Of a stretch of 64,000 nucleotides of DNA, positions 1-64,000 are shown piece after piece; position 1 is the stretch's first letter; the number at the start of each line of letters is the position of its first letter. Made by a program: the position numbers and the translations under genes. The notes beneath the pieces are model-generated. The model searched no databases, had not been told where the DNA came from, and was given only the letters and a program-made list of their open reading frames with translations. Source of the stretch: Thermodesulfovibrio thiophilus DSM 17215 (lineage in GTDB: Bacteria; Nitrospirota; Thermodesulfovibrionia; Thermodesulfovibrionales; Thermodesulfovibrionaceae); NCBI RefSeq assembly GCF_000423865.1, contig NZ_AUIU01000017.1, positions 1-64,000 of the forward strand, in the 5' to 3' direction.

Positions 1-329
1 GGAGCATGGACAACATAACATTTTAGAGGTGTCTGTCCTTTTGCCTTTAATCCATGAAGTTCTTTAGCTCCTATGGCTATAATATCACCTTTTTTAACTA
101 TTTGCCAGTTGTTTTCTATATATATTTCACCTTCACCCTCAACTATAAATATGCTGTCTACTTCCTTTTCATGAGTATGTAAAGGTATTTCAACACCAGG
201 ATCAAGTTCCATTATAATGATACTTAATTCAGGATGTTTTTCTTTTGTAATTACATAACCTACCTTTACTCCACTGAATTTTTGATGAGGCTGCATTGGT
301 AATTCATTTAAACTGATTTTCACTGCCAT
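1..329 (-). CDS. Cupin-fold protein, C-terminus cut by the window edge
   Basis: An open frame starts at the ATG at 327-329 behind a GGAGGAC ribosome site and runs off the left edge, giving 109 visible residues. It contains the cupin pattern: a metal-binding stretch with PLHTHEKE (His-x-His, then Glu) and a later ELHGLKAKG turn. Small single-domain cupins of this type bind a metal and often act as sensors, isomerases or dioxygenases; the substrate cannot be told. It precedes the arsenic operon on the same strand but is separated from it by a terminator and repeats, so it is probably not part of that operon. Confidence 0.7.
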   Translation of the reverse strand, partial: MAVKISLNELPMQPHQKFSGVKVGYVITKEKHPELSIIIMELDPGVEIPLHTHEKEVDSIFIVEGEGEIYIENNWQIVKKGDIIAIGAKELHGLKAKGQTPLKCYVVHA

Positions 330-410
330 AACTGTCCTCCTTTATTTTTCAAATTGCATTAAAGCAACATTTTCAATGTGGCTCGAGTTGGTGGAATTGA
401 TGTCTGTGGG

Positions 411-498
411 CCATTTTTGAAACCATCTGTACGTGGGAACATGTCAATAGGTTTTTTGACCATTTTTGAAAAACCGTCGTACGAAGAAACATGTCAAT
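411..498. repeat. Two imperfect ~38-bp direct repeats, mobile-element-end-like
   Basis: Positions 411-448 and 460-498 both start with CCATTTTTGAAA, carry a GTACG core and end in AACATGTCAAT, about 50 bp apart. Paired internal repeats like this are typical of the ends of IS21-type insertion sequences, but no transposase is present and the family is not proven. Degenerate copies with ACGT...GGAACATATCAATGG and GAGGTATATAGGAGCAT lie at about 5921-5990, on the other side of the arsenic operon. Confidence 0.45.
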
Positions 499-504
499 TA
501 ACAA

Positions 505-537
505 TAACGCCAACCACTGAATGTGCGATTGGCGTTA
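505..537 (-). terminator. Hairpin terminator after the ars operon
   Basis: TAACGCCAA at 505-513 pairs perfectly with TTGGCGTTA at 529-537, with a 15-base loop. It lies directly downstream of arsC (stop at 545) on the minus strand. The T-run is short on either strand, so its strength is uncertain. Confidence 0.55.
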
Positions 538-544
538 ATTAATT

Positions 545-934
545 TTATATCAGTTTCTTCTTCAATTCAATTATTCGGGCTTCAATTATTGAAATAACTT
601 TTTTAAATTCCTCATCACTCTTACCCGTAGGATCATCCAGTCCCCAATCCTCTCTATGCTTGCAGGGAAGGTAAGGGCATTCCACATTGCATCCCATTGT
701 AATAACAATATCTACCGGCGGGATATCATCAAGCAACTTTGGATATTGGGTTTTCTCCATATCTATACCATAAAGCTCTTTCATTAGACGCACAGCATCC
801 TTATTAATTTGGGGTTTTGTTTCTGTGCCAGCAGAGTAGCTTTCAAATACATCTCCTGCTAAATGTTTGCCCAGTGCCTCGGCTATTTGGCTTCGACATG
901 AATTATGAACACAAATAAATGCAACTTTTATCAT
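545..934 (-). CDS. arsC: Arsenate reductase, low-molecular-weight phosphatase type
   Basis: The protein reduces arsenate to arsenite in the cytoplasm so that it can be exported. The product is about 129 residues when started at MIKVAFIC (ATG at 932-934, preceded by GGAG); an upstream extension in the same frame has no ribosome site. The P-loop CVHNSCRSQ near the N-terminus is the CX5R active site of the LMW-phosphatase family, and DDP near the C-terminal half supplies the general acid. Thioredoxin is the usual reductant in this family. It is the last gene of the ars operon, 11 bp after arsA. Confidence 0.93.
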   Translation of the reverse strand: MIKVAFICVHNSCRSQIAEALGKHLAGDVFESYSAGTETKPQINKDAVRLMKELYGIDMEKTQYPKLLDDIPPVDIVITMGCNVECPYLPCKHREDWGLDDPTGKSDEEFKKVISIIEARIIELKKKLI

Positions 935-944
935 TTTATTCTCC

Positions 945-2681
945 TTACAGCGCCAACAAGCGATCACCTTTGATATCCTCAGGACTCCATGAAATCAGTG
1001 CGAACTTCCCATTTGCATGTTCATTGATGCGGTTGAGCCATTCTATTTCACCAGCTGCCTTAGCCTTCAGTATGTGATTTGTCGTATCCGTGCCATAAAG
1101 TGACTGATTGACCACCCACCACTTAGCGGCGATGCCCGCACGCTTTAAATCATCTTCAAGACGAAGAGCCTCATAAACGGGAGTCGCTTCCGGTAGGGTC
1201 ACAATAATGACCTCGGTTTCGTCTGATTTCAGTCGTGGTAACAGTCGTGCCACCGATTCAGGTATTTCTCCCTTAGTACGTTGTATTTCGTGATTATAAC
1301 TCTGTGTGGACTCCAACAGGAGCAGGGTGTGACCTGTAGGAGCAGTGTCTATAACTACCACCTGATCGTCTGCCATGTCAACTAATTCCGCAAATGCACG
1401 GAAAACAGCGATCTCCTGTGTGCAGGGTGAGCGAAGATCTTCTTCGATATAGGCAATATCCTCGTCACTCATACCGGATGCGCGTGCCTTGGAGAGCACC
1501 TCTTGCTGATACTTTTTAAGCTCCTTAGCTTCATCAATATGGCTCATGGATATACCGCTTGTTTCGTCTATCACAAATTTTAAATGTGCAGCCGGGTCAG
1601 TAGTGGTAAGGTGGACTTTCTTTCCTCGCTTTGCAAGTCCTAACGCAACAGCAGCCGCAACGGTGGTCTTGCCTACACCGCCTTTTCCCATCGTAAATAT
1701 TACACGCTTGCCTTCTGCTGCTAATTCATCTATCACATCGCTGAGCGAAGGAATATGGTCAGTATTCAACTTTCGCGGCTCAGTAGGGACATAGTCGGTG
1801 GTAAGCAAAGCACGCACATTTTCCAAACCAGTGACATTATACGAGCGTAAAGGTACCATATAGATTGGAAACGCCTTTAAGGCTTCCGGCATATTAGATA
1901 TAGCTGCTTGCTGTTTTTCGTAAAGGCTGGAAGAAAGAGCATCAGTATGCTCCATCAATAATCCATTGATAACCAGCATCTGATTGTTAACACCTAACGC
2001 AGACAATTCATCGGAAGCACGTTCCGCTTCTTTAAATGGTGCGATTTCCGGTCGGGTAACAAGTATTAATGTAGTCAGACTGCCATCCGATAGTGTTTCC
2101 ACAGCTTGCTGGTAAATCGATTTTTTGCTCTCTAAGCCTGATAGTTGACCGAGGCAGGATGCGCCGTGTGTACTTTCACTTATGAACCTGCTCCAAGCAG
2201 AAGGAAGCTGAAGCATTCGTAGGGTATGGCCAGTAGGAGCAGTATCAAAAATAACATGATCGTATTCCTGCTGAACCTTTTCGTCTGTTATGAAATTAGA
2301 GAACTCGTTGAATGCTGCTATTTCTATTGTGCAGGAGCCAGAAAGCTGCTCCTCCATATTTGCGATAACAGAAGCGGGCAACTTGCCTCGATAAGGCGCG
2401 ATTACGCTCTCCCGATACTCAGCTGCGGCCTGTATAGGGTCGAGGTTAGCCACATATAGATTAGGCACACCGGGGATAGGCGTACCTTTGTTGGTCAGTT
2501 CCATCGAGAACACGTCTTGAAGATTGGAAGCCGGGTCGGTGCTGATGAGCAACACACGCTTGCCTTTATCCGCAAGAGAAACAGCGGTGGCACAGGCGAT
2601 GCTGGTTTTGCCAACGCCACCCTTGCCGGTATAGAAAAGATATTTCGTTAATTTGATGTTTTGTGGATCGAATAAATTCAT
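945..2681 (-). CDS. arsA: Arsenite-stimulated ATPase, two-domain
   Basis: The product has 578 residues with two homologous halves, each with a deviant Walker A GKGGVGKT (residues ~19-26 and ~332-339) and the signature DTAPTGHTL following it. This is the standard length of bacterial ArsA. Family knowledge: ArsA takes arsenite from the chaperone ArsD and energises efflux. In classical operons it pairs with ArsB; here it lies with an Acr3 carrier, a combination also found elsewhere. Its stop lies 11 bp from the arsC start and its start is 1 bp from the arsD stop, so the genes are co-transcribed. Confidence 0.95.
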   Translation of the reverse strand: MNLFDPQNIKLTKYLFYTGKGGVGKTSIACATAVSLADKGKRVLLISTDPASNLQDVFSMELTNKGTPIPGVPNLYVANLDPIQAAAEYRESVIAPYRGKLPASVIANMEEQLSGSCTIEIAAFNEFSNFITDEKVQQEYDHVIFDTAPTGHTLRMLQLPSAWSRFISESTHGASCLGQLSGLESKKSIYQQAVETLSDGSLTTLILVTRPEIAPFKEAERASDELSALGVNNQMLVINGLLMEHTDALSSSLYEKQQAAISNMPEALKAFPIYMVPLRSYNVTGLENVRALLTTDYVPTEPRKLNTDHIPSLSDVIDELAAEGKRVIFTMGKGGVGKTTVAAAVALGLAKRGKKVHLTTTDPAAHLKFVIDETSGISMSHIDEAKELKKYQQEVLSKARASGMSDEDIAYIEEDLRSPCTQEIAVFRAFAELVDMADDQVVVIDTAPTGHTLLLLESTQSYNHEIQRTKGEIPESVARLLPRLKSDETEVIIVTLPEATPVYEALRLEDDLKRAGIAAKWWVVNQSLYGTDTTNHILKAKAAGEIEWLNRINEHANGKFALISWSPEDIKGDRLLAL

Positions 2682-2682
2682 T

Positions 2683-3078
2683 TTAACAGCAACCTCCCTT
2701 GCAATTACAGCCGCCGGATTTTTTCATAGAAACCTTTACTGTTATGGGCTTCCTCTTTATTCCCAACACATCCTCGGGAAGATCAAGCAGCTTTGTAAAT
2801 TCCTCATTGGTAGGGTATCGGCCTGTAATGACAATCTCGCCATCAACCATTACTGCTGGTAATCCCTCTGTTCCTTTTTTATTGATATAGGCGTTGATGG
2901 TCTTGTCTTTTATAAATTCAGCAGGTGCACTGTTAAGGTTGAAGCGGTCAACAATTACACCATGTTTTTTTAACGTGTCAAGCACTGTAGAGATACGCAA
3001 AAGTTCAGGGTCTACTCCCACACCACAGAGTCCAGTTGGGCAGCACATAGCGGGTTCGAATATTTTCATTTTTTTCAT
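2683..3078 (-). CDS. arsD: Arsenite metallochaperone and weak repressor
   Basis: ArsD passes arsenite to ArsA. The start MKKMKIFEP (ATG at 3076-3078) has GGAG 9 bases upstream; the longer frame begins with a TTG inside that spacer and is less likely. The vicinal cysteines CC near residue 11 and the following Cys of CCPTGLCG form the arsenite site, and a Cys-rich tail CNCKGGCC supplies the further pair seen in many ArsD proteins. The thioredoxin-like core is complete. It is translated immediately before arsA. Confidence 0.93.
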   Translation of the reverse strand: MKKMKIFEPAMCCPTGLCGVGVDPELLRISTVLDTLKKHGVIVDRFNLNSAPAEFIKDKTINAYINKKGTEGLPAVMVDGEIVITGRYPTNEEFTKLLDLPEDVLGIKRKPITVKVSMKKSGGCNCKGGCC

Positions 3079-3093
3079 AACGATCAACTCCTT

Positions 3094-3726
3094 TTATATA
3101 GATGATTTTTCGGCTGAAGCAATAAAGATGTTAATTGCTGCACTACTACAGGATTCACAGGAATCGCAGCAGCATTGTTCATTTAAATCTTCAATTTTTA
3201 TGTTGGATAGGTTTGCTTCAGCAAACCATTTCTTAATATCTGAGCGCTCAAAACCAAGCCAAACATCAAACTGCTCTTTCCGTAAAAACTCATAATCATG
3301 CCGGTCTAAATCGGCAATTACTAATTTACCACCGGGCTTTAATATACGTGTCATCTCTAAAATCGCTTGCCCCGGTTTTTCAACGTGATGCAAGAACATA
3401 TTTGCCATTACATAATCAACGCTTTCACTCTCTAAAGGTAGCGTATAAGCGTCTGCCTGAATACAGGTGATTGCACCGCTTGAACCGAACTTTTGCTCCA
3501 ATACATTGAGCATTTCCTTGGACTGGTCTATCGCTATGACACGAAGCTTCCTGTTAAGCAATTCTTGCGTAACAAAGCCGGTACCTGCGCCGATATCAAC
3601 AGCCGTTGATCCTTCTTTTACTTGAGCTGCTTCACACAATTTTTCCCGAATACTATCAGAGAAAAAGGTCTGGCGTATCGTATCCCATTGGTCTGATACA
3701 CTATCGAAATAGTTTTTACTGCTCAC
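3094..3726 (-). CDS. SAM-dependent methyltransferase of the ars operon
   Basis: The product is 210 residues with a class I methyltransferase fold: motif I VDIGAGTGF at ~45, acidic post-I VIAIDQS, motif IV MANMFLHHV and motif VI LKPGGKLVIADL. The C-terminus carries a cysteine cluster CCCDSCESC that could bind arsenite. The position between arsD and acr3 suggests methylation of arsenic or an arsenical, as ArsM does, but the protein is shorter than typical ArsM (about 260-280 residues) and its conserved-cysteine layout differs, so I do not assign arsM. The start overlaps the acr3 stop by 11 bp. Confidence 0.8.
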   Translation of the reverse strand: MSSKNYFDSVSDQWDTIRQTFFSDSIREKLCEAAQVKEGSTAVDIGAGTGFVTQELLNRKLRVIAIDQSKEMLNVLEQKFGSSGAITCIQADAYTLPLESESVDYVMANMFLHHVEKPGQAILEMTRILKPGGKLVIADLDRHDYEFLRKEQFDVWLGFERSDIKKWFAEANLSNIKIEDLNEQCCCDSCESCSSAAINIFIASAEKSSI

Positions 3727-4786
3727 TATTCAGCCCTCCTTCCGCAGGAAACCAGTGCCTTGTATTATTCGCTATCTTTACTAACATCAACATAACAGGT
3801 ACTTCTGTTAGAACCCCTACAATGGTAGCAAGTGCAGCTGGACTTTGTGTTCCAAATAATGAAATCGCGACGGCAACTGCCAGTTCAAAAAAGTTAGAGG
3901 CACCAATCATACCGGCAGGCGCTGCTATCTCATGAGGTAGTTTTATAGCCTTGCTTGCTAGATATGCAATGAAAAAGATTAGGAAAGTCTGAATAATTAA
4001 TGGTATAGCAATTAAAGCAATATGCAGTGGATTATTCAGAATTACATCGCCCTGGAATGAAAAGATTATTATTAGTGTTAGCAATAGACCTATGGTAGTG
4101 ATATTCCCAAACTTCGGTATAAAACTCTTTTCAAAGTAATCTAGTCCTCGCTTTTTTGTAATGTAATTACGGGTAATTATACCACCAGCCAGCGGGATAA
4201 CAACAAACAATACTACAGACAAAATAAGAGTGTCCCAGGGTATGGTTACACCGCCCACACCTAGGAGAAACGCAACTATAGGCGTGAAAGCTATGAGAAT
4301 TATAAGATCATTTGTTGCCACTTGCACGACAGTATAAGCCGCGTTGCCTTTGGTCAAATAACTCCATACAAATACCATCGCTGTACACGGTGCCGCTCCA
4401 AGAAGTATTGCTCCCGCAAGATAGTCTTGTGCCAATTCTGCCGGAATTAGAGGTTTAAAAATTACGAAGAAAAACAGCCATGCAATGCCGAACATGGTAA
4501 AAGGCTTTATCAACCAGTTGGTTATCCATGTAACGAAAAGCCCCTTAGGATTTTTGCCTACATTTCTAATACTTTGAAAATCTACTTTTAGCATCATTGG
4601 ATATATCATAAGCCAGATTAAAATCGCCATAGGTATTGAAACATTTGCATATTCAAAACGTCCTAAAAACGCTGGGATTCCAGGTAAAAACTTTCCAATC
4701 AGGATACCCACTGCCATACAAAGAAGCACCCAAACCGTTAAGTATTTTTCAAAGAAACCGATTCCTTGTGTTTTTTCTCTGCTCAT
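3716..4786 (-). CDS. acr3: Arsenite efflux transporter, Acr3 family
   Basis: The product has 356 residues with about ten hydrophobic helices. The conserved helix-4 stretch GAAPCTAMVFVWSYL carries the catalytic cysteine of Acr3, and a second signature TNDLIILIAF follows. Acr3 exports arsenite through the inner membrane using the proton gradient. The ATG overlaps the stop of the upstream DUF2703 gene (ATGA), so the two are translationally coupled. Confidence 0.95.
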   Translation of the reverse strand: MSREKTQGIGFFEKYLTVWVLLCMAVGILIGKFLPGIPAFLGRFEYANVSIPMAILIWLMIYPMMLKVDFQSIRNVGKNPKGLFVTWITNWLIKPFTMFGIAWLFFFVIFKPLIPAELAQDYLAGAILLGAAPCTAMVFVWSYLTKGNAAYTVVQVATNDLIILIAFTPIVAFLLGVGGVTIPWDTLILSVVLFVVIPLAGGIITRNYITKKRGLDYFEKSFIPKFGNITTIGLLLTLIIIFSFQGDVILNNPLHIALIAIPLIIQTFLIFFIAYLASKAIKLPHEIAAPAGMIGASNFFELAVAVAISLFGTQSPAALATIVGVLTEVPVMLMLVKIANNTRHWFPAEGGLNSEQ

Positions 4787-5328
4787 ATCGTATTACCGCC
4801 TTTCTCACACCGTTCAGCTTTATCCTTGTATGCCTTGGCTATAAAATATTTCTTTAGATTTTCAGGAAGCTGATAGGCTTTGCGCTCAGGCTCACGTTGC
4901 CCGGTGTTATATACCTCGCGCAGGATGGCGTCCACAATCAATTCCTTTGGAGGGGACGTGTATTCGACTCCATTATATACCCATACACGGCAGTCAACAT
5001 TATCTCCGCAAAGCGTTCCACAATCCTCGCAAAGTGATTCTCTGAGCTCTACTGCGATGTCATTTCCATTCACGCGGATGGTCGGCGAACTGATAAATTG
5101 ATATTTAATTGCCAACTCCTTCGTTGTAATATTTACTTTGTTTACCTTGACTTCATAACCTGCCGCATTAAGTACCACGGCTACGCTGGAAACTGCTTCA
5201 TCCAGTGCCTTTTCAGTATCCTGGCATCTACCGCAAACGGTCGTGTCCAGATACAGAAAATCAATGTTGATAGGTTTTTTTGGCTGCGGCTGGCAACAAT
5301 TCTCGGAAGAACAACAACATTTACTCAT
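4783..5328 (-). CDS. Cysteine-rich DUF2703-type protein of the ars operon
   Basis: The start chosen is MSKCCCSSENCC (ATG at 5326-5328), about 8 bases after GGGGTG; longer starts run through arsR. The 181-residue product has a Cys-rich N-terminus (CCC..ENCC), a thioredoxin-like region with CGRCQDTEKAL and SSPTIRVNG (a cis-Pro-like turn), and a further cluster CEDCGTLCG. Genes of this family recur in ars operons of anaerobes; the function is unproven, with a redox or metal-handling role likely. It overlaps arsR upstream and acr3 downstream, so it is tightly coupled to both. Confidence 0.75.
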   Translation of the reverse strand: MSKCCCSSENCCQPQPKKPINIDFLYLDTTVCGRCQDTEKALDEAVSSVAVVLNAAGYEVKVNKVNITTKELAIKYQFISSPTIRVNGNDIAVELRESLCEDCGTLCGDNVDCRVWVYNGVEYTSPPKELIVDAILREVYNTGQREPERKAYQLPENLKKYFIAKAYKDKAERCEKGGNTI

Positions 5329-5656
5329 TTTCATTACACCCCTTACAACAAATTGAGTTATCTTTGCAAATACAATTTTCCTTATTGGAAGTGATAGCAC
5401 AGAAAAACTGTTTTGTTTTGCTGATAGTATCATCATCCAGAGAGTAATACGTCCATTTACCTTCTTCCCGCGCTTTAACAATCCCACATTCACACAGGAT
5501 TTTCATGTGATGAGACAGTGTGGATTGGGACATTTCAAACTTCTCCAGAATATTGCAGGCACAAAGTTCCCCGCAGGAAAGCATATCTACAATCATCGCT
5601 CTTTTGGGATCTCCCAACGCTTTAAACACTTTCGTGTTATCCAAGTAGTAATCCAT
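5321..5656 (-). CDS. arsR: Arsenite-responsive repressor, ArsR/SmtB family
   Basis: The product is a 111-residue winged-helix repressor. The start of the recognition region carries ELCACNILEKF, the CxC arsenite site of classical ArsR, followed by the helix SQSTLSHHMKIL. A Cys-rich tail (CICKDNSICCKGC) could hold a second metal site. Arsenite binding should release the operator that overlaps the promoter just upstream. It is the first gene of the operon and its stop lies inside the next gene. Confidence 0.93.
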   Translation of the reverse strand: MDYYLDNTKVFKALGDPKRAMIVDMLSCGELCACNILEKFEMSQSTLSHHMKILCECGIVKAREEGKWTYYSLDDDTISKTKQFFCAITSNKENCICKDNSICCKGCNENE

Positions 5657-5692
5657 AACATCACCTCAAATCTAAAAACTTCGATATGATAT

Positions 5693-5721
5693 ATTATATG
5701 CGTCAAATCGAAAAAAGTCAA
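5693..5721 (-). promoter_or_regulatory. Promoter of the ars operon
   Basis: Read on the minus strand, TTGACT (5721-5716) and TATAAT (5698-5693) are separated by exactly 17 bases, 37 bp before the arsR start. The sequence between and after (TCGATTTGACG...ATATCATATCGA) is a partial dyad with TCGA at both ends and probably holds the ArsR operator. Confidence 0.8.
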
Positions 5722-5793
5722 TGTGATATATAAATTTTAAATAAAATATTTCATGAACATTTTTAGCGGAGCTGTTTCTTCATTAAAATAGAG

Positions 5794-5818
5794 AAGCATC
5801 CGCTAATTACGGATGCTT
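5794..5818. terminator. Hairpin upstream of arsR
   Basis: AAGCATCCG (5794-5802) pairs with CGGATGCTT (5810-5818) around a 7-base loop. There is no long T-run on either strand. It may insulate the ars operon from its upstream neighbour. Confidence 0.4.
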
Positions 5819-5999
5819 AAATAACCGTGTAGATTGTAAAAACAACGTTTTTCATTTTCACACCTACATCCAACCACCACACAACCTCAAAAGAATCCCT
5901 TAAAAACATCTAATCTGAACCTTACGTTTACAGGAACATATCAATGGATTTTTGGCTGTTTTTAGTAAAACCGAGGTATATAGGAGCATACCCACTAAA

Positions 6000-6159
6000 T
6001 TATAAAAACAAATTAATTTTGGTTGCTTGCTCGTATACTTTTCCAGATTTGTCTTTTGCAGCATTTTTTAGTCCATATCCGATACACATCTTGAAAACTT
6101 ATATTGCTACCACATGGACACGGTTCACTATCTTTTAACTTAATTTGAGATAAAAACAA
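6000..6159 (-). pseudogene. Small SEC-C zinc-motif protein, frameshifted
   Basis: Reading the minus strand from a TTG at 6157-6159, behind GGGGGTGGAG, gives KLKDSEPCPCGSNISF, the start of a SEC-C motif (CPCGS...C). One extra base then moves the remainder (KMCIGYGLKNAAKDKSGKVY) into another frame that closes at 6000. Removing a single C restores a continuous SEC-C peptide of about 52 residues. SEC-C motifs bind zinc and occur in many small proteins. This is a one-base frameshift, or a sequencing error. The rest of the 5657-6176 gap holds the ars promoter, a hairpin and degenerate repeats. Confidence 0.55.
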
Positions 6160-6176
6160 CACTCCACCCCCTTACT

Positions 6177-6632
6177 TTATAATCTATTTTGATTCTCATC
6201 TGGCTCCATTAAATTATCCTCAAAAACGAACAAGTTTTGAATTGGAATTTGTTCGCGCAAATAATATGTCAGATCAGTATCGCCAACCGTCACTCCACCA
6301 CAAAGTGCCCCCTTAAAATTGTGAGATTTACCGTCCGTATCTGTAATTTTCATTTCCCAAGTTCCTATATCAGTAGCATAGTAAGTCAATTGGTCACTTT
6401 CTATATACTGTGAGAAAAGCTCCAATATTTTCTTTACTGCGGATTTCCCTATATTAAACTGTTGCTTTCTAGAAATCTCGAACCGACCAAAACCATTTCC
6501 ATATTTATATCCTGTAAACCATATTTCGCCATTAGCAGAAATGGTCAAATGCTGTTCCACTTCGTCATCAGGAAGTGGTTCTGGACCGAAGCATATATTA
6601 TTTGAAACAATTCTTACTTTTTGTATCTGCAA
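6177..6632 (-). CDS. Hypothetical protein, fourth gene of the MqsRA-like operon
   Basis: I do not recognise this family. The start chosen is a TTG (6630-6632) giving MQIQKVRIVSNN, because GGAGG lies 8 bases upstream; it gives 151 residues starting 18 bp after the previous stop. The protein is soluble, with aromatic and beta-rich stretches (WFTGYKYGNGFGRFEI, YYATDIGTWEMKITDTDG) and an acidic C-terminus. Its place behind an MqsR/MqsA-like pair suggests an accessory or immunity role, which is inference only. Confidence 0.65.
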   Translation of the reverse strand: MQIQKVRIVSNNICFGPEPLPDDEVEQHLTISANGEIWFTGYKYGNGFGRFEISRKQQFNIGKSAVKKILELFSQYIESDQLTYYATDIGTWEMKITDTDGKSHNFKGALCGGVTVGDTDLTYYLREQIPIQNLFVFEDNLMEPDENQNRL

Positions 6633-6649
6633 TTGGAACACCTCCTGTG

Positions 6650-7105
6650 CTACTCCCTTTTTAATACTGGCAAAACAGTCTCTAAATATTGCTGCCAATA
6701 TCCTTCGTCATCGCCTACCATATCATGAAGCCAATAATACATAAACAGAATTTCAAATTCTTGCTTTCTGCCTTTTATAAAGGGCTTTTTCGGCATTCTT
6801 CTGTATAGTGAATCAATATTAAAGAGATTACTTTTCTGCTTATAATCGTAGTCATACTTTCTCCAAGTATATTGACTCTTCTTTCTATGTGTTGAAGGCC
6901 AAATTTCCTCATTATCATAAAAATTATTTATCCAATCATATGCAAAAGCAAGAAGATTAACCTGATATTTTGTCCATGTATTATTGATCCAATCACTAAT
7001 TTCTTCAGTAATAGTCGGTACTCCAAACTCAAAATGCTTTTGGCTTTGAACCCGTTTTGTTTTCTTCCCCAAGCAGTTCCTGTACCTTCCGCTTACTCTT
7101 TTCAT
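6650..7105 (-). CDS. Hypothetical protein, third gene of the MqsRA-like operon
   Basis: The 151-residue product is of unknown family and rich in Trp and Tyr (SDWINNTWTKYQVN, AFAYDWINNFYDN, YTWRKYDYDY). The only in-frame start candidate is the ATG at 7103-7105, which overlaps the antitoxin-like gene by 77 bp; no later ATG, GTG or TTG is seen before the conserved-looking core, so the true N-terminus is uncertain. It has no signal peptide or membrane segment. The arrangement suggests translational coupling to the upstream gene. Confidence 0.6.
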   Translation of the reverse strand: MKRVSGRYRNCLGKKTKRVQSQKHFEFGVPTITEEISDWINNTWTKYQVNLLAFAYDWINNFYDNEEIWPSTHRKKSQYTWRKYDYDYKQKSNLFNIDSLYRRMPKKPFIKGRKQEFEILFMYYWLHDMVGDDEGYWQQYLETVLPVLKRE

Positions 7106-7544
7106 ATGCCTGCAGAGATTTTAAATTGTCCTTATTTTTCTCCAGTAATTCTTTATAATACGCTGGATCATCATAAATCTTTTGAAGAATATCTGAATAC
7201 TGTTTTGTAGGCATATCACCTTCACAATATCTCGAAAAAGTCATTTCTCCCCAACCTAAAAGCAATGATAGGGGACGTTTTCCAATATTGTATTTCTGAG
7301 GTATTTCTAATATCTTCTCCAGCGAAATAATGCCGTTTTTTTGACGGTACGTGTCATACAAAGCCCTTAGATTTTCGTCCTCTATATCCGCTACATAGAC
7401 TTCGCTCCCACATTCCGTACAAACAGCCTTCTTTCCAGTATACTCATATTCTTCGCCTTTAAGTTTACCCTTAATTGTTGCTGTTTCTACCATGTATTCG
7501 ACATCTCTTCTGCATTCCTCGCAAAATGTCTTATTCCTATTCAT
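7029..7544 (-). CDS. MqsA-like antitoxin: zinc finger plus HTH
   Basis: It is started at MNRNKTFCEEC (ATG 7542-7544) with GGAGG 7 bases upstream. The N-terminal half has two CxxC pairs (CEEC near residue 8, CTEC near 43), the YgiT/MqsA-type zinc finger that usually wraps the toxin. The central part (PLSLLLGWGEMTFSRYCEGDMPTKQYSDIL) is the XRE-type DNA-binding domain typical of MqsA. The C-terminus is a charged helix. It follows the MqsR-like toxin gene, the same order as in mqsRA, and probably represses the shared promoter. Confidence 0.78.
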   Translation of the reverse strand: MNRNKTFCEECRRDVEYMVETATIKGKLKGEEYEYTGKKAVCTECGSEVYVADIEDENLRALYDTYRQKNGIISLEKILEIPQKYNIGKRPLSLLLGWGEMTFSRYCEGDMPTKQYSDILQKIYDDPAYYKELLEKNKDNLKSLQAYEKSKRKVQELLGEENKTGSKPKAF

Positions 7545-7583
7545 AAGGCGGCCTCCTTTCAAACTCTCAAACTTTCTGATTGA

Positions 7584-7994
7584 TCATCGAAAAAGATAAT
7601 CAATCGGCTTGTTTCGCTTATGAAACGATATAACAACCACTCGTTTTCCACTTTTACTATCAATTAGATTAAATTTCGTATATATATCAACTAACTCCTC
7701 GATGCCATCAAAGTTAAATAACGTAACCTGGGGACAAAATACATATAAAACCTCATGTTCAAATCCTACTTTCGTATTTTGCAATGAATGGCAAAAATCT
7801 TCTGTTTTTATTTTCAGTAAAATCTCCTTTTGCCTTCTGCTGTTTAGATTATATTCATTTATAAAATCTATGTTTTCTTGTCTATTCTCATTTTTTGATA
7901 TAATGAATCTGCCCTCTCTAATACAGTCATGTATCATTGCCAAAATCTCATCAATCTGTTCCCAGGTATAATTCTGATTATAGTGCTGATTCAT
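7584..7994 (-). CDS. MqsR-like toxin (RelE-fold mRNA interferase)
   Basis: The start is MNQHYNQN (ATG 7992-7994) with GAGGTGA upstream, giving 136 residues. The middle has LKIKTEDFCHSL and the C-terminus VVVISFHKRN, which match the DF...S and VxxxSFxxx signatures of MqsR ribonucleases. MqsR cleaves mRNA at GC-containing sites when freed from MqsA. The neighbour is a zinc-finger/HTH protein of the expected antitoxin type. Catalytic activity of this divergent version is inferred. Confidence 0.65.
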   Translation of the reverse strand: MNQHYNQNYTWEQIDEILAMIHDCIREGRFIISKNENRQENIDFINEYNLNSRRQKEILLKIKTEDFCHSLQNTKVGFEHEVLYVFCPQVTLFNFDGIEELVDIYTKFNLIDSKSGKRVVVISFHKRNKPIDYLFR

Positions 7995-8017
7995 TGCATC
8001 ACCTCTTTGGTGATACA

Positions 8018-8046
8018 ATGATACTATATTATATGCCTTTTGTCAA
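8018..8046 (-). promoter_or_regulatory. Promoter of the MqsRA-like operon
   Basis: On the minus strand TTGACA (8046-8041) and TATCAT (8023-8018) are 17 bases apart. Directly repeated TATCA boxes around the -10 and start site could be the operator of the antitoxin. Confidence 0.75.
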
Positions 8047-8165
8047 GATTTATGCATCAATTAGTGCATTTTTATTTTATTGATTTTTATATTAAAATAA
8101 GTATACTAAAGATAACAGATCCTACGAGCTTATTTTAAGCGCAATACAGTAGGCCATTAAAAATA

Positions 8166-8197
8166 CCCACTTAGGTAGTTCGTTCTATCTAAGTGGG
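8166..8197 (-). terminator. Intrinsic terminator after the Panacea-type gene
   Basis: CCCACTTAG (8166-8174) pairs with CTAAGTGGG (8189-8197), and the stem extends inward by GTAG/CTAT with one wobble. On the minus strand it is followed by TATTTTTAA, so it terminates the transcript of the gene ending at about 8223-8235. Confidence 0.75.
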
Positions 8198-8222
8198 TTT
8201 CCTATTTAACATGTTGCTAATG

Positions 8223-8906
8223 TTATCTTAAACTACTTCCCGTATAAAAGCAGTGCCAGATGATTAAGTGCCTTGTCCTTCCTACGGTACACCTGTGCTC
8301 TTTCAAGAAACAGCTTCTCTCCGATGTTTGCCACGGCACGTCTTTATGTGAATAATTGCTGATCTGAGCAGCATTCATATCTGCAAGTCGATTTATTACA
8401 TCGTCTATAACTTCAAGTTCATGAGCTTTTAATTTTGTTAGATCAGGTTTTCTAAGTGGCAGATACTTTGTCTGGGGATAGTTGAAGTATTTATCTTCTA
8501 TTTTTACGAGTTCATTGTTATTTATCATTGACTCAACAACTTTTACAAACTCAACAGGTGTAGGTCCATAGTGATTTTTTATATAGGTGGCGCCAATGAG
8601 CTGTTCTTCATATTTCTCGTAAAAATCAAAATCAATAAAATAAAGAATTTTATAAAGGACACTCTCCCCTATGTTAGGCTTTGAACCAACCTTATTAAGA
8701 ATGTAAAGCAGGACTTCTTTTATTTTTTCAATATTTTTTTGAGGAACACTTATTCTGAAATCATGTTTTTGTGCTTCTGAATCCTGGGATATTGTAGGAC
8801 GGGAAACTCCCATTTTTTCTGCAAGCTCAAGCTGTGTGTAGCCAACCATCGTTCTTAATTTTTTTATTCTTTCCCCTATTAATCTGTTAATATTCATTTT
8901 TTTCAC
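8223..8906 (-). pseudogene. Panacea-domain (DUF4065) antitoxin with N-terminal HTH, decayed
   Basis: The N-terminus is an XRE helix-turn-helix (IKKLRTMVGYTQLELAEKMG) and the middle a Panacea/SocA domain (ESVLYKILYFIDFDFYEK, YIKNHYGPTPVEF). Two defects are visible. After GVSRPTISQ the usual remainder of the HTH and the linker are missing, which suggests an internal deletion. Near the end, after KDVPWQT, the frame is lost; one base of shift restores GEKLFLERAQVYRRKDKAL, ending at a stop at 8233-8235. Intact relatives are antitoxins beside varied toxins. No toxin gene is seen beside it. It is probably inactive. Confidence 0.7.
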
Positions 8907-8918
8907 CTTTTTTATTTA

Positions 8919-8946
8919 ATTATACATTTTGTATTATACCTGTCAA
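8919..8946 (-). promoter_or_regulatory. Promoter and operator of the Panacea-type gene
   Basis: On the minus strand TTGACA (8946-8941) and TATAAT (8924-8919) are 16 bases apart. The interval holds an inverted repeat, ATTATACA facing TGTATTAT (8919-8937, 7 of 8 positions pairing), a likely site for the HTH of this antitoxin. Confidence 0.7.
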
Positions 8947-9009
8947 TGTTGTGTTGCTTTTTCTAACAAATTTTGAATTTCCTTTATTAACCTTATAAAA
9001 CCCGCAAAA

Positions 9010-9036
9010 AAAGGCAGACCTCGTGTGTCTGCCTTT
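9010..9036. terminator. Bidirectional hairpin terminator
   Basis: AAAGGCAGAC (9010-9019) pairs with GTCTGCCTTT (9027-9036) with a 7-base loop. A T-rich run follows on both strands. Confidence 0.75.
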
Positions 9037-9052
9037 GATAATTTTGCTTTTT

Positions 9053-9196
9053 TTACTTGTTTTCTGTTGTTATCTGTGGAGTTAGTTCTTCATCTTCCCA
9101 TTCAAGACAATGCTGTTGTTGAACTTTCATTAAGTCTTTTGCTGAATTTCCACTTGTTTTAATTGTTGGAAGCTTTGCTGCACCACCACCTCCCAT
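9053..9196 (-). pseudogene. C-terminal remnant of an unknown gene
   Basis: A 47-codon frame reads MGGGGAAKLPTIKT...EWEDEELTPQITTENK and stops just before the hairpin at 9010-9036. The same frame is open upstream (VVFLPFAFM) as far as a TAG at about 9255, with no ribosome site before the ATG, so this is most likely the tail of a larger, lost gene rather than a whole one. The family is not recognised. Confidence 0.35.
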
Positions 9197-9255
9197 AAAA
9201 GCAAAAGGTAAAAAAACTACACGATTTTCTGGGACAGGAGAAAGGAACTATCAGT

Positions 9256-9660
9256 GACAATCTAATAAGTCTAAGGCTTGATCAACAAAAGCTAAATTCT
9301 TATTATGTGACATTATTTTTAAGCAGTTCGTTAGTTAACAGGGTTTGAAGAATACCACTTGCATGTTGATTTCAGAAAACATTTTATGCATTCAGGCTGT
9401 CGTGGTTTACATATCAATGCGGTAAAATCAATAAGGGCAAACAAAAATTTTTCTGTTTTATCACAGGTAAACAATTCCATCGCTATATCAATTACCGCTT
9501 TTTTCCTTCGGGTTTCCCCTTTGAGCTTCAGAAATATTATAGGTTTATTCTATAATTTTCAGCATGTTAATCAAAAAAATCTATTGGACATTTAATGACT
9601 TTATTATTTATTGTTTAAAAAACAAAAAATTCTTTTAAATTTTTAGTGCTCTAAATAACA
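9256..9660. other. Stretch without a supported gene
   Basis: A 78-codon plus-strand frame (9359-9595) has no ribosome site, no recognisable domain and irregular codon use, so I do not call it. The region is AT-rich and looks like decayed cargo between the Panacea remnant and the molbindin gene. Confidence 0.4.
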
Positions 9661-9680
9661 ATTAAGAAGGAGGTTTTACT

Positions 9681-9893
9681 ATGAAGTATGGTGCAAGGAA
9701 CAAAATAATGGCAAAAGTTAAGTCAGTTAAAAAAGGTGATGTAATGTCCATTGTTAAATTTGAAGTGAAAAATCCAGTTGATATGGCATCAGTGCTAACT
9801 ACCGAGTCTCTTGAGGAACTTAATTTGAAGGAAGGAGATAATGTTCAACTCATTATCAAGGCAATTCATGTTTTACCTGTAAAAGAGGATTAA
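9681..9893 (+). CDS. Molbindin: molybdate/tungstate-binding TOBE (Mop) protein
   Basis: The 70-residue product is a single Mop/TOBE domain: GARNKIMAKVKSVKKGDVMS near the start, TTESLEELNLKEGDNVQLIIKA in the second half. Such proteins assemble as hexamers and store or buffer molybdate or tungstate in the cytoplasm. A strong ribosome site AGGAGG lies 9 bases before the ATG. It stands alone here, with no ModABC transporter genes in view, and its 3' end overlaps a methyltransferase fragment on the other strand. Confidence 0.85.
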   Translation: MKYGARNKIMAKVKSVKKGDVMSIVKFEVKNPVDMASVLTTESLEELNLKEGDNVQLIIKAIHVLPVKED

Positions 9894-10158
9894 AAAATAG
9901 AAATAGCGTAAAACTTTTAACATTTATTTTACTGATTGTTAAAATTACAACTTGAAGATAGCTTTTGTATATATCAAGCATGCCTTTTTCTTTTAAATAA
10001 TGGTAGCCAAGCCGTGTTTTCAAAGTAAGAGCTGCATACCTGTCCATCTCCACGTGGCATACAGGGTAAAATCCAGTTTTTATAAATCCTTCCGATAGTC
10101 CTCCAGCTCCAGCAAATAACTCCACGAATGTACATTGTTTATTAATGTTTTTATTCAT
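9856..10158 (-). pseudogene. 5' fragment of a C5-cytosine DNA methyltransferase
   Basis: The first ~65 residues match the start of a Dcm-type methyltransferase: TFVELFAGAGGLSEGF (motif I, SAM binding) and VEMDRYAALTLKTR (motif II). Homology then stops (after DIYKSYLQ) and the frame continues only into unrelated AT-rich sequence, so the PC-containing catalytic motif IV and the target domain are missing. The remnant cannot methylate DNA. The truncation point near 9960 probably marks an old insertion or deletion that brought in the molbindin gene. Confidence 0.8.
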
Positions 10159-10225
10159 TCTATATTACCTATATTACATTTTTTGAATTCTTTTTAACAT
10201 TTTTTATATTTATTTCATATTTCTG

Positions 10226-10299
10226 TTGACATGCTCTTATTTTTTAAGTATCATTTAAGCAAAATAGCATGGTTACATATTACTGCTGGTAACCAGCAG
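10226..10299 (+). promoter_or_regulatory. Consensus promoter with a downstream GGTAACC operator
   Basis: TTGACA (10226-10231) and TATCAT (10249-10254) are 17 bases apart. The perfect palindrome CTGCTGGTAACCAGCAG occupies 10283-10299, with a weaker GGTTACA at 10271. The site lies just after the predicted start point, where a bound protein would block transcription. It is also 12 bases before TATTAG, the spacing seen at the GGTTACC promoters elsewhere in the window. Confidence 0.7.
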
Positions 10300-10352
10300 A
10301 TATTATTATTAGAGAATTCCATAAGGCATTAAAAATCTGATGGAGGGGTAAA

Positions 10353-10976
10353 ATGGACAATGAACAAGTTGAATTTGCAAAAACACTGTATGGCACACTT
10401 GCACAATCAGTTAGAGAACTTGAAAAAAATTTTCTCACGTTAATCGTGCAGCTTATAGCATCTCTGGGAGTTTATGGAGCAGGGCTTGTATATTATGTTG
10501 AACATGTAAAGGTTAATTCATGTTACTCAGTATTGATATTAATAGCTGCTACAATAGTGGCGATTTTTATCCTGATAATCCTCCGGCTTTCATGCAATAT
10601 ATTTGCTTACACAAGCAGGTCCAATCAAATAGTTATGGCAAAAATTGAAAATAAGGTTGGAATTTGTGGTAATATTGTTCCCACAAAATGGTGTCAGGCT
10701 ATAAATATAGATGACCCTCCAGAAATATATAAATTTTTTAAGTTAATTTCTTCTATTGCAATACTGTTGATAATAGGTATTGATTTATTGATAATAATTA
10801 TTGATTTTTTGATAATAGGTATTGATTTAAAAATATTTAATGATTTAATAAAAACACCAAATATCATTTTCATCATTTTCATAATGTTCATAATTTTTAT
10901 ATTTATATTAACTTGCGTATTTGAAAAATTTGCGTGGAACTCTTACAAAGACAAATTAAGAAAACTAAAATCGTGA
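10353..10976 (+). CDS. Hypothetical membrane protein with four helices
   Basis: The 207-residue product starts at an ATG behind TGGAGGGG. It has two hydrophobic helices near residues 27-50 and 58-82, a soluble loop, and two long Ile-rich helices near 130-150 and 165-190, then a basic tail. The Ile-rich segment is coded by short repeated stretches (TTGATAATAGGTATTGATTT twice). The family is unknown. It is the first gene after an operator of the element-wide type, so it probably belongs to the element's regulon. Confidence 0.65.
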   Translation: MDNEQVEFAKTLYGTLAQSVRELEKNFLTLIVQLIASLGVYGAGLVYYVEHVKVNSCYSVLILIAATIVAIFILIILRLSCNIFAYTSRSNQIVMAKIENKVGICGNIVPTKWCQAINIDDPPEIYKFFKLISSIAILLIIGIDLLIIIIDFLIIGIDLKIFNDLIKTPNIIFIIFIMFIIFIFILTCVFEKFAWNSYKDKLRKLKS

Positions 10977-11129
10977 AAGGAAGGAATCCAAATTTATAAA
11001 TAGTTGATACGAAAACTGCTTTAATAGTGCAATATAATTTATTAAAGCCTGATATATTACAAGAAAGTATCAAGTACCTCTGCTCTGGAATTCTTAAATT
11101 TTATAAAAGCATGAGAATTAATATAATAT

Positions 11130-11648
11130 TTATCCTAAGCCTGCTTTCTTGATAGCCTTCTCAATTAACTCCCCTGGATAATTATTTTTTAAACCTTTTA
11201 CTGTATCAATTAATTTATCACCAGAAACTTTAAAGTAGTCATGCACGTAAAAGGCGGTTGCAACAATTGACAATTCTGCAACGTTTAAATTTCCATATTT
11301 TTCTACAATTTTTTCTATAGCCTGTTTTTCCTCTTTTGTTAAAAGGTCTAAGTAGTTATTAAGTTCATCTGTAGGGGTAATGAAGTATCCTTTTTCATCT
11401 ATCCAGTCAATTTTTAGCATGCCTGTATCTTCTGCGAAATTTAATTCAGAAGCAACTTCAGATGAATATGGTCCATAAAGATACAATGAATAATTGAACT
11501 TTCCAATATTTTCACGGGTTAACAAATAAATTATTTTCTGGATAACTGTCTTTCCAATTTGCTCACGGTTTTCCTCCCTTAATTTTTTCACCACATAAGA
11601 TATTAAGGTAGCAGGTTTGAAAATACTATATTGTGTGTCACTTGCCAT
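11130..11648 (-). CDS. Panacea/YwgA-like protein, probable antitoxin or regulator
   Basis: The 172-residue product has KTVIQKIIYLLTREN, YSLYLYGPYSSEVASEL and a winged tail, the pattern of YwgA/SocA-like proteins (Panacea superfamily: KxxYF followed by YGPxS). Family knowledge: such domains neutralise toxins coded next door. It overlaps the preceding 79-residue gene by 11 bp, so the two form a coupled pair like a toxin-antitoxin operon. Detailed family placement rests on a few motifs. Confidence 0.6.
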   Translation of the reverse strand: MASDTQYSIFKPATLISYVVKKLREENREQIGKTVIQKIIYLLTRENIGKFNYSLYLYGPYSSEVASELNFAEDTGMLKIDWIDEKGYFITPTDELNNYLDLLTKEEKQAIEKIVEKYGNLNVAELSIVATAFYVHDYFKVSGDKLIDTVKGLKNNYPGELIEKAIKKAGLG

Positions 11649-11877
11649 GATTTTTTAATACCTCCTTTGCTTTAGTCTTGTCATCTGGTTTTACGTATAA
11701 CCTGATTTGCTTGATTTCTTGCATATTCCTAACTATTGAAGATTCCCTTGACAATGGATAAGGATTACCATCTTTAATTACAAAAATTTCTTTTTTCTGT
11801 TCTCTATCAGAGTTAAATTTATACCATGAATTAGTAGCACTGTCTTCAAAACACCAGATATCCTTGTCTGCTAGCAT
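11638..11877 (-). CDS. Small protein coupled to a Panacea-like gene
   Basis: The product has 79 residues and begins MLADKDIWCFEDSATNSWYKF. It has no recognised domain, is basic toward the C-terminus (KPDDKTKAKEVLKNHGK) and has no membrane segment. No good ribosome site is visible. Its stop falls inside the start of the Panacea-like gene, which makes it the first gene of a two-gene operon and the candidate toxin or partner. Function is inferred only from position. Confidence 0.5.
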   Translation of the reverse strand: MLADKDIWCFEDSATNSWYKFNSDREQKKEIFVIKDGNPYPLSRESSIVRNMQEIKQIRLYVKPDDKTKAKEVLKNHGK

Positions 11878-12037
11878 TTTTGTTTAATCACATGTTAACT
11901 TTAAGGGTAGAAAATTTTAACATAAAATCGTAACAATTTACTTAAAAACAAAAACGTTGGAAGCAGTAAAAAAATTAAACAATGTGGCTTTATTTGAGAG
12001 TTTCGTGGTTTCGTGTAACAAATTCGTAATAGAAATT

Positions 12038-12060
12038 GGTTACCAGTTTGCAGGGTAACC
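12038..12060 (+). promoter_or_regulatory. Paired GGTTACC/GGTAACC operator in a leader-like sequence
   Basis: Sites at 12038-12044 and 12054-12060 are 16 bp apart. The second continues as CCAGAACGATATTTAAGGGAGG, close to the CCAGAACAATATAAAAGGAGG after the paired sites at 17.8 and 21.8 kb. It is a diverged third copy of that leader, but no frame starts behind this ribosome-site-like GGGAGG. Confidence 0.6.
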
Positions 12061-12109
12061 AGAACGATATTTAAGGGAGGCTTAAGCAAGAAAAAATTAA
12101 AAAATAATC

Positions 12110-12138
12110 TTGAAATACTGAATCAACTAAAGTAATAT
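12110..12138 (+). promoter_or_regulatory. Promoter of the PIN gene
   Basis: TTGAAA (12110-12115) and TAATAT (12133-12138) have 17 bases between them, 45 bp before the PIN gene start. The same TAATAT -10 occurs in the duplicated leader at 17756. Confidence 0.6.
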
Positions 12139-12182
12139 ATATATAAATAACCACAAATAAAAATAAAAAGGAGATAATTTAT

Positions 12183-12947
12183 ATGTCATCAACCAACTTT
12201 AATATTTATATAGCAGATTCTTCAGCTTTCATAAAAAATCCAAATTTTGTTAAATCTTTAAAAGGTGTAATTGTTATTCCTGATGTAGTGCTTAATGAGC
12301 TTCATGGATTAAAAAATTCTGAAAATCCAAAAATAGCAACAAATGCCATAACTGCATTTAAAAATATTGAAGAATATTTTACCAGTAAAAAAGGAAGTAA
12401 AAACCCAAACAATGATTCTGTTCTCGTAATAGAAAAAGATTATAAAAAATTACCTAACGTTAATGTAGAAAGCTTTGTAGATAAAGTTGTATTAGGAACA
12501 GCTCTATTATATAAAGAAAAAAACCCGTATAAAACAGTAACCTTATTAAGTGATAAACTTAACCTGAGGGTTTCAGCCGCCTCTTTACAGTTAAATACTG
12601 TAGATATTTCTTACTTGTTTATAAAAGAAATCAATCCATCAGAACCAATAAAAATAAAAACAAGTGATATGCCTTTAAGAACAAAAAAACAGGAACTAGC
12701 AGCAGATATGAGAAGAGCAGCACAGATTTTATTGGGGTGCTCTATAGCTTCTTTCTTTGTATTTCCTCTTTTAGCTATATTTTTTATTTTTTTGCTTGTT
12801 CCTTTCTTTTTCTTTTTATTCATAAAACCTGAAGAAGCAGAGGAAATAGAGTTCTCCCCCGCAGCTCCAGATGACTGGAAATTTATTTCTGAAGAAGATC
12901 CCTGTGAAAACATAGGAAGATATGGTTCTGATCGTTTATTATATTAA
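12183..12947 (+). CDS. PIN-domain ribonuclease with C-terminal membrane anchor
   Basis: The 254-residue product opens with a PIN domain (YIADSSAFIKNP with the first Asp at ~11; IPDVVLNELHGLK with Glu; later DKVVLGTALLY and LLSDKLNLRVSA giving the remaining acidic residues). PIN domains cleave RNA with a cluster of acidic residues and a metal. A 40-residue hydrophobic double helix (CSIASFFVFPLLAIFFIFLLV...) follows at ~182-222, then an acidic tail, so the nuclease would be held at the inner membrane. The ribosome site AAAGGAG is good. No VapB-like partner gene is adjacent; the gene on the other strand is convergent. Confidence 0.75.
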   Translation: MSSTNFNIYIADSSAFIKNPNFVKSLKGVIVIPDVVLNELHGLKNSENPKIATNAITAFKNIEEYFTSKKGSKNPNNDSVLVIEKDYKKLPNVNVESFVDKVVLGTALLYKEKNPYKTVTLLSDKLNLRVSAASLQLNTVDISYLFIKEINPSEPIKIKTSDMPLRTKKQELAADMRRAAQILLGCSIASFFVFPLLAIFFIFLLVPFFFFLFIKPEEAEEIEFSPAAPDDWKFISEEDPCENIGRYGSDRLLY

Positions 12948-12955
12948 AATTTTTA

Positions 12956-13237
12956 TTAATCTGGGTTTTTAGTTCCAACTTCTTTTTCTACAGAAGAAGG
13001 TTGAAAGAGAGCAACCATATCCACATACCCTTTCATTGCCCCCCACCATCTTTCTTCAAATAAAACCTGCTCTATTATTTCAACTTTTTTTGTGTTACCC
13101 TTTATTGCACCTATTTTTACAGTAAAAACACCTGGTTCCTGTTTAAAAACGTAGGAAAAAGGAATAAGAAAAAAATCATTTATAAAAATACAAGGACCTT
13201 CTTCTTCATGAAAATAAAAAAACACATTTTTTTGCAT
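12956..13237 (-). CDS. Small hypothetical protein
   Basis: A 93-codon frame convergent with the PIN gene (gap 8 bp). It contains FFYFHEEEGPCIFIND and ERWWGAMKGYVDMVALFQP, and looks like a compact soluble domain. The ribosome site is weak and I recognise no family. The downstream region 13238-13433 holds only AT-rich sequence and a TTGACA at 13378. Confidence 0.45.
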   Translation of the reverse strand: MQKNVFFYFHEEEGPCIFINDFFLIPFSYVFKQEPGVFTVKIGAIKGNTKKVEIIEQVLFEERWWGAMKGYVDMVALFQPSSVEKEVGTKNPD

Positions 13238-13433
13238 TTTTATAGGAATTTTTTCTTTGAAAATAAAAGTATAACAATCATTTTCTTCTAAATAAAATAA
13301 GGTAAAACCATATAATCCTCCTGTTGTTTTTATTTAACTTTAAAATTTTGCCCCATTATCAAATTTACACAAAATAGTTGACAGTACCAATTGCACTTGA
13401 GAATTTTAGGTAATTTTTTTAAAATTAATTACC

Positions 13434-14315
13434 ATGAATGAATTAAGAATTGATAATATTATTAATTGGTTACCTGAGTTTATTAAAAATAAAAATTCAT
13501 CCATCTCAGGCAAAATAAACTTATCTAGTACTAAATGGATAGAACCTGTTGGAATAAGTATCATAAAATCTATAGAATTATCAACTCCTGATATTGAAAT
13601 AATTAAACCTGCGTCTAAAAATGTAAAAAATTATTTAGATATAATGCAATCTGATTGTTCATCACAGGGTCAAACTTTTATGTCAATAAAAATAATTAAT
13701 ACCAGACAGCAAAGTAATATAGATAAAATAGCCAATGAAATTGCAGAAAAAATGTTAAAAAATATAGACTTTAAAGATGATATGGAATATAAAAAAGATT
13801 ACCAGGATTATCTCAAATATATGTTAAGTGAAGTTATGCTCAATGCAGTTAGTCATTCCGACAGTACTGTGGATATAGTAGCATGCGCACAGTATTATCC
13901 TTATAAAAGGAAAACGCAGGTATCTATTGTTGATTGTGGCGTTGGATTTAAAGCTACGCTTTCTCGTAAACATAATGACATCTTCAATGAGCGTGATGCT
14001 CTTAAGAAGGCAATTCAAAAAGGTATAACAGGCTCCATACAATATGTGTATCAAAATGCTATTAAAAATATTGGCATAGGATTATATGCATTATCTCAGA
14101 TGGTAAAGAAATTAAATGGTTATCTATCCATAGTTTCAAAAGATGGTTGTTTAATATTAGAAAATAACCAGATAAGGACAACTGAGCTTCCCTGTAAATG
14201 GGATGGTAGTATTGTTGCTTTTGAGTTTGATTTGAACGTGATAAACTTAGATTTTATTGACTTTATGAAATTATATGTTTATCAAGAAGAAAATTCAGAA
14301 GAAGATATTTTTTGA
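13434..14315 (+). CDS. GHKL/HATPase-domain protein, partner-switch type
   Basis: The product has 293 residues. The N-terminal ~95 residues form a small STAS-like or linker region (ISGKINLSSTKWIEPVG). The second half is a histidine-kinase-like ATP-binding fold: N-box EVMLNAVSHS, G1 VDCGVGF and G2 GIGLYAL. There is no phosphoacceptor His domain, so this resembles anti-sigma or partner-switching ATPases rather than sensor kinases. The start codon has no clear ribosome site. It converges with, and overlaps by 34 bp, a STAS-like gene. Confidence 0.75.
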   Translation: MNELRIDNIINWLPEFIKNKNSSISGKINLSSTKWIEPVGISIIKSIELSTPDIEIIKPASKNVKNYLDIMQSDCSSQGQTFMSIKIINTRQQSNIDKIANEIAEKMLKNIDFKDDMEYKKDYQDYLKYMLSEVMLNAVSHSDSTVDIVACAQYYPYKRKTQVSIVDCGVGFKATLSRKHNDIFNERDALKKAIQKGITGSIQYVYQNAIKNIGIGLYALSQMVKKLNGYLSIVSKDGCLILENNQIRTTELPCKWDGSIVAFEFDLNVINLDFIDFMKLYVYQEENSEEDIF

Positions 14316-14659
14316 GAAAAGACTATATCAGGCCTCATAACTATTACTTTGTGTTCTTCTGAAAAATCGTGGATTTTTCTACTGTATTTAACCACCCAGT
14401 TAAGAATGCCTCTAACTTTCTCATTTGCATTTTCAAGTTTCACTCTTTCTTTGATAAAGTTTACCCCAAAAGCTCTGGTAAAAATTCCCAGTATTTCATC
14501 GCCAAATGATTGATTTATACACTCCACCCCTGAAAAATCCAGAGTGACTGTTTCTCCATTCTGAAATGCTTCCTCCATTACCTTGCGTATTTTTTCTCCC
14601 GCAAAACGTGAGCCTATAAAATCATATGGAACTATTTCTTTTACTTTTATCGTTTTCAT
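14282..14659 (-). CDS. STAS-like (DUF4325) protein
   Basis: The 125-residue product starts behind AAAGGGG. It shows the DUF4325 pattern: VPYDFIGSRFAGEKIRKVMEEAF, then VTLDFSGVECINQSFGDEILG. DUF4325 is a STAS relative found alone or next to GHKL ATPases. Here the ATPase is coded on the opposite strand with overlapping 3' ends. A partner-switching pair, in which the ATPase phosphorylates or sequesters the STAS-like protein, is a reasonable inference. Its T/S residue at the usual phosphorylation position is Ser in NQSFGDE. Confidence 0.75.
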   Translation of the reverse strand: MKTIKVKEIVPYDFIGSRFAGEKIRKVMEEAFQNGETVTLDFSGVECINQSFGDEILGIFTRAFGVNFIKERVKLENANEKVRGILNWVVKYSRKIHDFSEEHKVIVMRPDIVFSQKISSSEFSS

Positions 14660-15038
14660 GTTTTAACACCCCTTTTTAAAAGTATAAGAAAATATTTTTT
14701 ATTTGTCAATTAGAAAATAGAAAAAAACAATTAAGAAAAATTTATTTCAGATATTTTATTAAAAATCAATAGCTCAGTGGGAGATAGAATCGTCCGCCCC
14801 ATAGATAATCATGTCGTCTGACCTATAAAAGGTATCTGACTCCGAAGTGTAAATTGGAAAATAAATAAAAAAAATTATTAAAATAACTTATTTCATTTAA
14901 AAGATGAAATAGTACATTTTAAGAAAATTAAATTCATTGATAGGGATAGATACGACGAAATTAAAATAAAAATTAAAGAAGTTTATCATTACTCTGTTAA
15001 GTATTTCTTAAAAAATTGATGATGTAGTTTACTAAGAT
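14660..15038. other. Intergenic region with a tRNA D-arm-like segment
   Basis: No gene is seen. At 14770-14790 the bases ATAGCTCAGTGGGAGATAGA match the D-arm of a tRNA, but no anticodon stem, T-arm (GGTTCGA) or acceptor pairing follows. A small hairpin, ACCT..AGGT, lies near 14840-14853. It is not a working tRNA; it could be a scar or attachment-site relic. Confidence 0.35.
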
Positions 15039-16428
15039 ATGAATAATGTAAGCTTAAAAAAAGAAGACATTGAAGAATTAAAATCTAACACGAAAAAGTT
15101 ATATTCATTCGTAAAAACAGAAAATAATGGCATGTTGTTTTTTGTATTAAATAAATTAGGTAAATTACCATATGATTTTGATGATGCTCCACTTTTGTAT
15201 TTAATAGACCATAAAGATGCAAAGATTAGATATTTAGCTATTAAAAATCTGGCTAAACTGGAAAAATTTTCGTTATTTCCTGTTTTTAAAAAAGTTATTA
15301 CTAATGATCCATGTGCAGATGTAAGAAGAGAAGCAACTTCTGCTATAGGTCGATTGCGTGACCCAAAAGCCATTCCTTTTCTTATTGAATTATTAAAAGA
15401 TTCCGATCCCGAAGTAGTTATGCAAGCTATCAGGGGGCTTCTTGTTTTTAAGAACAGCCAGTTAATCGCAAAAAAATTAAAGAAACTAAAAAATCATCCC
15501 AACGAAATAATTCAAGATGTCATTAAAAAGGAATTTTTCCCGAAAAAACCTAAAAAGAATGCTCTTAAACATACAGAATTTCCTGATTTTCTTAGAAATA
15601 AGGTAGTTCTTGGAGATGTGCAGGAAATAATTAAGTGCATTCCTGATGAGTCAGTTCATCTTACCTTTACATCCCCGCCTTACTATAATGCTCGAGATTA
15701 CTCAATCTATCAAAGCTATGAACAATACTTAAAATTTCTGGAAAGAGTTTTTAAAGAAGTTCATAGAATTACTAAAGAAGGTTGTTTCTTTATTTTAAAT
15801 ACTTCACCTATTATCATGCCTCGTGTTAGCAGGCAACATGCCAGCAGGCGGTATCCTATTCCTTATGATATTCACCCATTACTTGTAAAGATGGGGTGGG
15901 AATTTATAGACGATATTGTTTGGGTAAAACCAGAAGCAAGTGTAAAAAATCGCAATGCAGGATTTTTACAACATCGAAAACCACTTGCTTATAAACCTAA
16001 TGCAAGAACAAGAGATGGTTATGGTATACAGAAAAAAAACAGATAAGCTAATAGATTGGAATATAAAACAATATGACCAAAAGACGGTTGAAGAAAGCAA
16101 GGTAATTGGAAATTACGAAACCTCAAATGTATGGGAAATCGATCCTGTATTCGATAAAACGCATAGTGCAGTTTTCCCATTGGAACTTTGTAAAAGAGTG
16201 ATAAAATTTTATTCTTTCAAGGGAGATTTAGTTTTTGATCCTTTTGCCGGTAGTGGTACGTTAGGAAAGGCTGCTCAAATTCTGGATAGATATTTTTTCT
16301 TAACCGAAATAGATCCAAAGTACTTTGAAAGAATTAAAGAAAATCTTGGATTTATAGATGTGAATTATGAAAAAGATTTTTTTAATAGGATTTTTACTTT
16401 TAATTATATCAACGACTGTTTATGCTGA
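15039..16428 (+). pseudogene. HEAT-repeat DNA methyltransferase with a frameshift
   Basis: The N-terminal ~165 residues are HEAT-like repeats (DVRREATSAIGRLRDPKAIPFLIELLKDSDPEVVMQAIRGLL). Next comes a beta-class amino-methyltransferase with motif IV TSPPYYNARDYS and, in the shifted frame, motif I FDPFAGSGTLGKAA. The first frame ends at 16046; the second is +1. Taking out one A in the AGAACAAGAGATGG stretch (~16007-16012) joins them as NARTEMVMVYRKKTDKL, a good match to this family. So the gene carries a single inserted base, from mutation or sequencing error. Intact members methylate N4-cytosine or N6-adenine. No restriction gene is adjacent. Confidence 0.75.
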
Positions 16429-16621
16429 CAGTGCAAATCAATCTGGTTGGTTATCATCTTTTATTACCGGTTCGCAGGCAACCCGTTCTGTATATGTGTG
16501 TGTTGCATTAAACACGCTTAATGGCACAATAAAATTTTGCAATCTTGTTGAGAGAAAAGGTGATGGCATACAGCCCGGTGAGTATGCTGACTATAACAGC
16601 TGTTCAGTAAATTGCAGATAA
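16367..16621 (+). CDS. Small secreted protein
   Basis: The product has 84 residues with a clear signal peptide (KK, then FLIGFLLLIISTTVYA, cleavage before DSANQ) and four cysteines in the mature part (CVALN, CNLVE, CSVNC), possibly two disulfides. The family is unknown. It overlaps the tail of the methyltransferase frame by 62 bp and has a weak ribosome site. A DsbC-like gene follows 34 bp later, which suits a disulfide-bonded periplasmic product. Confidence 0.6.
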   Translation: MKKIFLIGFLLLIISTTVYADSANQSGWLSSFITGSQATRSVYVCVALNTLNGTIKFCNLVERKGDGIQPGEYADYNSCSVNCR

Positions 16622-16655
16622 CAAAAAAAACAAATACAAAGGGGGTAGATGTATT

Positions 16656-17489
16656 ATGTACTACAATTTAGTAAAAAAAAGCATGTTTTTATTTTTTGCA
16701 TTATGTTTTATTTTGGTGTCAGGCGTTAGCAGTTTTGCTGGTAATACGGTAAAGGAAAACAGTCAAACAAATGACTTAGAGCTTTTAAGAAAAGTAATAT
16801 ATAAACAATTTCCTTCAGTTAGAGGCTATTTATTAAAAGAAGAAAAACAATATGATAATGTAACTGTTTATATGGTTGATTTATATGTAGATGCTTCCAG
16901 TGATAGAACAGTCCCGGTTTTAGTATATAAGATTGGCAATAATTTTTTTGTAAACGGTAGCTTTTTACAAATAGATACAAGGGATGGATTTGTTGAAGAT
17001 ATATCATTAAGGTTAATGGAAATTCAAAGGCAAGAAATGCAAGAGGAAATAAAACAGAAGTTACCTGTTATTTATTCCAAATTAAACAAAGACCGATTCA
17101 TAAAAATCGGCAATGGTAAGGGGACGAATGAAGCAATTGCTTTTGTATCATTAGGGTGCCCGCATTGTAGACACTTTCTTTCTGATTTAATTACAAAAAA
17201 ATACGATGGAACATTCTATTTAATTATTAATGGCGATGACAAATTATTAAAGTATATTCTTTGTAGTGCAAATAAAGAAAAAGCTATTAGCAATATTTTA
17301 AATAATAAAGTGGATATTAAAAAGATTAACAGCTTACGTTGCAATATAGATGTGGGAAATTATCTACAGTATTATAATGATATAGCCATGCAGTTGAATA
17401 TTAATGGGGTGCCATCATTTATAATGAAAAAATGTATCTTATCCGGATATTATCCTGGTGTGCTTGATAAAATAAAAGAATGTCAGTAA
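16656..17489 (+). CDS. DsbC/DsbG-like periplasmic disulfide isomerase
   Basis: The 277-residue product starts behind GGGGG. A signal peptide (FLFFALCFILVSGVSSFA) is followed by a dimerisation-type N-terminal region and a thioredoxin fold with GCPHCRH at ~167-173 and the cis-Pro loop NGVPSFIM. The CPHC pair is typical of DsbA/DsbG-like enzymes. It is the second DsbC-type gene of the window; the other (38.25-39.0 kb) belongs to the transfer operon. This one may serve the preceding small Cys-containing protein. Confidence 0.8.
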   Translation: MYYNLVKKSMFLFFALCFILVSGVSSFAGNTVKENSQTNDLELLRKVIYKQFPSVRGYLLKEEKQYDNVTVYMVDLYVDASSDRTVPVLVYKIGNNFFVNGSFLQIDTRDGFVEDISLRLMEIQRQEMQEEIKQKLPVIYSKLNKDRFIKIGNGKGTNEAIAFVSLGCPHCRHFLSDLITKKYDGTFYLIINGDDKLLKYILCSANKEKAISNILNNKVDIKKINSLRCNIDVGNYLQYYNDIAMQLNINGVPSFIMKKCILSGYYPGVLDKIKECQ

Positions 17490-17720
17490 AATTTATATAA
17501 TAAAAAAAGTGGAATTGCAACAATTTTTTCCACACAAAGTTAAGCACATTTGAAATTGAAAATTTTCACGAAAATTGACCCGCCCTTTTAGTTAACAAAA
17601 AAATTTATTTTTTTTCAACATCTATTTTCTCATAAAGCTGTTTTATCCTGTAACTCTTACTATTAATGGATAAAATAATAATTTCATTAAAAGGAGTATC
17701 AGATTTTATTGATAGCTAAA

Positions 17721-17836
17721 TATTTCCCCTTATTGACCTTTTTTTATATAAAGAGTAATATTTATAATGATAACCTCTGGTTACCAGATGGTTAAGGTAA
17801 CCAGAACAATATAAAAGGAGGTAAATAAAATGGATA
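17721..17836 (+). repeat. 116-bp promoter/leader repeat, copy 1
   Basis: The segment matches 21741-21856 at all but two positions (17730 and 17744 differ). It holds TTGACC (17733-17738) and TAATAT (17756-17761) 17 bases apart, a GGTTACC/GGTAACC pair (17779-17785 and 17796-17802), AAAGGAGG and the codons ATG GAT. The two copies bracket the restriction module exactly, so the module sits in a duplicated expression cassette. Confidence 0.9.
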
Positions 17837-17868
17837 ATCATGAAAGGACTATTAAGGGGAAGTATTGA
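17830..17868 (+). CDS. 12-codon leader peptide before the RM gene
   Basis: The repeated ribosome site and ATG GAT of the leader here start a 12-codon frame (MDNHERTIKGKY) that stops 3 bases before the RM gene start. Its last codons contain the AAGGGGAAG that serves as the ribosome site of the RM gene, so translation of the two is probably coupled. It seems to be a by-product of how the module joined the leader. Confidence 0.45.
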   Translation: MDNHERTIKGKY

Positions 17869-17871
17869 GAA

Positions 17872-20283
17872 ATGCCAGAAAATAACCACTCAAAAATAAA
17901 GCAGATTTTTTCAGCTTCAGATGTAAAGCATGGCTTATCTCTTTTCACAAGTGAAGAGATTAAAGCAGTAGAAAGCCTAATTATAGAACGGGATGGAAAA
18001 TTTCATATCAAATGCCAGATCAAAAATAAATACAAAGTCGCAAAACCTGAGGAAATTGTAAGGCAACTTTGGGTTTATAGATTATTGAATGAGTATAACT
18101 ACCCGAAAGAAAGAATAGATGTTGAAAGAGTGGTTTATTTTGGCTCAAGAGATTCCGGTTTAGCAGATGTGGTTGTCCTTCAAAAAGACCTCCAGCATCC
18201 ATACATAATCTTTGAAGTAAAGAGGCCGCAAAGAACTGCAGGACTGGAACAATTAAAGAGTTATTGTAATGCAGAAGGTGCTCCGATTGGTGTTTGGTCT
18301 AATGGAAATGAAATTATAAGGCTTCACCGAGAAGAACCTAATATTTTCGTAGAAATTCCGAGGATACCAAAAGTTACAGAAACATTGAGAGACATTTTAA
18401 CTGAAAGATGGACTCTTAGATGGCTTGAAGAGCATGATGAATTAAAGCAGGGTAATACAACACTTAAAAAGATATTGCTGGACTTAGAGGAGCTTGTTTT
18501 AGGCAACGCGGGAGTGGATCCATTTGAAGAAATTTTTAAGTTAATCTACGCCAAACTCTATGATGAATGGAGAGGGATTAACGACCCCTCCTATCAGTTA
18601 GAATTCTTCGTTGGAGACAAAAGCCCGGAACAGGTAAAAGGAGCAATAACAAATCTATTAGAGGGGGCAAAGAGAGAATGGCAGGGTGTTTTTGAGCCAA
18701 CAGATAAAATTGAATTGAGAAACGACCATTTAAAAGTTTGTGTATCTTTCTTAGAAAAAATAAAATTATTCAATTCCAACCTGCGCATTATAGATGAGGC
18801 TTTTGAATATTTAATACCTCAAGTTTCAAAAAAGAAAGAAGGGCAGTTTTTTACCCCCCGCCCTGTTGAAGATATGGTTGTTGAAATGCTCAATCCTAAA
18901 GCTAATGAATTCGTTATTGACCCTGCCTGTGGTTCTGCTGGTTTTCTTTTACATTCTGTGATGTGGATTGCAGGCGGAATGATAAGTGGAAAGCCGCTGC
19001 CTGAAAGCGCAAGAAACTTTGCTCAGACGAAGATTTACGGAATCGATTTTGCCAAAAAAGCCGTAAAGATAGCCAAAGCAATTAACTTAATAGTAGGGGA
19101 CGGCAAATCACATGTCTATAAAGACAACTCATTAGCACCTCATACATGGGAAGATGAAACAAAATCAGGTTTAAGAGGCAGGCTGTTACGGTTCCCTGAT
19201 GATCCTCAAAAAGACAGAGAAAATCAAAATCAGTTCCTCTTCTTTGATTTTGATGTCTTAATGACCAATCCACCCTTTGCCGGGACAGTAAAGGAAAGGG
19301 ACATTTTAAGACTCTATAACCTGGCCGAGAGAAATGGAAGATGGGTAAACAGAATTGGAAGGCACATCCTTTTTTTAGAGCGTTGTATCCAATTTATAAG
19401 ACCCGGTGGAAGAATGGCTATTGTTTTGCCTCAGGGATTATTAAACAATACAAACGCTGAATATATCCGCAGATTTGTTATTGATGAAGCAAGGATTTTA
19501 GCAGTGGTAGGTTTACACGGTAACACCTTCAAACCGCACACAGGAACAAAAACAAGCGTTTTGTTCTTACAAAAATACACAAATGAAGAAAAAGAAAAGA
19601 TTCAACAGATAGGAGCAAAATATGAGGGTGAATGGGAAGAATTTTTGAAAAACCTGAAAGAGAAATATCAAAACATAGCTTGGGATAGTTCGGTAACTGA
19701 AGAAGAAATACCGGAAGAACTAAACTCTTTCTTAGAAACTTATTTTGAAAGTAGAGAAGAGATTGAGGAATTGCCATCAGAAGAAACCAAGGTTGAAGAA
19801 ACAGAAGAAGAAAACAAAGAAAAGAAACCCCTTGCTGTTTTAGTTCAGGAAAAATCCGAATTAAACGAGGTGCTAAGAGAAAAAACAGAAGAGCTGGAAA
19901 ATGCAGATGCCACAAGAAAAACTGAACTGAAAAAAGAGATCAAAACACTACAAACCAAGATAGACAAACTCACCAAAGAAATATCACAAAGAACTTTAAC
20001 AGGACAGATAAGTTTAGTTTTAAATGAGGAAAAGATTACAACCGCATTTAAGAAATATTGGCTTGATGGAAAAGTTATGCAAGAGATGGATTATCCAATC
20101 TTCTTTGCTGTGAATGAAAAGCCGGTAAAGGACGAAAGCGGGGAGTATAGATATAAGAAAGCACCAAACGGCGATTTAGAAATGGATAATCATGGTCACC
20201 CGGCAATTGACCATGATTTAGATGAAATAGCAAAGGCTTTTATTGAGTTTGCCAAAGAACAAAACTTTGATTTTTGGAGATGA
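17872..20283 (+). CDS. Fused restriction nuclease and N6-adenine methylase
   Basis: The product has 803 residues. Residues ~55-155 are a type I HSDR_N-like nuclease domain with D99 (GLADVVVL) and E115-V-K117 (FEVKRP), a PD-(D/E)xK site. Residues ~280-620 are an HsdM-type methylase: GQFFTPRPVEDM, motif I DPACGSAGF at ~350 and motif IV NPPF at ~466. A long Glu/Lys-rich coiled coil (~640-710) precedes the C-terminus. No ATPase motor domain is present. With the HsdS-like gene 4 bp later, this resembles two-subunit type IIB/BcgI-like systems, in which one polypeptide cuts and methylates. Confidence 0.88.
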   Translation: MPENNHSKIKQIFSASDVKHGLSLFTSEEIKAVESLIIERDGKFHIKCQIKNKYKVAKPEEIVRQLWVYRLLNEYNYPKERIDVERVVYFGSRDSGLADVVVLQKDLQHPYIIFEVKRPQRTAGLEQLKSYCNAEGAPIGVWSNGNEIIRLHREEPNIFVEIPRIPKVTETLRDILTERWTLRWLEEHDELKQGNTTLKKILLDLEELVLGNAGVDPFEEIFKLIYAKLYDEWRGINDPSYQLEFFVGDKSPEQVKGAITNLLEGAKREWQGVFEPTDKIELRNDHLKVCVSFLEKIKLFNSNLRIIDEAFEYLIPQVSKKKEGQFFTPRPVEDMVVEMLNPKANEFVIDPACGSAGFLLHSVMWIAGGMISGKPLPESARNFAQTKIYGIDFAKKAVKIAKAINLIVGDGKSHVYKDNSLAPHTWEDETKSGLRGRLLRFPDDPQKDRENQNQFLFFDFDVLMTNPPFAGTVKERDILRLYNLAERNGRWVNRIGRHILFLERCIQFIRPGGRMAIVLPQGLLNNTNAEYIRRFVIDEARILAVVGLHGNTFKPHTGTKTSVLFLQKYTNEEKEKIQQIGAKYEGEWEEFLKNLKEKYQNIAWDSSVTEEEIPEELNSFLETYFESREEIEELPSEETKVEETEEENKEKKPLAVLVQEKSELNEVLREKTEELENADATRKTELKKEIKTLQTKIDKLTKEISQRTLTGQISLVLNEEKITTAFKKYWLDGKVMQEMDYPIFFAVNEKPVKDESGEYRYKKAPNGDLEMDNHGHPAIDHDLDEIAKAFIEFAKEQNFDFWR

Positions 20284-20287
20284 AAAG

Positions 20288-21700
20288 ATGGCGGTAATTA
20301 ATGTTGTAAGAATTAGCAAACTAGGAGGAACCACTGGAATAAGGATGGATGCAGAATATTACGATCCAGAATCTATAAAAATAGAAAACCATCTAAAAAG
20401 AATACCTTGTATAACCATAAAAAATCTACAACTCCGCGTTGATGGAAGCGCCTTTTATCCATCCATTGCCGAATACTATCAAACATCAGGCATTCCGTTT
20501 TTGCGAGTTGGCGATATTATAGATGGTTTTTTAAAAACCGAAGATGTCTTATTTTTACCAATCGAAATAGCAGATAAGTTTTCGTCCATTAGAAAAACTT
20601 GTCCAAGAGACATTGTAATTACTAAGGGTGGAAGCGTTGGGATTGCTGCGATTCTTCCTAATATATTTAACCGATATGCTCTTAGCAGAGATTTAATAGT
20701 TATTAGAACCTCAAGACTTTCAGAAGAAGAAGCAATTTCAATATTGCTTTTTCTTATAAGTAAGTACGGCAAATCATTGCTTTTAAGAGGAAAAAGCCAA
20801 CAAGTTCAACCACACCTTACCTTACCAGTCATTAAAGAACTTCCAATTCCAGATTTTAAAATTGGAAAGCTAGTTGAAATTTATAAAGATTCATCAATAC
20901 ATTTTCAGAAATCAAAATTCCTTTACTCCCAAGCCGAAAACCTGCTTTTAGAAGAACTCGGACTTAAAGACTTCAAGCCAAGATATAAAAAAACATATAC
21001 CGCCAATCTTTCCAATGTTTTATCTGCCCACAGAATAGATGCAGAATATTTCCAGCCTGCGTATGAAGAGGTGATTGAGAAATTAAGAGAAAATAATATA
21101 GAGCTACCACCACTTAGAAAATTTATTTTGAACATTCAAAAAGGCATAGAAGTTGGAAGCGAGAATTACCAAAACGAAGGGAAGCCATTTATCAGGGTAA
21201 GCAATCTTTCTATAACCGGATTTACTGACAAAGACCAAAAATATATAAGTGAAGGATTATATCAGCAATTAAGGGGAACCTATGAACCCCAGCAAGGCGA
21301 TTTTCTATTGAGTAAGGATGCAACTCCTGGAATAGCGTATGTTGTAAAAGAGCAAATTGAAGGGATAATCTCAAGCGGTATCTTAAAATTACAAATAGAC
21401 GAAAGCGAAATAAATAAAGAGTATCTTGCTTTATGTATAAATTCTCTTATTGGAAAAATGCAGATAGAAAGGGATGGAGGAGGTTCTGTTATACTTCATT
21501 GGAAACCAGAACAAGTAAAAAGATTAAATATCCCTATTCTTCCTCTCTCAACCCAGCAAAAAATCGCCTCATTAGTTCAAGAGTCCCATGAGGCAAGAAA
21601 AAAGGCAAAGGAATTATTAGAGGCAGCAAAAAAAGCAGTAGAGATTGCCATTGAAAATAGCGAAGAAGAAGCTGTGGAGTATATTTCTAGAATTGCATAA
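20288..21700 (+). CDS. DNA specificity subunit, HsdS-like
   Basis: The start chosen is ATG 20288 (MAVINVVRISKLGG), with GGAG 8 bases upstream inside the end of the RM gene; a longer frame overlaps that gene. The 470-residue product has two similar halves, each a target-recognition domain opening with RIDAEYF/RMDAEYY and followed by a helical spacer (...QAENLLLEELGL; ...AREKAKELLEAAKKAVE). Each half would read one part of a split DNA target. It partners the upstream nuclease-methylase. Confidence 0.9.
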   Translation: MAVINVVRISKLGGTTGIRMDAEYYDPESIKIENHLKRIPCITIKNLQLRVDGSAFYPSIAEYYQTSGIPFLRVGDIIDGFLKTEDVLFLPIEIADKFSSIRKTCPRDIVITKGGSVGIAAILPNIFNRYALSRDLIVIRTSRLSEEEAISILLFLISKYGKSLLLRGKSQQVQPHLTLPVIKELPIPDFKIGKLVEIYKDSSIHFQKSKFLYSQAENLLLEELGLKDFKPRYKKTYTANLSNVLSAHRIDAEYFQPAYEEVIEKLRENNIELPPLRKFILNIQKGIEVGSENYQNEGKPFIRVSNLSITGFTDKDQKYISEGLYQQLRGTYEPQQGDFLLSKDATPGIAYVVKEQIEGIISSGILKLQIDESEINKEYLALCINSLIGKMQIERDGGGSVILHWKPEQVKRLNIPILPLSTQQKIASLVQESHEARKKAKELLEAAKKAVEIAIENSEEEAVEYISRIA

Positions 21701-21740
21701 CATCCTCTTGCTTGCCTCTCTTGTTTCATTAAAATAAAAA

Positions 21741-21856
21741 TATTTTCCCTTATTGACCTTTTTATATATAAAGAGTAATATTTATAATGATAACCTCTGG
21801 TTACCAGATGGTTAAGGTAACCAGAACAATATAAAAGGAGGTAAATAAAATGGATA
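21741..21856 (+). repeat. 116-bp promoter/leader repeat, copy 2
   Basis: This is the second copy of the cassette at 17721-17836, with the same promoter, the same paired operator (21799-21805 and 21816-21822) and the same ribosome site. Here the ATG GAT continues into a 76-codon gene, which may be the leader's original gene. Confidence 0.9.
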
Positions 21857-22080
21857 CATTTATCATAACAATAATCATATTAATATCAGGGGTATCAATC
21901 GGAGCAGTTTTATTCAGTGCATGGCACAGCATGAACCCAGAAGAGAAAAAGGAATTTATTGATGAGGCTAATCTCAGAGGAGAAGAGTATTTATTTGAAG
22001 AAGATGAAAGTTTCAGTTCTCCCGGTTCTTCCCGTAACCTTATTATAGAACCATCAAGCTTTTCCTCAGATGATAGATAA
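21850..22080 (+). CDS. Small single-helix membrane protein
   Basis: The 76-residue product has an N-terminal membrane helix (residues ~4-24, FIITIIILISGVSIGAVLF) and an acidic, Ser-rich cytoplasmic tail. It starts in the repeated leader with AAAGGAGG. The family is unknown. It converges on the last gene of the transfer operon. Control by the GGTTACC pair is likely. Confidence 0.65.
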   Translation: MDTFIITIIILISGVSIGAVLFSAWHSMNPEEKKEFIDEANLRGEEYLFEEDESFSSPGSSRNLIIEPSSFSSDDR

Positions 22081-22085
22081 AATTA

Positions 22086-22403
22086 TTAAAGTAATTTCTC
22101 CAGAAAATCTCTTTCTTTCCCTTTTGGAATAGCATCTATTCCGAATGCCAATACATCTGCATTATTTGTTAAATCACGCAATCTCTGTTTAACGCTCTTA
22201 ATTTCAATTTGAATCATGACATTATTGACTGCAAGAATTTTTACAGAATCTGCACCCTCAAGGAAAACTGTATTTTCTGTAAAAACCAGAAACTGCCAGT
22301 ATTTATCGTCATAAAGTCCTTTATTGATTTCCAAAGTTCTTTCTGTATTTGAAGAAAAAATCCTGATAATTAAGTCATTGTCCCCAATTTTAATTTTTAA
22401 CAT
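22086..22403 (-). CDS. Hypothetical protein at the end of transfer operon 1
   Basis: The 105-residue soluble product has a beta-rich start (MLKIKIGDNDLIIRIFSS) and a helical end (KGKERDFLEKLL). It starts behind GGAGGA, 33 bp after the traG stop, and is the last gene of the minus-strand operon. No family is recognised; entry exclusion or accessory functions are common at this place but cannot be shown. Confidence 0.6.
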   Translation of the reverse strand: MLKIKIGDNDLIIRIFSSNTERTLEINKGLYDDKYWQFLVFTENTVFLEGADSVKILAVNNVMIQIEIKSVKQRLRDLTNNADVLAFGIDAIPKGKERDFLEKLL

Positions 22404-22436
22404 AATTTTAATTCCTCCAATTTATTTTTTGCTGAT

Positions 22437-25319
22437 TTACCTGCCATAAACATCAGGAAGTTTAACCGTATCTTCTTCAGTAAAGGGTCCCTTGTAGCTT
22501 ACGCTTCCAGGTCCTGATGGATTGTTTTCCTGGTTATATAAATTTCTTCCCTCTGCAAATATTGACGATATTTCTTTTTCCAGAGTTCTTGCCTTTTCCT
22601 GTGCAGTAAGAGAGCGGTTGAGGTCAAGTTCTTCGTATTTGTTATAAAGTTGATGTCTAACAAAGTTAAAATCTCTTACTTTCTGATTGGCTTCTTCAAA
22701 AGACATTCCTGCCTTAATACCAAGAATTTTCCCAAGAGGAGTTGCGGATAAATCAACCCCGCCCTGACTTTTCACGTAATCCCTCAGCGATCCCTCATGC
22801 TTAAAGTATTCATTAATTTGCTTTGCAGTTGTTGACATAACCTCTTCAGCCAGTGGTGTATTATGTTTCGTGAACATGTCAAGATAGCTTTTTTCTATAA
22901 TGCCTTCTTCTCCATGCATGACTCTCCATGTATCATTACCAATAACAGTATTCTGCCCATAATAATCATTAACAGTTTCATGATAACGGTCCTTCCTGCT
23001 TCCCGTTATTGTCTCTCTTAATCTCTGGAAACTGGCGTTGTCAATGTCTTTCGTATTAAACTGCTGTCCTCTTTCCCCTTTTACATTTACAATTTTGCCA
23101 TTACTATCCATAACGAGGGAGCCTTCAAACTGCCTGCCATTTTTATGTTTTATAATTCCATCATATTTTGAGGTAAGAAGCTGTCCTGTTTTGGCATCAA
23201 TAATTCTTTCTGCTGTTCCATTAAGAGTGAATCCTCCAGCTTCTGCATTATGCAATGCCTCTTTTTCTATTAACATGCCGTCTTTGTAAGTAACAGATTT
23301 GTTGCCATCCTGCGATTGAGCAGTTATATATCCAACCTTTCCATCCGAATTTACACCAAACCCTGTGAGCTTCATGCCTGGCTTAATTGCTTTGCCTGGC
23401 CCTGGCAATTGTTTGTTTAAAGCATCTGCTTCAGCTTGCCCTATTATGCTACCTCTTCCAGTAAATTCCGTATACTGCTTGAGCATTTCTTCGTTATTGC
23501 CCTGATATCCTAAAGCCTTTGCTGTATTAAGAGTACCTTGTATTTCACCAATGCCTCGAGCTACCTGTCCTGACTTAAGCATTCCATAATCGCCTGCAGA
23601 AGTGTTTTCCATAATCTGTTGCTGTGCTCCTGCTTGATATTTTATCCCAAAAGCCTGCTGTGTTGCAGTAGCCTGAGCAATACTCTCACCTCCAAACATA
23701 TTACCTGTCCTTGCCTGCCCAGACAGTTGCCCTGCTTGCATCTTTGCCGACCCTTCCATAAGACTTTTAAATCCTCCCTGAGCTGCCTGCATAGAAGCAG
23801 CATTAGCATATGTTTTAGCGGGTAGTATCTCTCCACTCATTACCCCGCCAGGATTGGTTACCATAGAACCATACTGTGCTCCTGATGACTGAGGAACTCC
23901 AGTAATTGACCCTGCAAGCATTCCTAATGCAGCCCCACCAAATTTAACAAGCATTCCTGTCATTACAGTGCTCAACATAAGTCCTGACCACCTGATAGCT
24001 CCAAATGTTGCAGCCACTTTAGGAAGATAATCCTGCGGAAGCATCATTAGCTGGACAAGCCCCATACCAAGATTACCATTTACTTTAAGTGAGTCAGATG
24101 CCTGTTTTGCAAGATCAACTGCCATGCTGTGTAAAATTGCATCAACCACTCCCCATACCGTAACCCAGAGAAACATGCCTGCTATTAAACTTATGGCTCT
24201 TCCTGCAAGAGGTGTTACAGCTATAAGAGCCATAAATGGAACAAGGGAGATTGCAACAGCCTTCATTGTCTCCTTGATAACAGGAATCCATGAGTTTGCA
24301 TGTGCTGCCATACCTATCAGGTTTGACTGCGTTTTTGCTGTAGCCATTGCTTTCATTGCCTCAGTAGTAGAATTTGACGTTATAACCTCCATCATTGCAT
24401 CTGCAAAAATAGACTGTCTTATGTATAACCCTGTATCTCCTGTTTGAAAAATCATCTGAACTGTGCTGTCAAGAAGATTTCTGCAGGCATTTAATCCTGT
24501 CCCCCCTGAAAAACTGTTTGAATAACATACTGCCTCTGTGGTGGTCTGTTGAATCTGAGGAGCATTTAAAGCCTGTTTAAGTGCAAGTCCTGCTTCCTGA
24601 CATGTTTTAGTCTCCCCTGCAGGATTTTGCTCGGTGTAGTAAACTGTATAAAGCGATGGATTTTGTGACTCTGTTATAATAGTATCCCATGACGTTCTTC
24701 CGTCAGATATCGCATCAGGATTAAGCTGTGTTCCCGGTCTTACTGTTTCAGCAAGTACACAGTCCTTAACATATCTTTGAAGTGATGCCCTTAAGGATGC
24801 AGGTGCAGGATTAATATCAAGTAATAAAAATCCAGTCCCTCCTGCATTTGTCCTGTAATCACTTGCGGGATCAGCACTTGTTGATACTATATCAATAAAT
24901 CCAACTTCTATCTTGTTTAACAGTCCTGCTAAAGTGGCAATGCCTCTTGGAACATCATCTACTGTTTCAGGTCCTCTGTTTAGGGTCTGGTCATAGATAA
25001 CAAGTTTGTCTTTAGGGACAATAAATGCAGCATAAATCATTGTCCCTAAAAGCATATATACAAACCATGAATGAATCCCGCTTTTAACACCTGTTGCTAT
25101 TCTTATATAAGCAGAGATAAAAGCAAACCCTGCTCCAAGAACCACTGCTGTTATAAATAATCCCTTGTATGCATCATCTGAAAATATTAAGGCTACTTTT
25201 TTCCATGCACTAAGACATGCATCATAGCCTCCATATGTTATATACTCCCATGTAGCAGCAGATGCTATAGCAGGAACAAAGGGAAGTATCAGAATTAATA
25301 AAACAAATAGCTTTCTCAT
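22437..25319 (-). CDS. traG: TraG: mating-pair stabilisation and assembly
   Basis: The 960-residue product is close in length to F TraG (938). A signal-like first helix is followed by the TraG N-terminal membrane domain with several helices (GLFITAVVLGAGFAFISAY, SWFVYMLLGTMIYAAFIV, then a cluster at ~355-460). The rest is a long soluble domain that would lie in the periplasm, rich in Gln, Gly and Ala at 470-620. In F, the N-terminal part acts in pilus assembly and the C-terminal part in aggregate stabilisation and entry exclusion. It is placed after traH as in F. Confidence 0.9.
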   Translation of the reverse strand: MRKLFVLLILILPFVPAIASAATWEYITYGGYDACLSAWKKVALIFSDDAYKGLFITAVVLGAGFAFISAYIRIATGVKSGIHSWFVYMLLGTMIYAAFIVPKDKLVIYDQTLNRGPETVDDVPRGIATLAGLLNKIEVGFIDIVSTSADPASDYRTNAGGTGFLLLDINPAPASLRASLQRYVKDCVLAETVRPGTQLNPDAISDGRTSWDTIITESQNPSLYTVYYTEQNPAGETKTCQEAGLALKQALNAPQIQQTTTEAVCYSNSFSGGTGLNACRNLLDSTVQMIFQTGDTGLYIRQSIFADAMMEVITSNSTTEAMKAMATAKTQSNLIGMAAHANSWIPVIKETMKAVAISLVPFMALIAVTPLAGRAISLIAGMFLWVTVWGVVDAILHSMAVDLAKQASDSLKVNGNLGMGLVQLMMLPQDYLPKVAATFGAIRWSGLMLSTVMTGMLVKFGGAALGMLAGSITGVPQSSGAQYGSMVTNPGGVMSGEILPAKTYANAASMQAAQGGFKSLMEGSAKMQAGQLSGQARTGNMFGGESIAQATATQQAFGIKYQAGAQQQIMENTSAGDYGMLKSGQVARGIGEIQGTLNTAKALGYQGNNEEMLKQYTEFTGRGSIIGQAEADALNKQLPGPGKAIKPGMKLTGFGVNSDGKVGYITAQSQDGNKSVTYKDGMLIEKEALHNAEAGGFTLNGTAERIIDAKTGQLLTSKYDGIIKHKNGRQFEGSLVMDSNGKIVNVKGERGQQFNTKDIDNASFQRLRETITGSRKDRYHETVNDYYGQNTVIGNDTWRVMHGEEGIIEKSYLDMFTKHNTPLAEEVMSTTAKQINEYFKHEGSLRDYVKSQGGVDLSATPLGKILGIKAGMSFEEANQKVRDFNFVRHQLYNKYEELDLNRSLTAQEKARTLEKEISSIFAEGRNLYNQENNPSGPGSVSYKGPFTEEDTVKLPDVYGR

Positions 25320-25327
25320 GCAAACCC

Positions 25328-26755
25328 CTACCTTGCAAACAGCCTTTTACCAACAGAGGTTCCAAATTTAGTTGTAACCTCTGAATAAGCAGTAGACTCA
25401 AACTGAGAGTAAAGCTGTGACATGTTGGCAACTGACTGAATCTCCCCTAAGGACGCAGTATAAACTTCTCTTGCCTTGCTTATTGCACCATGTAGCCTTG
25501 ATAAATAATCTGTTGCTGCACTTTTTAAAGTTGCAGAATCAAGAATACTGCATGGCTGGCTCTTTGAAGAACCAGTCCCTCTTGGAGTACCTAAAGTATC
25601 TGCAAAAGCAGCCGCTTTTAAAGCTCTTGACTGAACTGTAAGTAATGCTTGATAAAATACCCCTTTTGCAACAGGATCACTTATTGCAGGAACAACAGAG
25701 TCATCCCCTGACATCATTGCATATCGTAAATATAGATGAAGAGACAACGGAGAAAGCTTAACAAGATTTTCATAACTAACGCCATCCTGCCCCTGAAGCT
25801 TCTGTTTATTTCGTATTGCCTGCAGTCCCTTAAGTAAAGTGTCATAGACTTTCCCTCTCATGTTGGTTTGATCAAGGGTACACTGTGCATTGGGACTGTC
25901 TTTTCTGTAAAGCTTGTTATCTTTAAACAGCTCTGTTTTCATCTCTGAACATCCATCTACTGGATAAAACTGGAATGCTGAAGCATCTGTCTGTGCTCCA
26001 GCTATAACAATATCTCCAGCCATTGCCCTTATGTAAGGGATAACATCTGCTATTGTGCTATCCTGGGCTGCAACATAATCAAGAAAGCTTTTATAGCCAA
26101 CCATCACCTTTAGTTCTGATGGACACCCCTCAATGGTCTCTTCCTTTGTAACAACCCCCGAAGAAGTCTCTGACCTGTCATCTGTGTTTGAATATAGCCC
26201 GATATCATGAAACAGACTTGTAAGCCCAGTGCTCTGTAAAGCCGTAGTAGCAGCCTGTTCAAATGCAGCTCCCGCCTGATTCTTATTTAAATCAATAGCT
26301 GCAAATGGTTTTGACAGTGCACATTCATTTAACTGAATGTTGTTTAAATCATTTATTATTTTTTCCACCTGGTTTAAATTGGTGTTTAAAGCAGAGCTTA
26401 ATGTATTAAGTGCAATCTGAAATGCAACTATAGGGGCAGCCTGTATGAGTCTCTGAAACTTATCCACAAGGTAATCAAAATTTGTAAATCCAAAGCCGCC
26501 TAAAAAAGCATCAATGCCACCACAGCCTCCTTTTATTCTTGGTTTATTTATGCTTACCAGATAGTCGGTAGTGGATGGAACTCTTGCACTAAATGAACCC
26601 GCAGTAAAGTATCCACGCTTCTGTCCTTCAAAATATCCAGGAGCAGAAGATGTCTGCTGATCATACCAGTCATCAAGCCATCCTGCTTTAACCTCCCAAA
26701 CGGAGATAAAGCTGAATAATATAGCAGTTAGTAATGCCGTAATCTTTTTTATCAT
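25328..26755 (-). CDS. traH: TraH: pilus assembly protein
   Basis: The 475-residue product (F TraH: 458) has a signal peptide (FSFISVWEVKAGW). Family marks include GYFEGQKRGYFTAGSFSARVP near residue 40-60 and GGCGGIDAFLGGFGFTNFDYLV, strongly conserved in TraH. A C-terminal coiled region follows. TraH works with TraF, TraU, TraW and TrbC in the periplasm during pilus extension. A GGTTACC-type promoter lies just upstream, so traH-traG can be transcribed apart from the rest of the operon. Confidence 0.93.
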   Translation of the reverse strand: MIKKITALLTAILFSFISVWEVKAGWLDDWYDQQTSSAPGYFEGQKRGYFTAGSFSARVPSTTDYLVSINKPRIKGGCGGIDAFLGGFGFTNFDYLVDKFQRLIQAAPIVAFQIALNTLSSALNTNLNQVEKIINDLNNIQLNECALSKPFAAIDLNKNQAGAAFEQAATTALQSTGLTSLFHDIGLYSNTDDRSETSSGVVTKEETIEGCPSELKVMVGYKSFLDYVAAQDSTIADVIPYIRAMAGDIVIAGAQTDASAFQFYPVDGCSEMKTELFKDNKLYRKDSPNAQCTLDQTNMRGKVYDTLLKGLQAIRNKQKLQGQDGVSYENLVKLSPLSLHLYLRYAMMSGDDSVVPAISDPVAKGVFYQALLTVQSRALKAAAFADTLGTPRGTGSSKSQPCSILDSATLKSAATDYLSRLHGAISKAREVYTASLGEIQSVANMSQLYSQFESTAYSEVTTKFGTSVGKRLFAR

Positions 26756-26785
26756 AATGCTTCCTCCATAAGAATAATTTATGTT

Positions 26786-26812
26786 TTAATATTACTACCC
26801 TTGCTGGTAACC
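26786..26812 (-). promoter_or_regulatory. GGTTACC promoter of traH
   Basis: On the minus strand GGTTACC (26812-26806) is followed after 14 bases by TATTAA (26791-26786), about 31 bp before the traH start and its GGAGG. Confidence 0.6.
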
Positions 26813-26842
26813 ATAGATGATAAGGAATCTGAAAATGGCAGG

Positions 26843-27838
26843 TTATTTTTCAAGATGCTCCGCTATCAGTTTTATCTGTTCATCTTTGCTATATTCTGCA
26901 ATAAGCTTTAAATGATAAGACAGCGATATATCGCCGTAAGACAGGTAAAAGCCTGAGTTTTTTACTGTGCCTAATCCTTCCGATAAGCCTTCGGTATTTA
27001 CCACATTTTTCACATAAACCACTGCTGGAACTGCTTTTACTTCGTATTTCCTAAAAAGCAGAGGATCAATCAGGACTTTTGTCCTGTAAAGCTCACAGGA
27101 GCCACTACAGAGAGGGTCTATCTTTAAAGCTGTAGAGATCCATTCTGCTGTGGGTGCTATTTTCTTAAGCCCTCCTTTCCCTCCACGCATAATCAGAAAA
27201 ACATTATCCTCCCCTAGCTTTGCCAGATCCCTTGCATAAGCTTTTACTGTCTCTATCGGCATGGATGAGGAAATAAATATATAAACTCTATCCTGAGCTG
27301 GAACCATGCTTTTAACAGCAGGTTTCATCTGGCTGTAAAACATACTGGAAGGATCATTAGCAGAGGGAATCTGCATTTTAGCTGTAATATCGTTCTGAAA
27401 CTCTTTAACCTGAGATTGGAATTCTTTGCTTTCTGTGTATTTAAAAGCATTCTTAGCTTTTTCCTGAATTTGTGGCGTAATGTTCACATTATCAGGAAGT
27501 TTGATATTTTTTATTTTATCCTGCATTTTATCTATCTGTTGTTCAAGACTTTCTTTATAAAGAATATGTGTTTTCCATAACTTCCCATCTGTGTAAATCT
27601 CCACTGACTGGTATGGTTGATCAAGCACAACTTCTTTCATAACAATCTGCTGTGTACAGATATCAGCAATTTTCTTTAAGTAAATCTTACTATTAACAAT
27701 TTTATCAACGTTATAGCAGGCTGACGGCATTGGAATTAAAGCCTTAACACTGCCCTGTCCATACGCATCAATGCTTAAAACTGCTATAGCAAGCAGTAAA
27801 ATTATTTTTTTGACTAAAATGATCTTCCTATACAGCAC
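26843..27838 (-). CDS. trbC: TrbC: periplasmic pilus assembly protein
   Basis: The start is a GTG at 27836-27838 behind AAGGAGGG, overlapping traU. The product has 331 residues, longer than F TrbC (212), with a signal peptide and a central coiled part. The C-terminal ~150 residues carry the TrbC_Ftype core: YIFISSSMPIETVKAYARDLAKLG and RKYEVKAVPAVVYV. The fold is thioredoxin-like but has no CxxC. In some related elements this protein is fused to TraW; here TraW is separate. Confidence 0.88.
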   Translation of the reverse strand: MLYRKIILVKKIILLLAIAVLSIDAYGQGSVKALIPMPSACYNVDKIVNSKIYLKKIADICTQQIVMKEVVLDQPYQSVEIYTDGKLWKTHILYKESLEQQIDKMQDKIKNIKLPDNVNITPQIQEKAKNAFKYTESKEFQSQVKEFQNDITAKMQIPSANDPSSMFYSQMKPAVKSMVPAQDRVYIFISSSMPIETVKAYARDLAKLGEDNVFLIMRGGKGGLKKIAPTAEWISTALKIDPLCSGSCELYRTKVLIDPLLFRKYEVKAVPAVVYVKNVVNTEGLSEGLGTVKNSGFYLSYGDISLSYHLKLIAEYSKDEQIKLIAEHLEK

Positions 27839-28824
27839 TTAACCCTCCTTATAAACATCCAGCTAAAATTATCTGGAGAATTACTCCCCGCTCCATATGG
27901 CGGGTTTTTGTTTGTCTCCCATAAAAGCCCTGCTCTTCCAATTGGCATGGGAGCCCCTCGTACAGGCTTTATCTGGTGAACCTTATAGTGAGATTTTATC
28001 CATATTGGGGTAAGCACGGCCCCGCATTTGTCAACTCCTGGATCCCACGCAAGAAGCTCTCTGTGCATTTTATATACCATTCTTCCAGCAAGCCCTGCAT
28101 TGGCTGATATATAGTCTCCCTGTGCAATGTCTCCTGATAATGGATAGCTGTTTCCCCACGAACCCATGCACCAAAAAAGCGGATCAAGAGGCCAGCCCAT
28201 TGAAGAAGAAACAGAATCAGCCATGCATGCCATTTGAGCTGCTGGATTTCCAAAAAGCAGTGCCTCTGGATTAAGTATGAATGATAAAAGATCATTATTC
28301 CACGTTGGGTCAATCTCGGTAAGATACGCAAGGTCAAACCCTTCTATCGGTACACACGGAACATCCATAAATAGATCCAGTATCTGCCATACAGCAAAAA
28401 TATACCAGTGTGCATTTGCCTGTACATGTTGTGTGTCATCCTTGTGAGAACCCTGCTGAAGATTTTTATCAGAACCACTCAGCTTTAAGCCCCCAAGTGT
28501 GGGAAGACACCATGGGGTCTTGGTTGTCTCTATAATTCTTGAAGGCTCCCAGTAAGAAACTGTAAGCCCTAATGTGAGTTTTGCTCCTTTTTTACAGGCA
28601 CATACAATACTGTTTATTGTATCGGGGTTGTCAAGATCTGCTGGACCTTTAATTTTAACTCCTGCAAGCTCTATTGGAAATACCGCATCCCACCTTACAT
28701 CTGTGAAAGGATTTATAAAGCTGGCTTTGCAATCATCTCCCGCTACATCCTGACAGTATAAAAAAACAACTGATAAAGCGGTTATTACAAAAGTTATTAA
28801 AGCTGTGGAAGTTATTTTTTTCAC
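27814..28824 (-). CDS. traU: TraU: periplasmic mating protein
   Basis: The 336-residue product (F TraU: 330) has a signal peptide and the typical Cys/Trp-rich pattern: CKASFINPFTDVRWDAVFPIELAGV, WYIFAVWQILDLF, MGSWGNSYPLSG and a C-terminal RRVKCC. Ten or so cysteines suggest disulfides made by the operon's DsbC. It starts with a GTG that overlaps the traW stop (GTGA). Confidence 0.93.
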   Translation of the reverse strand: MKKITSTALITFVITALSVVFLYCQDVAGDDCKASFINPFTDVRWDAVFPIELAGVKIKGPADLDNPDTINSIVCACKKGAKLTLGLTVSYWEPSRIIETTKTPWCLPTLGGLKLSGSDKNLQQGSHKDDTQHVQANAHWYIFAVWQILDLFMDVPCVPIEGFDLAYLTEIDPTWNNDLLSFILNPEALLFGNPAAQMACMADSVSSSMGWPLDPLFWCMGSWGNSYPLSGDIAQGDYISANAGLAGRMVYKMHRELLAWDPGVDKCGAVLTPIWIKSHYKVHQIKPVRGAPMPIGRAGLLWETNKNPPYGAGSNSPDNFSWMFIRRVKCCIGRSF

Positions 28825-29435
28825 TTAATGCCTCCTTTAGGTGGAACCTCCCTTACAACAAAATATCTGTTTTGAGAATATACAAATGATGGAACTGCTT
28901 TTATTTGAAACTTATCAAGGAGTCTTTGATTGCACCCATATACAATCCTTTTTAGCTGTGCTTGGGCTGCTGCTACATCCCCTGATACAGCAATGAACAT
29001 TATATCCTGTCTTTCATGGATTTTATTTTTCATGATCCATGTAACCTGCTCCACTGAATTTGCATTAAAAAAAAGTAAAGTATAGGGAAACTGCATGTAA
29101 TCAAGCGGGTTAAATCTGTATCCTTCTGGATATATAACTTTCCCTTTATCATCCGTTATATCAAAGGGAAGTGTATAAGTGGGATCTACATGGAAAGTTT
29201 TATCCTGCCTTGCCTGAGCTATAGAGAAGTTAACCTTTGTTTTTGTTTTTGCAGACTGTCTCATTTTATCCCACAGTTTTTGCCAGTTTGTCTGCTTCAT
29301 CTTATTCTTTATCTCTTCATAAGCATCAGGTTCAACTATTGGATAAGTGTTACCTGTTTTGCCTATTGTTTTTGCATGTAAAGTTAAAGAAACAAAACAT
29401 AAAACAGCAGTTAATAGTAAAACTAATTTTTTCAT
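28821..29435 (-). CDS. traW: TraW: periplasmic pilus assembly protein
   Basis: The 204-residue product (F TraW: 210) has a signal peptide and the hallmark opening of mature TraW, KTIGKTGNTYPIVEPDAYEEI. The C-terminal part resembles TrbC (YGCNQRLLDKFQIKAVPSFVY). Its start overlaps the traN stop (ATGA) and its stop the traU start, so translation is coupled along the operon. Confidence 0.93.
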   Translation of the reverse strand: MKKLVLLLTAVLCFVSLTLHAKTIGKTGNTYPIVEPDAYEEIKNKMKQTNWQKLWDKMRQSAKTKTKVNFSIAQARQDKTFHVDPTYTLPFDITDDKGKVIYPEGYRFNPLDYMQFPYTLLFFNANSVEQVTWIMKNKIHERQDIMFIAVSGDVAAAQAQLKRIVYGCNQRLLDKFQIKAVPSFVYSQNRYFVVREVPPKGGIK

Positions 29436-31921
29436 TTAACTCCCCTATTTTGTAAACTCTGTGTTGCAGTGTTCTGTAAACTGCTCTCTATATTTTTTCT
29501 CATGTTTCTTTCAATATCCTGTGTATATTCACTTAAATCTATATTGTCAAAATTTAACGCCTGAAATTCTTCTGGTTTAAAGCCTCTGCAGTTAGGATGT
29601 TTTTCACTGCCCCACCCTCCATCGGGTCCAAAAGAAGCTAGCTGAGGTCTTCCCTGCTCATGCACTATCCTTGCAAGTTTGCTATTAAAACAACAGTATG
29701 ATTTTACTTTCTGGACACATCCTACAAATTTTATTTTCTTTGTACAATAAGTCCCCACATAATGACACATTCCTGAATCCGCCATTGTTGAGGTAATTAC
29801 GTCCTGCTTGTCACAGCTTGCCATAAAAAGGTTTGCAGCCAGAGTTGCAGCAGATAGTGCAAACCCAACAGGACCTCCCGCCGATCCTGCAATCCATAAT
29901 GAAGCAGAAAATGCAAGATTAACTGCAGAAGCAATTACTGGATCGCTTATCACCTGAGAAATAGCTAACTGAGCTATCGCTGCTGCTATTTGAGGTCCCA
30001 TTTTCTCAATATATGTACCCATTGCTGTCCCAACTACTTCGTCTGCACTTGCTCCTGCTTGCTTAAGTTCTGCTGCTTTTGAAAGAGCGGCAAATTCTTT
30101 ACTACCCTCAGAAAATACTACTCTAGAAAGTCCATTCCCGATAGCAAGATTGCCTCCTTCCAATAAGTAGTTTCCTGCAGCAATATCAAGAGCATATGAG
30201 CCTATTTTAACCGCTTCTGTTGCAGCATATATGGCTCCTACTGCGTCAGTTATTGCTGATATCCCTGTTGATCCCACACTGTCATATATTTTTCCCTGAG
30301 ATTCATCACAGCAGTTGTGAAAGCCTGTTTTTATCCCTGATTTCTGGCATCTCATTTTAGAGCCACTGAATATTGACCACTCCCCTGTACACATATCCTC
30401 ATTAGAAGCAGCACTGTCATATGTGGATGCAATCATATCAGGGTCATCGTTTTCAATTTGACTTTCCGTAAAACATTGATTTGGAGAACACATCCACTTA
30501 CTATTTACATTCATACACTGATAATTCCCCAAAGGACAGCCATATCCCGTAAAACATCCATTTGCTTGCAGTGTCCCTGAAGGGCAGGTTGCAGGAGCTT
30601 CACATTTTCCCGTTTGGGAATTAAAACTTCCTCCAGCAGGACAGCCTGAATAACATGATGTAGTACACTGAGCTTGTGTATCATAAAATGTTCCATTAAG
30701 GCTACATTGATATTTATTTGCATAGCTTGTATGAGTTGTACAGGACTGCCCCACTGAACAAGTAGGTGGATTACCTGAACAACTTGAACCACCTGGGAGA
30801 GGACAATAATATGAAATAGATACTACAGGTATCCATGCACCAAAACCACAGTCCTCACTGTCCCAATAATCACATGCACCTATTCTTATATTGTTATTTT
30901 GAGTTTGAATTAAAAAAATAGAATAACTTGTTTGGACGTTCGATTGGTATAAATTTCCACTTTGAAGAGGTATAAAATCTCCTGTATAATAATAATTATA
31001 AACGCCACCAGACTTATTGTAGTAATGAGTCCATGCTGCTATATAACCATTCTGGACTTGAATTCCAATTTCATCTCTTGGATGACCCCCACTTCTTCCC
31101 CATGCTGCACTTAAACCTGAACCATTCAGTGGTACCCATGTTCTTGTTTCATAGCTTGTTCTTATTCGAATCTGCCCTGCTTGTATATCTATACAACCAG
31201 TATAACCTCCCTCCCCCCATGTCCAAAAATCAGAACTACATGAGGAATACATGGTTGTGTCAGCATTACAAGAAGCAGTTTGAAAACAGTTATTGTTACA
31301 GGTTGTAGCATCAGCGTATATCTGTCCAGTTCGAGGGCATTGATAATTTGTATAAGGAACATTTTGAGATGAGCATGCTCCAATCGTAGTATCAGCTTCA
31401 CACTTCTGGGTCTGCCCGTTATATGTATATCCTGCCGGGCAGTTAGGTTGAGAAAACTGCTCTATACATTCTGTTTGTCCTTGTGGACAGATGTATCCTT
31501 GAGGAGTCTGGGTGCATGCAAATATTTCATTTTGTTGCACTTCTCCATCACCATTAGAATCAACAGCACAGGCATTTGCAGGCATTGTCCAGCTACTCTC
31601 CCCATCACCTGCAGTCGCCTCTATGGGGTCACACTGTTTTGTATTTTTGTTGTAAATATACATTCCTGAACACACAGGCATTAAAACACATTTATTTGTT
31701 TCATAGTTGAAAGTATAATACTGTGGACAGGAATGTTTCTCATCTAATGGATTTGTAACACAGTATCCTGAAGAAGGATCATATGCTCCAGGAGGATAAA
31801 CACATACAGGAGCATCTGCATAAGCTTTCCTGACCTCAATAAAAGGAGAAGCTATATTAATCACTGCATAGATAAATAAAACCAGTAAACCAGTTGTTTT
31901 TATGTGTATCTTGTTAAACAT
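29432..31921 (-). CDS. traN: TraN: outer-membrane mating-pair adhesin
   Basis: The product has 829 residues (F TraN: 602) and is exceptionally rich in Cys, with a signal peptide. The N-terminal ~480 residues hold many repeats of the CPxG-x-YN/FNSQTGKCE type (short Cys-rich modules). The C-terminal ~100 residues match the conserved TraN end: SYCCFNSKLARIVHEQGRPQL, then CRGFKPEEFQALNFDNIDLSEY. TraN contacts the recipient surface. The longer N-terminal adhesive region probably fixes recipient range. The ribosome site is weak (GGGGG 17 bases upstream). Confidence 0.9.
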   Translation of the reverse strand: MFNKIHIKTTGLLVLFIYAVINIASPFIEVRKAYADAPVCVYPPGAYDPSSGYCVTNPLDEKHSCPQYYTFNYETNKCVLMPVCSGMYIYNKNTKQCDPIEATAGDGESSWTMPANACAVDSNGDGEVQQNEIFACTQTPQGYICPQGQTECIEQFSQPNCPAGYTYNGQTQKCEADTTIGACSSQNVPYTNYQCPRTGQIYADATTCNNNCFQTASCNADTTMYSSCSSDFWTWGEGGYTGCIDIQAGQIRIRTSYETRTWVPLNGSGLSAAWGRSGGHPRDEIGIQVQNGYIAAWTHYYNKSGGVYNYYYTGDFIPLQSGNLYQSNVQTSYSIFLIQTQNNNIRIGACDYWDSEDCGFGAWIPVVSISYYCPLPGGSSCSGNPPTCSVGQSCTTHTSYANKYQCSLNGTFYDTQAQCTTSCYSGCPAGGSFNSQTGKCEAPATCPSGTLQANGCFTGYGCPLGNYQCMNVNSKWMCSPNQCFTESQIENDDPDMIASTYDSAASNEDMCTGEWSIFSGSKMRCQKSGIKTGFHNCCDESQGKIYDSVGSTGISAITDAVGAIYAATEAVKIGSYALDIAAGNYLLEGGNLAIGNGLSRVVFSEGSKEFAALSKAAELKQAGASADEVVGTAMGTYIEKMGPQIAAAIAQLAISQVISDPVIASAVNLAFSASLWIAGSAGGPVGFALSAATLAANLFMASCDKQDVITSTMADSGMCHYVGTYCTKKIKFVGCVQKVKSYCCFNSKLARIVHEQGRPQLASFGPDGGWGSEKHPNCRGFKPEEFQALNFDNIDLSEYTQDIERNMRKNIESSLQNTATQSLQNRGVK

Positions 31922-31944
31922 TCGATTTATGTATTACCCCCTTT

Positions 31945-33960
31945 CTAAGGCAGGGTTACATAATTGTTGTTAGTGCACTTCATATCCTGACTTGCCTGCC
32001 TTAATACCGCCATAGTGGACGTTGAAAGATTAAAATCATTGGAACATTTACAACCTTCAACCATTTCTTCTCCTTCCTTTGTAGGACATGTGTTTTCTAT
32101 GCATGCTCTGTAAAGATATGTATATCTCTGCTCTTTATTGTATGTTGATGTTGGCCCTGATATGCCTATTTCTGGTCCTGTAGACAGTTTTTTTACTTTG
32201 CAGACAGGTTCACAATCCTGTCCAATCGGTCTATTTGTTATTGTAAAAAACCCCGTGTCGGTTATCTCTCCCTGAGAAGTCTTTCTCCAGTCCTGATAGT
32301 AAACGTTTGAACCTGTATCATTAACTGATGGAACAACTGTTGCAAGTCTTTTCTTTGCATCCGATAAATCTATCTGATTGTTCTTGCAAACATAAACCCT
32401 TTTTGTTTCCCACCAGTCCTCGCAGCCCATAATGCTGTCTCCTGTGTTAGGACATGAAAAATTTTTACAAGAAGGATATGCTTTAAATCCTGTTCTTATA
32501 AAATTTTTCATTACTGGTACATCATCTATATATTCATCTCTTAAAGTACAATTGGGATCATTTTCTAAAGAAGAACATGTGTTATTTACAGATTTGTTTA
32601 GTTCACAAATAGTTTGAATATCTAAAGTTACTATGCTAAAACCCTCCCCGCAGCCTGACACAGCCACCCTGTTTTTTGTCCTTAAAATTCCGGAGGATCT
32701 AAAAAACTGAGTGACATCCATTTGTGGCCCCTGATCCCAGCTGGTGTCTAATTCACAACTCCCTGGCGGATAACCATTAGGGTCAGTCCATGCGTAAGGT
32801 CCATACCAGATTAAACTGTTATTTACAAAAATCTGAATCCAGTCATCCCACTTAACTCTATTTAAAGTAGCCTTTGAAATTAAGTCAGGACGTTTAACCT
32901 GAATATCATAATAGGTTTCATAAATACTGCAACCGGCACACCAGTAGTTATCTCCCTCTATGCCAAGTACTATCTGAATGCACTTATCCCCGCAGGACCT
33001 TATCTGACCTGCATATCCTCCAACAGGAGCCACAACATCATACACTCCTATCCCCACAGGGTTTACAACATTCTGTATCACACAGGTTTTTTCTTGGGTA
33101 CTTTCCTGAACATTCTGCTGTGCGGTAACCATGAGATTATAGTAAGAAGCAGAATCCCCGCTTTGAGCTGCAACTTCACTCTGAATGCCTCCTTGCAGAT
33201 TCTGAGGAGAATCAAAATAATTTTGTAATTGTGGACTTGATTTTCCATAAGCAGACTGCACCTTCGAACAGCCTTCTGTTTTCTGTCCGTAGTACACTAT
33301 GGAATTCCCCTGAATTTTTGAATCTGAAATAATGAATGCATTTTTGCTTGACTGCATTACAGCTCCAATCACTCCTCCTCCAAGTGATTTAAGAATATAT
33401 GTAAAGTTATCCAAAGTCACAGCTCCATTACATGTGCTTGAAATACAGTAGCAGCCTGAAAGTTCATTGAACCCTGTTGTGGTATATAAAATTTTTCCAG
33501 AGGTTTCTGAAGTCCATTTATACGGATAACACTGCTCCTGGCTAAGACAGGCTATAAATCCATTGGAGCATACAGAAGTAATTGTCCCGCTTATCTGAGT
33601 ATTTGTATCTACTGTGCCATCTAAATCTAAGTCCTGCTGAACCGTTATTGTGGATATTCCATTAGAGCTGTAATTAATGCTAACAATTGTAAATGCCTCA
33701 CTTGAAGGGCATAAAAGTTGAGCTTTAAAACTAATGGATTTATCCAGAGTGGACATCGGTTTATTTTCATTTAACATCGGTAAAATAACATTCTGATTTA
33801 AATTGTCTCTTGTTCCATAAATATTTTGCATAAGCTTACCCATATCACTTGCAGCCTGATCGGGGTCTTTTGAATCATCCGCAAAACAGATTGAAAATAT
33901 CACGGTAAAAAACATAACTGTTAAACTACTTCTTGCTATTACGCCTTTTAACCATCTCAT
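31945..33960 (-). CDS. Large secreted Cys-rich protein between traC and traN
   Basis: The 671-residue product has a signal peptide and about 40 cysteines, mostly in the second half (CSKVQSAYG, CAGCSIYETYYDIQVKRPD, CELDTSWDQGPQMDVTQFF, CKNFSCPN, CGEGF). It does not have the TraN C-terminal signature. The position matches genes in F-like clusters annotated only as TraN-like or hypothetical. A surface or mating-pair role is inferred from signal peptide, cysteines and context. It starts behind GGAGG and overlaps the end of traC by 35 bp. Confidence 0.7.
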   Translation of the reverse strand: MRWLKGVIARSSLTVMFFTVIFSICFADDSKDPDQAASDMGKLMQNIYGTRDNLNQNVILPMLNENKPMSTLDKSISFKAQLLCPSSEAFTIVSINYSSNGISTITVQQDLDLDGTVDTNTQISGTITSVCSNGFIACLSQEQCYPYKWTSETSGKILYTTTGFNELSGCYCISSTCNGAVTLDNFTYILKSLGGGVIGAVMQSSKNAFIISDSKIQGNSIVYYGQKTEGCSKVQSAYGKSSPQLQNYFDSPQNLQGGIQSEVAAQSGDSASYYNLMVTAQQNVQESTQEKTCVIQNVVNPVGIGVYDVVAPVGGYAGQIRSCGDKCIQIVLGIEGDNYWCAGCSIYETYYDIQVKRPDLISKATLNRVKWDDWIQIFVNNSLIWYGPYAWTDPNGYPPGSCELDTSWDQGPQMDVTQFFRSSGILRTKNRVAVSGCGEGFSIVTLDIQTICELNKSVNNTCSSLENDPNCTLRDEYIDDVPVMKNFIRTGFKAYPSCKNFSCPNTGDSIMGCEDWWETKRVYVCKNNQIDLSDAKKRLATVVPSVNDTGSNVYYQDWRKTSQGEITDTGFFTITNRPIGQDCEPVCKVKKLSTGPEIGISGPTSTYNKEQRYTYLYRACIENTCPTKEGEEMVEGCKCSNDFNLSTSTMAVLRQASQDMKCTNNNYVTLP

Positions 33961-36445
33961 CTATTGCCTCCTCATAGTTCATACCATTTGAAACCATTGC
34001 TTCTATCTCAGCAATTTCAGTTGGGTTTGAAGTATAAAGGTAGTAAGAATAAGGATCAACCATTAAGCGTGCAACTCCAATACCATAAGCATCAGAGTGT
34101 ATAAATATCTCTGAGTATTTTGGAGCATTGTACTTAATTGTCCTTAATATGTTCATTGCAAAATCATCATAATTAATTACTTTTTCATCTTTTGCTTTTT
34201 CAAAATCAGAAGATTCAAGAAAGAACTTGTAAGCAGAGTTTACGTTTATGACATTTCCAACACGCCCAAACTGCTTTAGGTCAAGAATTGACTGTGTGAT
34301 TATTCCAAAAGACCCCTTATACTTTCTTGCACGTCTATAGCCTGTTTCAATAACAACCTGAAGCTGGGCTGTGTCCTGCAAAAACTGCCATGCTTCATCA
34401 ACTATAACCATTCGGGGTACTTCTCTTGTTGAGTGATACAGATCCATTGTTACAAGGTTTAAAATCTGAAGCACCACTACACTGAATAAATCAGGCAGGG
34501 ATTTTAAATGCTCAAGCTCAAGCACTACAAAGTTATCGTTTGCTATATCGATTGTGCTTTTCCCTGAAAACCACTTGCCATAACTTCCATCAGATGTAAA
34601 TTTTGCAAGGTTAAACGCAAGATGGCTTGCTATAAGTTTGAAATCCTGCTGACATTTTTCATCACTGCAAAAGAATGATTCATCATCGTAGTATTTGGGG
34701 AATGCTTTTAGCCACTCAAAAACTAAATCAACACTTCCTTCTTCTCCATAATTTTTTACAACCCATTCAACAGCACTTCTTATGAGGTTTGCCGCTGACT
34801 CTTGATAAATTACCTCGGGCATCTGTCCTGTAGATGATACAACCATCTGCCTTATAATCTCTGTTATAACAGGGATGTCATACTCTGGCTCTTTTATGTT
34901 TGAAAACGGATTCAGGCTTATGTTTGAATTAGGAGAAAACTCCAAAAACTTCCCTTCAAATATCCGTGCAAGTTTCTTGTAACTTCCTCCTATGTCAACT
35001 ATTCTTATTTTGGTGCCCGCTCCATAGTAGTTTGCAACTATGTAGTTAACCAGAAAGGATTTTCCCTTCCCTGTTGGAGCTGCAATATACCAGTTGTAGC
35101 TGGATGAAGCTTGGCTAAGTATATCAACCCCCACTATCTGCCCTTTTCTTCCAGTAAAAAGAAGTGCAGGCTTTCCTGCTCCACCAAAGTCTGTCTGAAC
35201 TGGAAGCAGTGCTGGCAAGCTGTCAAGTGGAACCACAAAATCCCTGTCAAGTATGTTTAAGGACATTTTTTCACAATATGCCGAAAAAGGAAGACTGTAA
35301 CACAAAAGGGGCATAAGTAAATACTTGTCTTCCTGCATAACCGCTCCTGTTGACTCCCACAGCTTTATAGCCCTATAAACTGCTGTTCTTGTTGCTTCTT
35401 TATCATGAGAGAACAGCCACATTATAGGAATAATTCTGAAAAACTTATCCCCCTTTTCAACCTTGTCAACTGACCATATAAACTCCTCCTGCTTTCTCTT
35501 AAGTGCAGGAATAAAGGAGCCAAATGCCTGTTGCTGTATAACCAGATTAGCTTTGGTGTGCAGCTTGCTTCTTAAATTCTCAACAAAAATGTTCAGTGTC
35601 AGTATAAAAGGCGTGTTTATCTGTGATACATCTCCTGCCACTCCTTCGTAGCTTCCAGTAATAAGGTTTGTCCAGAAAGCATTTATATCCTGCGGAAGTG
35701 TTTTTGGGGTTATGCATCTAAAGTAGGTGGTATTTTCCTGCTGTTCATATCCTGATTTAATTTCGATAAACCCGCTTGATGGATCTGTTTTTATTGTTGT
35801 ATCAGCATATATAACCTGCTTTGACAAAAGAGTGGTTTTTGTCCATTCTGTGTCATTCTGTGCTACTCTTGCATTAAGTATTCTTCTTAAAAGCTGAAGA
35901 AGCTCAGAGGGTCCGCATAAAACAGGATTTAACATTACTGCCTGAAGAACTTCTCTTACGTTTGTGACAATTTCTCTTATAAGCTCAGATGAAGTATCTT
36001 TAGCAGGCATCTTGATTGTTATAAAACTTCTAAAGTTTCGTAAACCTTCAAGTACTTTTTGCTCGTAAAACTTTCTTAACTCGTGATAACCCTTTTTTAC
36101 AAAATCAGGTGCATACTGCTTTTCACTTTCATAAAAATCAAGAAATGCCTTAATGTCAGGATCAGCATAAAGAATAAACTGTATAACACTTCCTTCTGGA
36201 TACCCTATTCTGAACAGTCCTTCAAGCACCTTTAAATCGTGAGCTCCAAAAACAAGCACAGGAGTACACTCAAACATAACTCCTATAGTGTCATCTTTAT
36301 TGTAAAAACCCCCTGCTGCTTCATCGTATGCAAGGGGAGCAAGAAAATCACTGAATTTATCCCTTCTTATGTTTGAACGAAGTTTTTCTACAGGCAGGGA
36401 GCTTTTCTCTTCTTCTGTTTTTACAAGTCCAAAAATCTCTAACAT
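33926..36445 (-). CDS. traC: TraC: VirB4-type assembly ATPase
   Basis: The 839-residue product (F TraC: 875) begins with the F-type N-terminal domain (AYDEAAGGFYNKDDTIGVMFECTP). It then has a RecA-like ATPase: Walker A PTGKGKSFL near 460, Walker B MVIVDEAW near 683, and a following Gln/Arg motif TGYRRARKYKGSFGIITQS. TraC powers pilus assembly at the inner membrane and recruits pilin. The ribosome site is GGAGG. Confidence 0.95.
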   Translation of the reverse strand: MLEIFGLVKTEEEKSSLPVEKLRSNIRRDKFSDFLAPLAYDEAAGGFYNKDDTIGVMFECTPVLVFGAHDLKVLEGLFRIGYPEGSVIQFILYADPDIKAFLDFYESEKQYAPDFVKKGYHELRKFYEQKVLEGLRNFRSFITIKMPAKDTSSELIREIVTNVREVLQAVMLNPVLCGPSELLQLLRRILNARVAQNDTEWTKTTLLSKQVIYADTTIKTDPSSGFIEIKSGYEQQENTTYFRCITPKTLPQDINAFWTNLITGSYEGVAGDVSQINTPFILTLNIFVENLRSKLHTKANLVIQQQAFGSFIPALKRKQEEFIWSVDKVEKGDKFFRIIPIMWLFSHDKEATRTAVYRAIKLWESTGAVMQEDKYLLMPLLCYSLPFSAYCEKMSLNILDRDFVVPLDSLPALLPVQTDFGGAGKPALLFTGRKGQIVGVDILSQASSSYNWYIAAPTGKGKSFLVNYIVANYYGAGTKIRIVDIGGSYKKLARIFEGKFLEFSPNSNISLNPFSNIKEPEYDIPVITEIIRQMVVSSTGQMPEVIYQESAANLIRSAVEWVVKNYGEEGSVDLVFEWLKAFPKYYDDESFFCSDEKCQQDFKLIASHLAFNLAKFTSDGSYGKWFSGKSTIDIANDNFVVLELEHLKSLPDLFSVVVLQILNLVTMDLYHSTREVPRMVIVDEAWQFLQDTAQLQVVIETGYRRARKYKGSFGIITQSILDLKQFGRVGNVINVNSAYKFFLESSDFEKAKDEKVINYDDFAMNILRTIKYNAPKYSEIFIHSDAYGIGVARLMVDPYSYYLYTSNPTEIAEIEAMVSNGMNYEEAIDEMVKRRNSKK

Positions 36446-36455
36446 CTATACCTCC

Positions 36456-37403
36456 TTATTTTTCTTTCTTCTTCCACAGAGGAGATGGGACAGTTGGATC
36501 AAGACTTGTCCCTTTTTGAAAATCATAGGCTCCATATGTTTCAGGGGATTCTCCTCTAAGAAGCCTTATTGCTCTTTGTGTTCTTTTATATATGTCATCT
36601 AATGCAGTAACCCCAGATGCAATTGGAAGATGCTTTCCAGAGCTTCTTTCAACTAAAATTATCGTTGGAGTGGTTTCAATCCCAAACTGGGCTGCAACCT
36701 GAGGCTGTCTTGCTATATCAACAACCTTTACTGCGATTCCATCCAGCACTGCTTTTTTGAGAATTTGTAGCTGTGCATCACAGTATTTACACCCTTCCTG
36801 TACAAAAACTACATATCCAAAATCCTGAGCATTTGTCTGTGCATACTGTCTTACTTCTTCCTTTATCATCTCTGCTTTCTGGGTAATTCCAGGACCAACT
36901 ATTGGAACATCCCTTTCTGTTGTAAGCTCGGGATATTTCTGCCACACAAAACCTGATATATTGGCAAATAATAAAGCCTTCTTTCGGGCTACATCCTGTA
37001 TGTTGTAGAATTCATACACAGACTCCTCAGTGGGCTTCTGAACAGCTTTTTTAAGATAGTAGTCATAGAGTTTTGCAAACTCATCAGGATGCATGTAGAG
37101 AAGCTCCTCGTATGTGTATTCTTTAAGAGGTTTATACTCTGGCTGTTGTCTCTTTTGCTCTGGCTGTTGTTCTTTAGTTGTCTGATTAGACTCTTGTTTG
37201 GGCTGTTGTTCGGGTTTTTCTTTTTTAAAATCTTTATACCACCACCAGCCTGGCTTTTGGGATTTATCATAAAATGTGCTCTGCTTTGCATCTGTCTCAC
37301 TGTCATTACTGTTTTTCTGTGCTTCTTTAGCGTTATTGTCCTGAGCAAGAACAGGGACATAGAGCATTAAAACTGTAATTATCGTTAACAGAATTCTTAC
37401 CAT
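36456..37403 (-). CDS. traF: TraF: thioredoxin-fold transfer protein
   Basis: The 315-residue product (F TraF: 257) has a signal peptide, the conserved GWWWYKD at ~50-56, a low-complexity Gln/Pro/Lys linker and a C-terminal thioredoxin-like domain with a redox-type pair CKYC in VQEGCKYCDAQ. Because the motif is intact, this TraF may be an active thiol oxidoreductase helping the Cys-rich TraN and TraU. In F the order is different; here traF lies between the peptidase and traC genes. Confidence 0.9.
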   Translation of the reverse strand: MVRILLTIITVLMLYVPVLAQDNNAKEAQKNSNDSETDAKQSTFYDKSQKPGWWWYKDFKKEKPEQQPKQESNQTTKEQQPEQKRQQPEYKPLKEYTYEELLYMHPDEFAKLYDYYLKKAVQKPTEESVYEFYNIQDVARKKALLFANISGFVWQKYPELTTERDVPIVGPGITQKAEMIKEEVRQYAQTNAQDFGYVVFVQEGCKYCDAQLQILKKAVLDGIAVKVVDIARQPQVAAQFGIETTPTIILVERSSGKHLPIASGVTALDDIYKRTQRAIRLLRGESPETYGAYDFQKGTSLDPTVPSPLWKKKEK

Positions 37404-37948
37404 ACGGGAACTGACACCGCCACTATATCTTCTTTTTTAATTAAACCAATGTATCTGGAGTCATAACTGTCAGGACTGTGTCCAACCGCAAAGTAACAGC
37501 CATCAGGGATTATAATTTCACACGCTTCCTGGTTTCTGTTAATACAGGGAGTATAGTTTTCCACTTCTTTTCCTGTTTTTGACTTATCTTTTGCTTTTCC
37601 TATAAATTGCCCATCACAGTAGTATTCTTTGTTTTTTGTAACCGTAAGCTTCATTCCAGGAGTGCAGACAACCTGCTTTGTTATCGTAGCTCCCTTTGCA
37701 AATGGATCTGAAGGTGAGGTTGCAATGCTTATGTAGTCATTTAAAAGAGGATCTCTGCTTACTTTCCACAATACATGATGGTTTATGCTTCCCCCATAGC
37801 TTATAACTATAAAAGAAGGAATTATGCTTCCTATAAATGCTAAAATTCCAAATGTAATGATAAAATAAGCAAGCCTTTTTTTACTTGAGGTTACTTTACT
37901 TATGCCTCTTCTTATTAAAGCCAGTTGTTTTAATAGGTATCTCTTCAC
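37397..37948 (-). CDS. S26 signal-peptidase-like protein (TraF/TrhF type)
   Basis: The 183-residue product has one membrane helix (LAYFIITFGILAFIGSIIPSF), then a signal peptidase I-like fold: Ser in ISYGGSINHHVLW, Lys in GATITKQVVCTPG, and the late box PDGCYFAVGHSPDSYDSRYIG. Conjugation peptidases of this kind mature the pilin, in some systems by cyclisation. It starts at a GTG overlapping the trbI stop. The pilin gene itself lies 22 kb away in transfer operon 2. Confidence 0.85.
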   Translation of the reverse strand: MKRYLLKQLALIRRGISKVTSSKKRLAYFIITFGILAFIGSIIPSFIVISYGGSINHHVLWKVSRDPLLNDYISIATSPSDPFAKGATITKQVVCTPGMKLTVTKNKEYYCDGQFIGKAKDKSKTGKEVENYTPCINRNQEACEIIIPDGCYFAVGHSPDSYDSRYIGLIKKEDIVAVSVPVW

Positions 37949-38238
37949 TGTCCTGCTCCTATTTCAAGTTTTTCAACTCTATCTCTTCCTATAACCACAT
38001 CCCCCATGATGATTACTTTTCTTTTTGGGGTGTTGTTTACCATTACTTCAATCCTATCTATCCTTCTTTTTAGCTCAGCATCATCTATTTTTTTGGCAAG
38101 ATAGAGGTCTCTTAACTGTTCTATGTATCCCTTTATGTCAAAAACCACTACCTTTTGTGCAAAAAAGCGGTCATAGGCAAACACAACTGCAGAGGATACA
38201 ACCAGAGAAATTATTATGTTTAAAAGTAGCCTCTTCAT
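37945..38238 (-). CDS. trbI: TrbI: F-type pilus regulator
   Basis: The 97-residue product (F TrbI: 128) has an N-terminal membrane helix (LNIIISLVVSSAVVFAYDRFF), then VVVFDIKGYIEQLRDLYLAKKI, the conserved TrbI segment, and a short coiled region. TrbI influences pilus retraction in F. It overlaps the next gene (GTGA) and follows dsbC by 12 bp. Confidence 0.85.
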   Translation of the reverse strand: MKRLLLNIIISLVVSSAVVFAYDRFFAQKVVVFDIKGYIEQLRDLYLAKKIDDAELKRRIDRIEVMVNNTPKRKVIIMGDVVIGRDRVEKLEIGAGQ

Positions 38239-38250
38239 CTAATTTTTCCC

Positions 38251-39006
38251 TTACTGCCCTTCAACTATTTGTTTTATCTGTTGGGCTCCAAAATATGCTT
38301 TCCCATCTACATAAAAAAGAGGAGTACCTCTAAGTCCTATTTTTCTTGCATACTCCATGTTTTCATCAATAATAGGTTTAGCTTTTTTAATGCATTCATC
38401 AGAAAGGTTTATTTCTTGTCTGTCTAGAGCACCACTCATTAATTCATTTAAAGCTTTTGTGGGATCGAGGCTACAAATTACATACATGGATTTTTTGTCT
38501 GCCCCCTGATGAAAAGGAATAAAAATGTTGTAAACTGTTACTTTATCACTGAATTCTTTAAGCTGCTGGTGTGCCTGTCTACAATACGGGCAGTCTGGAT
38601 CAGTGAATGCATAAACTACTTTTTTACCTGTACCGAATTTTACAGCATTTTTAACAGGGATATCTTTTAATTTTGCCAGCATAAGTTCTTCTCTTTTCTT
38701 TCCTGTAAGAGATACCCCCTGTGTTGTCCATATTTCTCCAAATATGAGATACCCTTCTTTGGGCTTTGCTCCTGGATGTACATACATTATCTGACCGTTT
38801 TCTCCTACAATCTCATAAACTCCAGGAATTGGTGATTTTGATACTTCTTCGGTCTTCATGTTTGGAAATGTCTGTGCAATCCAGTTTTTTACGCTTGCCA
38901 TTTCATCTGTTTTTGCCTTTGGTTTTGGTTTCTCCCCTGCATAAACAAATGAAACTGCCAGTAAAACAACCATGCTGATTAATAAAAATACAGTTTGTTT
39001 TTTCAT
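38251..39006 (-). CDS. dsbC: DsbC-like disulfide isomerase of the transfer operon
   Basis: The 251-residue product has a signal peptide (VFLLISMVVLLAVSFVYAG), an N-terminal dimerisation domain (PIPGVYEIVGENGQIMYV) and a thioredoxin domain with DPDCPYCRQ and the loop LRGTPLFYVDG. It would fold TraN, TraU, TraH and the Cys-rich partner in the periplasm. As in SXT/R391-type operons, dsbC lies with the assembly genes; here it is the first gene after the promoter. Confidence 0.93.
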   Translation of the reverse strand: MKKQTVFLLISMVVLLAVSFVYAGEKPKPKAKTDEMASVKNWIAQTFPNMKTEEVSKSPIPGVYEIVGENGQIMYVHPGAKPKEGYLIFGEIWTTQGVSLTGKKREELMLAKLKDIPVKNAVKFGTGKKVVYAFTDPDCPYCRQAHQQLKEFSDKVTVYNIFIPFHQGADKKSMYVICSLDPTKALNELMSGALDRQEINLSDECIKKAKPIIDENMEYARKIGLRGTPLFYVDGKAYFGAQQIKQIVEGQ

Positions 39007-39043
39007 GCTTTTTTCTCCTTTATACGTGTGAATTTTTTCTTCT

Positions 39044-39069
39044 TAAATATTACCCTCTGCATGGTAACC
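39044..39069 (-). promoter_or_regulatory. GGTTACC promoter of transfer operon 1
   Basis: On the minus strand GGTTACC (39069-39063) and TATTTA (39049-39044) are separated by 13 bases; the dsbC start follows 37 bp downstream. It is the only promoter-like sequence before a 17-kb operon. Confidence 0.65.
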
Positions 39070-39074
39070 AGAAA

Positions 39075-39944
39075 CTACAACCACTCTAGAGCCTTGCTCT
39101 CTATGAGGGAATCAAGAACCTGCACAATTTTTTTGTCAAACAGATTTTGTTTGGCTTTTAAGTAGCTTACAGCAAGGTCTCTGTCGCATTGAGATCTGTA
39201 GGAGCGACTGCTTCTTAATGCCTCATATACATCTGCCACCATAATTATCCTTGTAGAGAGATTTATCTCATCTGCTTTTTTACCTTCTGGATATCCTGAA
39301 CCATCAAGCCTTTCATGATGAGAATACGAAAGGCTGCCTGCAAGATATTTAACCTCATCGAGGAGATTTAGCTTTGAAATAAGATAAGCTCCCCAGATGG
39401 CATGTGCTTTAACAAATTCTCTTTCAATATCATTAAACCATTTGGTGGAATGAAGCAGGCTTTGAGGGATGCAGATTTTCCCAATATCATGATAAACGGC
39501 TGAAACTTTAAGAAGCTTTACTGCATCTTCATCAAAGCCAATCTCTTTTGCTATTCTTACAGCCAGCTCTGAAGTCCTGAGAGAATGCCCACCTCTGTCA
39601 ATCTCAAAAGTTAATCTGTCAATGGGGCATCCACGGTTTAATCTGTCGAGAAATTTAAAATACAGGATTAAATCATTTATATCCCAGAAAAAACATAACC
39701 CCAGCCTGGCAAGCTCCTTTACCCATGAAAGCGGCAGCGAAGAAACCTCACATCCTTCAATAAAAATTATTCCTCTTATGCGTTGGGCAATAGATAAAAC
39801 TTCAGCGGTTAAACTTTTTGCTTCAACAACGGTAGAGCAAGGCTGCCCTTCATCTGGATAAGCAAAAATAGGCTCTATGCCTTGTGAAACAGAGGACTCT
39901 CTGTTTTTAAACGTATTTTGTAAACATATCCAGTAAATTTTCAT
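39075..39944 (-). CDS. HD-GYP domain protein, probable c-di-GMP phosphodiesterase
   Basis: The product has 289 residues. The first ~110 residues look like a degenerate receiver fold (IRGIIFIEGCEVSSLPLSWVKELARLG). The rest is an HD-GYP domain: RGGHSLRTSELAVRIA, VYHDIGKICIP, KAHAIWGAYL and SHHERLDGSGYPEG, with all metal and GYP residues present. HD-GYP enzymes degrade cyclic di-GMP. The ATG lies only 2 bases after a -10-like TATATA and lacks a ribosome site, suggesting a leaderless message. Confidence 0.85.
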   Translation of the reverse strand: MKIYWICLQNTFKNRESSVSQGIEPIFAYPDEGQPCSTVVEAKSLTAEVLSIAQRIRGIIFIEGCEVSSLPLSWVKELARLGLCFFWDINDLILYFKFLDRLNRGCPIDRLTFEIDRGGHSLRTSELAVRIAKEIGFDEDAVKLLKVSAVYHDIGKICIPQSLLHSTKWFNDIEREFVKAHAIWGAYLISKLNLLDEVKYLAGSLSYSHHERLDGSGYPEGKKADEINLSTRIIMVADVYEALRSSRSYRSQCDRDLAVSYLKAKQNLFDKKIVQVLDSLIESKALEWL

Positions 39945-39946
39945 AA

Positions 39947-39973
39947 TATATAATTAGAAAACCTCTGGTAACC
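39947..39973 (-). promoter_or_regulatory. GGTTACC promoter abutting the HD-GYP gene
   Basis: On the minus strand GGTTACC (39973-39967), 14 bases, then TATATA (39952-39947), 2 bases, then the ATG at 39944. Confidence 0.55.
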
Positions 39974-40047
39974 AGATTCTGCAAGAAGCTGGAGCATTGC
40001 CTGCAGTGATGAATGGGTTTGCAGGGTCTCTATTAAATTTCTACTTT

Positions 40048-40317
40048 TTATCCCCAGAAGCTTTCTCCGTCCACATTCAATTTTTTCTCAGGCTTTGTCT
40101 TCTCCTGTTTAACAGGTTCAATATTTCCTGACATTTTCTCTCTTATAAACTCTTCAAGTACTCCTCTGTCATGCATCTCCCAGAGTTCAAGCGGACTGGT
40201 TCTCTCAAACAGTATCTCAAGCAGGGTCTCTATTACCGAACATCCAAGGCCTCTTATCTGCCTGTACTTCAATCGTGTCTTTTTGTTTTTAAGGTTAATT
40301 ATCGTTCGTTCCTGCAC
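40048..40317 (-). CDS. Probable partner of the ParM-like actin
   Basis: The 89-residue product begins with a basic segment (INLKNKKTRLKYRQIRGLG) and ends in a charged tail. It has no CxxC or membrane helix. Its start overlaps the end of the ParM-like gene by 23 bp. In ParM/StbA operons the second gene usually codes the DNA-binding adaptor (ParR or StbB), which this may be; sequence similarity is too low for certainty. Confidence 0.55.
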   Translation of the reverse strand: MQERTIINLKNKKTRLKYRQIRGLGCSVIETLLEILFERTSPLELWEMHDRGVLEEFIREKMSGNIEPVKQEKTKPEKKLNVDGESFWG

Positions 40318-41173
40318 GATAGTAGCCTCTTGCCTGCGAAAATTCAGGCTCTTCTGGAATTAAAACATTCGATCCAAACTGTTTTCTGTCAATACAGTAT
40401 GCTCCTCCCCCGGCCACTACCACACTGGCAATGTCTCTGTAAGAATCCTTCAATTCCTGCCTTATCTTGCTTAAGAGCACTTCAGAGTACCTGACTGTGG
40501 CTTCTTTCTTGTAAGGCGTAACATCAACCCTCTCTCCGTCAATGTGTAAGAACCCTTTTTCAAATGTTTCAAGAAGTCTTGATGCTGACCAGTTTTTGAG
40601 CATGGAAAAACTTCCTGGCAGGACATCCCGCATGAGTTCAACCGCTTTCATGGTTCCAAAGTTCTCAAGTGTCCTGGCAATCTTTTTCTTCCATGTGTCA
40701 TTGACTTTCTCAGCCACTATGCAGTCAACTGTATTGTATCCAATGTCAATTATCACTGCTTCATCTGCAACTTTCTCAGCTACATCATAAAGTATTCCCA
40801 CTCCCTGAGGAAGTACCATAATATCAGCATTTGTAACGCTTTTAATGCTTTCAATCAGTGACTGAACATAGCCGCGACAGTTAGGCGGAAGCCCTGTAAC
40901 CACTTTTTCAAACTCTCCGCACTTTACATATACGTAGCGTAGAATAATAGGAGCATATCTTATAAGCTCCACTGCAGACGGAATCTCAATTCTGAATTGA
41001 GAATATTTCGCATCTCTTCCAATAACGTATTCAGTTCCTGCCACATTAACCTTTTCAAGTTCCACACTCTGATCCTGAGGAGCGTAGGCTATCTGCGTTG
41101 GAAACTTCTCTTTGATGCCATCAGAAAAAATCTTAGTATGTCCAAACCCTACATCAAAACCCAAAACACGCAT
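40295..41173 (-). CDS. ParM/StbA-like actin for segregation
   Basis: The 292-residue product has the actin-fold nucleotide motifs: phosphate-1 LGFDVGFGHTKI at the start, phosphate-2 AVIIDIGYNTVD in the middle and the adenosine motif VVVAGGGAY near the end. ParM-like filaments push sister plasmids apart; some act on ICE copies during their replicative phase. The ribosome site is GGAGG. An array of GGTTACC boxes lies directly upstream and could be the centromere-like site. Confidence 0.85.
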   Translation of the reverse strand: MRVLGFDVGFGHTKIFSDGIKEKFPTQIAYAPQDQSVELEKVNVAGTEYVIGRDAKYSQFRIEIPSAVELIRYAPIILRYVYVKCGEFEKVVTGLPPNCRGYVQSLIESIKSVTNADIMVLPQGVGILYDVAEKVADEAVIIDIGYNTVDCIVAEKVNDTWKKKIARTLENFGTMKAVELMRDVLPGSFSMLKNWSASRLLETFEKGFLHIDGERVDVTPYKKEATVRYSEVLLSKIRQELKDSYRDIASVVVAGGGAYCIDRKQFGSNVLIPEEPEFSQARGYYRAGTNDN

Positions 41174-41216
41174 ATTAATCCTCCTTGCTTAAGTTTTCTT
41201 ACACTAGCAGGTGCAT

Positions 41217-41293
41217 GGTAACCATGATATCCTGGTTACCTTAGTGACTTAGGTTACCTACTGCACTTTGGTAACCAACCGCACTCTGGTGAC
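41217..41293. repeat. Phased GGTTACC array upstream of the ParM gene
   Basis: GGTAACC or GGTTACC boxes begin at 41217, 41234, 41252 and 41270, and a degenerate GGTGACA at 41288, giving 17-18 bp spacing. Spacing is not a whole number of helical turns but is constant, as in iterons or parC sites. The box nearest the gene is followed by CACCTGCTAGTGTAAGA, a promoter-like segment shared with the sRNA promoter at 42770-42795. Confidence 0.8.
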
Positions 41294-41373
41294 ATAGATG
41301 CAGTTGGTGTTTTTTGTAAGGGGGAAATATAGTTTATTATCATTACTTCGATTTATTCGATTCTTTATTATCT

Positions 41374-41835
41374 TTACTTCGATTTGTCACGATTTGCTTT
41401 CAGCTCTGAGGTCACTTTTCGCTTGATATTTTTAATGCTTCTCTCCACCTGTTTCATGGTTCTTTTATCTCTTTTTAACTTGAAAATGCCGGTTACCTGT
41501 CTGATTAAAGCCTTCGTTCTCACAGGCTTGCCTGCAAGTCTCTGCTGTTTTATGTGAGTATATAGCCATGAGTCTAACTTGCTTTCTATCCCTGCTTGTG
41601 CTCTGTCAACTATTTTTGATAAGTCACGTTTTGACTTGCCTGACAGCTGAAGCTTTATCGCTGTATCATTTCGCCAGAGTTTGTGCACTGCATCCAGCTT
41701 TGCCGCATCATCTACTGTAAGGGGCAGTTCTATAATTTTCCTGCTTATGAAAAACTTTATATCCTTGAGGCGAAACTTCTTAAACCTCTTTAAAATCTCT
41801 TCAACTGTAAGATTATGAAACTGAGCCTGTTGCAT
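41374..41835 (-). CDS. Hypothetical basic protein
   Basis: The 153-residue, strongly basic product starts behind GGAGAAC, 15 bp after the PAPS-reductase-like gene, so the two are one operon. The first half has a helix-rich segment (HNLTVEEILKRFKKFRLKDIKF) and the second Lys/Arg-rich helices (RTMKQVERSIKNIKRKVTSELK) that could bind nucleic acid. The family is not recognised. Between it and the ParM array are two imperfect ATTACTTCGATTT repeats. Confidence 0.6.
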   Translation of the reverse strand: MQQAQFHNLTVEEILKRFKKFRLKDIKFFISRKIIELPLTVDDAAKLDAVHKLWRNDTAIKLQLSGKSKRDLSKIVDRAQAGIESKLDSWLYTHIKQQRLAGKPVRTKALIRQVTGIFKLKRDKRTMKQVERSIKNIKRKVTSELKANRDKSK

Positions 41836-41850
41836 AAAGTGTTCTCCTTT

Positions 41851-42615
41851 TTAAAACAGACTTAAACTGCCTTCCTCTTCTTCAACCTTTGTTGATAACT
41901 CGCTGCTGTACCATGAGGCAAGCAGCTGCTCTGCTGAGTAAACTCCGTTTTCACGGTACCAGTCCTGCTTTGACAGATAATACTTCTGCACCGATCTCTC
42001 AAATAAACGGTACATTTCAGGCCACCTGTTTTTGTGAGTCTCAATCATGCCCGGTCTGCACACAAATGGACATATAACACATCCAATCCTGCTGAATCCC
42101 TCATCATAAAGCGATGGATACTCAAGCCCTCTATGCTCTATGTACTCCCACACTTCTGCCTCGTTGAAGTTGAAAATGGGATAGTAGTCTGTGGTGCAGG
42201 ATTCGGCATTTTTGTTTACCATGCTTCTTCTGGCTCTCCTGTAAGATTCCTCAGCTCTCACCCCAAGAATCACGCACTTTGACAGTTTTGTATGAATTCG
42301 GTGCTTGAGCTTTGAACAACACCACCTCCGCACTTTTGTAGGCGGACCTATGCGTTCTACCCATTTAAAAAAGTTTCTGCCGGGCCTGAGCCACTTAACA
42401 TGAGGATAGTGTTTAAGAATAAATCTGGTTACCTCTGGAGGATCTATTGAGGTGTAGTTGTAGTAAGCCACGTACTTAACTCCTGCCTGTTTTACCAGAT
42501 CAAGCGTTACTATGCTGTCCTTACCGCCTGAGAATTTAACAGAATAACCCTCTTCAGGCTCATGCTCCCTGATGAAAGAAATTGCTTCATTTATTTTTTC
42601 TCTTAGAAAAAGCAT
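41851..42615 (-). CDS. PAPS-reductase/ATP-pyrophosphatase family protein
   Basis: The 254-residue product has an N-type ATP-PPase loop SGGKDS (29-34), a following LGVRAEESYRRARRS (family Arg-Glu motif) and a C-terminal Cys cluster GCVICPFVC. This resembles the phosphoadenosine phosphosulfate reductase group including DndC-like sulfur-activating enzymes, which are common on phages and conjugative elements. The actual substrate is unknown; sulfur transfer to nucleic acid or cysteine-based sulfur metabolism are possible. The start codon nearly touches a TATATA. Confidence 0.78.
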   Translation of the reverse strand: MLFLREKINEAISFIREHEPEEGYSVKFSGGKDSIVTLDLVKQAGVKYVAYYNYTSIDPPEVTRFILKHYPHVKWLRPGRNFFKWVERIGPPTKVRRWCCSKLKHRIHTKLSKCVILGVRAEESYRRARRSMVNKNAESCTTDYYPIFNFNEAEVWEYIEHRGLEYPSLYDEGFSRIGCVICPFVCRPGMIETHKNRWPEMYRLFERSVQKYYLSKQDWYRENGVYSAEQLLASWYSSELSTKVEEEEGSLSLF

Positions 42616-42616
42616 C

Positions 42617-42641
42617 TATATATAACAGGCGTCTGGTAACC
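42617..42641 (-). promoter_or_regulatory. GGTTACC promoter abutting the PAPS-reductase-like gene
   Basis: On the minus strand GGTTACC (42641-42635), 12 bases, TATATA (42622-42617), one base, then ATG (42615). No ribosome site is visible, so the message may be leaderless. Confidence 0.55.
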
Positions 42642-42643
42642 AT

Positions 42644-42763
42644 AAAAAAAGCCAACGCCAGGGAGGGGCAAGCTTCCGGCGTTGGCCCTAAGAACCTCAC
42701 CGCTGCAGGGTGCTGGGCTTCCCGCGTCCGTGCGGAAGCTGCAACAAGCGAGGTTTTCTAATT
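42644..42763 (-). ncRNA. Candidate structured small RNA with own promoter and terminator
   Basis: The minus-strand interval between the sRNA promoter (42770-42795) and an intrinsic terminator has no credible frame. Predicted structure: outer stem AACCTC/GAGGTT (42755-42750 with 42698-42693), inner stem TGCAG/CTGCA, and a hairpin GCTTCC/GGAAGC with a GC-rich loop. Then the terminator stem GCCAACGCC/GGCGTTGGC (42686-42651) and seven Ts. It is GC-rich in an AT-rich neighbourhood. I recognise no known RNA family. Confidence 0.6.
42651..42686 (-). terminator. Intrinsic terminator of the candidate sRNA
   Basis: A 9-bp perfect stem, GCCAACGCC with GGCGTTGGC, is followed on the minus strand by TTTTTTT (42650-42644). 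Confidence 0.88.
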
Positions 42764-42769
42764 TCACCT

Positions 42770-42795
42770 CTTACACTAGCAGGTGTGTGGTAACC
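42770..42795 (-). promoter_or_regulatory. GGTTACC promoter of the candidate sRNA
   Basis: GGTTACC (42795-42789), 13 bases, TGTAAG (42775-42770) on the minus strand. The sequence CACCTGCTAGTGTAAGA is identical to that downstream of the last GGTTACC box before the ParM gene. Confidence 0.65.
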
Positions 42796-42850
42796 AAATT
42801 TTTCAGGGAGTGGAGAGAATAATGGGGGGGTAATTGTTTTCATATAAAAA

Positions 42851-42892
42851 GCTAACGCCTGATATGCTGCATATTTTTTCACTGGCGTTAGC
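42851..42892 (-). terminator. Intrinsic terminator after the HU gene
   Basis: GCTAACGCC (42851-42859) pairs with GGCGTTAGC (42884-42892), with a nested ATATGC/GCATAT; five Ts follow on the minus strand. It separates HU transcription from the sRNA. Confidence 0.85.
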
Positions 42893-42917
42893 TTTTACAC
42901 ACGTTGCAGTCTGAAAG

Positions 42918-43184
42918 TTAAAGAGATCTCAGCTCTAAAGACGGCACGAACTTGAGCGCCTTCTTTGGCGGAACTTTAACAGGCTGCCCTGTTTTTGGAT
43001 TCCTGGCAACCCTTGCATTTCTCATGACTACCCTGAAAGTGCCAAATCGCGGAATTCTCAATTCCTCTCCATTTCTGGCAAGATCAGAAACTATGGCTAT
43101 CGCTGAATTAACAGCTCTCTCCGCATCTTTCCGGCTGATGCCGCTTTTCTTTGAAACCTCTAGTATAAATTCTGTCTTGGTCAA
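42918..43184 (-). CDS. HU/IHF-family DNA-bending protein
   Basis: The 88-residue product has the normal family length: helical N-terminus (TKTEFILEVSKKSGISRKDAERAVN), then the beta arm with RIPRFGTFRVVMRNARVARNPKTGQPV and its intercalating Pro. HU or IHF proteins on conjugative elements help relaxosome and replication complexes. It starts 6 bp after the topoisomerase gene stops, so the two are co-transcribed. Confidence 0.95.
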   Translation of the reverse strand: MTKTEFILEVSKKSGISRKDAERAVNSAIAIVSDLARNGEELRIPRFGTFRVVMRNARVARNPKTGQPVKVPPKKALKFVPSLELRSL

Positions 43185-43190
43185 TATCCA

Positions 43191-45179
43191 TCACCCCCTT
43201 TCTGTCTTTTTTCTGTTGCCCGCTCCGGCTCTGCCAGAGTTAGACGATCTTTTACTCCATGATGATTTTTTATGTCCTGCTTTGACAGTGGCAAACTTTT
43301 TAAATCCTGATTTACCTGTAAAACTGCGACTACCCTGATATGAAACCTCTGCATTTTTAATTTTTTCAACGAAGTGATGCACATAGCTCTTAATACTGTT
43401 AAGAAATGAGCTTATGTCCTTGACTTCTCCTCTTGCTATCCTGTCAAGTTCTTGCTCCCACAATGCCGTGTACTCCGGGGATGCAACTTTCTCATCCCTT
43501 AAAAGATTTTTTATGAGAAATATGGCTTTCTCTGATGGCGTGAAATTTTTGCCATCTTTTATCAGGTAGTGCCTGTCCTTAAGTGCAGAAAGTATTCCCG
43601 CTCTTGTTGCAGGTGTTCCAATCCCCGCATTTTCCCTGAGGATTTTCTTCAGGCTTTGATCGGTTACAACTTTGTGAGCATTTGCCATAACCTCAAGAAG
43701 GGAAGCATCGGTGTATCTGGGTGGTGGCTGCGTTTGTTTTGTAACCGCCTCAGCACTCTTAACTAAAACCTTTTCCTGTTCCTTAAGCACAGGCAGTATC
43801 ACATCGCCCTTTAGCCCGCCGTAAACTTCTCTCCATCCCGCGTCTATCAGCGTTTTGCCCCTTGCAATAAAGTTGTGATTCTGAACTTTAATGTAAACCG
43901 AGGTGTTCTTGAATTTGCAGTCCGGATAGAAGGCTGATATGAATCTCCTGAGAACAAGTTCGTATATCCTGAATTCATCCTGAGAGAGCTGCCCTGTCGG
44001 TATGCCCTGAGGGATAAGAGCATGGTGATCTGTGAGCTTTGATGCATCAAACACTCTTTTACTGGATGGATCCACGTTGCACCTGTTCAAACTGAACTTT
44101 ACAGGAGTTTGAACGAGCAGATGGAGGATCTTTTTTACATGAGGCACATAACCGGGATCAAGATGTCTGGATTCTGTTCTTGGATATGAAAGCAGTTTCT
44201 TTTCATAGAGGGATTGTGCAATGTCAAGCGTTTTATCAGCTGGAAAAGAAAACATTCTGTTTGCTTCCTGCTGAAGAGTGGTGAGAGAGAAAAGCTCTGG
44301 CGGTTTCTCAGCTGAAACTTTGCTTACGACTTTCTCGATGATGCCCTCCTTGCCATTGACTTCTTCAGCAATTGCCTCTGCTGTATTTTTTTCAGCAAGT
44401 GCATACATGGAATTAAGTCCCTGAATATCATCCTTTTCATCTGCTTCTTTGTTCTCACTGCTGTGAATTTTTTTAAAGTAGATTCCCTTGAATGCATCTG
44501 ACCTCCCTGAAAACTCTGCGTTTACATTGTAGTAAGTCACAGGTTTAAAATTTTTTATCTCTTCTTGTCTCTGAACCACAAGAGCAAGTACCGCTGTCTG
44601 AACCCTGCCAATGCTGAACAGTTCTCCTTTACCGCTTTTTACAGTGACTGCTCTTGTTGCATTTATCCCCACCAGCCAGTCAGCCCATTGTCTTGCAAGC
44701 GCAGATTGATAAAGCCTGTCAAACTCTTTCTCTGGCTTTAAATTCTGCATGCCTCGCCTGATAACATCCGCAGTTAGCGCCTCTGATGTCCAGAATCTAT
44801 AAACTGGCTTTTTGTTTTTAGCAAGCTTTAAAATCAGCCTCTGAATTAGTTCTCCCTCTCTTCCGGCATCACCACAGTTGACTATGGCTGACACGTCACT
44901 TCGGTGTATCAGCTCTTTGATGATTTTGAACTGCTTTGCGGCTGACTGAATGACCCTGTACTGAAACTGTTCAGGGATGATTGGAAGATGGGCTATATCC
45001 CACTTTTTCCACTCAGGGTTGTACTCTTCAGGAGGTTTTAGTGCACAGAGATGCCCGTATGCCCAGGTTATTACGTGATTGTCTCCTTCAATGTATCCAT
45101 CCCTGCGGTTTTTAGCTCCCAGTGCATTTGCAAAATCTACTGCCACTGAAGGCTTTTCTGTTAAAAGTAAAAGTTTCAT
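43191..45179 (-). CDS. topB: DNA topoisomerase III, type IA
   Basis: The 662-residue product shows the Toprim start KLLLLTEKPSVAVDFANALG, GDAGREGELIQRLI, and a catalytic Tyr in LLSYPRTESRHL (~331). GIGTPATRAGILSALKDRHYL follows, then a basic Lys/Arg/Ser tail without zinc fingers. Element-coded TopB enzymes resolve single-stranded or catenated intermediates in replication and transfer. The leader is unusual: a 41-base hairpin lies between the ribosome site and the ATG. Confidence 0.95.
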   Translation of the reverse strand: MKLLLLTEKPSVAVDFANALGAKNRRDGYIEGDNHVITWAYGHLCALKPPEEYNPEWKKWDIAHLPIIPEQFQYRVIQSAAKQFKIIKELIHRSDVSAIVNCGDAGREGELIQRLILKLAKNKKPVYRFWTSEALTADVIRRGMQNLKPEKEFDRLYQSALARQWADWLVGINATRAVTVKSGKGELFSIGRVQTAVLALVVQRQEEIKNFKPVTYYNVNAEFSGRSDAFKGIYFKKIHSSENKEADEKDDIQGLNSMYALAEKNTAEAIAEEVNGKEGIIEKVVSKVSAEKPPELFSLTTLQQEANRMFSFPADKTLDIAQSLYEKKLLSYPRTESRHLDPGYVPHVKKILHLLVQTPVKFSLNRCNVDPSSKRVFDASKLTDHHALIPQGIPTGQLSQDEFRIYELVLRRFISAFYPDCKFKNTSVYIKVQNHNFIARGKTLIDAGWREVYGGLKGDVILPVLKEQEKVLVKSAEAVTKQTQPPPRYTDASLLEVMANAHKVVTDQSLKKILRENAGIGTPATRAGILSALKDRHYLIKDGKNFTPSEKAIFLIKNLLRDEKVASPEYTALWEQELDRIARGEVKDISSFLNSIKSYVHHFVEKIKNAEVSYQGSRSFTGKSGFKKFATVKAGHKKSSWSKRSSNSGRAGAGNRKKTERG

Positions 45180-45189
45180 ATTAACTTTG

Positions 45190-45236
45190 TGCGACTAAGC
45201 CCCCTTCCGTGAGGTAAGGGAGGAGTCGCATCCTCC
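45190..45236 (-). promoter_or_regulatory. Hairpin between ribosome site and start of topB
   Basis: On the minus strand GGAGGA (45236-45231) is followed by TGCGACT (45230-45224), a GC-rich loop with its own CCCTT/AAGGG pairing, and AGTCGCA (45196-45190), then 10 bases to the ATG. Folding would place the ribosome site about 10 bases from the start. The stretch CCCCTTCCGTGAGG also occurs in the IS605-like remnant at 54.34 kb. Confidence 0.6.
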
Positions 45237-45267
45237 TTTCAAGGGTTCTTAATTAAACAGGTGGGCT

Positions 45268-45346
45268 GGTAACCAGAAATTTTCTTACTTTGACTTTCTC
45301 TAATAAATCGTACATCTGGTAACCAAAACTACGTTACTAGTAACGT
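45268..45346. promoter_or_regulatory. Two GGTAACC sites and a 16-bp palindrome before topB
   Basis: GGTAACC lies at 45268-45274 and 45318-45324. On the minus strand the first is followed after 12 bases by TTTAAT, the second after 12 bases by TATTAG. The perfect palindrome ACGTTACTAGTAACGT occupies 45331-45346 and may be a site for another regulator. Confidence 0.6.
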
Positions 45347-45354
45347 ACGCTTTT

Positions 45355-45560
45355 ATATAAAAAAATAAATAATATATATATTATATTTTTAAAATAAATA
45401 TATTTATTATTATAAGCGTAGCTATAGAGGATAGAGGGGGATTATTAAGGGGGGGAAAGGAGACCTGGTTTCCAATTCATCGCTTAAAAGATTATAAAAA
45501 TCAATAAGTTATGCTTTTTGCCCCGCCGCTGCAGTTTTTTAATTAATATTTGAATTTTTC
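45355..45560. other. Very AT-rich segment, possible origin region
   Basis: 45355-45415 is almost pure A/T (alternating ATATAT and TTATTA). It is followed by a purine-rich stretch, GGGGGATTATTAAGGGGGGGAAAGGAG. No frame is supported. An AT-rich unwinding stretch beside iteron-like repeats (45600-45683) and topB is what a replication origin would look like, but no DnaA box is evident to me. Confidence 0.35.
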
Positions 45561-45599
45561 CGCGCCCGCCTGTAACCTGGCGTCAATACTTGATTTGAT

Positions 45600-45683
45600 G
45601 CTGACAGCATTGCTGACAGCATTACTGATTGCATACCTGACAGCATTGCTGATTGCATTGCTGAGTGTATTACTGGGAGTATT
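45600..45683 (+). repeat. Seven 12-bp repeats, iteron-like or gene relic
   Basis: The unit is RCTGANNGCATT (GCTGACAGCATT twice, then diverged copies). The same units, in the same order at both ends, occur inside the gene at 48698-49864 (49157-49288). Both arrays are preceded by TGAT, so this is either a functional iteron set or a duplicated, decayed piece of that gene. Confidence 0.75.
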
Positions 45684-45742
45684 ACTATCAGAAAAGTTTA
45701 TTTTATTTTTTATTTATCTCTCAGCTCTGTTTTAGAACTTTT

Positions 45743-45952
45743 CAATGTCCAGTTTGTGGAATTGTAACGCCAAGAGATGTTAATTCGGTTTTAAACTTTT
45801 TGAAAATCTACCAGTATGCCGTGCGGCACGGTCTGAGAGCAATGACAACTCTCAGTATTGCCAGAATGACACTAAATCCAGTTTCTGGCAAAAACCGAAG
45901 GGCTTTATATAAGCCTGTCATCCTGAACTACCTGAATGCTCGGTGCCTTTGA
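45743..45952 (+). pseudogene. Possible 3' remnant of an IS200/IS605 tnpB
   Basis: The frame reads CPVCGIVTPRDVNSVLNF, resembling the zinc-ribbon end and the RD.N.A.N catalytic tail of TnpB. No start or upstream domain is present. A hairpin CTCGGTGCCTTTGACGCCGAG follows at about 45938-45960, as at the ends of such elements. Homology is short, so the call is tentative. Confidence 0.35.
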
Positions 45953-45965
45953 CGCCGAGAGGATG

Positions 45966-46481
45966 TCACGGGATAAGTTTGAGTTCTTTAAGCCTTATTC
46001 TCATGGCTTCATGTGAAACCATGAATATCTCAGCAAGTTCCTTAACATCTGTGCCGTATGCATTGACATACTTTCTAACCCAGTGCTTTGGCATCAGCAG
46101 TTCACTTGCAAAAGCATCTGCAAGCCGTTCAATTTTTTTCTCAACATCCTTGCTAGGACTGATGTTTGCAGTAGACGTTAAAACTTTTGCAATCCTGTGG
46201 TGCCTTAAGGCAATGTGGGCAAGCTCATGGGCTATTGTAAAGTTTCTTCTGGCTTCACAAATAAAAACATTAACAAGAATTAAAAAACTCCCTGACTTTA
46301 CAGGGACAACAGTGCCGTGCACTTCTTCAGGCAGTTCATCGGACAGGACAATTTCAGCATTCAGATGCCTGGCCACCTGTATAAGATCAACCGGTGGCTC
46401 ATTAATTCCGAGATCTTTAAGCAGTTTTCTCGCAACAGTTTTAACACTTTCTGCATCAGGAAGTTTTACTGTCCCTGCCAC
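45966..46481 (-). CDS. ImmA/IrrE-family metallopeptidase
   Basis: The 171-residue product carries the zinc site in FTIAHELAHIALRHH and the downstream helices RLADAFASELLMPKHWV. ImmA-type proteases cut the XRE repressor next door to release an element from repression after DNA damage or quorum cues, as in ICEBs1. It starts at a GTG inside the end of the XRE gene (26-bp overlap), so the two are coupled. Confidence 0.88.
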   Translation of the reverse strand: MAGTVKLPDAESVKTVARKLLKDLGINEPPVDLIQVARHLNAEIVLSDELPEEVHGTVVPVKSGSFLILVNVFICEARRNFTIAHELAHIALRHHRIAKVLTSTANISPSKDVEKKIERLADAFASELLMPKHWVRKYVNAYGTDVKELAEIFMVSHEAMRIRLKELKLIP

Positions 46482-47142
46482 TGCTGCCCTTCATATTAGA
46501 GGCTAAAACAGCGTTTAATATGGCCTCTATCGCTTTTATGGTTTTATCCATGCTTTCAGGAGGAATCTGCTTAAGAGACCTAAAAAGCTGCATTAAGAGA
46601 GTCTTATTATCCAGCAGTTCTCTTAACTCATCCGGAATATATTGAGCTTTAACAAGGTAATCGGTGACGTCCTTGTTTAAAATTTTTGCGATTTTTATAA
46701 CATCTGCCCTGCTTAACGCTGCCTGTCCTACAAACACCTGACGAATCATATCCCGTGAAATCCCATGTTTTTCAAGAAGTACAATATCATTATCCTTTAA
46801 ATCCTGCCTCAGCTGCCTTATAAACTCAGATGGCATTGAAATCGGGAAATGAGAGTCCTCTTGTTGTTTGAGTTTCAGCTTATTTCTTATTTCCTTTGGA
46901 GCTTTGATCTGAGCAAGCAGAAATAAAAGCTGGGTTCTCAGCTCCTCTTCATCCTTCTTGTCTCTGGCCAGAACCTCTGCAATCTTTTTAATAGCCTCTT
47001 CAGAGGGAACCCTGATTCCCTTTTCGATATAAGAAATGTGGACGTAGTTCATGCCTACCTTATCACAAAGTTCTTGAAGCATCCAGCCTTTTTCTTCTCT
47101 CCTCTGCCTTATCAGCTTTCCAAGTTTTTCCTCTGGCGTCAC
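46456..47142 (-). CDS. XRE-family regulator, ImmR-like
   Basis: The 228-residue product has an N-terminal HTH (LGKLIRQRREEKGWMLQELCDKVGMNYVHISYIEKG) and a second HTH-like segment near 125-160 (HGISRDMIRQVFVGQAALSRADVIKIAK). It is coupled to an ImmA-like protease and faces a divergent operon of small regulators across two dyads. Its GTG start lies 3 bases from a GGTTACC site that sits between ribosome site and start. By analogy it keeps the element quiescent and is destroyed on induction. Confidence 0.85.
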   Translation of the reverse strand: MTPEEKLGKLIRQRREEKGWMLQELCDKVGMNYVHISYIEKGIRVPSEEAIKKIAEVLARDKKDEEELRTQLLFLLAQIKAPKEIRNKLKLKQQEDSHFPISMPSEFIRQLRQDLKDNDIVLLEKHGISRDMIRQVFVGQAALSRADVIKIAKILNKDVTDYLVKAQYIPDELRELLDNKTLLMQLFRSLKQIPPESMDKTIKAIEAILNAVLASNMKGSSGRDSKTS

Positions 47143-47145
47143 AGC

Positions 47146-47152
47146 GGTTACC
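47146..47152 (-). promoter_or_regulatory. GGTTACC site over the XRE gene ribosome-binding region
   Basis: The core lies between GGAGGG (47160-47155) and the GTG start (47142). A protein bound here would interfere with expression of the regulator, suggesting feedback. Confidence 0.6.
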
Positions 47153-47199
47153 AGCCCTCCTGTTAATAATAAAAACCCTTAAGGTTAATTATAGCAAAA

Positions 47200-47262
47200 T
47201 ATAACAAAAATTGTTATACAAACGAATTTTGAAATGTTAAATATAATAACTTAACAAGTTAT
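47200..47262. promoter_or_regulatory. Two dyads in the divergent regulatory region
   Basis: TATAACAA-AAA-TTGTTATA (47200-47218) and ATAACTT-AAC-AAGTTAT (47246-47262) share ATAAC half-sites and are 45 bp apart, the usual look of XRE-repressor operators between divergent genes. Confidence 0.7.
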
Positions 47263-47282
47263 GTTATGTAATAAAAAAACTA

Positions 47283-47313
47283 TTGACAAACATACGTAGT
47301 TGTGTTGTATGAT
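47283..47313 (+). promoter_or_regulatory. Promoter of the small-regulator operon
   Basis: TTGACA (47283-47288) with TGTATG at 17-bp or TATGAT at 19-bp spacing. The spacer holds AACATACGTAGTTGTG (47289-47304), repeated exactly at 48076-48091 inside the sigma-like gene. Confidence 0.65.
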
Positions 47314-47343
47314 CAAGGAATGCATCTAAGAAAAGGAGGCAGT

Positions 47344-47565
47344 ATGGAAGTAAGTGAGAAATTAAGTGAGAGGGAGGAAATTAAGAAACGAATCCTTGAG
47401 CTGAGAGCTTCGGGAATTCGCTACGAACAAATGGCTCTTGAGATAGGGCTGTCGCTTGACACCATAAGAAGATTCCTGTACACAAAAAACAGAGTTCCCG
47501 CTGAGATTACTATGCTAAAGATCAAAAACTGGCTTAAGCAGAGAGAAACTTCAGATGTTCTATAA
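47344..47565 (+). CDS. Small HTH protein
   Basis: The start chosen is ATG 47344 (MEVSEKLSEREEIKKR) behind AAAAGGAGG. The 73-residue product has a helix-turn-helix pattern, RYEQMALEIGLSLDTIRRFLYTKNRVP, like the small DNA-binding proteins of phages and ICEs (Cro- or excisionase-like). It is first in the operon divergent from the XRE regulator. Confidence 0.7.
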   Translation: MEVSEKLSEREEIKKRILELRASGIRYEQMALEIGLSLDTIRRFLYTKNRVPAEITMLKIKNWLKQRETSDVL

Positions 47566-47687
47566 AAAACCTGCGTTCCAGAAAATGCAACAGTTTATGA
47601 AAGTTTTCATCAGAACAGGTAAGAAAATACGGCATTAACAAGATGTTTGAGGAAATAAAGCAAAAATACACAAAAAGGAGGCAAAAA

Positions 47688-47840
47688 GTGAAAGAAAAAT
47701 GCCACAGAGACAGAGAAAATCTTAAAAAGATTGAAGAGATGGACGAAGATGAACTCTGGGACAGATACATTACCGAGCACTTGAAAATGGAAAGACAGTT
47801 AAAGAAAGAAATGAAAAAAGCAAAAAAAATTAAAAAATAA
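47688..47840 (+). CDS. Small Lys/Glu-rich protein
   Basis: A GTG at 47688 follows AAAAAGGAGGCAAAAA, a strong ribosome site, giving a 50-residue charged helical peptide (MKEKCHRDRENLKKIEEMDEDEL...). A longer frame from 47643 lacks such a site. The family is unknown; the lysine-rich tail may touch nucleic acid. Confidence 0.5.
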   Translation: MKEKCHRDRENLKKIEEMDEDELWDRYITEHLKMERQLKKEMKKAKKIKK

Positions 47841-47862
47841 CAAACCTCAGCAGGAGGGGCAT

Positions 47863-48510
47863 ATGCAGCTAATTTTAGACGAAACAATAACTGAAGAGCA
47901 GTGTTCAGAAATTCAGGACATGATCAAAACAGACTGCAAAGTCCAGAAATTTCTCAGGCAGTCAAGATTCTATATCTCAGGGCTTGAATACAAAGACCTG
48001 GAGCATGAAGCATTCTGCACAGCGATGGAGGTCTTACATGAGTGCAGAGATCTTTTTTGCTGTTCTGAATGTAACAACATACGTAGTTGTGAAATTTTTA
48101 AAACAAATTTCAAAACTAGATTAGTAAGAACAATAAACAGGTTAAAGGACATTCCCCGCAGATACGGGATGATCAGCTACTCTGAGGCATCAGATGGAGA
48201 AAACGATGAGTTTGCCACCTACACAAGGAAAGACTACGATATCAATGAACTATCACCTGATACTCCAGTTGAAATTTTGATTCACGAAGAAGAAAAAGAA
48301 CAAGAGGAAAAAGGACTCGAGATAAAAAAACAGCTCACAGCTGGCATACTTGCAGTGATGCCCAAAAAAGAGAGGACAATCTGGGAACTATACCTTGCCG
48401 GAGTTCATCCTTCTGAGATAGCAGATAGACTTGGATACAAGAAGCCGCAGGGAGTTTATGTAATCCTCAGAAGAAGTGTAAATAAAGTAAAAATCAAAAA
48501 ATACCAGTGA
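47863..48510 (+). CDS. Sigma-factor-like regulator
   Basis: The product has 215 residues. The N-terminal half (SGLEYKDLEHEAFCTAMEVL, then FKTRLVRTINRLKDIPRRYG) resembles sigma region 2 helices. The last 60 residues form a region-4-type HTH: LAVMPKKERTIWELYLAGVHPSEIADRLGYKKPQGVYVILRRSV. Four cysteines lie between (CRDLFCCSECNN). It may direct RNA polymerase to the element's own promoters, perhaps those with GGTTACC at the -35 place. That link is inference. The ribosome site is AGGAGG. Confidence 0.68.
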   Translation: MQLILDETITEEQCSEIQDMIKTDCKVQKFLRQSRFYISGLEYKDLEHEAFCTAMEVLHECRDLFCCSECNNIRSCEIFKTNFKTRLVRTINRLKDIPRRYGMISYSEASDGENDEFATYTRKDYDINELSPDTPVEILIHEEEKEQEEKGLEIKKQLTAGILAVMPKKERTIWELYLAGVHPSEIADRLGYKKPQGVYVILRRSVNKVKIKKYQ

Positions 48511-48537
48511 GTTTAAAGGAGTTTAAAGGAGGAGAAA

Positions 48538-48711
48538 ATGTGCGATGTGATTAATTCAGAGATAGAAAAGACTGCATGCGATTTAATTTGTGAAGCGGTA
48601 GTTCTGCTTATGACGTCAGGCTATGACCCTGACGATGCAAGATGTGTTGTCGAACAGTTCGTTAACGGCGCAGTTGATGGGCTAATAGAGGTGTGTTATG
48701 GCAGCAAATAA
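48538..48711 (+). CDS. Small 57-residue protein
   Basis: An ATG behind AAAGGAGG opens a frame MCDVINSEIEKTACDLICEAVVLLM... that ends 14 bases inside the next gene (stop TAA 48709-48711). Codon use fits its neighbours. It is helical, with no known family. Start-stop overlap with the next gene supports it as real. Confidence 0.55.
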   Translation: MCDVINSEIEKTACDLICEAVVLLMTSGYDPDDARCVVEQFVNGAVDGLIEVCYGSK

Positions 48712-49864
48712 CGTAAACTGCGACTTCAGAATTAAAACAGGCTTCTTTACTCACAGAAAAACGCTTAAACTCATCAAACGACTTGACTATAAAGGTGTGT
48801 TCTGCCTTCTGCGCTTATGGTCAGATGTGGCGCAGAATGCTCCAAAGGGCGATATATCACACTATACAGAGGAAGACATCGCAATAGCATCCGGGTGGGA
48901 TGATGACATAAACATCTTCATAAAAACACTTATTGAGGTAGGTTTTATTGACGAAAATTTCATGCCTGATGGCACCCTGAAACGGGTAATTCATGACTGG
49001 GAAGATAATAATCGATACGCTTATTATGCTCCAGAGAGACATGAACAGGCAACTAAAGCAGCTGAAATGAGATGGCAAAAAAGAAAAAACTCAAAAAATA
49101 AACATAAAAATAAAGCAAAAAAATCCCCTGCAAATGCTTTAACCACGCCATCTGATGCTGACAGCATTGCTGGCAGCATTACTGACAGCATTGCTGAGTG
49201 CATACCTGACAGCATTGCTGAGTGCATTACTGGGAGCATTGCTGATTGCATTACTGACAGCATTGCTGAGTGCATTGCTGACAGCAATGCCCCTTCTCCT
49301 TTACCTACTCCTTTCCCTACCCCTTCTCCTATACCTTTTCCTGATCCTTTTCCATTACCGAAGGAAAAAGAAAAAAAGAATAAAAACACTGGTAACCCAG
49401 GTGAGGATACAAAATTGGACGAAAAGAAAAATATTTGCACTCAAGTTTCTGACAAAACTTTCGTGCCGGCAGCTACGCAAAAAATTAATTTACATAATTC
49501 AAGATCAAAACCCAAATCCAGAAATGGTACAGGAAATAACTCCATACCGCCTGTAAGTTTTGACGAAGATGAAAAATCCTTTAAGGGAATAAATCAGTTT
49601 CTTAAAAAATGGGCAGATGCCTATCCCCTTGTGAACGTTGAACAGGAAATCAAACAGATGGAGGCCTGGATTATAAGCCAGCCAAAGTATATGTGGAAAA
49701 AAGACTGGAAACGATTTATCACCAACTGGTTATCCCGTGAACAGGACAGAAAGGAAAACGCGGCTTTGAACTCCTCTGTCCGGTACAAAAAAAGCTTTCT
49801 TGATGTCGTGGACGACCTGATTGCAAAAGAAGAACAAAACTTAAGCAAGGAGGATGTCAGGTGA
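48698..49864 (+). CDS. Replication-organiser-like protein with internal repeats
   Basis: The product has 388 residues. Residues 1-115 form a winged-helix domain like phage replisome organiser or DnaD-type N-termini (FFTHRKTLKLIKRLDYKGVFCLLRLWSDVA, DIAIASGW). A repeat linker follows (DSIA/ECIT tetrapeptides, ~154-197), coded by eleven 12-bp repeats, then a Pro-rich stretch. The C-terminal domain (FLKKWADAYPLVNVEQEIKQMEAWIISQPKYMWKKDWKRFITNWL) is seen in phage replication proteins. It could open the origin and recruit helicase loader. Confidence 0.75.
   Translation: MAANNVNCDFRIKTGFFTHRKTLKLIKRLDYKGVFCLLRLWSDVAQNAPKGDISHYTEEDIAIASGWDDDINIFIKTLIEVGFIDENFMPDGTLKRVIHDWEDNNRYAYYAPERHEQATKAAEMRWQKRKNSKNKHKNKAKKSPANALTTPSDADSIAGSITDSIAECIPDSIAECITGSIADCITDSIAECIADSNAPSPLPTPFPTPSPIPFPDPFPLPKEKEKKNKNTGNPGEDTKLDEKKNICTQVSDKTFVPAATQKINLHNSRSKPKSRNGTGNNSIPPVSFDEDEKSFKGINQFLKKWADAYPLVNVEQEIKQMEAWIISQPKYMWKKDWKRFITNWLSREQDRKENAALNSSVRYKKSFLDVVDDLIAKEEQNLSKEDVR
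49157..49288 (+). repeat. Eleven 12-bp repeats inside the replication gene
   Basis: Units of RCTGAcaGCATT run from 49157 to 49288 without spacers and in frame, coding D/E-S/C-I-A/T. Internal iterons inside initiator genes are known for several plasmids and phages, where the initiator binds its own gene. This is not a CRISPR, having no spacers. Confidence 0.85.
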
Positions 49865-50205
49865 TCCAGTTAAAGACATATCTCAACTGTATCAAGGAAG
49901 TTCTCTTGCTTGCAGGGCAGACGTCCAATGAGAATCAGATCAGGGCAATTTATGAACGCATTAAACACTACGAGACTGCTGACTTCATAAAAGCCTGCAA
50001 CGATGACGTGTTCCTTTACGAGTGGAGCATCCGGGTGAACTATCCGTCCCTGAAAAACGCCATTGAGAGGCATATGATTGAAAGACTTGAGCGTGAGGAA
50101 CGCGAAAGAAGAAGAAAAGAGAGAGAGGCGCTCAGAAAAAAATTCAAACACGAGGAACTTCCCGAAGCAGTAATTGAATGCCTCAGAAAAATAAAAACTC
50201 TTTAA
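49861..50205 (+). CDS. Small protein coupled to the replication gene
   Basis: A GTG overlaps the previous stop (GTGA) after AAGGAGG. The 114-residue product has an N-terminal helical domain (LKTYLNCIKEVLLLAGQ, AIYERIKHYETADFIKAC) and a long charged helix (ERLEREERERRRKEREALRKK). It may be a helicase-loader-like or accessory replication factor by position. It has no Walker motif and no recognised family. Confidence 0.65.
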   Translation: MIQLKTYLNCIKEVLLLAGQTSNENQIRAIYERIKHYETADFIKACNDDVFLYEWSIRVNYPSLKNAIERHMIERLEREERERRRKEREALRKKFKHEELPEAVIECLRKIKTL

Positions 50206-50212
50206 ATTTTCT

Positions 50213-50238
50213 GGTTACCAGAAGAATGCTTTTATAAA
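50213..50238 (+). promoter_or_regulatory. GGTTACC promoter of the ssb operon
   Basis: GGTTACC (50213-50219), 13 bases, TATAAA (50233-50238). The stretch ATGCTTTTATAAATA closely resembles that before traT. Confidence 0.65.
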
Positions 50239-50265
50239 TACGCAAAATTTTTGAAGGAGGAAAAC

Positions 50266-50688
50266 ATGGTAAGCTACAACAGAATCATCCTTATAGGGAA
50301 TTTAACAAGAAACCCTGAACTCAGGTATACTCCGTCAGGGCTTGCGGTTGCTACTGTGACAATAGCTGTAAACACAAGATACCGCCAGGGCGAAGAAGTA
50401 AAAGAGGAGACTCTCTTTATTGATGCAATAGTATTTGGAAGACAGGCTGAAAACTGTCTTCAGTATCTGGAAAAAGGGAATCCTGTTCTCATTGAGGGAC
50501 GTCTTCGCGAGAGAAGATGGGACTATGAGGGTCAAAAAAGAAGCAAATTCGAAGTGATAGCAAGCGGAGTTAAATTTCTGTCAACCGCTGCCGCTAAAAA
50601 GAAAAACGGCGGCACACAATCTGAAAGCGAACCTGCTGTTGATGAAGTTGAGGCTTCCTCTGATTATCCGGATTGCGATCCGTTCTAG
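50266..50688 (+). CDS. ssb: Single-stranded DNA-binding protein
   Basis: The start chosen is ATG 50266 (MVSYNRIILIGNLTRNPELRYTPSG), 5 bases after GGAGG. The 140-residue product has a full OB fold with GRQAENCLQYLEKGNPVLIEGRLRERRW, and an acidic tail ending DYPDCDPF, a variant of the DDIPF tip that recruits partners. It protects single strands in replication and after transfer. Confidence 0.95.
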   Translation: MVSYNRIILIGNLTRNPELRYTPSGLAVATVTIAVNTRYRQGEEVKEETLFIDAIVFGRQAENCLQYLEKGNPVLIEGRLRERRWDYEGQKRSKFEVIASGVKFLSTAAAKKKNGGTQSESEPAVDEVEASSDYPDCDPF

Positions 50689-50698
50689 GAGCTGCGAA

Positions 50699-50938
50699 AT
50701 GTCAGCCACAGCAAAAACAGACAGAAACAAACAAACAGGTTCATCAGCGTTTGTAAGAGGAAGAAAGGCTTCATCCATAGTCCAGAAAAAATACAGATGT
50801 GTGTACTGCGGAATAAAAACGCACAATCCAGAAGCTGTTTGCGCTCTCTGCAGAACAGGAATCACAGCTCGATATCTTGATCTCATGCAGATCGTTAACA
50901 GAAAAAGACAGCAGAATAAAAAAACATCAAATTTTTAG
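50699..50938 (+). CDS. Small zinc-ribbon protein
   Basis: The start is ATG 50699 (MSATAKTDRN) behind GGAG. The 79-residue, very basic product has CVYCG...CALCR, one four-cysteine zinc knuckle, and a Lys/Arg-rich tail. It lies between ssb and the RDF-like gene and may bind nucleic acid. The family is not recognised. Confidence 0.65.
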   Translation: MSATAKTDRNKQTGSSAFVRGRKASSIVQKKYRCVYCGIKTHNPEAVCALCRTGITARYLDLMQIVNRKRQQNKKTSNF

Positions 50939-50953
50939 AGTAAGGAGGCAGGG

Positions 50954-52093
50954 GTGAGAAAAAAGATTACAAGAATCAAAGGAATTTCAGAAAGAAGGAG
51001 ACTTCCCAGATTAGGTAAAATCCGTCTTGGAGTCAAAGTGATAAATCCAAAAACCGGCAGAGAATACCCCCGCGAAGTGGATTATTTTGTAGTCCCTCCA
51101 GAGGTAGCAAAAATCTACGGGGAAAAACCCAAAGAGTTAGACGTGCTTTTTCCGGTAAATGACATTGATGTGGTATTTCCTCAGGCATATAAGTGGTATG
51201 GAAGTTCAAAAGGACTTAAATGCTATGGAGACGGGGAGATTGCTTACAGGTGGAATGAGAAAAAAGAGCAGTTTGAACAGAGGCCATGTTCCTGTGAACT
51301 TAAAGATAGAGAGTGTATGGCAAGAGCTCACCTGCTTGTTATCCTGCCAAAGGTAAGTATGGGAGGTGTCTATCAGATAGATATCGGGTCATATAACTCC
51401 ATTGTTGACATCAACAGCGGACTTGAATACATTCAGTCTCTAATTGGCAGATTTGCAATGGTTATGCTGAAGCTCAAGAGAGTGCCAAGGGAAGTGGCTT
51501 ACAACGGAGTTAAAAAAATTCACTATCCTCTCCAGATTACCCTTGAAAATGTTGATGTTCAGACCATCATGCAACTGAGGCAGGATTTAAGCAGAGCTCT
51601 GCTTGAATCAAACAAAACAGCTCTTCCGCCCATTGAAGATGTAAACCCCAGGTTTGACGAAGGAGCAGTAGTAGTGGTTGACGAGACAGAGGAAGAAGAA
51701 ATGCTTTATGTTGAACCGGTAGAACCTGCTGTTGATGAACCAGAAATTGAAACGCATGACGAAACTGAAGAGGCTATAGCACCACCTGTCACGACTTCTC
51801 AGTCCGTCAGTAAACATCCTTCAGGCAGACATAAACAAGAAGATACGGCAAAGATGGCAACCGAGCAGCAGCAGGCTGCCATCAGAAAGCTTGCAGAGTT
51901 CTATGAAATTGATTTTTCCATAATTGACAGGATCATAGCAAGTGGACTGACAGAGTATCAGGCGGGGAAAGTGATTTCAGACATAAGCAAGAAAGGAAAA
52001 GATGCAGAATGCATAAAATCGATCATTAATACAAAAAAGGAAAGAACAATCACAACACCGCCTGAGCTGGAAACCGTCATGGAACCATTCTAA
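50954..52093 (+). CDS. Gp3-like recombination directionality factor
   Basis: The product has 379 residues and a GTG start behind AAGGAGG. The N-terminal ~190 residues show the Gp3-like pattern: RRRLPRLGKIRLGVKVINPKTGREYPREVDYFVVPPEVAKIYGEKPKELDVLFP, written here with its marks PRLG-IRLG, YP..DYF-VP and YG-KP..L. It goes on with GLKCYGDGE and CSCELKDRECMARAHLLVILP. In phage phiC31, Gp3 switches a serine integrase to excision. The C-terminus has an acidic region and a helical domain. The matching integrase is not in the window. Confidence 0.78.
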   Translation: MRKKITRIKGISERRRLPRLGKIRLGVKVINPKTGREYPREVDYFVVPPEVAKIYGEKPKELDVLFPVNDIDVVFPQAYKWYGSSKGLKCYGDGEIAYRWNEKKEQFEQRPCSCELKDRECMARAHLLVILPKVSMGGVYQIDIGSYNSIVDINSGLEYIQSLIGRFAMVMLKLKRVPREVAYNGVKKIHYPLQITLENVDVQTIMQLRQDLSRALLESNKTALPPIEDVNPRFDEGAVVVVDETEEEEMLYVEPVEPAVDEPEIETHDETEEAIAPPVTTSQSVSKHPSGRHKQEDTAKMATEQQQAAIRKLAEFYEIDFSIIDRIIASGLTEYQAGKVISDISKKGKDAECIKSIINTKKERTITTPPELETVMEPF

Positions 52094-52109
52094 ACTGGAG
52101 GTATCTACC

Positions 52110-52478
52110 ATGCCGCTGTGCTTGCTTGACAAAAACATCCGCAAACAGAGAAGAAAAAGCGTCAAAAAACCAGAAGCCATGCTGGTTTCATCCTGCATGG
52201 AGTACCTGTCCATTAGGGGAGCTCAGGTAATAAGAAACAACACCGGATTGCTGTTTATTAAGGATAAAAACGGTAAATCAAGGGCTATAAAAACAGGAAG
52301 TCCTGGCTCCCCTGACTTAATAGCTTTTTTGCCAGAAGGCAGGGTTCTCTGTATAGAATGTAAAAGCAAAAAAGGCAAGCTTTCAGATTTACAAAAAGCT
52401 TTCATTGAAAAGATGAGAAAAAATAAACACGAGGTAGTAGTTATTCGAAGCCTTGAAGATTTAATGGAGGTGGTTTAG
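52110..52478 (+). CDS. VRR-NUC domain nuclease
   Basis: The 122-residue product is a stand-alone VRR-NUC domain: KKPEAMLVSSCMEYLS, then GSPGSPDLIAFLPEGRVLCIECKSKKGKLSDLQKAF in which D, E and K form the PD-(D/E)xK site. Single-domain members cut branched DNA such as Holliday junctions. A role in processing replication or recombination intermediates of the element is likely. The start ATG follows CTGGAGG. Confidence 0.88.
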   Translation: MPLCLLDKNIRKQRRKSVKKPEAMLVSSCMEYLSIRGAQVIRNNTGLLFIKDKNGKSRAIKTGSPGSPDLIAFLPEGRVLCIECKSKKGKLSDLQKAFIEKMRKNKHEVVVIRSLEDLMEVV

Positions 52479-52973
52479 GTGATAAAAAACATTTTGTTTG
52501 TTGTCCTGACCATAGTATGTTGTTTTGCTCAAATAGGTCTTGCTGAAGCCTCTAATTTTAGTAGTACAGTGGAGCAGTGCATGATTAAAGCATCTGAATA
52601 CTATCAAGTAAATCCTCTGGTTTTATGGGGCATAGCAAAAGTGGAAAGCAACTTTAACCCTTATGCTGTAAACAAAAACAAAAATGGTTCATATGACATG
52701 GGAATAATGCAGATTAACTCTGCGTGGATACCTGCTTTAAAAAAGTTTGGACTTTACGATGCAAAGAAAATATGGGATCCTTGCTACAACGTTCATGTGG
52801 GAGCGTGGGTGTTAAGCCAGTGCATTAAGCAACACGGAAACACATGGAAGGCTATTGGCTGCTACAATGCTACATCCAATCCCAAAAGAATAAAGTATGC
52901 CTGGAAGGTTTACAACGCTATAAAAAACTATATCCAGGTGGACTACAAACAGACCGAGCAAGGGAGGCAGTAA
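52479..52973 (+). CDS. Lytic transglycosylase (VirB1-like)
   Basis: The 164-residue product has a signal peptide (FVVLTIVCCFAQIGLAEA) and an SLT domain with catalytic Glu in IAKVESNFNPYAV, then GIMQINSAW and GCYNATSNP. It locally opens peptidoglycan for the conjugation apparatus. It starts at a GTG directly after the nuclease gene stops, behind GGAGG, and is followed without gap by the cheW-like gene. Confidence 0.92.
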   Translation: MIKNILFVVLTIVCCFAQIGLAEASNFSSTVEQCMIKASEYYQVNPLVLWGIAKVESNFNPYAVNKNKNGSYDMGIMQINSAWIPALKKFGLYDAKKIWDPCYNVHVGAWVLSQCIKQHGNTWKAIGCYNATSNPKRIKYAWKVYNAIKNYIQVDYKQTEQGRQ

Positions 52974-53423
52974 ATGGCTGAAAAATATTTATGTTTTACG
53001 CTAGAAGGGAGCTTATTTGCAGTCCCCGTGGGATACGTACAGGAGATTGCATCTGCCCCTGATAGCATAGTACCAATTCCTGATATGCCAGAACACATAA
53101 GAGGAATAACAAAGTTCAGAAATCAAGCTCTCATGGTAATTGATTTAAAAAAACGACTCGATGTTTGCGGCACTGAAGAATGCAAAAAAATGATCATTAT
53201 AAACAAAGGACATAATGTCGGCGTGCTGGTTGATGAAGTGGTAGGAATGGTTTTGCTTGAACAAGAGCAAATTGATAAAACTCTTGCTATACATGCTTTT
53301 CTTGAAAATCCTTTTATTAAAGGCATTGCAAACCCTGATAACAGGCTTATATGTGTTTTATCAGAAGAGATTTTTGAAGCCAGCCCTCAGAATGGAAATA
53401 TTGCTGCAACATTTTTGTCATAA
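52974..53423 (+). CDS. CheW-like adaptor
   Basis: The 149-residue product is a CheW domain: YLCFTLEGSLFAVPVGYVQEIA, IPDMPEHIRGITKFRNQALMVIDLKKRL and VGVLVDEVVGMVLLEQEQI. CheW links chemoreceptors to the kinase CheA; neither is coded in the window, so it must use host partners or replace the host adaptor. It starts one base after the transglycosylase stop. Confidence 0.9.
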   Translation: MAEKYLCFTLEGSLFAVPVGYVQEIASAPDSIVPIPDMPEHIRGITKFRNQALMVIDLKKRLDVCGTEECKKMIIINKGHNVGVLVDEVVGMVLLEQEQIDKTLAIHAFLENPFIKGIANPDNRLICVLSEEIFEASPQNGNIAATFLS

Positions 53424-53510
53424 AAACAGCGTATCTGAACTGATTTATTTGCATATAAAGATTTTACAGATCCGTCGTAATATGTGAAATTTCAATCGTT
53501 TGCCCGTTCT

Positions 53511-53536
53511 GGTTACCGGTAATATGCATTTATAAA
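53511..53536 (+). promoter_or_regulatory. GGTTACC promoter of traT
   Basis: GGTTACC (53511-53517), 13 bases, TATAAA (53531-53536); the traT start follows at 53566 behind AAAGGAGG. Confidence 0.68.
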
Positions 53537-53565
53537 TAAACACAAAACAAAAAAGGAGGATTTGC

Positions 53566-54321
53566 ATGAGAAACAATCAAGCTTTAAGGGCAGTAGCAGT
53601 TCTTGTTCTTGCGGTTTTTTTTGTAAGCAGTTTTTCTGGCTGTGCTCAGATGATTAATGCCATTGAGCACTCCAGCATGGAAACAAAAGTGAAGATGACT
53701 GACACGATTTTCCTTGATCCAGTCAAAAAAGCAAAGCTTAAAACAGTTTTTGTAACAGTTACAAACACATCTGAATTTCAAGAGGCAAGTGCTGAATTAA
53801 TTAAAAATCTAATAGTTTCAAGACTTCAGGCTAAAGGTTATCAGATAGTTGATGATCCTGAACAGGCAGGCTACATGATACAGGCAAACCTGCTTTACAT
53901 GGACTACTACTACAACACTGGAGCCACAGAGGGGGCAATTGAAGGAGGCTTAATCGGTGCTGGTTCAGGAGCACTTGTGGGGCAGTCAAGAGATACATCC
54001 ATTGCTCTTGCCATTCTTGGAGCTATGGGTGGAAGCGTTGGAGGAGCACTGCTTGGAAAGGCAATCAAGGTTGAAAAGTATGGAGGAGTGGTTGATGTCC
54101 AGATATATGAAAAAACAGACAAACCAGTTACTGGCAAGATAGAAACCAGTGTGGCATCGGGTTCAGGGACAAAAATACAGACAACTCAGGAAATAAACAA
54201 CAACTGGCAGATATACAGAACCAAAGTAGCATGTCTTGCTGAACAGACAAACATTAACAAAGATGAAGCAGCAAAGGTCATTGCAGAAAAGCTCGCTTCA
54301 CAAATTTCGGGAATGTTTTAA
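53566..54321 (+). CDS. traT: TraT-like surface-exclusion lipoprotein
   Basis: The 251-residue product (F TraT: 244) has a lipobox SFSGC (Cys ~26) after a signal peptide. Family marks are KTVFVTVTNTSE, AKGYQIVDDPEQAGYMIQANLLYM, a Gly/Ala-rich membrane-like hairpin (GLIGAGSGALVG, GAMGGSVGGALLG) and VDVQIYEKT..TKIQTTQE. TraT blocks mating aggregates between cells that already carry the element and can give serum resistance. Confidence 0.92.
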   Translation: MRNNQALRAVAVLVLAVFFVSSFSGCAQMINAIEHSSMETKVKMTDTIFLDPVKKAKLKTVFVTVTNTSEFQEASAELIKNLIVSRLQAKGYQIVDDPEQAGYMIQANLLYMDYYYNTGATEGAIEGGLIGAGSGALVGQSRDTSIALAILGAMGGSVGGALLGKAIKVEKYGGVVDVQIYEKTDKPVTGKIETSVASGSGTKIQTTQEINNNWQIYRTKVACLAEQTNINKDEAAKVIAEKLASQISGMF

Positions 54322-54332
54322 TTTAACTTTCT

Positions 54333-54503
54333 CGCCGAGAAGTCCCCTTCCGTGAGGGAGGGGATGAAAGGCGATTTTTCCCTGATGAAATCTACAGCAG
54401 AAACTGCGGGAAGTAACGCCTGGGGAGAGGTTTGGATACAGACCTCTACGAACCAGGAAGTACGAACCAGGAAGCCCCGCCCTTATGGGCAGGGTAGTTC
54501 ACA
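54333..54503 (+). mobile_element. IS200/IS605-type remnant without tnpB, omega-RNA-like
   Basis: No frame is present. The segment has a hairpin AGTCCCCTTCCGTGAGGGAGGGGA (54341-54363), a hairpin GAGGT..ACCTC (54427-54446), a tandem repeat TACGAACCAGGAAG (54447-54474) and an end of the form AAGCCCCGCCCTTATGGGCAGGGTAGTTCAC. That last hairpin and TAGTTCAC are typical of the right ends of TnpB elements, where the RNA guide scaffold is coded. It looks like a non-autonomous copy or scar. Confidence 0.65.
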
Positions 54504-54570
54504 GGAGATATAGCGGGATGATTGCAATTAATCCTGAATACTCTTGTTAATACCTCAATATCTTAATATC

Positions 54571-54600
54571 TTGACATTCTGATATCTTGCATGGTATCTT
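54571..54600 (+). promoter_or_regulatory. Promoter of the RelE-type toxin pair
   Basis: TTGACA (54571-54576) and TATCTT (54595-54600), 18 bases apart, are set in four ATATCTT/GTATCTT direct repeats (54558-54600) that could be antitoxin operators. Confidence 0.6.
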
Positions 54601-54622
54601 TTATCAAAAGGAGGTGTTTAAT

Positions 54623-54865
54623 ATGAAAAAGGGAGCAACAACCTTAAGATTACCTGAAGACAGGCTTAGAATTATCAGGGCGATTGCCGGCTATGAGAAC
54701 AGGACCCTTGTGGATATATTTACTGAACTTACTGACGAATATATAGAAAGGCACAGAGAAACAATGGAACTACTTGCCATTCCAGGCTTTTTAGAAGAGT
54801 GCAAGGCAGGAGTTGAGGAGATTAAAGGCGGTGGAGGTAAAAACCTGATTGAGCTGGACGATTAA
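54623..54865 (+). CDS. Antitoxin of a RelE/ParE-type pair
   Basis: The start is ATG 54623 (MKKGATTLRLPEDRLRIIRAIAGYEN) behind AAAAGGAGG, giving 80 residues. The N-terminal beta strand and helices suit a ribbon-helix-helix DNA-binding domain; the acidic and glycine-rich C-terminus (EEIKGGGGKNLIELDD) would bind the toxin. It overlaps the toxin gene by 17 bp. Confidence 0.8.
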   Translation: MKKGATTLRLPEDRLRIIRAIAGYENRTLVDIFTELTDEYIERHRETMELLAIPGFLEECKAGVEEIKGGGGKNLIELDD

Positions 54866-55118
54866 GGTTTCCTCAAAAGCTGAAAAATATTTCAAACGGC
54901 TCGATAATAATATAAAACAACGTATAAAAGAAACCCTTTCAGAGATGTCCCTATTAACCAATCCGCGTGAACATTTTTCTGTAAAACCATTGACAGGTCA
55001 ATTAAAGGGATTTTATAGACTGAAAGTAGGCGATTACCGAATTATTTTTAGTATTCTAAAAGAAGATAGCATAATCGCAGTGGTCAATATTGCTCCGAGA
55101 GGTGATGTGTATAAATAA
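54849..55118 (+). CDS. RelE/ParE-family toxin
   Basis: The 89-residue product shows KVSSKAEKYFKRLDNNIKQRIKETLSEM, then VKPLTGQLKGFYRLKVGDYRIIFSI, the usual RelE signature with basic residues at the active face. It starts at a TTG inside the antitoxin gene. RelE toxins cut mRNA on the ribosome. It probably stabilises the element. Confidence 0.85.
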   Translation: MSWTIKVSSKAEKYFKRLDNNIKQRIKETLSEMSLLTNPREHFSVKPLTGQLKGFYRLKVGDYRIIFSILKEDSIIAVVNIAPRGDVYK

Positions 55119-55127
55119 AGTCTATAA

Positions 55128-55147
55128 TGGACCCCAAAAACTGGACA
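55128..55147. mobile_element. IS3-type terminal repeat remnant
   Basis: TGGACCCCAAAAACTGGACA looks like the terminal inverted repeat of some IS3-family elements. No second end or transposase is near, so it is a scar at best. The rest of the gap to 55313 has only a GGGCAAACCTGCCC hairpin (~55174-55187). Confidence 0.35.
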
Positions 55148-55313
55148 GATTGAAAATATCCCCACAAAACAGGGCAAACCTGCCCTCAAAAATGCCCTTA
55201 AAATTTATTCTAATAGCCGTGAAATAGCTTTTGCATCCAGAGGGTAACTCTTCTTCTGATTTTTCTTAAAAACTTCTTAATCAACAGCGTATCCTCAATC
55301 CCTTACCAGCTAT

Positions 55314-55338
55314 GGTTACCAGAATTCTTACTTATTGA
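55314..55338 (+). promoter_or_regulatory. GGTTACC promoter of transfer operon 2
   Basis: GGTTACC (55314-55320), 12 bases, TATTGA (55333-55338), then ATG at 55343 with no room for a ribosome site. Confidence 0.55.
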
Positions 55339-55342
55339 TAAG

Positions 55343-56185
55343 ATGCTTCAGACAGCTAAAAATCTCAGTAAGGATGTAATCTCATCAAAGGGAAGCGTAA
55401 TGTTGTCCTCAAAAGACGTTGAAGTCATGGGGCAGATAGTTGATGCTGTAACATCCCTTTCGGAACAGTATGAGATACCTTACGAGGAAGCGGTGGAACA
55501 CGCTGAATTCGCCCTCAGCTATGCGCTGAGCGAGCGTTTAGGGCTTGACGTTCATGTTTACTTAAGGGATAGATGCAGAATACTTGTGTTTGACGACACT
55601 CAGGCTAAAGAAGTCAAAACGGGACAGATAAAAAAGAAGGTCATACGGCATGCAAAAAAGTTTCTCCAGTATCGATTTTTGTGTCTGCACGCATACAGGG
55701 TTTACCGTGAAGCAGTTCATCTTGTGAGAACAGTCGTGAGCGGACAGATTTTAAGAATAATAAAACAGACGCTTTATGTGAAGATTTTAAACCCGCACGC
55801 TGCGATAGAAGGAGGCAGGGTTTTAATAGGGGTGTGTTCTCCGGAGCATCAGACTCCAAAAGAAAGAGGCACGTATTGGAAGGGAGAGATTTTAGCATTC
55901 TTCGTTGCCAGCGTGCGGGGCATAGTTGAGGAAAAAGTTCCAAGAGTAATTATCACTTTGAGTAGAAATTCTATTAGCTTACCAGAAGTCATGCTAAAAA
56001 ATTTTCTGTTTGATATAGGGATAACAACAAAGGTAAAAGCAGTGAAAAGAATCGCGGGCGCTTACACTATAATACACACCGAACAAAAGATTCCAAAAGA
56101 GATAATACAGAGAGTATTTCGCGAGCTTAACGAGGGCATTATCGTTAAATATAGAAGCGTCAAAGAGGGCAAGCCGTGGCTTTAG
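55343..56185 (+). CDS. Unknown protein before the coupling-protein gene
   Basis: The product has 280 residues. It is basic, with YEIPYEEAVEHAEFALSYALSERLGL, a repeated helical part (HAKKFLQYRFLCLHAYRVYREAVHLVRTVV), and an Arg/Lys-rich end. There is no signal peptide or sure membrane segment. Its end overlaps traD by 10 bp, so it works with transfer genes, perhaps as a relaxosome or oriT-binding accessory. The start may be leaderless. The family is not recognised. Confidence 0.65.
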   Translation: MLQTAKNLSKDVISSKGSVMLSSKDVEVMGQIVDAVTSLSEQYEIPYEEAVEHAEFALSYALSERLGLDVHVYLRDRCRILVFDDTQAKEVKTGQIKKKVIRHAKKFLQYRFLCLHAYRVYREAVHLVRTVVSGQILRIIKQTLYVKILNPHAAIEGGRVLIGVCSPEHQTPKERGTYWKGEILAFFVASVRGIVEEKVPRVIITLSRNSISLPEVMLKNFLFDIGITTKVKAVKRIAGAYTIIHTEQKIPKEIIQRVFRELNEGIIVKYRSVKEGKPWL

Positions 56186-57633
56186 CTTTTTTACAATGGT
56201 TTTTCAGGACTGTTTTAGGCATTAAACCGGCTGGTTTGATAGAACAGGCAAAAAAAGAAAAGCTTACCTTTGTTGGCACAGGTCATAGATTAGGTGAGCT
56301 TGAAGATGAAGAAATTGATCTGGTTATACCTGACTCTCGCCGCAAGGGACACTGCTGGTGCTTTGGAACCACAAGAGTTGGGAAAACGAGGCTTATGGAG
56401 GCAATGGTTGAGCAGGATATAAGAAAAGGATTCTCTACGATAGTCATTGATCCTAAAGGTGACTGGGCTTTATTTAAAAAAATCATTCAGGTTGCTTTTG
56501 AAGAGGGAAGACAGGAGGATTTAATTTTTATTACTCCTATTTTCCCAGATTATTCTGCAGTTTTTGACCCTCTTGCCTATTACTTTATGCCTGAAGAGCT
56601 TGTTGCGCATATTACAAGTGGTGTTCCTGTAGGCGAACAATTTTTCTATATGGTAGCCTATAAAATTTCAATGATACTTGTGCGGGCTTTATTGTTAAAG
56701 GCAAAAGCAGAAGGCAGACCATTAAGAATAAGTTTAATGGAAGTAAAAGACAGAATGGACAGAGAAGAGCTTGCAAAACTTTACAAAGAACTCCAGATGA
56801 TAGATGCATCAGAAGCCAGGGATGTCTTAAAACAGGTGGAAGAACTGCTTGACCATCCCGTCGGCATTGTGCAGGAAGTTGCAAGAGACATGCAGAAAGT
56901 AATCAATTCGCCACAGCAGTTTTACGAAAAAATTTCTGAATCTCTACATGTTGCGTTAATGCAGATTTGCTCGGGAAATATAGGAAAGCTGGTAGGCAAA
57001 GCAAAAGAAAACAGATTAATTCAGAGGCTTGAAGAGGGCAAATCAGTCATTATGGTGGCGCATCTTGGTGCGCTTCAGACTGAGGACGCGGCAAAAGTGC
57101 TTGGCAAAGTAATCATCAGCACAGTAAAAGCATTTGTGGGAAGAAGATTTGCCTCAGGCAAGGATGTAAATCCTCCACTTGCTATATACATAGACGAAGC
57201 CCAGAACGTGCTTTACAAAGGCATAGAGGATTTGCTTTCAAAGGCAGGCGGCGCAGGTGTGTGGGTGCACGGTTTTAATCAGTCAGTAAATCAGATATAT
57301 CAGGAAGTAGGTAAAGACTTTGGTCGATCCATACTTGATAATGCGAACACAAAGATTTTTATGAAAGTCCCGGACGCTGATACGGCTCAGTATGTATCAA
57401 GACACTTTGGCATGGGCATCAGGTTTTCTCCAGCAGTATCTCTGGGTGGGGGCATCATAGCTAAAGAAACAGAAGATTATCTCGTTAAACCTGAGGATGT
57501 TCTGTATCTGGCGGCAAGAGAGTTTTACATGTTTGGTTATGATGGACAGTTTAAGGGTAAGACAATATCGGTCAGGGATTCCTATGTTCAATTAGTGTTG
57601 CCTGAGATTCAGCCTGTTGATGAGGTATGCTGA
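56176..57633 (+). CDS. traD: TraD: type IV coupling protein
   Basis: The product has 485 residues with one short hydrophobic start (LAFLQWFFRTVLG). Walker A is GTTRVGKT (~63-70), Walker B LAIYIDEAQN (~337), and a late arginine region NTKIFMKVPDADTAQYVS matches the TraD/VirD4 family of SXT-like elements. It feeds the relaxase-DNA complex to the secretion channel. It is shorter than typical TraD because the membrane part is reduced. It overlaps the relaxase gene (TGATG). Confidence 0.9.
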   Translation: MALAFLQWFFRTVLGIKPAGLIEQAKKEKLTFVGTGHRLGELEDEEIDLVIPDSRRKGHCWCFGTTRVGKTRLMEAMVEQDIRKGFSTIVIDPKGDWALFKKIIQVAFEEGRQEDLIFITPIFPDYSAVFDPLAYYFMPEELVAHITSGVPVGEQFFYMVAYKISMILVRALLLKAKAEGRPLRISLMEVKDRMDREELAKLYKELQMIDASEARDVLKQVEELLDHPVGIVQEVARDMQKVINSPQQFYEKISESLHVALMQICSGNIGKLVGKAKENRLIQRLEEGKSVIMVAHLGALQTEDAAKVLGKVIISTVKAFVGRRFASGKDVNPPLAIYIDEAQNVLYKGIEDLLSKAGGAGVWVHGFNQSVNQIYQEVGKDFGRSILDNANTKIFMKVPDADTAQYVSRHFGMGIRFSPAVSLGGGIIAKETEDYLVKPEDVLYLAAREFYMFGYDGQFKGKTISVRDSYVQLVLPEIQPVDEVC

Positions 57634-59207
57634 TGAAATTAGCTGATGCATTATTCATCTCAGCAGTTTTAGTTTTTCTCTGGCTTATATGGGTAATAAG
57701 AACCTTTAACAATACTTCTAACTCTAAAAAACAGAAAGAAATAAAGGTAAGCCTTGAAGATTTATCTTCCATTTGGGGGAAAAGCAAACAAGTTGTTGTT
57801 AGACTTGAGGAACTTTCATTGCTATGGCGCAACATGCAAATCGAAGAAAATAAAACCGCAGAAGAAATTCACTTTTTTAACGATACTGTAATGAACTTCT
57901 TTAAGAAACACATAGAGGGCAAACCCTTTTTCACTGGTGCTGTCAGAAAGGTAATAATAAACCTTTTAACCTTACTTGATGCTGAAGGTAGTGTTTCATC
58001 TGTTGTGTCAGGACAGAATGAGACAGAAAGCAAAATTCCAAAAAACACCTATGAAATGCTTGCGCAGGTTTCTCTTGTTGAGCATACGATAAATGTTGCA
58101 GAAGAAATCATAAAATTAGCTCCATATGGACCGATACTTCCACAGGCTATAATTGCTGCATTAGGACATGATTTAGGGAAAATTCCAAAATACAGAACCA
58201 GGTATTATGCGCTTGGAGATCATCCTTTTATAAGCGTAACAGTGTTTGAAAGCATACAGAGTTTTAAAGAGCTTGTGTATGCAGAAGACATCTTAAAAGC
58301 AGTAAGAGACCATCACATCAAACCAAAAGAACAACTTGGCGAAGTGTTAAAGGAAGCGGATCAGAGAGCTCGCAGGCGTGAGTTAAGCGAAGTGCAGAAA
58401 AAGGTTATGCTTACTGCAGACGAAAACACGCTTAAACAGTCCGAACCAAACATCCCTGAGGTTTCAGACATGATAGATGCAGAGTCTGATGATGAACCCA
58501 AACAAACCAATCAAACCTATCAAACTCCATCACCAAACACCCATTTCAATCAAACCCTACAGCCTCATCAAACCTCATCAAACTTTTTTAAACAGTCTAA
58601 ACCAAATGAGGATGAAGAAATCCCGGAAATTTTTTCATACCAGCCCGCGAAGGCAGCAAAACAGAATAGCCATGAGGCATCAAGCGAAATTTTCATATCT
58701 GTTTCTGATAAAAGTAATACAAAAGAAGTTGAAACGCCTAAAAAGCTTGAGCTTTACTGGTTTAATGTTGATGAATTCTTAAAAAAGCTCGAACCATATG
58801 TCAACCAATTAATTTCAGGCAGATGGTTAGCATGCAGTTTTGGTTCAACTGTATATGTTCAGCCGAGGCTGATGTGGATAGTATTTAAAGAGATGGCGCA
58901 GGAAAAGGGAATGCTTGAAGTGCTCTATGCTGAAGCAGACGAAGAAGCACGCAGAGATTACTTATACACAGTATTAAGCCTCATCAAACAGCATAAGGAC
59001 GCCGTGGAAACATCTCTTATAAAGGATGAATACTTTTCTGCGCCTTTTGTAGTCAGAATGAAAAATGGAGAAACGTATAGAGCTCTGTATGTTCCGCTCA
59101 AGGCTCAGGAGGCATTTTCAGTGTCAGCTGGCGAATTAGAGCAGCGGAAAGAGGGAAAACTGCTTGATATTGAATCCATCACTCCACCTTTTGACAAAAC
59201 TGACTGA
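57633..59207 (+). CDS. traI: HD-type relaxase (MOBH-like), TraI
   Basis: The start chosen is ATG 57633 because GAGG lies 7 bases upstream; an ATG two codons earlier overlaps the ribosome site. The 524-residue product has an N-terminal membrane helix (ALFISAVLVFLWLIWVI), an HD phosphohydrolase-type domain (LVEHTINVAEEI, AALGHDLGKIPKYRTRYYALGDHPF, VRDHH), a long polar linker, and a C-terminal TraI_2-type domain (WFNVDEFLKKLEPYVN...). MOBH relaxases of SXT and R27 have this domain order. The membrane helix is unusual. Confidence 0.78.
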   Translation: MKLADALFISAVLVFLWLIWVIRTFNNTSNSKKQKEIKVSLEDLSSIWGKSKQVVVRLEELSLLWRNMQIEENKTAEEIHFFNDTVMNFFKKHIEGKPFFTGAVRKVIINLLTLLDAEGSVSSVVSGQNETESKIPKNTYEMLAQVSLVEHTINVAEEIIKLAPYGPILPQAIIAALGHDLGKIPKYRTRYYALGDHPFISVTVFESIQSFKELVYAEDILKAVRDHHIKPKEQLGEVLKEADQRARRRELSEVQKKVMLTADENTLKQSEPNIPEVSDMIDAESDDEPKQTNQTYQTPSPNTHFNQTLQPHQTSSNFFKQSKPNEDEEIPEIFSYQPAKAAKQNSHEASSEIFISVSDKSNTKEVETPKKLELYWFNVDEFLKKLEPYVNQLISGRWLACSFGSTVYVQPRLMWIVFKEMAQEKGMLEVLYAEADEEARRDYLYTVLSLIKQHKDAVETSLIKDEYFSAPFVVRMKNGETYRALYVPLKAQEAFSVSAGELEQRKEGKLLDIESITPPFDKTD

Positions 59208-59224
59208 CATGTCTTGAAAAATAT

Positions 59225-59231
59225 GGTTACC
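59225..59231 (+). promoter_or_regulatory. GGTTACC site before the OmpA-like gene
   Basis: GGTTACC is followed by AGTCCACCTGCTTTTAAAAAGGAGG, which resembles the CACCTGCTA...TAAG of the ParM and sRNA promoters. The gene starts at 59262. Confidence 0.5.
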
Positions 59232-59261
59232 AGTCCACCTGCTTTTAAAAAGGAGGTAATT

Positions 59262-59873
59262 TTGAAAAAGTTAATTAAGCTATTAATCTTATTAACCACC
59301 TTCTGCCTTCTAGCAGGAGGTAGTGCCTATGCTTTAGAGGTAGCATACACGAACTATAAGCCTGCTGAACAAATGGCTCTTACAGAAGAAAGAGATACTT
59401 TTGTAATAATGGATTCCTTTAGTCCCCTAAGACCAGAATCCATTCCTGCCCCCAGAGAGGACACATTTAAAAAACCCTTACTTTCTATAATGGTTCCTCC
59501 AGCTTCCTTGTCTTCCTCTGTTGAACCAGTGTTAGAAAAGAAAAAACCAGAGGTTTCAAGTAAAACTGTATCAACAGTTTACTTTAATTTTGACAGTTAT
59601 AAGCTTAACGAAGATCAGAAAGCAAAGCTTGACAGAATTGTTCCTGAATTAAAGGGCGGTACTGCTTCTGTTTATGGGTACACCTGTACCATAGGAAGCA
59701 AAAAGTATAACAGAGTTTTATCTCAAAAAAGGGCACATGCAGTATCAGGCTACTTAAAGAAAAAGGGAATTCATATTGAAAAGGAAGCTGGAATGGGAGA
59801 GACCAATGCATCAAAAGACAAGAAACTTAACAGAAAAGCAGTGGTAAAAGTCTTAAACAAAGGAGGTGAATAA
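59262..59873 (+). CDS. OmpA-family peptidoglycan-binding protein
   Basis: The start chosen is the TTG at 59262 (MKKLIKLLILLTTFCLLAGGSAYA), 7 bases after AGGAGG, because it gives a clean signal peptide. The 203-residue product has an unstructured middle and a C-terminal OmpA-like domain: STVYFNFDSYKLNEDQKAKLDRIV, VYGYTCTIGSKKYNRVLSQKRAHAVSGYL. It may anchor the transfer apparatus to the cell wall, a role OmpA-like proteins have in some conjugation clusters. It directly precedes the pilin gene. Confidence 0.82.
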   Translation: MKKLIKLLILLTTFCLLAGGSAYALEVAYTNYKPAEQMALTEERDTFVIMDSFSPLRPESIPAPREDTFKKPLLSIMVPPASLSSSVEPVLEKKKPEVSSKTVSTVYFNFDSYKLNEDQKAKLDRIVPELKGGTASVYGYTCTIGSKKYNRVLSQKRAHAVSGYLKKKGIHIEKEAGMGETNASKDKKLNRKAVVKVLNKGGE

Positions 59874-59874
59874 G

Positions 59875-60186
59875 ATGGATGTTTCTCCTAAAAGGCTGTT
59901 ATTTGTAATGCTTCTTACGGGAGTTGTAATTTCAGTAGTTGGACCAGTAGCAGTTCTTGCATTTGAAGAGCCGTCATCGGGTACTTTTGCTTATGATGTC
60001 TATGACATCGGTATTGAAAAAATCCTTAAAGGTCCTATTGGATTTGTGGCAGGAGCAGGAGCAATGGTTTTTGGAGCAACGAGATTATTTACTGGAGCGG
60101 TGTTTCCTGCGATTATCTCTATTTTAGGTGGTGCAATGTTTCTCAAGGCTCCAGATTTGATACGGACACTGGGTTTGTTGTTTTAA
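59875..60186 (+). CDS. traA: TraA-type pilin precursor
   Basis: The 103-residue product starts behind AAAGGAGG. A long basic signal (SPKRLLFVMLLTGVVISVVGPVAVLA) precedes a mature part with two hydrophobic helices (GPIGFVAGAGAMVFGATRLF and VFPAIISILGGAMFL), the VirB2/TraA pilin design. It is first of the pilus genes traA-L-E-K-B. Its presumed processing peptidase is coded in transfer operon 1. Confidence 0.8.
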   Translation: MDVSPKRLLFVMLLTGVVISVVGPVAVLAFEEPSSGTFAYDVYDIGIEKILKGPIGFVAGAGAMVFGATRLFTGAVFPAIISILGGAMFLKAPDLIRTLGLLF

Positions 60187-60192
60187 GCAAAA

Positions 60193-60231
60193 TATGCAGC
60201 TGGATAAGTTTTGATTTTATTCAGCTGCATA
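60193..60231 (+). terminator. Hairpin between pilin gene and traL
   Basis: TATGCAGCTG (60193-60202) pairs perfectly with CAGCTGCATA (60222-60231), and the stem extends inward by ATAA/TTAT. There is no strong T-run. It may stabilise the pilin message or attenuate downstream genes. Confidence 0.65.
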
Positions 60232-60265
60232 TAAAATTAAACACTAAAAGGAGGCTTTAAAAAAA

Positions 60266-60532
60266 GTGAAATACAGGATACCACAGTATCTGCATAAACC
60301 AATACAGGTATTGTTTTTTGATGCTGATGAGCTAGCAATGGTTGTACTACTTTTGTTTTTAGCGATGATGTTTGGATATGTGTTCTGGATTTTGCTTTTT
60401 GTTGTTCCTTATGTCTACATGAAGATCAAGAAAAACTATCCAAGAGGAGCATTAAGGCATATGCTTTATAGAATTGGACTGATAAGCATTAAAAACACAC
60501 CTGAAAGTTTTCAGAGAATGTTTAAAGAATAA
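60266..60532 (+). CDS. traL: TraL: pilus assembly membrane protein
   Basis: The 88-residue product (F TraL: 91) starts at a GTG behind AAAAGGAGG. It shows RIPQYLHKPIQVLFFDADELAMVVL, one hydrophobic region and a basic C-terminal tail with PRGALRHMLYRIGL, all typical of TraL/VirB3. It resides in the inner membrane. Confidence 0.9.
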   Translation: MKYRIPQYLHKPIQVLFFDADELAMVVLLLFLAMMFGYVFWILLFVVPYVYMKIKKNYPRGALRHMLYRIGLISIKNTPESFQRMFKE

Positions 60533-60561
60533 TTTTTTTTACACAAGGGGGTATACAAACA

Positions 60562-60738
60562 GTGCAAAGAATACGAAAAACAGTAAGTGTAAATCAGAAT
60601 ACACTTAATGAGTTAAAGAAGGTCAGAGCTGAAATATGCGTAAGGGATAATATAGAACTTAGAAGCCTGTCAGATACGATAATGTTTCTGGTAGAGAGCT
60701 GGAGAAAAAACAAAATGGTTACCAGAGAGGGTGAATAA
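60562..60738 (+). CDS. Small ribbon-helix-helix-like protein between traL and traE
   Basis: The frame is 58 codons, starting at a GTG after AAGGGGG and ending 2 bp before traE. It reads MQRIRKTVSVNQNTLNELKKVRAEICVRDNIELRSLSDTIMFLVESW, which looks like a ribbon-helix-helix DNA-binding protein (strand RKTVSVN, then two helices). No F-type operon I know has a gene here. A GGTTACC box (60717-60723) is inside its last codons. Confidence 0.6.
   Translation: MQRIRKTVSVNQNTLNELKKVRAEICVRDNIELRSLSDTIMFLVESWRKNKMVTREGE
60717..60723 (+). promoter_or_regulatory. GGTTACC site just before traE
   Basis: The box codes part of MVTR at the end of the small RHH-like gene and lies 17 bp before the traE ATG. 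No convincing -10 follows. Confidence 0.4.
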
Positions 60739-60740
60739 GC

Positions 60741-61310
60741 ATGGAGATAAAAAAGTATCTTGAGGAAAAGGCAAACTTAGCATTAACAGTTAGGCTTTTA
60801 AAGATTGTAACAACTGTGTTGTGCCTTGCCTTATGTATCAACAGCTTTGTTTTATACTTTGTTTACAAAAACGAAAGAGTTGTGCTGGTTCCTCCGTCTG
60901 TGTCAACCCAGACCTTTATTGCAGGCAATGATGCTTCTGATGAATACCTCAGTGCAATGGCAAGATATATTGTTCAATTAGGGCTTAACTACACACCAAT
61001 AACTGCAAGAGCTCAGTTTAATGATCTGCTTAAGATGTTTAATTCTCAAAGCTTTCCTCAGTATAAAAATGTTTTTTATGAACTTGCAGGAAGAGTTGAA
61101 AGCGGGAATGTATCAAGTGCGTTTTATGTAACCAAAGTAAAAGTTGACAGAGCAAATAAATCCTTGATAGTAGTAGGGACATTGAATCAGTGGACACAGG
61201 ATAAAAAATTCATAACAGACGAATCAAGGCAGTATCTTATCAGATACAGAATTGACAACGGATTTTTCAGCATCCTTGAAATTAAAGAATATAAAGAGGG
61301 GGTTAATTAA
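60741..61310 (+). CDS. traE: TraE: pilus assembly protein
   Basis: The 189-residue product (F TraE: 188) has one N-terminal membrane helix (IVTTVLCLALCINSFVLYFV) and the conserved periplasmic VVLVPPSVSTQTFIAGNDASDEYLSAMARYIVQLGLNYTP (marks VPPS and EYL..M...). TraE is the VirB8-like component of F-type systems. Confidence 0.93.
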   Translation: MEIKKYLEEKANLALTVRLLKIVTTVLCLALCINSFVLYFVYKNERVVLVPPSVSTQTFIAGNDASDEYLSAMARYIVQLGLNYTPITARAQFNDLLKMFNSQSFPQYKNVFYELAGRVESGNVSSAFYVTKVKVDRANKSLIVVGTLNQWTQDKKFITDESRQYLIRYRIDNGFFSILEIKEYKEGVN

Positions 61311-62570
61311 GTGAAAAAACTTTTACTGTTCCTGGTAATTTTCTTTGCATCCATAACAACTGTTTATGCTCAACAACAGCAGTCTCAGCAGATATGGCAG
61401 ACAAAGGGAAGTGTATTTTTAAGGCAGGACCCCTCTGCAACCTCTCCTCAGGTTGGAGTTTTAAAGCAGGGAGTTATAGTTACCCAGATAGAAGAGGATG
61501 CCTCAATGAGATGGGTTAAGGTTAAGTCTCCATCAGGGCAGGAAGGCTGGATCATTAAAAGCATGCTTTATAAGCCAGACCCACAGGGATGCTCTGGTGT
61601 TAAAGGAGTATCCGCTTTGTGCCCAGCAGATCCACAGAAAAAGATTGTTCCTGCAAGCAGTGTAGATACGAATCAAAAGGGTGCTGTACTGCCAGGAGGA
61701 CTACCTCAGAATCCAGTTGGAAAACCAGCGGAAGAAGTAGTTACGCCTCAGATACCTAAAATTCCCCCTATTCCAAATACAGAGACAGCAGAGCAAATTA
61801 CTAAGAGAGTTGACCCCTCAAAACTTGTTTCTTTATCTTCAGATTCTTTACCCACTTCTTTAGAGGGAGAATTTCAGATTCCGGGGAAAAGCTATATAGT
61901 TTCTCCAGATGCTGTAACGGCTGTTAAAATGTCTGCAAGTGATGTAAACAGAATTACCTGTCCTGTTGACATAACAGATGTGGTTTATTCTGAAGAAAAA
62001 GGGGTTCAGATAAAAGCGGTAGGCAAGAATGCTTTTGTAAAGTTTCTTGTAAGAAAACTTGGAAGCAAAGAAGTTTATTCAAGCACACCTGCTGATCTGT
62101 ATATTGTCTGTGGAGATAAAGTTTACTCCATTATAGCATTTCCTTTAAAAATCCCTTCAGTAACGGTTTATCTTGAGGATAAGGGAGACAAAATAAAGCA
62201 GGTGGTAGAGAAGTATCAGGGAATGCCATTTGAAAAAAAGGTGCTTGAGCTTGTTAAGGCATTCTTTACTGATCAGGTTCCACCTGAAGCACAGGTAAGC
62301 ACAATAAAAAAGGAATACAAGATTATTCCCAACCTTTTAATCACAGAGCAGGCTCAGTATTTAATAGAAGGAGAGGGATTAATGATCAGGGTGTTTAAAG
62401 TAACAAACACAGTAAATGATAGTTTAAAAATTCCGTATGTTGATGTAACTGAAAAGGATTTTCTTAAGAAAGAACTTACAAAAAATGTGGTTGCTGTTAG
62501 TCTTGATAAACTCCGTCTTTACAGGGCAGACAGTGCCAGACTGATTATTGTTGAAAAGTACAGGGAATAA
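61311..62570 (+). CDS. traK: TraK: outer-membrane secretin-like protein with SH3 domain
   Basis: The product has 419 residues (F TraK: 242) and starts at a GTG. After a signal peptide there is a bacterial SH3 domain (QTKGSVFLRQDPSATSPQVGVLKQG...WVKVKSPSGQEGWIIKSML, ~30-85) that could grip peptidoglycan, then a Pro-rich linker. The C-terminal half is the TraK core (NRITCPVDITDVVYSEEKGVQIKAVGKNAFVKFLV). TraK forms the outer ring with TraB and TraV (VirB9-like). Confidence 0.88.
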   Translation: MKKLLLFLVIFFASITTVYAQQQQSQQIWQTKGSVFLRQDPSATSPQVGVLKQGVIVTQIEEDASMRWVKVKSPSGQEGWIIKSMLYKPDPQGCSGVKGVSALCPADPQKKIVPASSVDTNQKGAVLPGGLPQNPVGKPAEEVVTPQIPKIPPIPNTETAEQITKRVDPSKLVSLSSDSLPTSLEGEFQIPGKSYIVSPDAVTAVKMSASDVNRITCPVDITDVVYSEEKGVQIKAVGKNAFVKFLVRKLGSKEVYSSTPADLYIVCGDKVYSIIAFPLKIPSVTVYLEDKGDKIKQVVEKYQGMPFEKKVLELVKAFFTDQVPPEAQVSTIKKEYKIIPNLLITEQAQYLIEGEGLMIRVFKVTNTVNDSLKIPYVDVTEKDFLKKELTKNVVAVSLDKLRLYRADSARLIIVEKYRE

Positions 62571-62582
62571 GGGGGGCTAAAA

Positions 62583-63785
62583 GTGAAAGAATTCATTTCT
62601 AAATTTAAAGAAAAGTGGAGCACATTGCCAGCAGATACAAAAAAGAAGATGATCATAGGAGGGGTATGCCTTGCTGTTATTGTGATATCTTTGCTTGGGT
62701 ATGCAGCAACAAGATCAGGGGAACAGAAAACCACATCTTCTAAAAAGCAGGAGCAGATAAAAGAGATAACCCTTGATAAAGGAGTGCTTGAAAAAACACA
62801 GATAACAGAAGCTCAACAAAGATATGCTGAAATGCAAAAGCAACTTGATGAGATAAAGAAAATGCAGGTAGAAAAAGATAAAGAACTTGAAGCTCTTAAA
62901 AAAGAAAAAGAAGAAAAAGAAAAAGCAGCTAAATCTCCTCAGCCTCCTTTACCTCCTGTCCCTCCGCCTCCACAGCAGGGCACCACAGGTAAAATCCCTG
63001 AAATGCAGGGCATTCCAGGGGGAAATACAGCTGTAGGAAAACTGCCTGAACCACCCAAAGAAGAAGTAATCGGGGGGATAGGAAGAGTATCTCAAACAAT
63101 AGAGAAAAAAACAGATACTTCAAAAGATACAAAAAAAAAGACCTACTATTTACCGACTTCTTTTATGGAGGCGACCCTTCTTTCAGGATTGGACGCTCCA
63201 GCGATCAGTAAAGGAGAAGGAAATCCAGTGCCAACTCTGTTTAGAATAAAAGCTCCCGCAGTGCTTCCAAACAGTGTTAAAGCCAACCTGAAGGGGTGCT
63301 TTGTGATAGCAGAAGGACTTGGATCCCTTGCTGATGAAAGGGCACATCTAAGACTGGTTACAATATCCTGTATAGACAGAAAAGGCAATGCGGTGATAGA
63401 TCAGAAAATAAAGGGATTTGTAGTTGACAATGATGGAAAAATTGGATTAAGAGGAAGAGTTGTATCCAAGATGGGAAGTCTTCTTGCAAGAAGCTTAATT
63501 GCAGGATTATTCAGCGGACTTGGAAATGTTGCAGGTGTTCAGGCTTATGATTACAGCACCTCCGGTGATGGAACTGTATCAACATTAAAGTCAGGGGATA
63601 TAGCACAGGCAGCAATAGGTGGAGCAGTACAGCAGGCAGCAAATGAGCTTCAGAAATTTTACCTTGAGCTTGCAAGGCAGACAATCCCTGTAATAGAGAT
63701 ACAGGCAACCAGAACAGTGACCCTTGTTGTTTCAGAAGGGGTAGAACTTGAAATTAAAGAGTATGACCTTAATAGAGTAAAATAG
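62583..63785 (+). CDS. traB: TraB: VirB10-like scaffold protein
   Basis: The 400-residue product (F TraB: 475) starts at a GTG after GGGGGG. It has an inner-membrane helix (MIIGGVCLAVIVISLLGYA), a coiled coil (AQQRYAEMQKQLDEIKKMQVEKDKELEALKKEKEEKEK) and a Pro-rich periplasmic span. The VirB10 barrel follows (YYLPTSFMEATLLSGLDAPAI, GCFVIAEGLGSLADERAHLRLVTISC, IKGFVVDNDGKIGLRGRVVSKMG). It bridges inner and outer membranes. Confidence 0.93.
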   Translation: MKEFISKFKEKWSTLPADTKKKMIIGGVCLAVIVISLLGYAATRSGEQKTTSSKKQEQIKEITLDKGVLEKTQITEAQQRYAEMQKQLDEIKKMQVEKDKELEALKKEKEEKEKAAKSPQPPLPPVPPPPQQGTTGKIPEMQGIPGGNTAVGKLPEPPKEEVIGGIGRVSQTIEKKTDTSKDTKKKTYYLPTSFMEATLLSGLDAPAISKGEGNPVPTLFRIKAPAVLPNSVKANLKGCFVIAEGLGSLADERAHLRLVTISCIDRKGNAVIDQKIKGFVVDNDGKIGLRGRVVSKMGSLLARSLIAGLFSGLGNVAGVQAYDYSTSGDGTVSTLKSGDIAQAAIGGAVQQAANELQKFYLELARQTIPVIEIQATRTVTLVVSEGVELEIKEYDLNRVK

Positions 63786-63809
63786 TAAAAACAAAAATAG
63801 GGGGTAAAG

Positions 63810-64000
63810 ATGAAGGATTTAGGAAGAGTAATTCTAATGATGGTTACATTCATATTCTTAATTACAGGGTATTTACATGCTGAAGAGTTTGTTTTTACGA
63901 GAGATTGCAATGTAGAGTATTCAAAAAAGAATGTGGAGGAAAATCAGGATTACTTAAACAAAGTAAAAGAGAAAGCTGGAATTCAGAACTTCTCTGAAGC
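63810..64000 (+). CDS. Secreted protein, cut by the right edge
   Basis: An ATG behind AGGGGG starts a frame with a signal peptide (ILMMVTFIFLITGYLHA) and a charged mature start (EEFVFTRDCNVEYSKKNVEEN). Sixty-three codons are visible. It is the next gene of the transfer operon; no lipobox is seen, so it is not an ordinary TraV. The product cannot be named. Confidence 0.6.
   Translation, partial: MKDLGRVILMMVTFIFLITGYLHAEEFVFTRDCNVEYSKKNVEENQDYLNKVKEKAGIQNFSE

Follow-up and report, generated by a model that had tools for sequence, protein, structure and literature searches.

The window analysed here is the whole 64000-nucleotide stretch, bases 1–64000 of an 87.5-kb contig (37% GC) in a 1.87-Mb genome that is 99.8% complete, and it carries an F-type (MPF-F) conjugative element. 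The transfer genes of this element encode TraG, TraH, TrbC, TraU, TraN, TraC, TraF, TraL, TraE, TraK, TrbI/TraB and TraT, alongside a TraD-like coupling protein, an HD-domain relaxase-like protein, SSB, topoisomerase III, HU and a ParM-like actin. Between the HU gene and a gene for a PAPS-reductase-like protein lies the interval considered here, which a preliminary description had put forward as an undescribed small RNA gene of the element, and the features of which are listed in Table 1. The PAPS-reductase-like gene is BrxP/SspD/DndC-related by PADLOC, and its mRNA (42641–42615, minus strand) seems to be leaderless. Elsewhere in the window, positions 45665–45952 of the plus strand may code for the degraded C terminus of a TnpB/Cas12f1-like protein (with a Pfam E of 0.001, it falls below the cut-off).

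Table 1. Features of the small RNA gene, its neighbours and its two leading predicted targets (window coordinates).
Feature	Position	Strand	Remarks
Promoter GGTTACC-N7-TG-C-TAGTGT	42773..42795	(-)	Extended -10 type, element class
Predicted small RNA transcript, ~120 nt	42644..42767	(-)	Predicted from its promoter and terminator
GC-rich interrupted hairpin, three nested stems, ACGGAC hexaloop	42693..42755 (about)	(-)	Fold, GC, shuffles
Intrinsic terminator: 9–10 bp stem, 18-nt loop, seven Ts	42644..42687	(-)	
C-rich accessible terminator-loop seed UUGCCCCUCC(C)	42661..42671	(-)	Complementary to Shine-Dalgarno sequences
HU gene terminator	about 42847..42896	(-)	Separates the RNA gene from transcription further upstream
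GGTTACC promoter of the PAPS-reductase-like gene	42616..42641	(-)	Near-leaderless mRNA
HU gene	42918–43184		Upstream neighbour of the RNA gene
PAPS-reductase-like gene	41851–42615		Downstream neighbour of the RNA gene
Leading predicted target: SD and start of the sigma-70-like gene 47863–48510 (GGAGGGGCATATG)	47853..47865	(+)	Nine perfect pairs with the loop
Other top predicted target: SD of the membrane-protein-like ORF 10353–10976 (GGAGGGGTAA)	10342..10355	(+)	

The promoter reads in full GGTTACC (42795–42789, minus strand), ACACACC, TG, C and TAGTGT, and the transcript is predicted to start 6–8 nt downstream of the -10 hexamer. At the other end, the near-perfect intrinsic terminator with its seven Ts is present as first described, and is composed of GCCAACGCC-18 nt-GGCGTTGGC-TTTTTTT. 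The three nested stems that had been noticed between them (AACCTCGC/GCGGTGAGGTT, TTGCAG/CTGCAG and GCTTCC/GGGAAGC) also stand, and together form one long interrupted hairpin (-30.3 kcal/mol, z -2.3, equalled by four of 200 shuffles); with a z-score of -1.9 for the whole transcript, the fold by itself exceeds chance only modestly. The 70 nt from position 42666 are the GC maximum of the window (0.70, vs 0.61 for the next-best 70-mer), and high GC in an AT-rich genome is a usual mark of structured RNA.

The interval is an isolated transcription unit, as had been claimed, because a strong HU terminator lies upstream of it (AGCTAACGCC...GGCGTTAGCTTTTT; z -4.2, equalled by none of 200 shuffles) and the promoter of the PAPS-reductase-like gene lies behind the terminator of the RNA. 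Since that gene has its own promoter past the RNA terminator, the RNA is not its leader or attenuator. No tRNA or tmRNA was found. What is seen at the sequence level is therefore what a trans-acting small RNA should have, i.e. a promoter of its own, an intrinsic terminator and no coding content, and this anatomy looks like that of a real, element-regulated orphan small RNA gene that is presumably transcribed. That it is a small RNA gene under the control of the element is likely.

The case for element control rests on the promoter. The window contains 30 copies of GGTTACC, vs 3.4 expected and at most nine reached in shuffles, and a longer form, GGTTACCAG, has 16 copies on this contig and eight in the remaining genome. 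When the GGTTACC sites are aligned, a TG-extended -10 is found about 7–8 nt downstream, and in two related elements (G037 and G069), which belong to the same order but to a different family, GGGGTTACC-N7-GCATTA precedes parM, the ssb/HU operon and further genes. Judged by these sequence patterns the promoter class is real, and hence the place of the RNA in the element regulon is well supported. Across the genome, the RNA promoter has just one other match, the parM promoter (41224–41197, minus strand), with 93% identity over 28 nt; the preliminary description had called the two spacers identical, which is nearly correct: the stretch CACCTGCTAGTGTAAGA is the same in both, whereas the spacer bases just 5′ of it differ (ACA vs ATG). 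By analogy with ImmR/ImmA-controlled elements, the XRE protein encoded at 46456–47142, the gene for which has a GGTTACC 4 bp ahead of its own start, is a likely GGTTACC binder.

Several observations on the surroundings of this motif may be recorded here. The XRE repressor (HTH_3) and the IrrE/ImmA-type M78 peptidase that comes after it form an ImmR/ImmA-like pair (45966–47142, minus strand). Upstream of the ParM-like gene are four GGTTACC/GGTAACC sites with 17–18 bp spacing (41217–41276) and directly after it is an 89-aa ORF; together, sites and ORF may constitute the centromere/operator of a partition system of the actin type that uses the global motif of the element. Identical paired GGTTACC operators next to a TATAAT-like sequence (17779–17802 and 21799–21822) flank type I restriction-modification genes, one just before and the other after, and these genes may be under repression by the element regulator. 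Downstream of the GGGGTTACC promoter that precedes the ssb/HU operon in the two related elements (L038:17310–17200, minus strand; L044:2045–2160, plus strand) lies a conserved leader, which contains a tiny MRAH* frame as well as a GGGCGGC/GCCGCCC hairpin and has no Rfam match.

Relatives of the RNA were sought widely. No Rfam family matched it at the gathering threshold, and a permissive threshold returned only noise; blastn against 60 relatives, plasmids and phages returned only the window itself; and a single-sequence covariance model run over 176 genomes of the order gave no homologue beyond the window, its sole other match (G030, 20.9 bits) lying inside long ORFs and being taken as chance. 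The exact promoter pattern was absent from viral contigs, and searches of these with the PAPS-reductase, ParM, HU and sigma-like proteins revealed no relative with the RNA or the GGTTACC motif. The nearest two related elements have the promoter class and nothing resembling the RNA; they have a conserved ssb/HU leader in common, which shows no meaningful alignment to the RNA. With topoisomerase III as a marker, no closer element was found in 396 genomes of the phylum, the genome collection or plasmids. Thus the RNA is an orphan, found in one genome only, and this lack of homologues is the main weakness of the candidate. The proposal of an undescribed small RNA of the element is borne out as far as promoter class, terminator and the absence of an Rfam family or relative go, while the function that it would serve has the standing of an unproven candidate.

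The preliminary description had named copy-number control among the possible functions. In the form of a cis-antisense RNA this reading is disfavoured: the strand opposite the RNA carries no gene, and a search for cis-antisense or long trans complementarity to the element gave nothing convincing. Action in trans, on mRNAs of the element and possibly also of the host, fits better. We propose the following. The GGTTACC class, if active as we infer, would drive the RNA gene so that the RNA is made alongside parM, ssb, tra and related operons; the transcript would have a stable hairpin at its 5′ end and would display UUGCCCCUCC in the 18-nt loop of its terminator; and the exposed loop would pair with the purine-rich Shine-Dalgarno (SD) sequences of selected element mRNAs and block ribosome binding. 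The main targets would be the sigma-70-like regulator and the ORF at 10353–10976, with weaker ones at 50954, at the traB-like gene (62583) and at the gene for the TraD-like coupling protein (56176), and the transfer programme would thereby come under negative feedback. Hfq was not found in the host genome, so the pairing would be chaperone-independent or would go via another protein.

The evidence for this pairing comes from the terminator loop, GGAAGCUUGCCCCUCCCU, which is open (0.5 kcal/mol frees the seed) and within which UGCCCCUCC is perfectly complementary to GGAGGGGCA in the SD region of the ORF 47863–48510. This element-encoded ORF on the plus strand is sigma-70-like (TIGR02937, E 2.8e-7, below the curated cut-off). 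In a scan of 54 element start regions, with energies corrected for accessibility, two targets reached -12 kcal/mol or lower and five reached -9.5 kcal/mol or lower, all via the same loop and all at SD positions, with predicted sites that start at -12 to -4 relative to the start codons. Five targets at the latter threshold were obtained in none of 300 whole-RNA and none of 200 loop-only shuffles, and the energy of the second-best target was matched in one of 300 and none of 200, respectively; the best target taken alone is less striking (3%, 10/300 shuffles), as is the longest perfect run (6%, 31/500). The loop is thus C-rich, accessible and more complementary to target SDs than chance would give, at energy thresholds that were set after the data had been seen. 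Sites at SD positions are also more frequent among element genes (four of 47) than among chromosomal genes (four of 355; Fisher p 0.008, post hoc), in part because element SDs are stronger (0.49 vs 0.34). C-rich loops in general tend to match SDs; an equally good site, a 10-nt loop match, lies at the SD of a host ABC-transporter-like mRNA (L105:12492), and in a full cofold ranking the sigma-like mRNA comes ninth of 64 rather than first. Repression of element mRNAs by the terminator loop through anti-SD pairing is, from these predictions, the best mechanism that we can offer, and we advance it tentatively. The fuller proposal, that a single GGTTACC-controlled small RNA with an anti-SD loop represses the sigma-like factor together with several tra genes in an element-wide, Hfq-free feedback, is doubtful; both the pairing in the cell and the feedback role are our inference.

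Other explanations have to be weighed against anti-SD repression. The RNA might have a direct part in transfer or replication, or might act on mRNAs of the host, through some other contact. The sgm-sRNA of SGI1, which is required for mobilisation (PMC9299015), is a precedent, and the match to the transporter mRNA would suit a host role; no specific interaction was identified, however, and the anatomy of sgm-sRNA, a processed mRNA 3′ end beside oriT, differs from that seen here. We regard such a role as unlikely, and hold a similar view of the possibility that the locus is a non-functional by-product, in which a duplicated parM-type promoter came to lie before a terminator that insulates HU from the PAPS-reductase-like gene and the hairpin is a folded leftover. 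The near-copy of the parM promoter, the modest fold z-scores and the failure to find conservation anywhere searched would all be explained in this way, but HU already has a strong terminator of its own, neutral filler would hardly have the 70% GC of the body when the contig has 37%, and the SD complementarity lies above that of the shuffles.

Binding of the host protein CsrA is the main specific rival. Here the RNA would be a protein-binding decoy in which the ACGGAC hexaloop, perhaps with the GGA at the base of the terminator loop, binds CsrA and either titrates it or stabilises the RNA. ANGGA in a 6-nt apical loop is a classical CsrA site; such a loop arose in just three of 1000 dinucleotide shuffles, and the host genome contains csrA. 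Plasmid entry into the CsrA pathway has a precedent in RsmQ (PMC9928087). Yet the RNA has two GGA motifs only, vs many in dedicated Csr sponges, the apical stem is short with an ambiguous register, and the motif was sought after the fact, so that a CsrA decoy seems improbable to us.

Two further readings are very improbable. A short protein gene would have to use a leaderless GTG frame of 54 codons (42767–42603) that is open, next to a gene that looks leaderless too, but the frame crosses the terminator into the next promoter, has no credible relative and scores -0.04 per codon (coding mean 0.29; 1.1% of true coding chunks score so low), and we reject it on codon usage, in reasonable agreement with the earlier statement that no frame is plausible. 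A DNA-level element (an oriT, single-strand origin or ssDNA promoter with hairpins acting as DNA) would suit GC-rich inverted repeats beside the HU and topoisomerase III genes of a conjugative element, but has no need of a double-strand element-class promoter exactly 5′ and a T-run terminator 3′.

To our knowledge, control of conjugation by small RNAs has been described in few elements. If the anti-SD reading is true, a small RNA under the element's own regulon promoter, with a sigma-like factor among its two best predicted targets, would provide a lineage that has been little studied with a negative-feedback circuit that is both compact and testable. At present, going by the sequence, it is a well-formed orphan candidate, and a good one.

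Comparison with known RNAs places this candidate among several types. With the CsrB/RsmZ-type CsrA sponges and McaS it has one ANGGA hexaloop in common and a host that encodes CsrA, whereas in place of several GGA loop motifs there are two GGA motifs in total (the hexaloop and one at the loop base). FinP and FinP-like copy-number RNAs (PMC8136791) are likewise short, two-hairpin RNAs with an intrinsic terminator, on F-type transfer elements; FinP, however, is cis-antisense to the traJ leader, while there is no gene opposite 42644–42795, and the FinP model (RF00107) gave only noise, below its gathering score and on the opposite strand (15.6 bits, cut-off 45). The predicted mechanism parallels that of LhrC and the RsaE-type UCCC-motif small RNAs of low-GC Gram-positives, which also stand alone and in which a CU-rich terminator loop (CUCCC) pairs with SDs, a mode of blocking that is documented for LhrC (PMC4132741); no sequence relation was seen, and the RNA here is single copy, belongs to a conjugative element in another phylum and has a predicted pairing. 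RteR of Bacteroides CTnDOT, named in PMC9299015, is comparable in being a small RNA that an element encodes and that represses transfer genes. The sgm-sRNA of Salmonella Genomic Island 1 (PMC9299015) is likewise a mobile-element non-coding RNA tied to transfer, but it is the processed 3′ end of a 650–700-nt mRNA, whereas the RNA proposed here would be a ~120-nt primary transcript with a promoter and terminator of its own.
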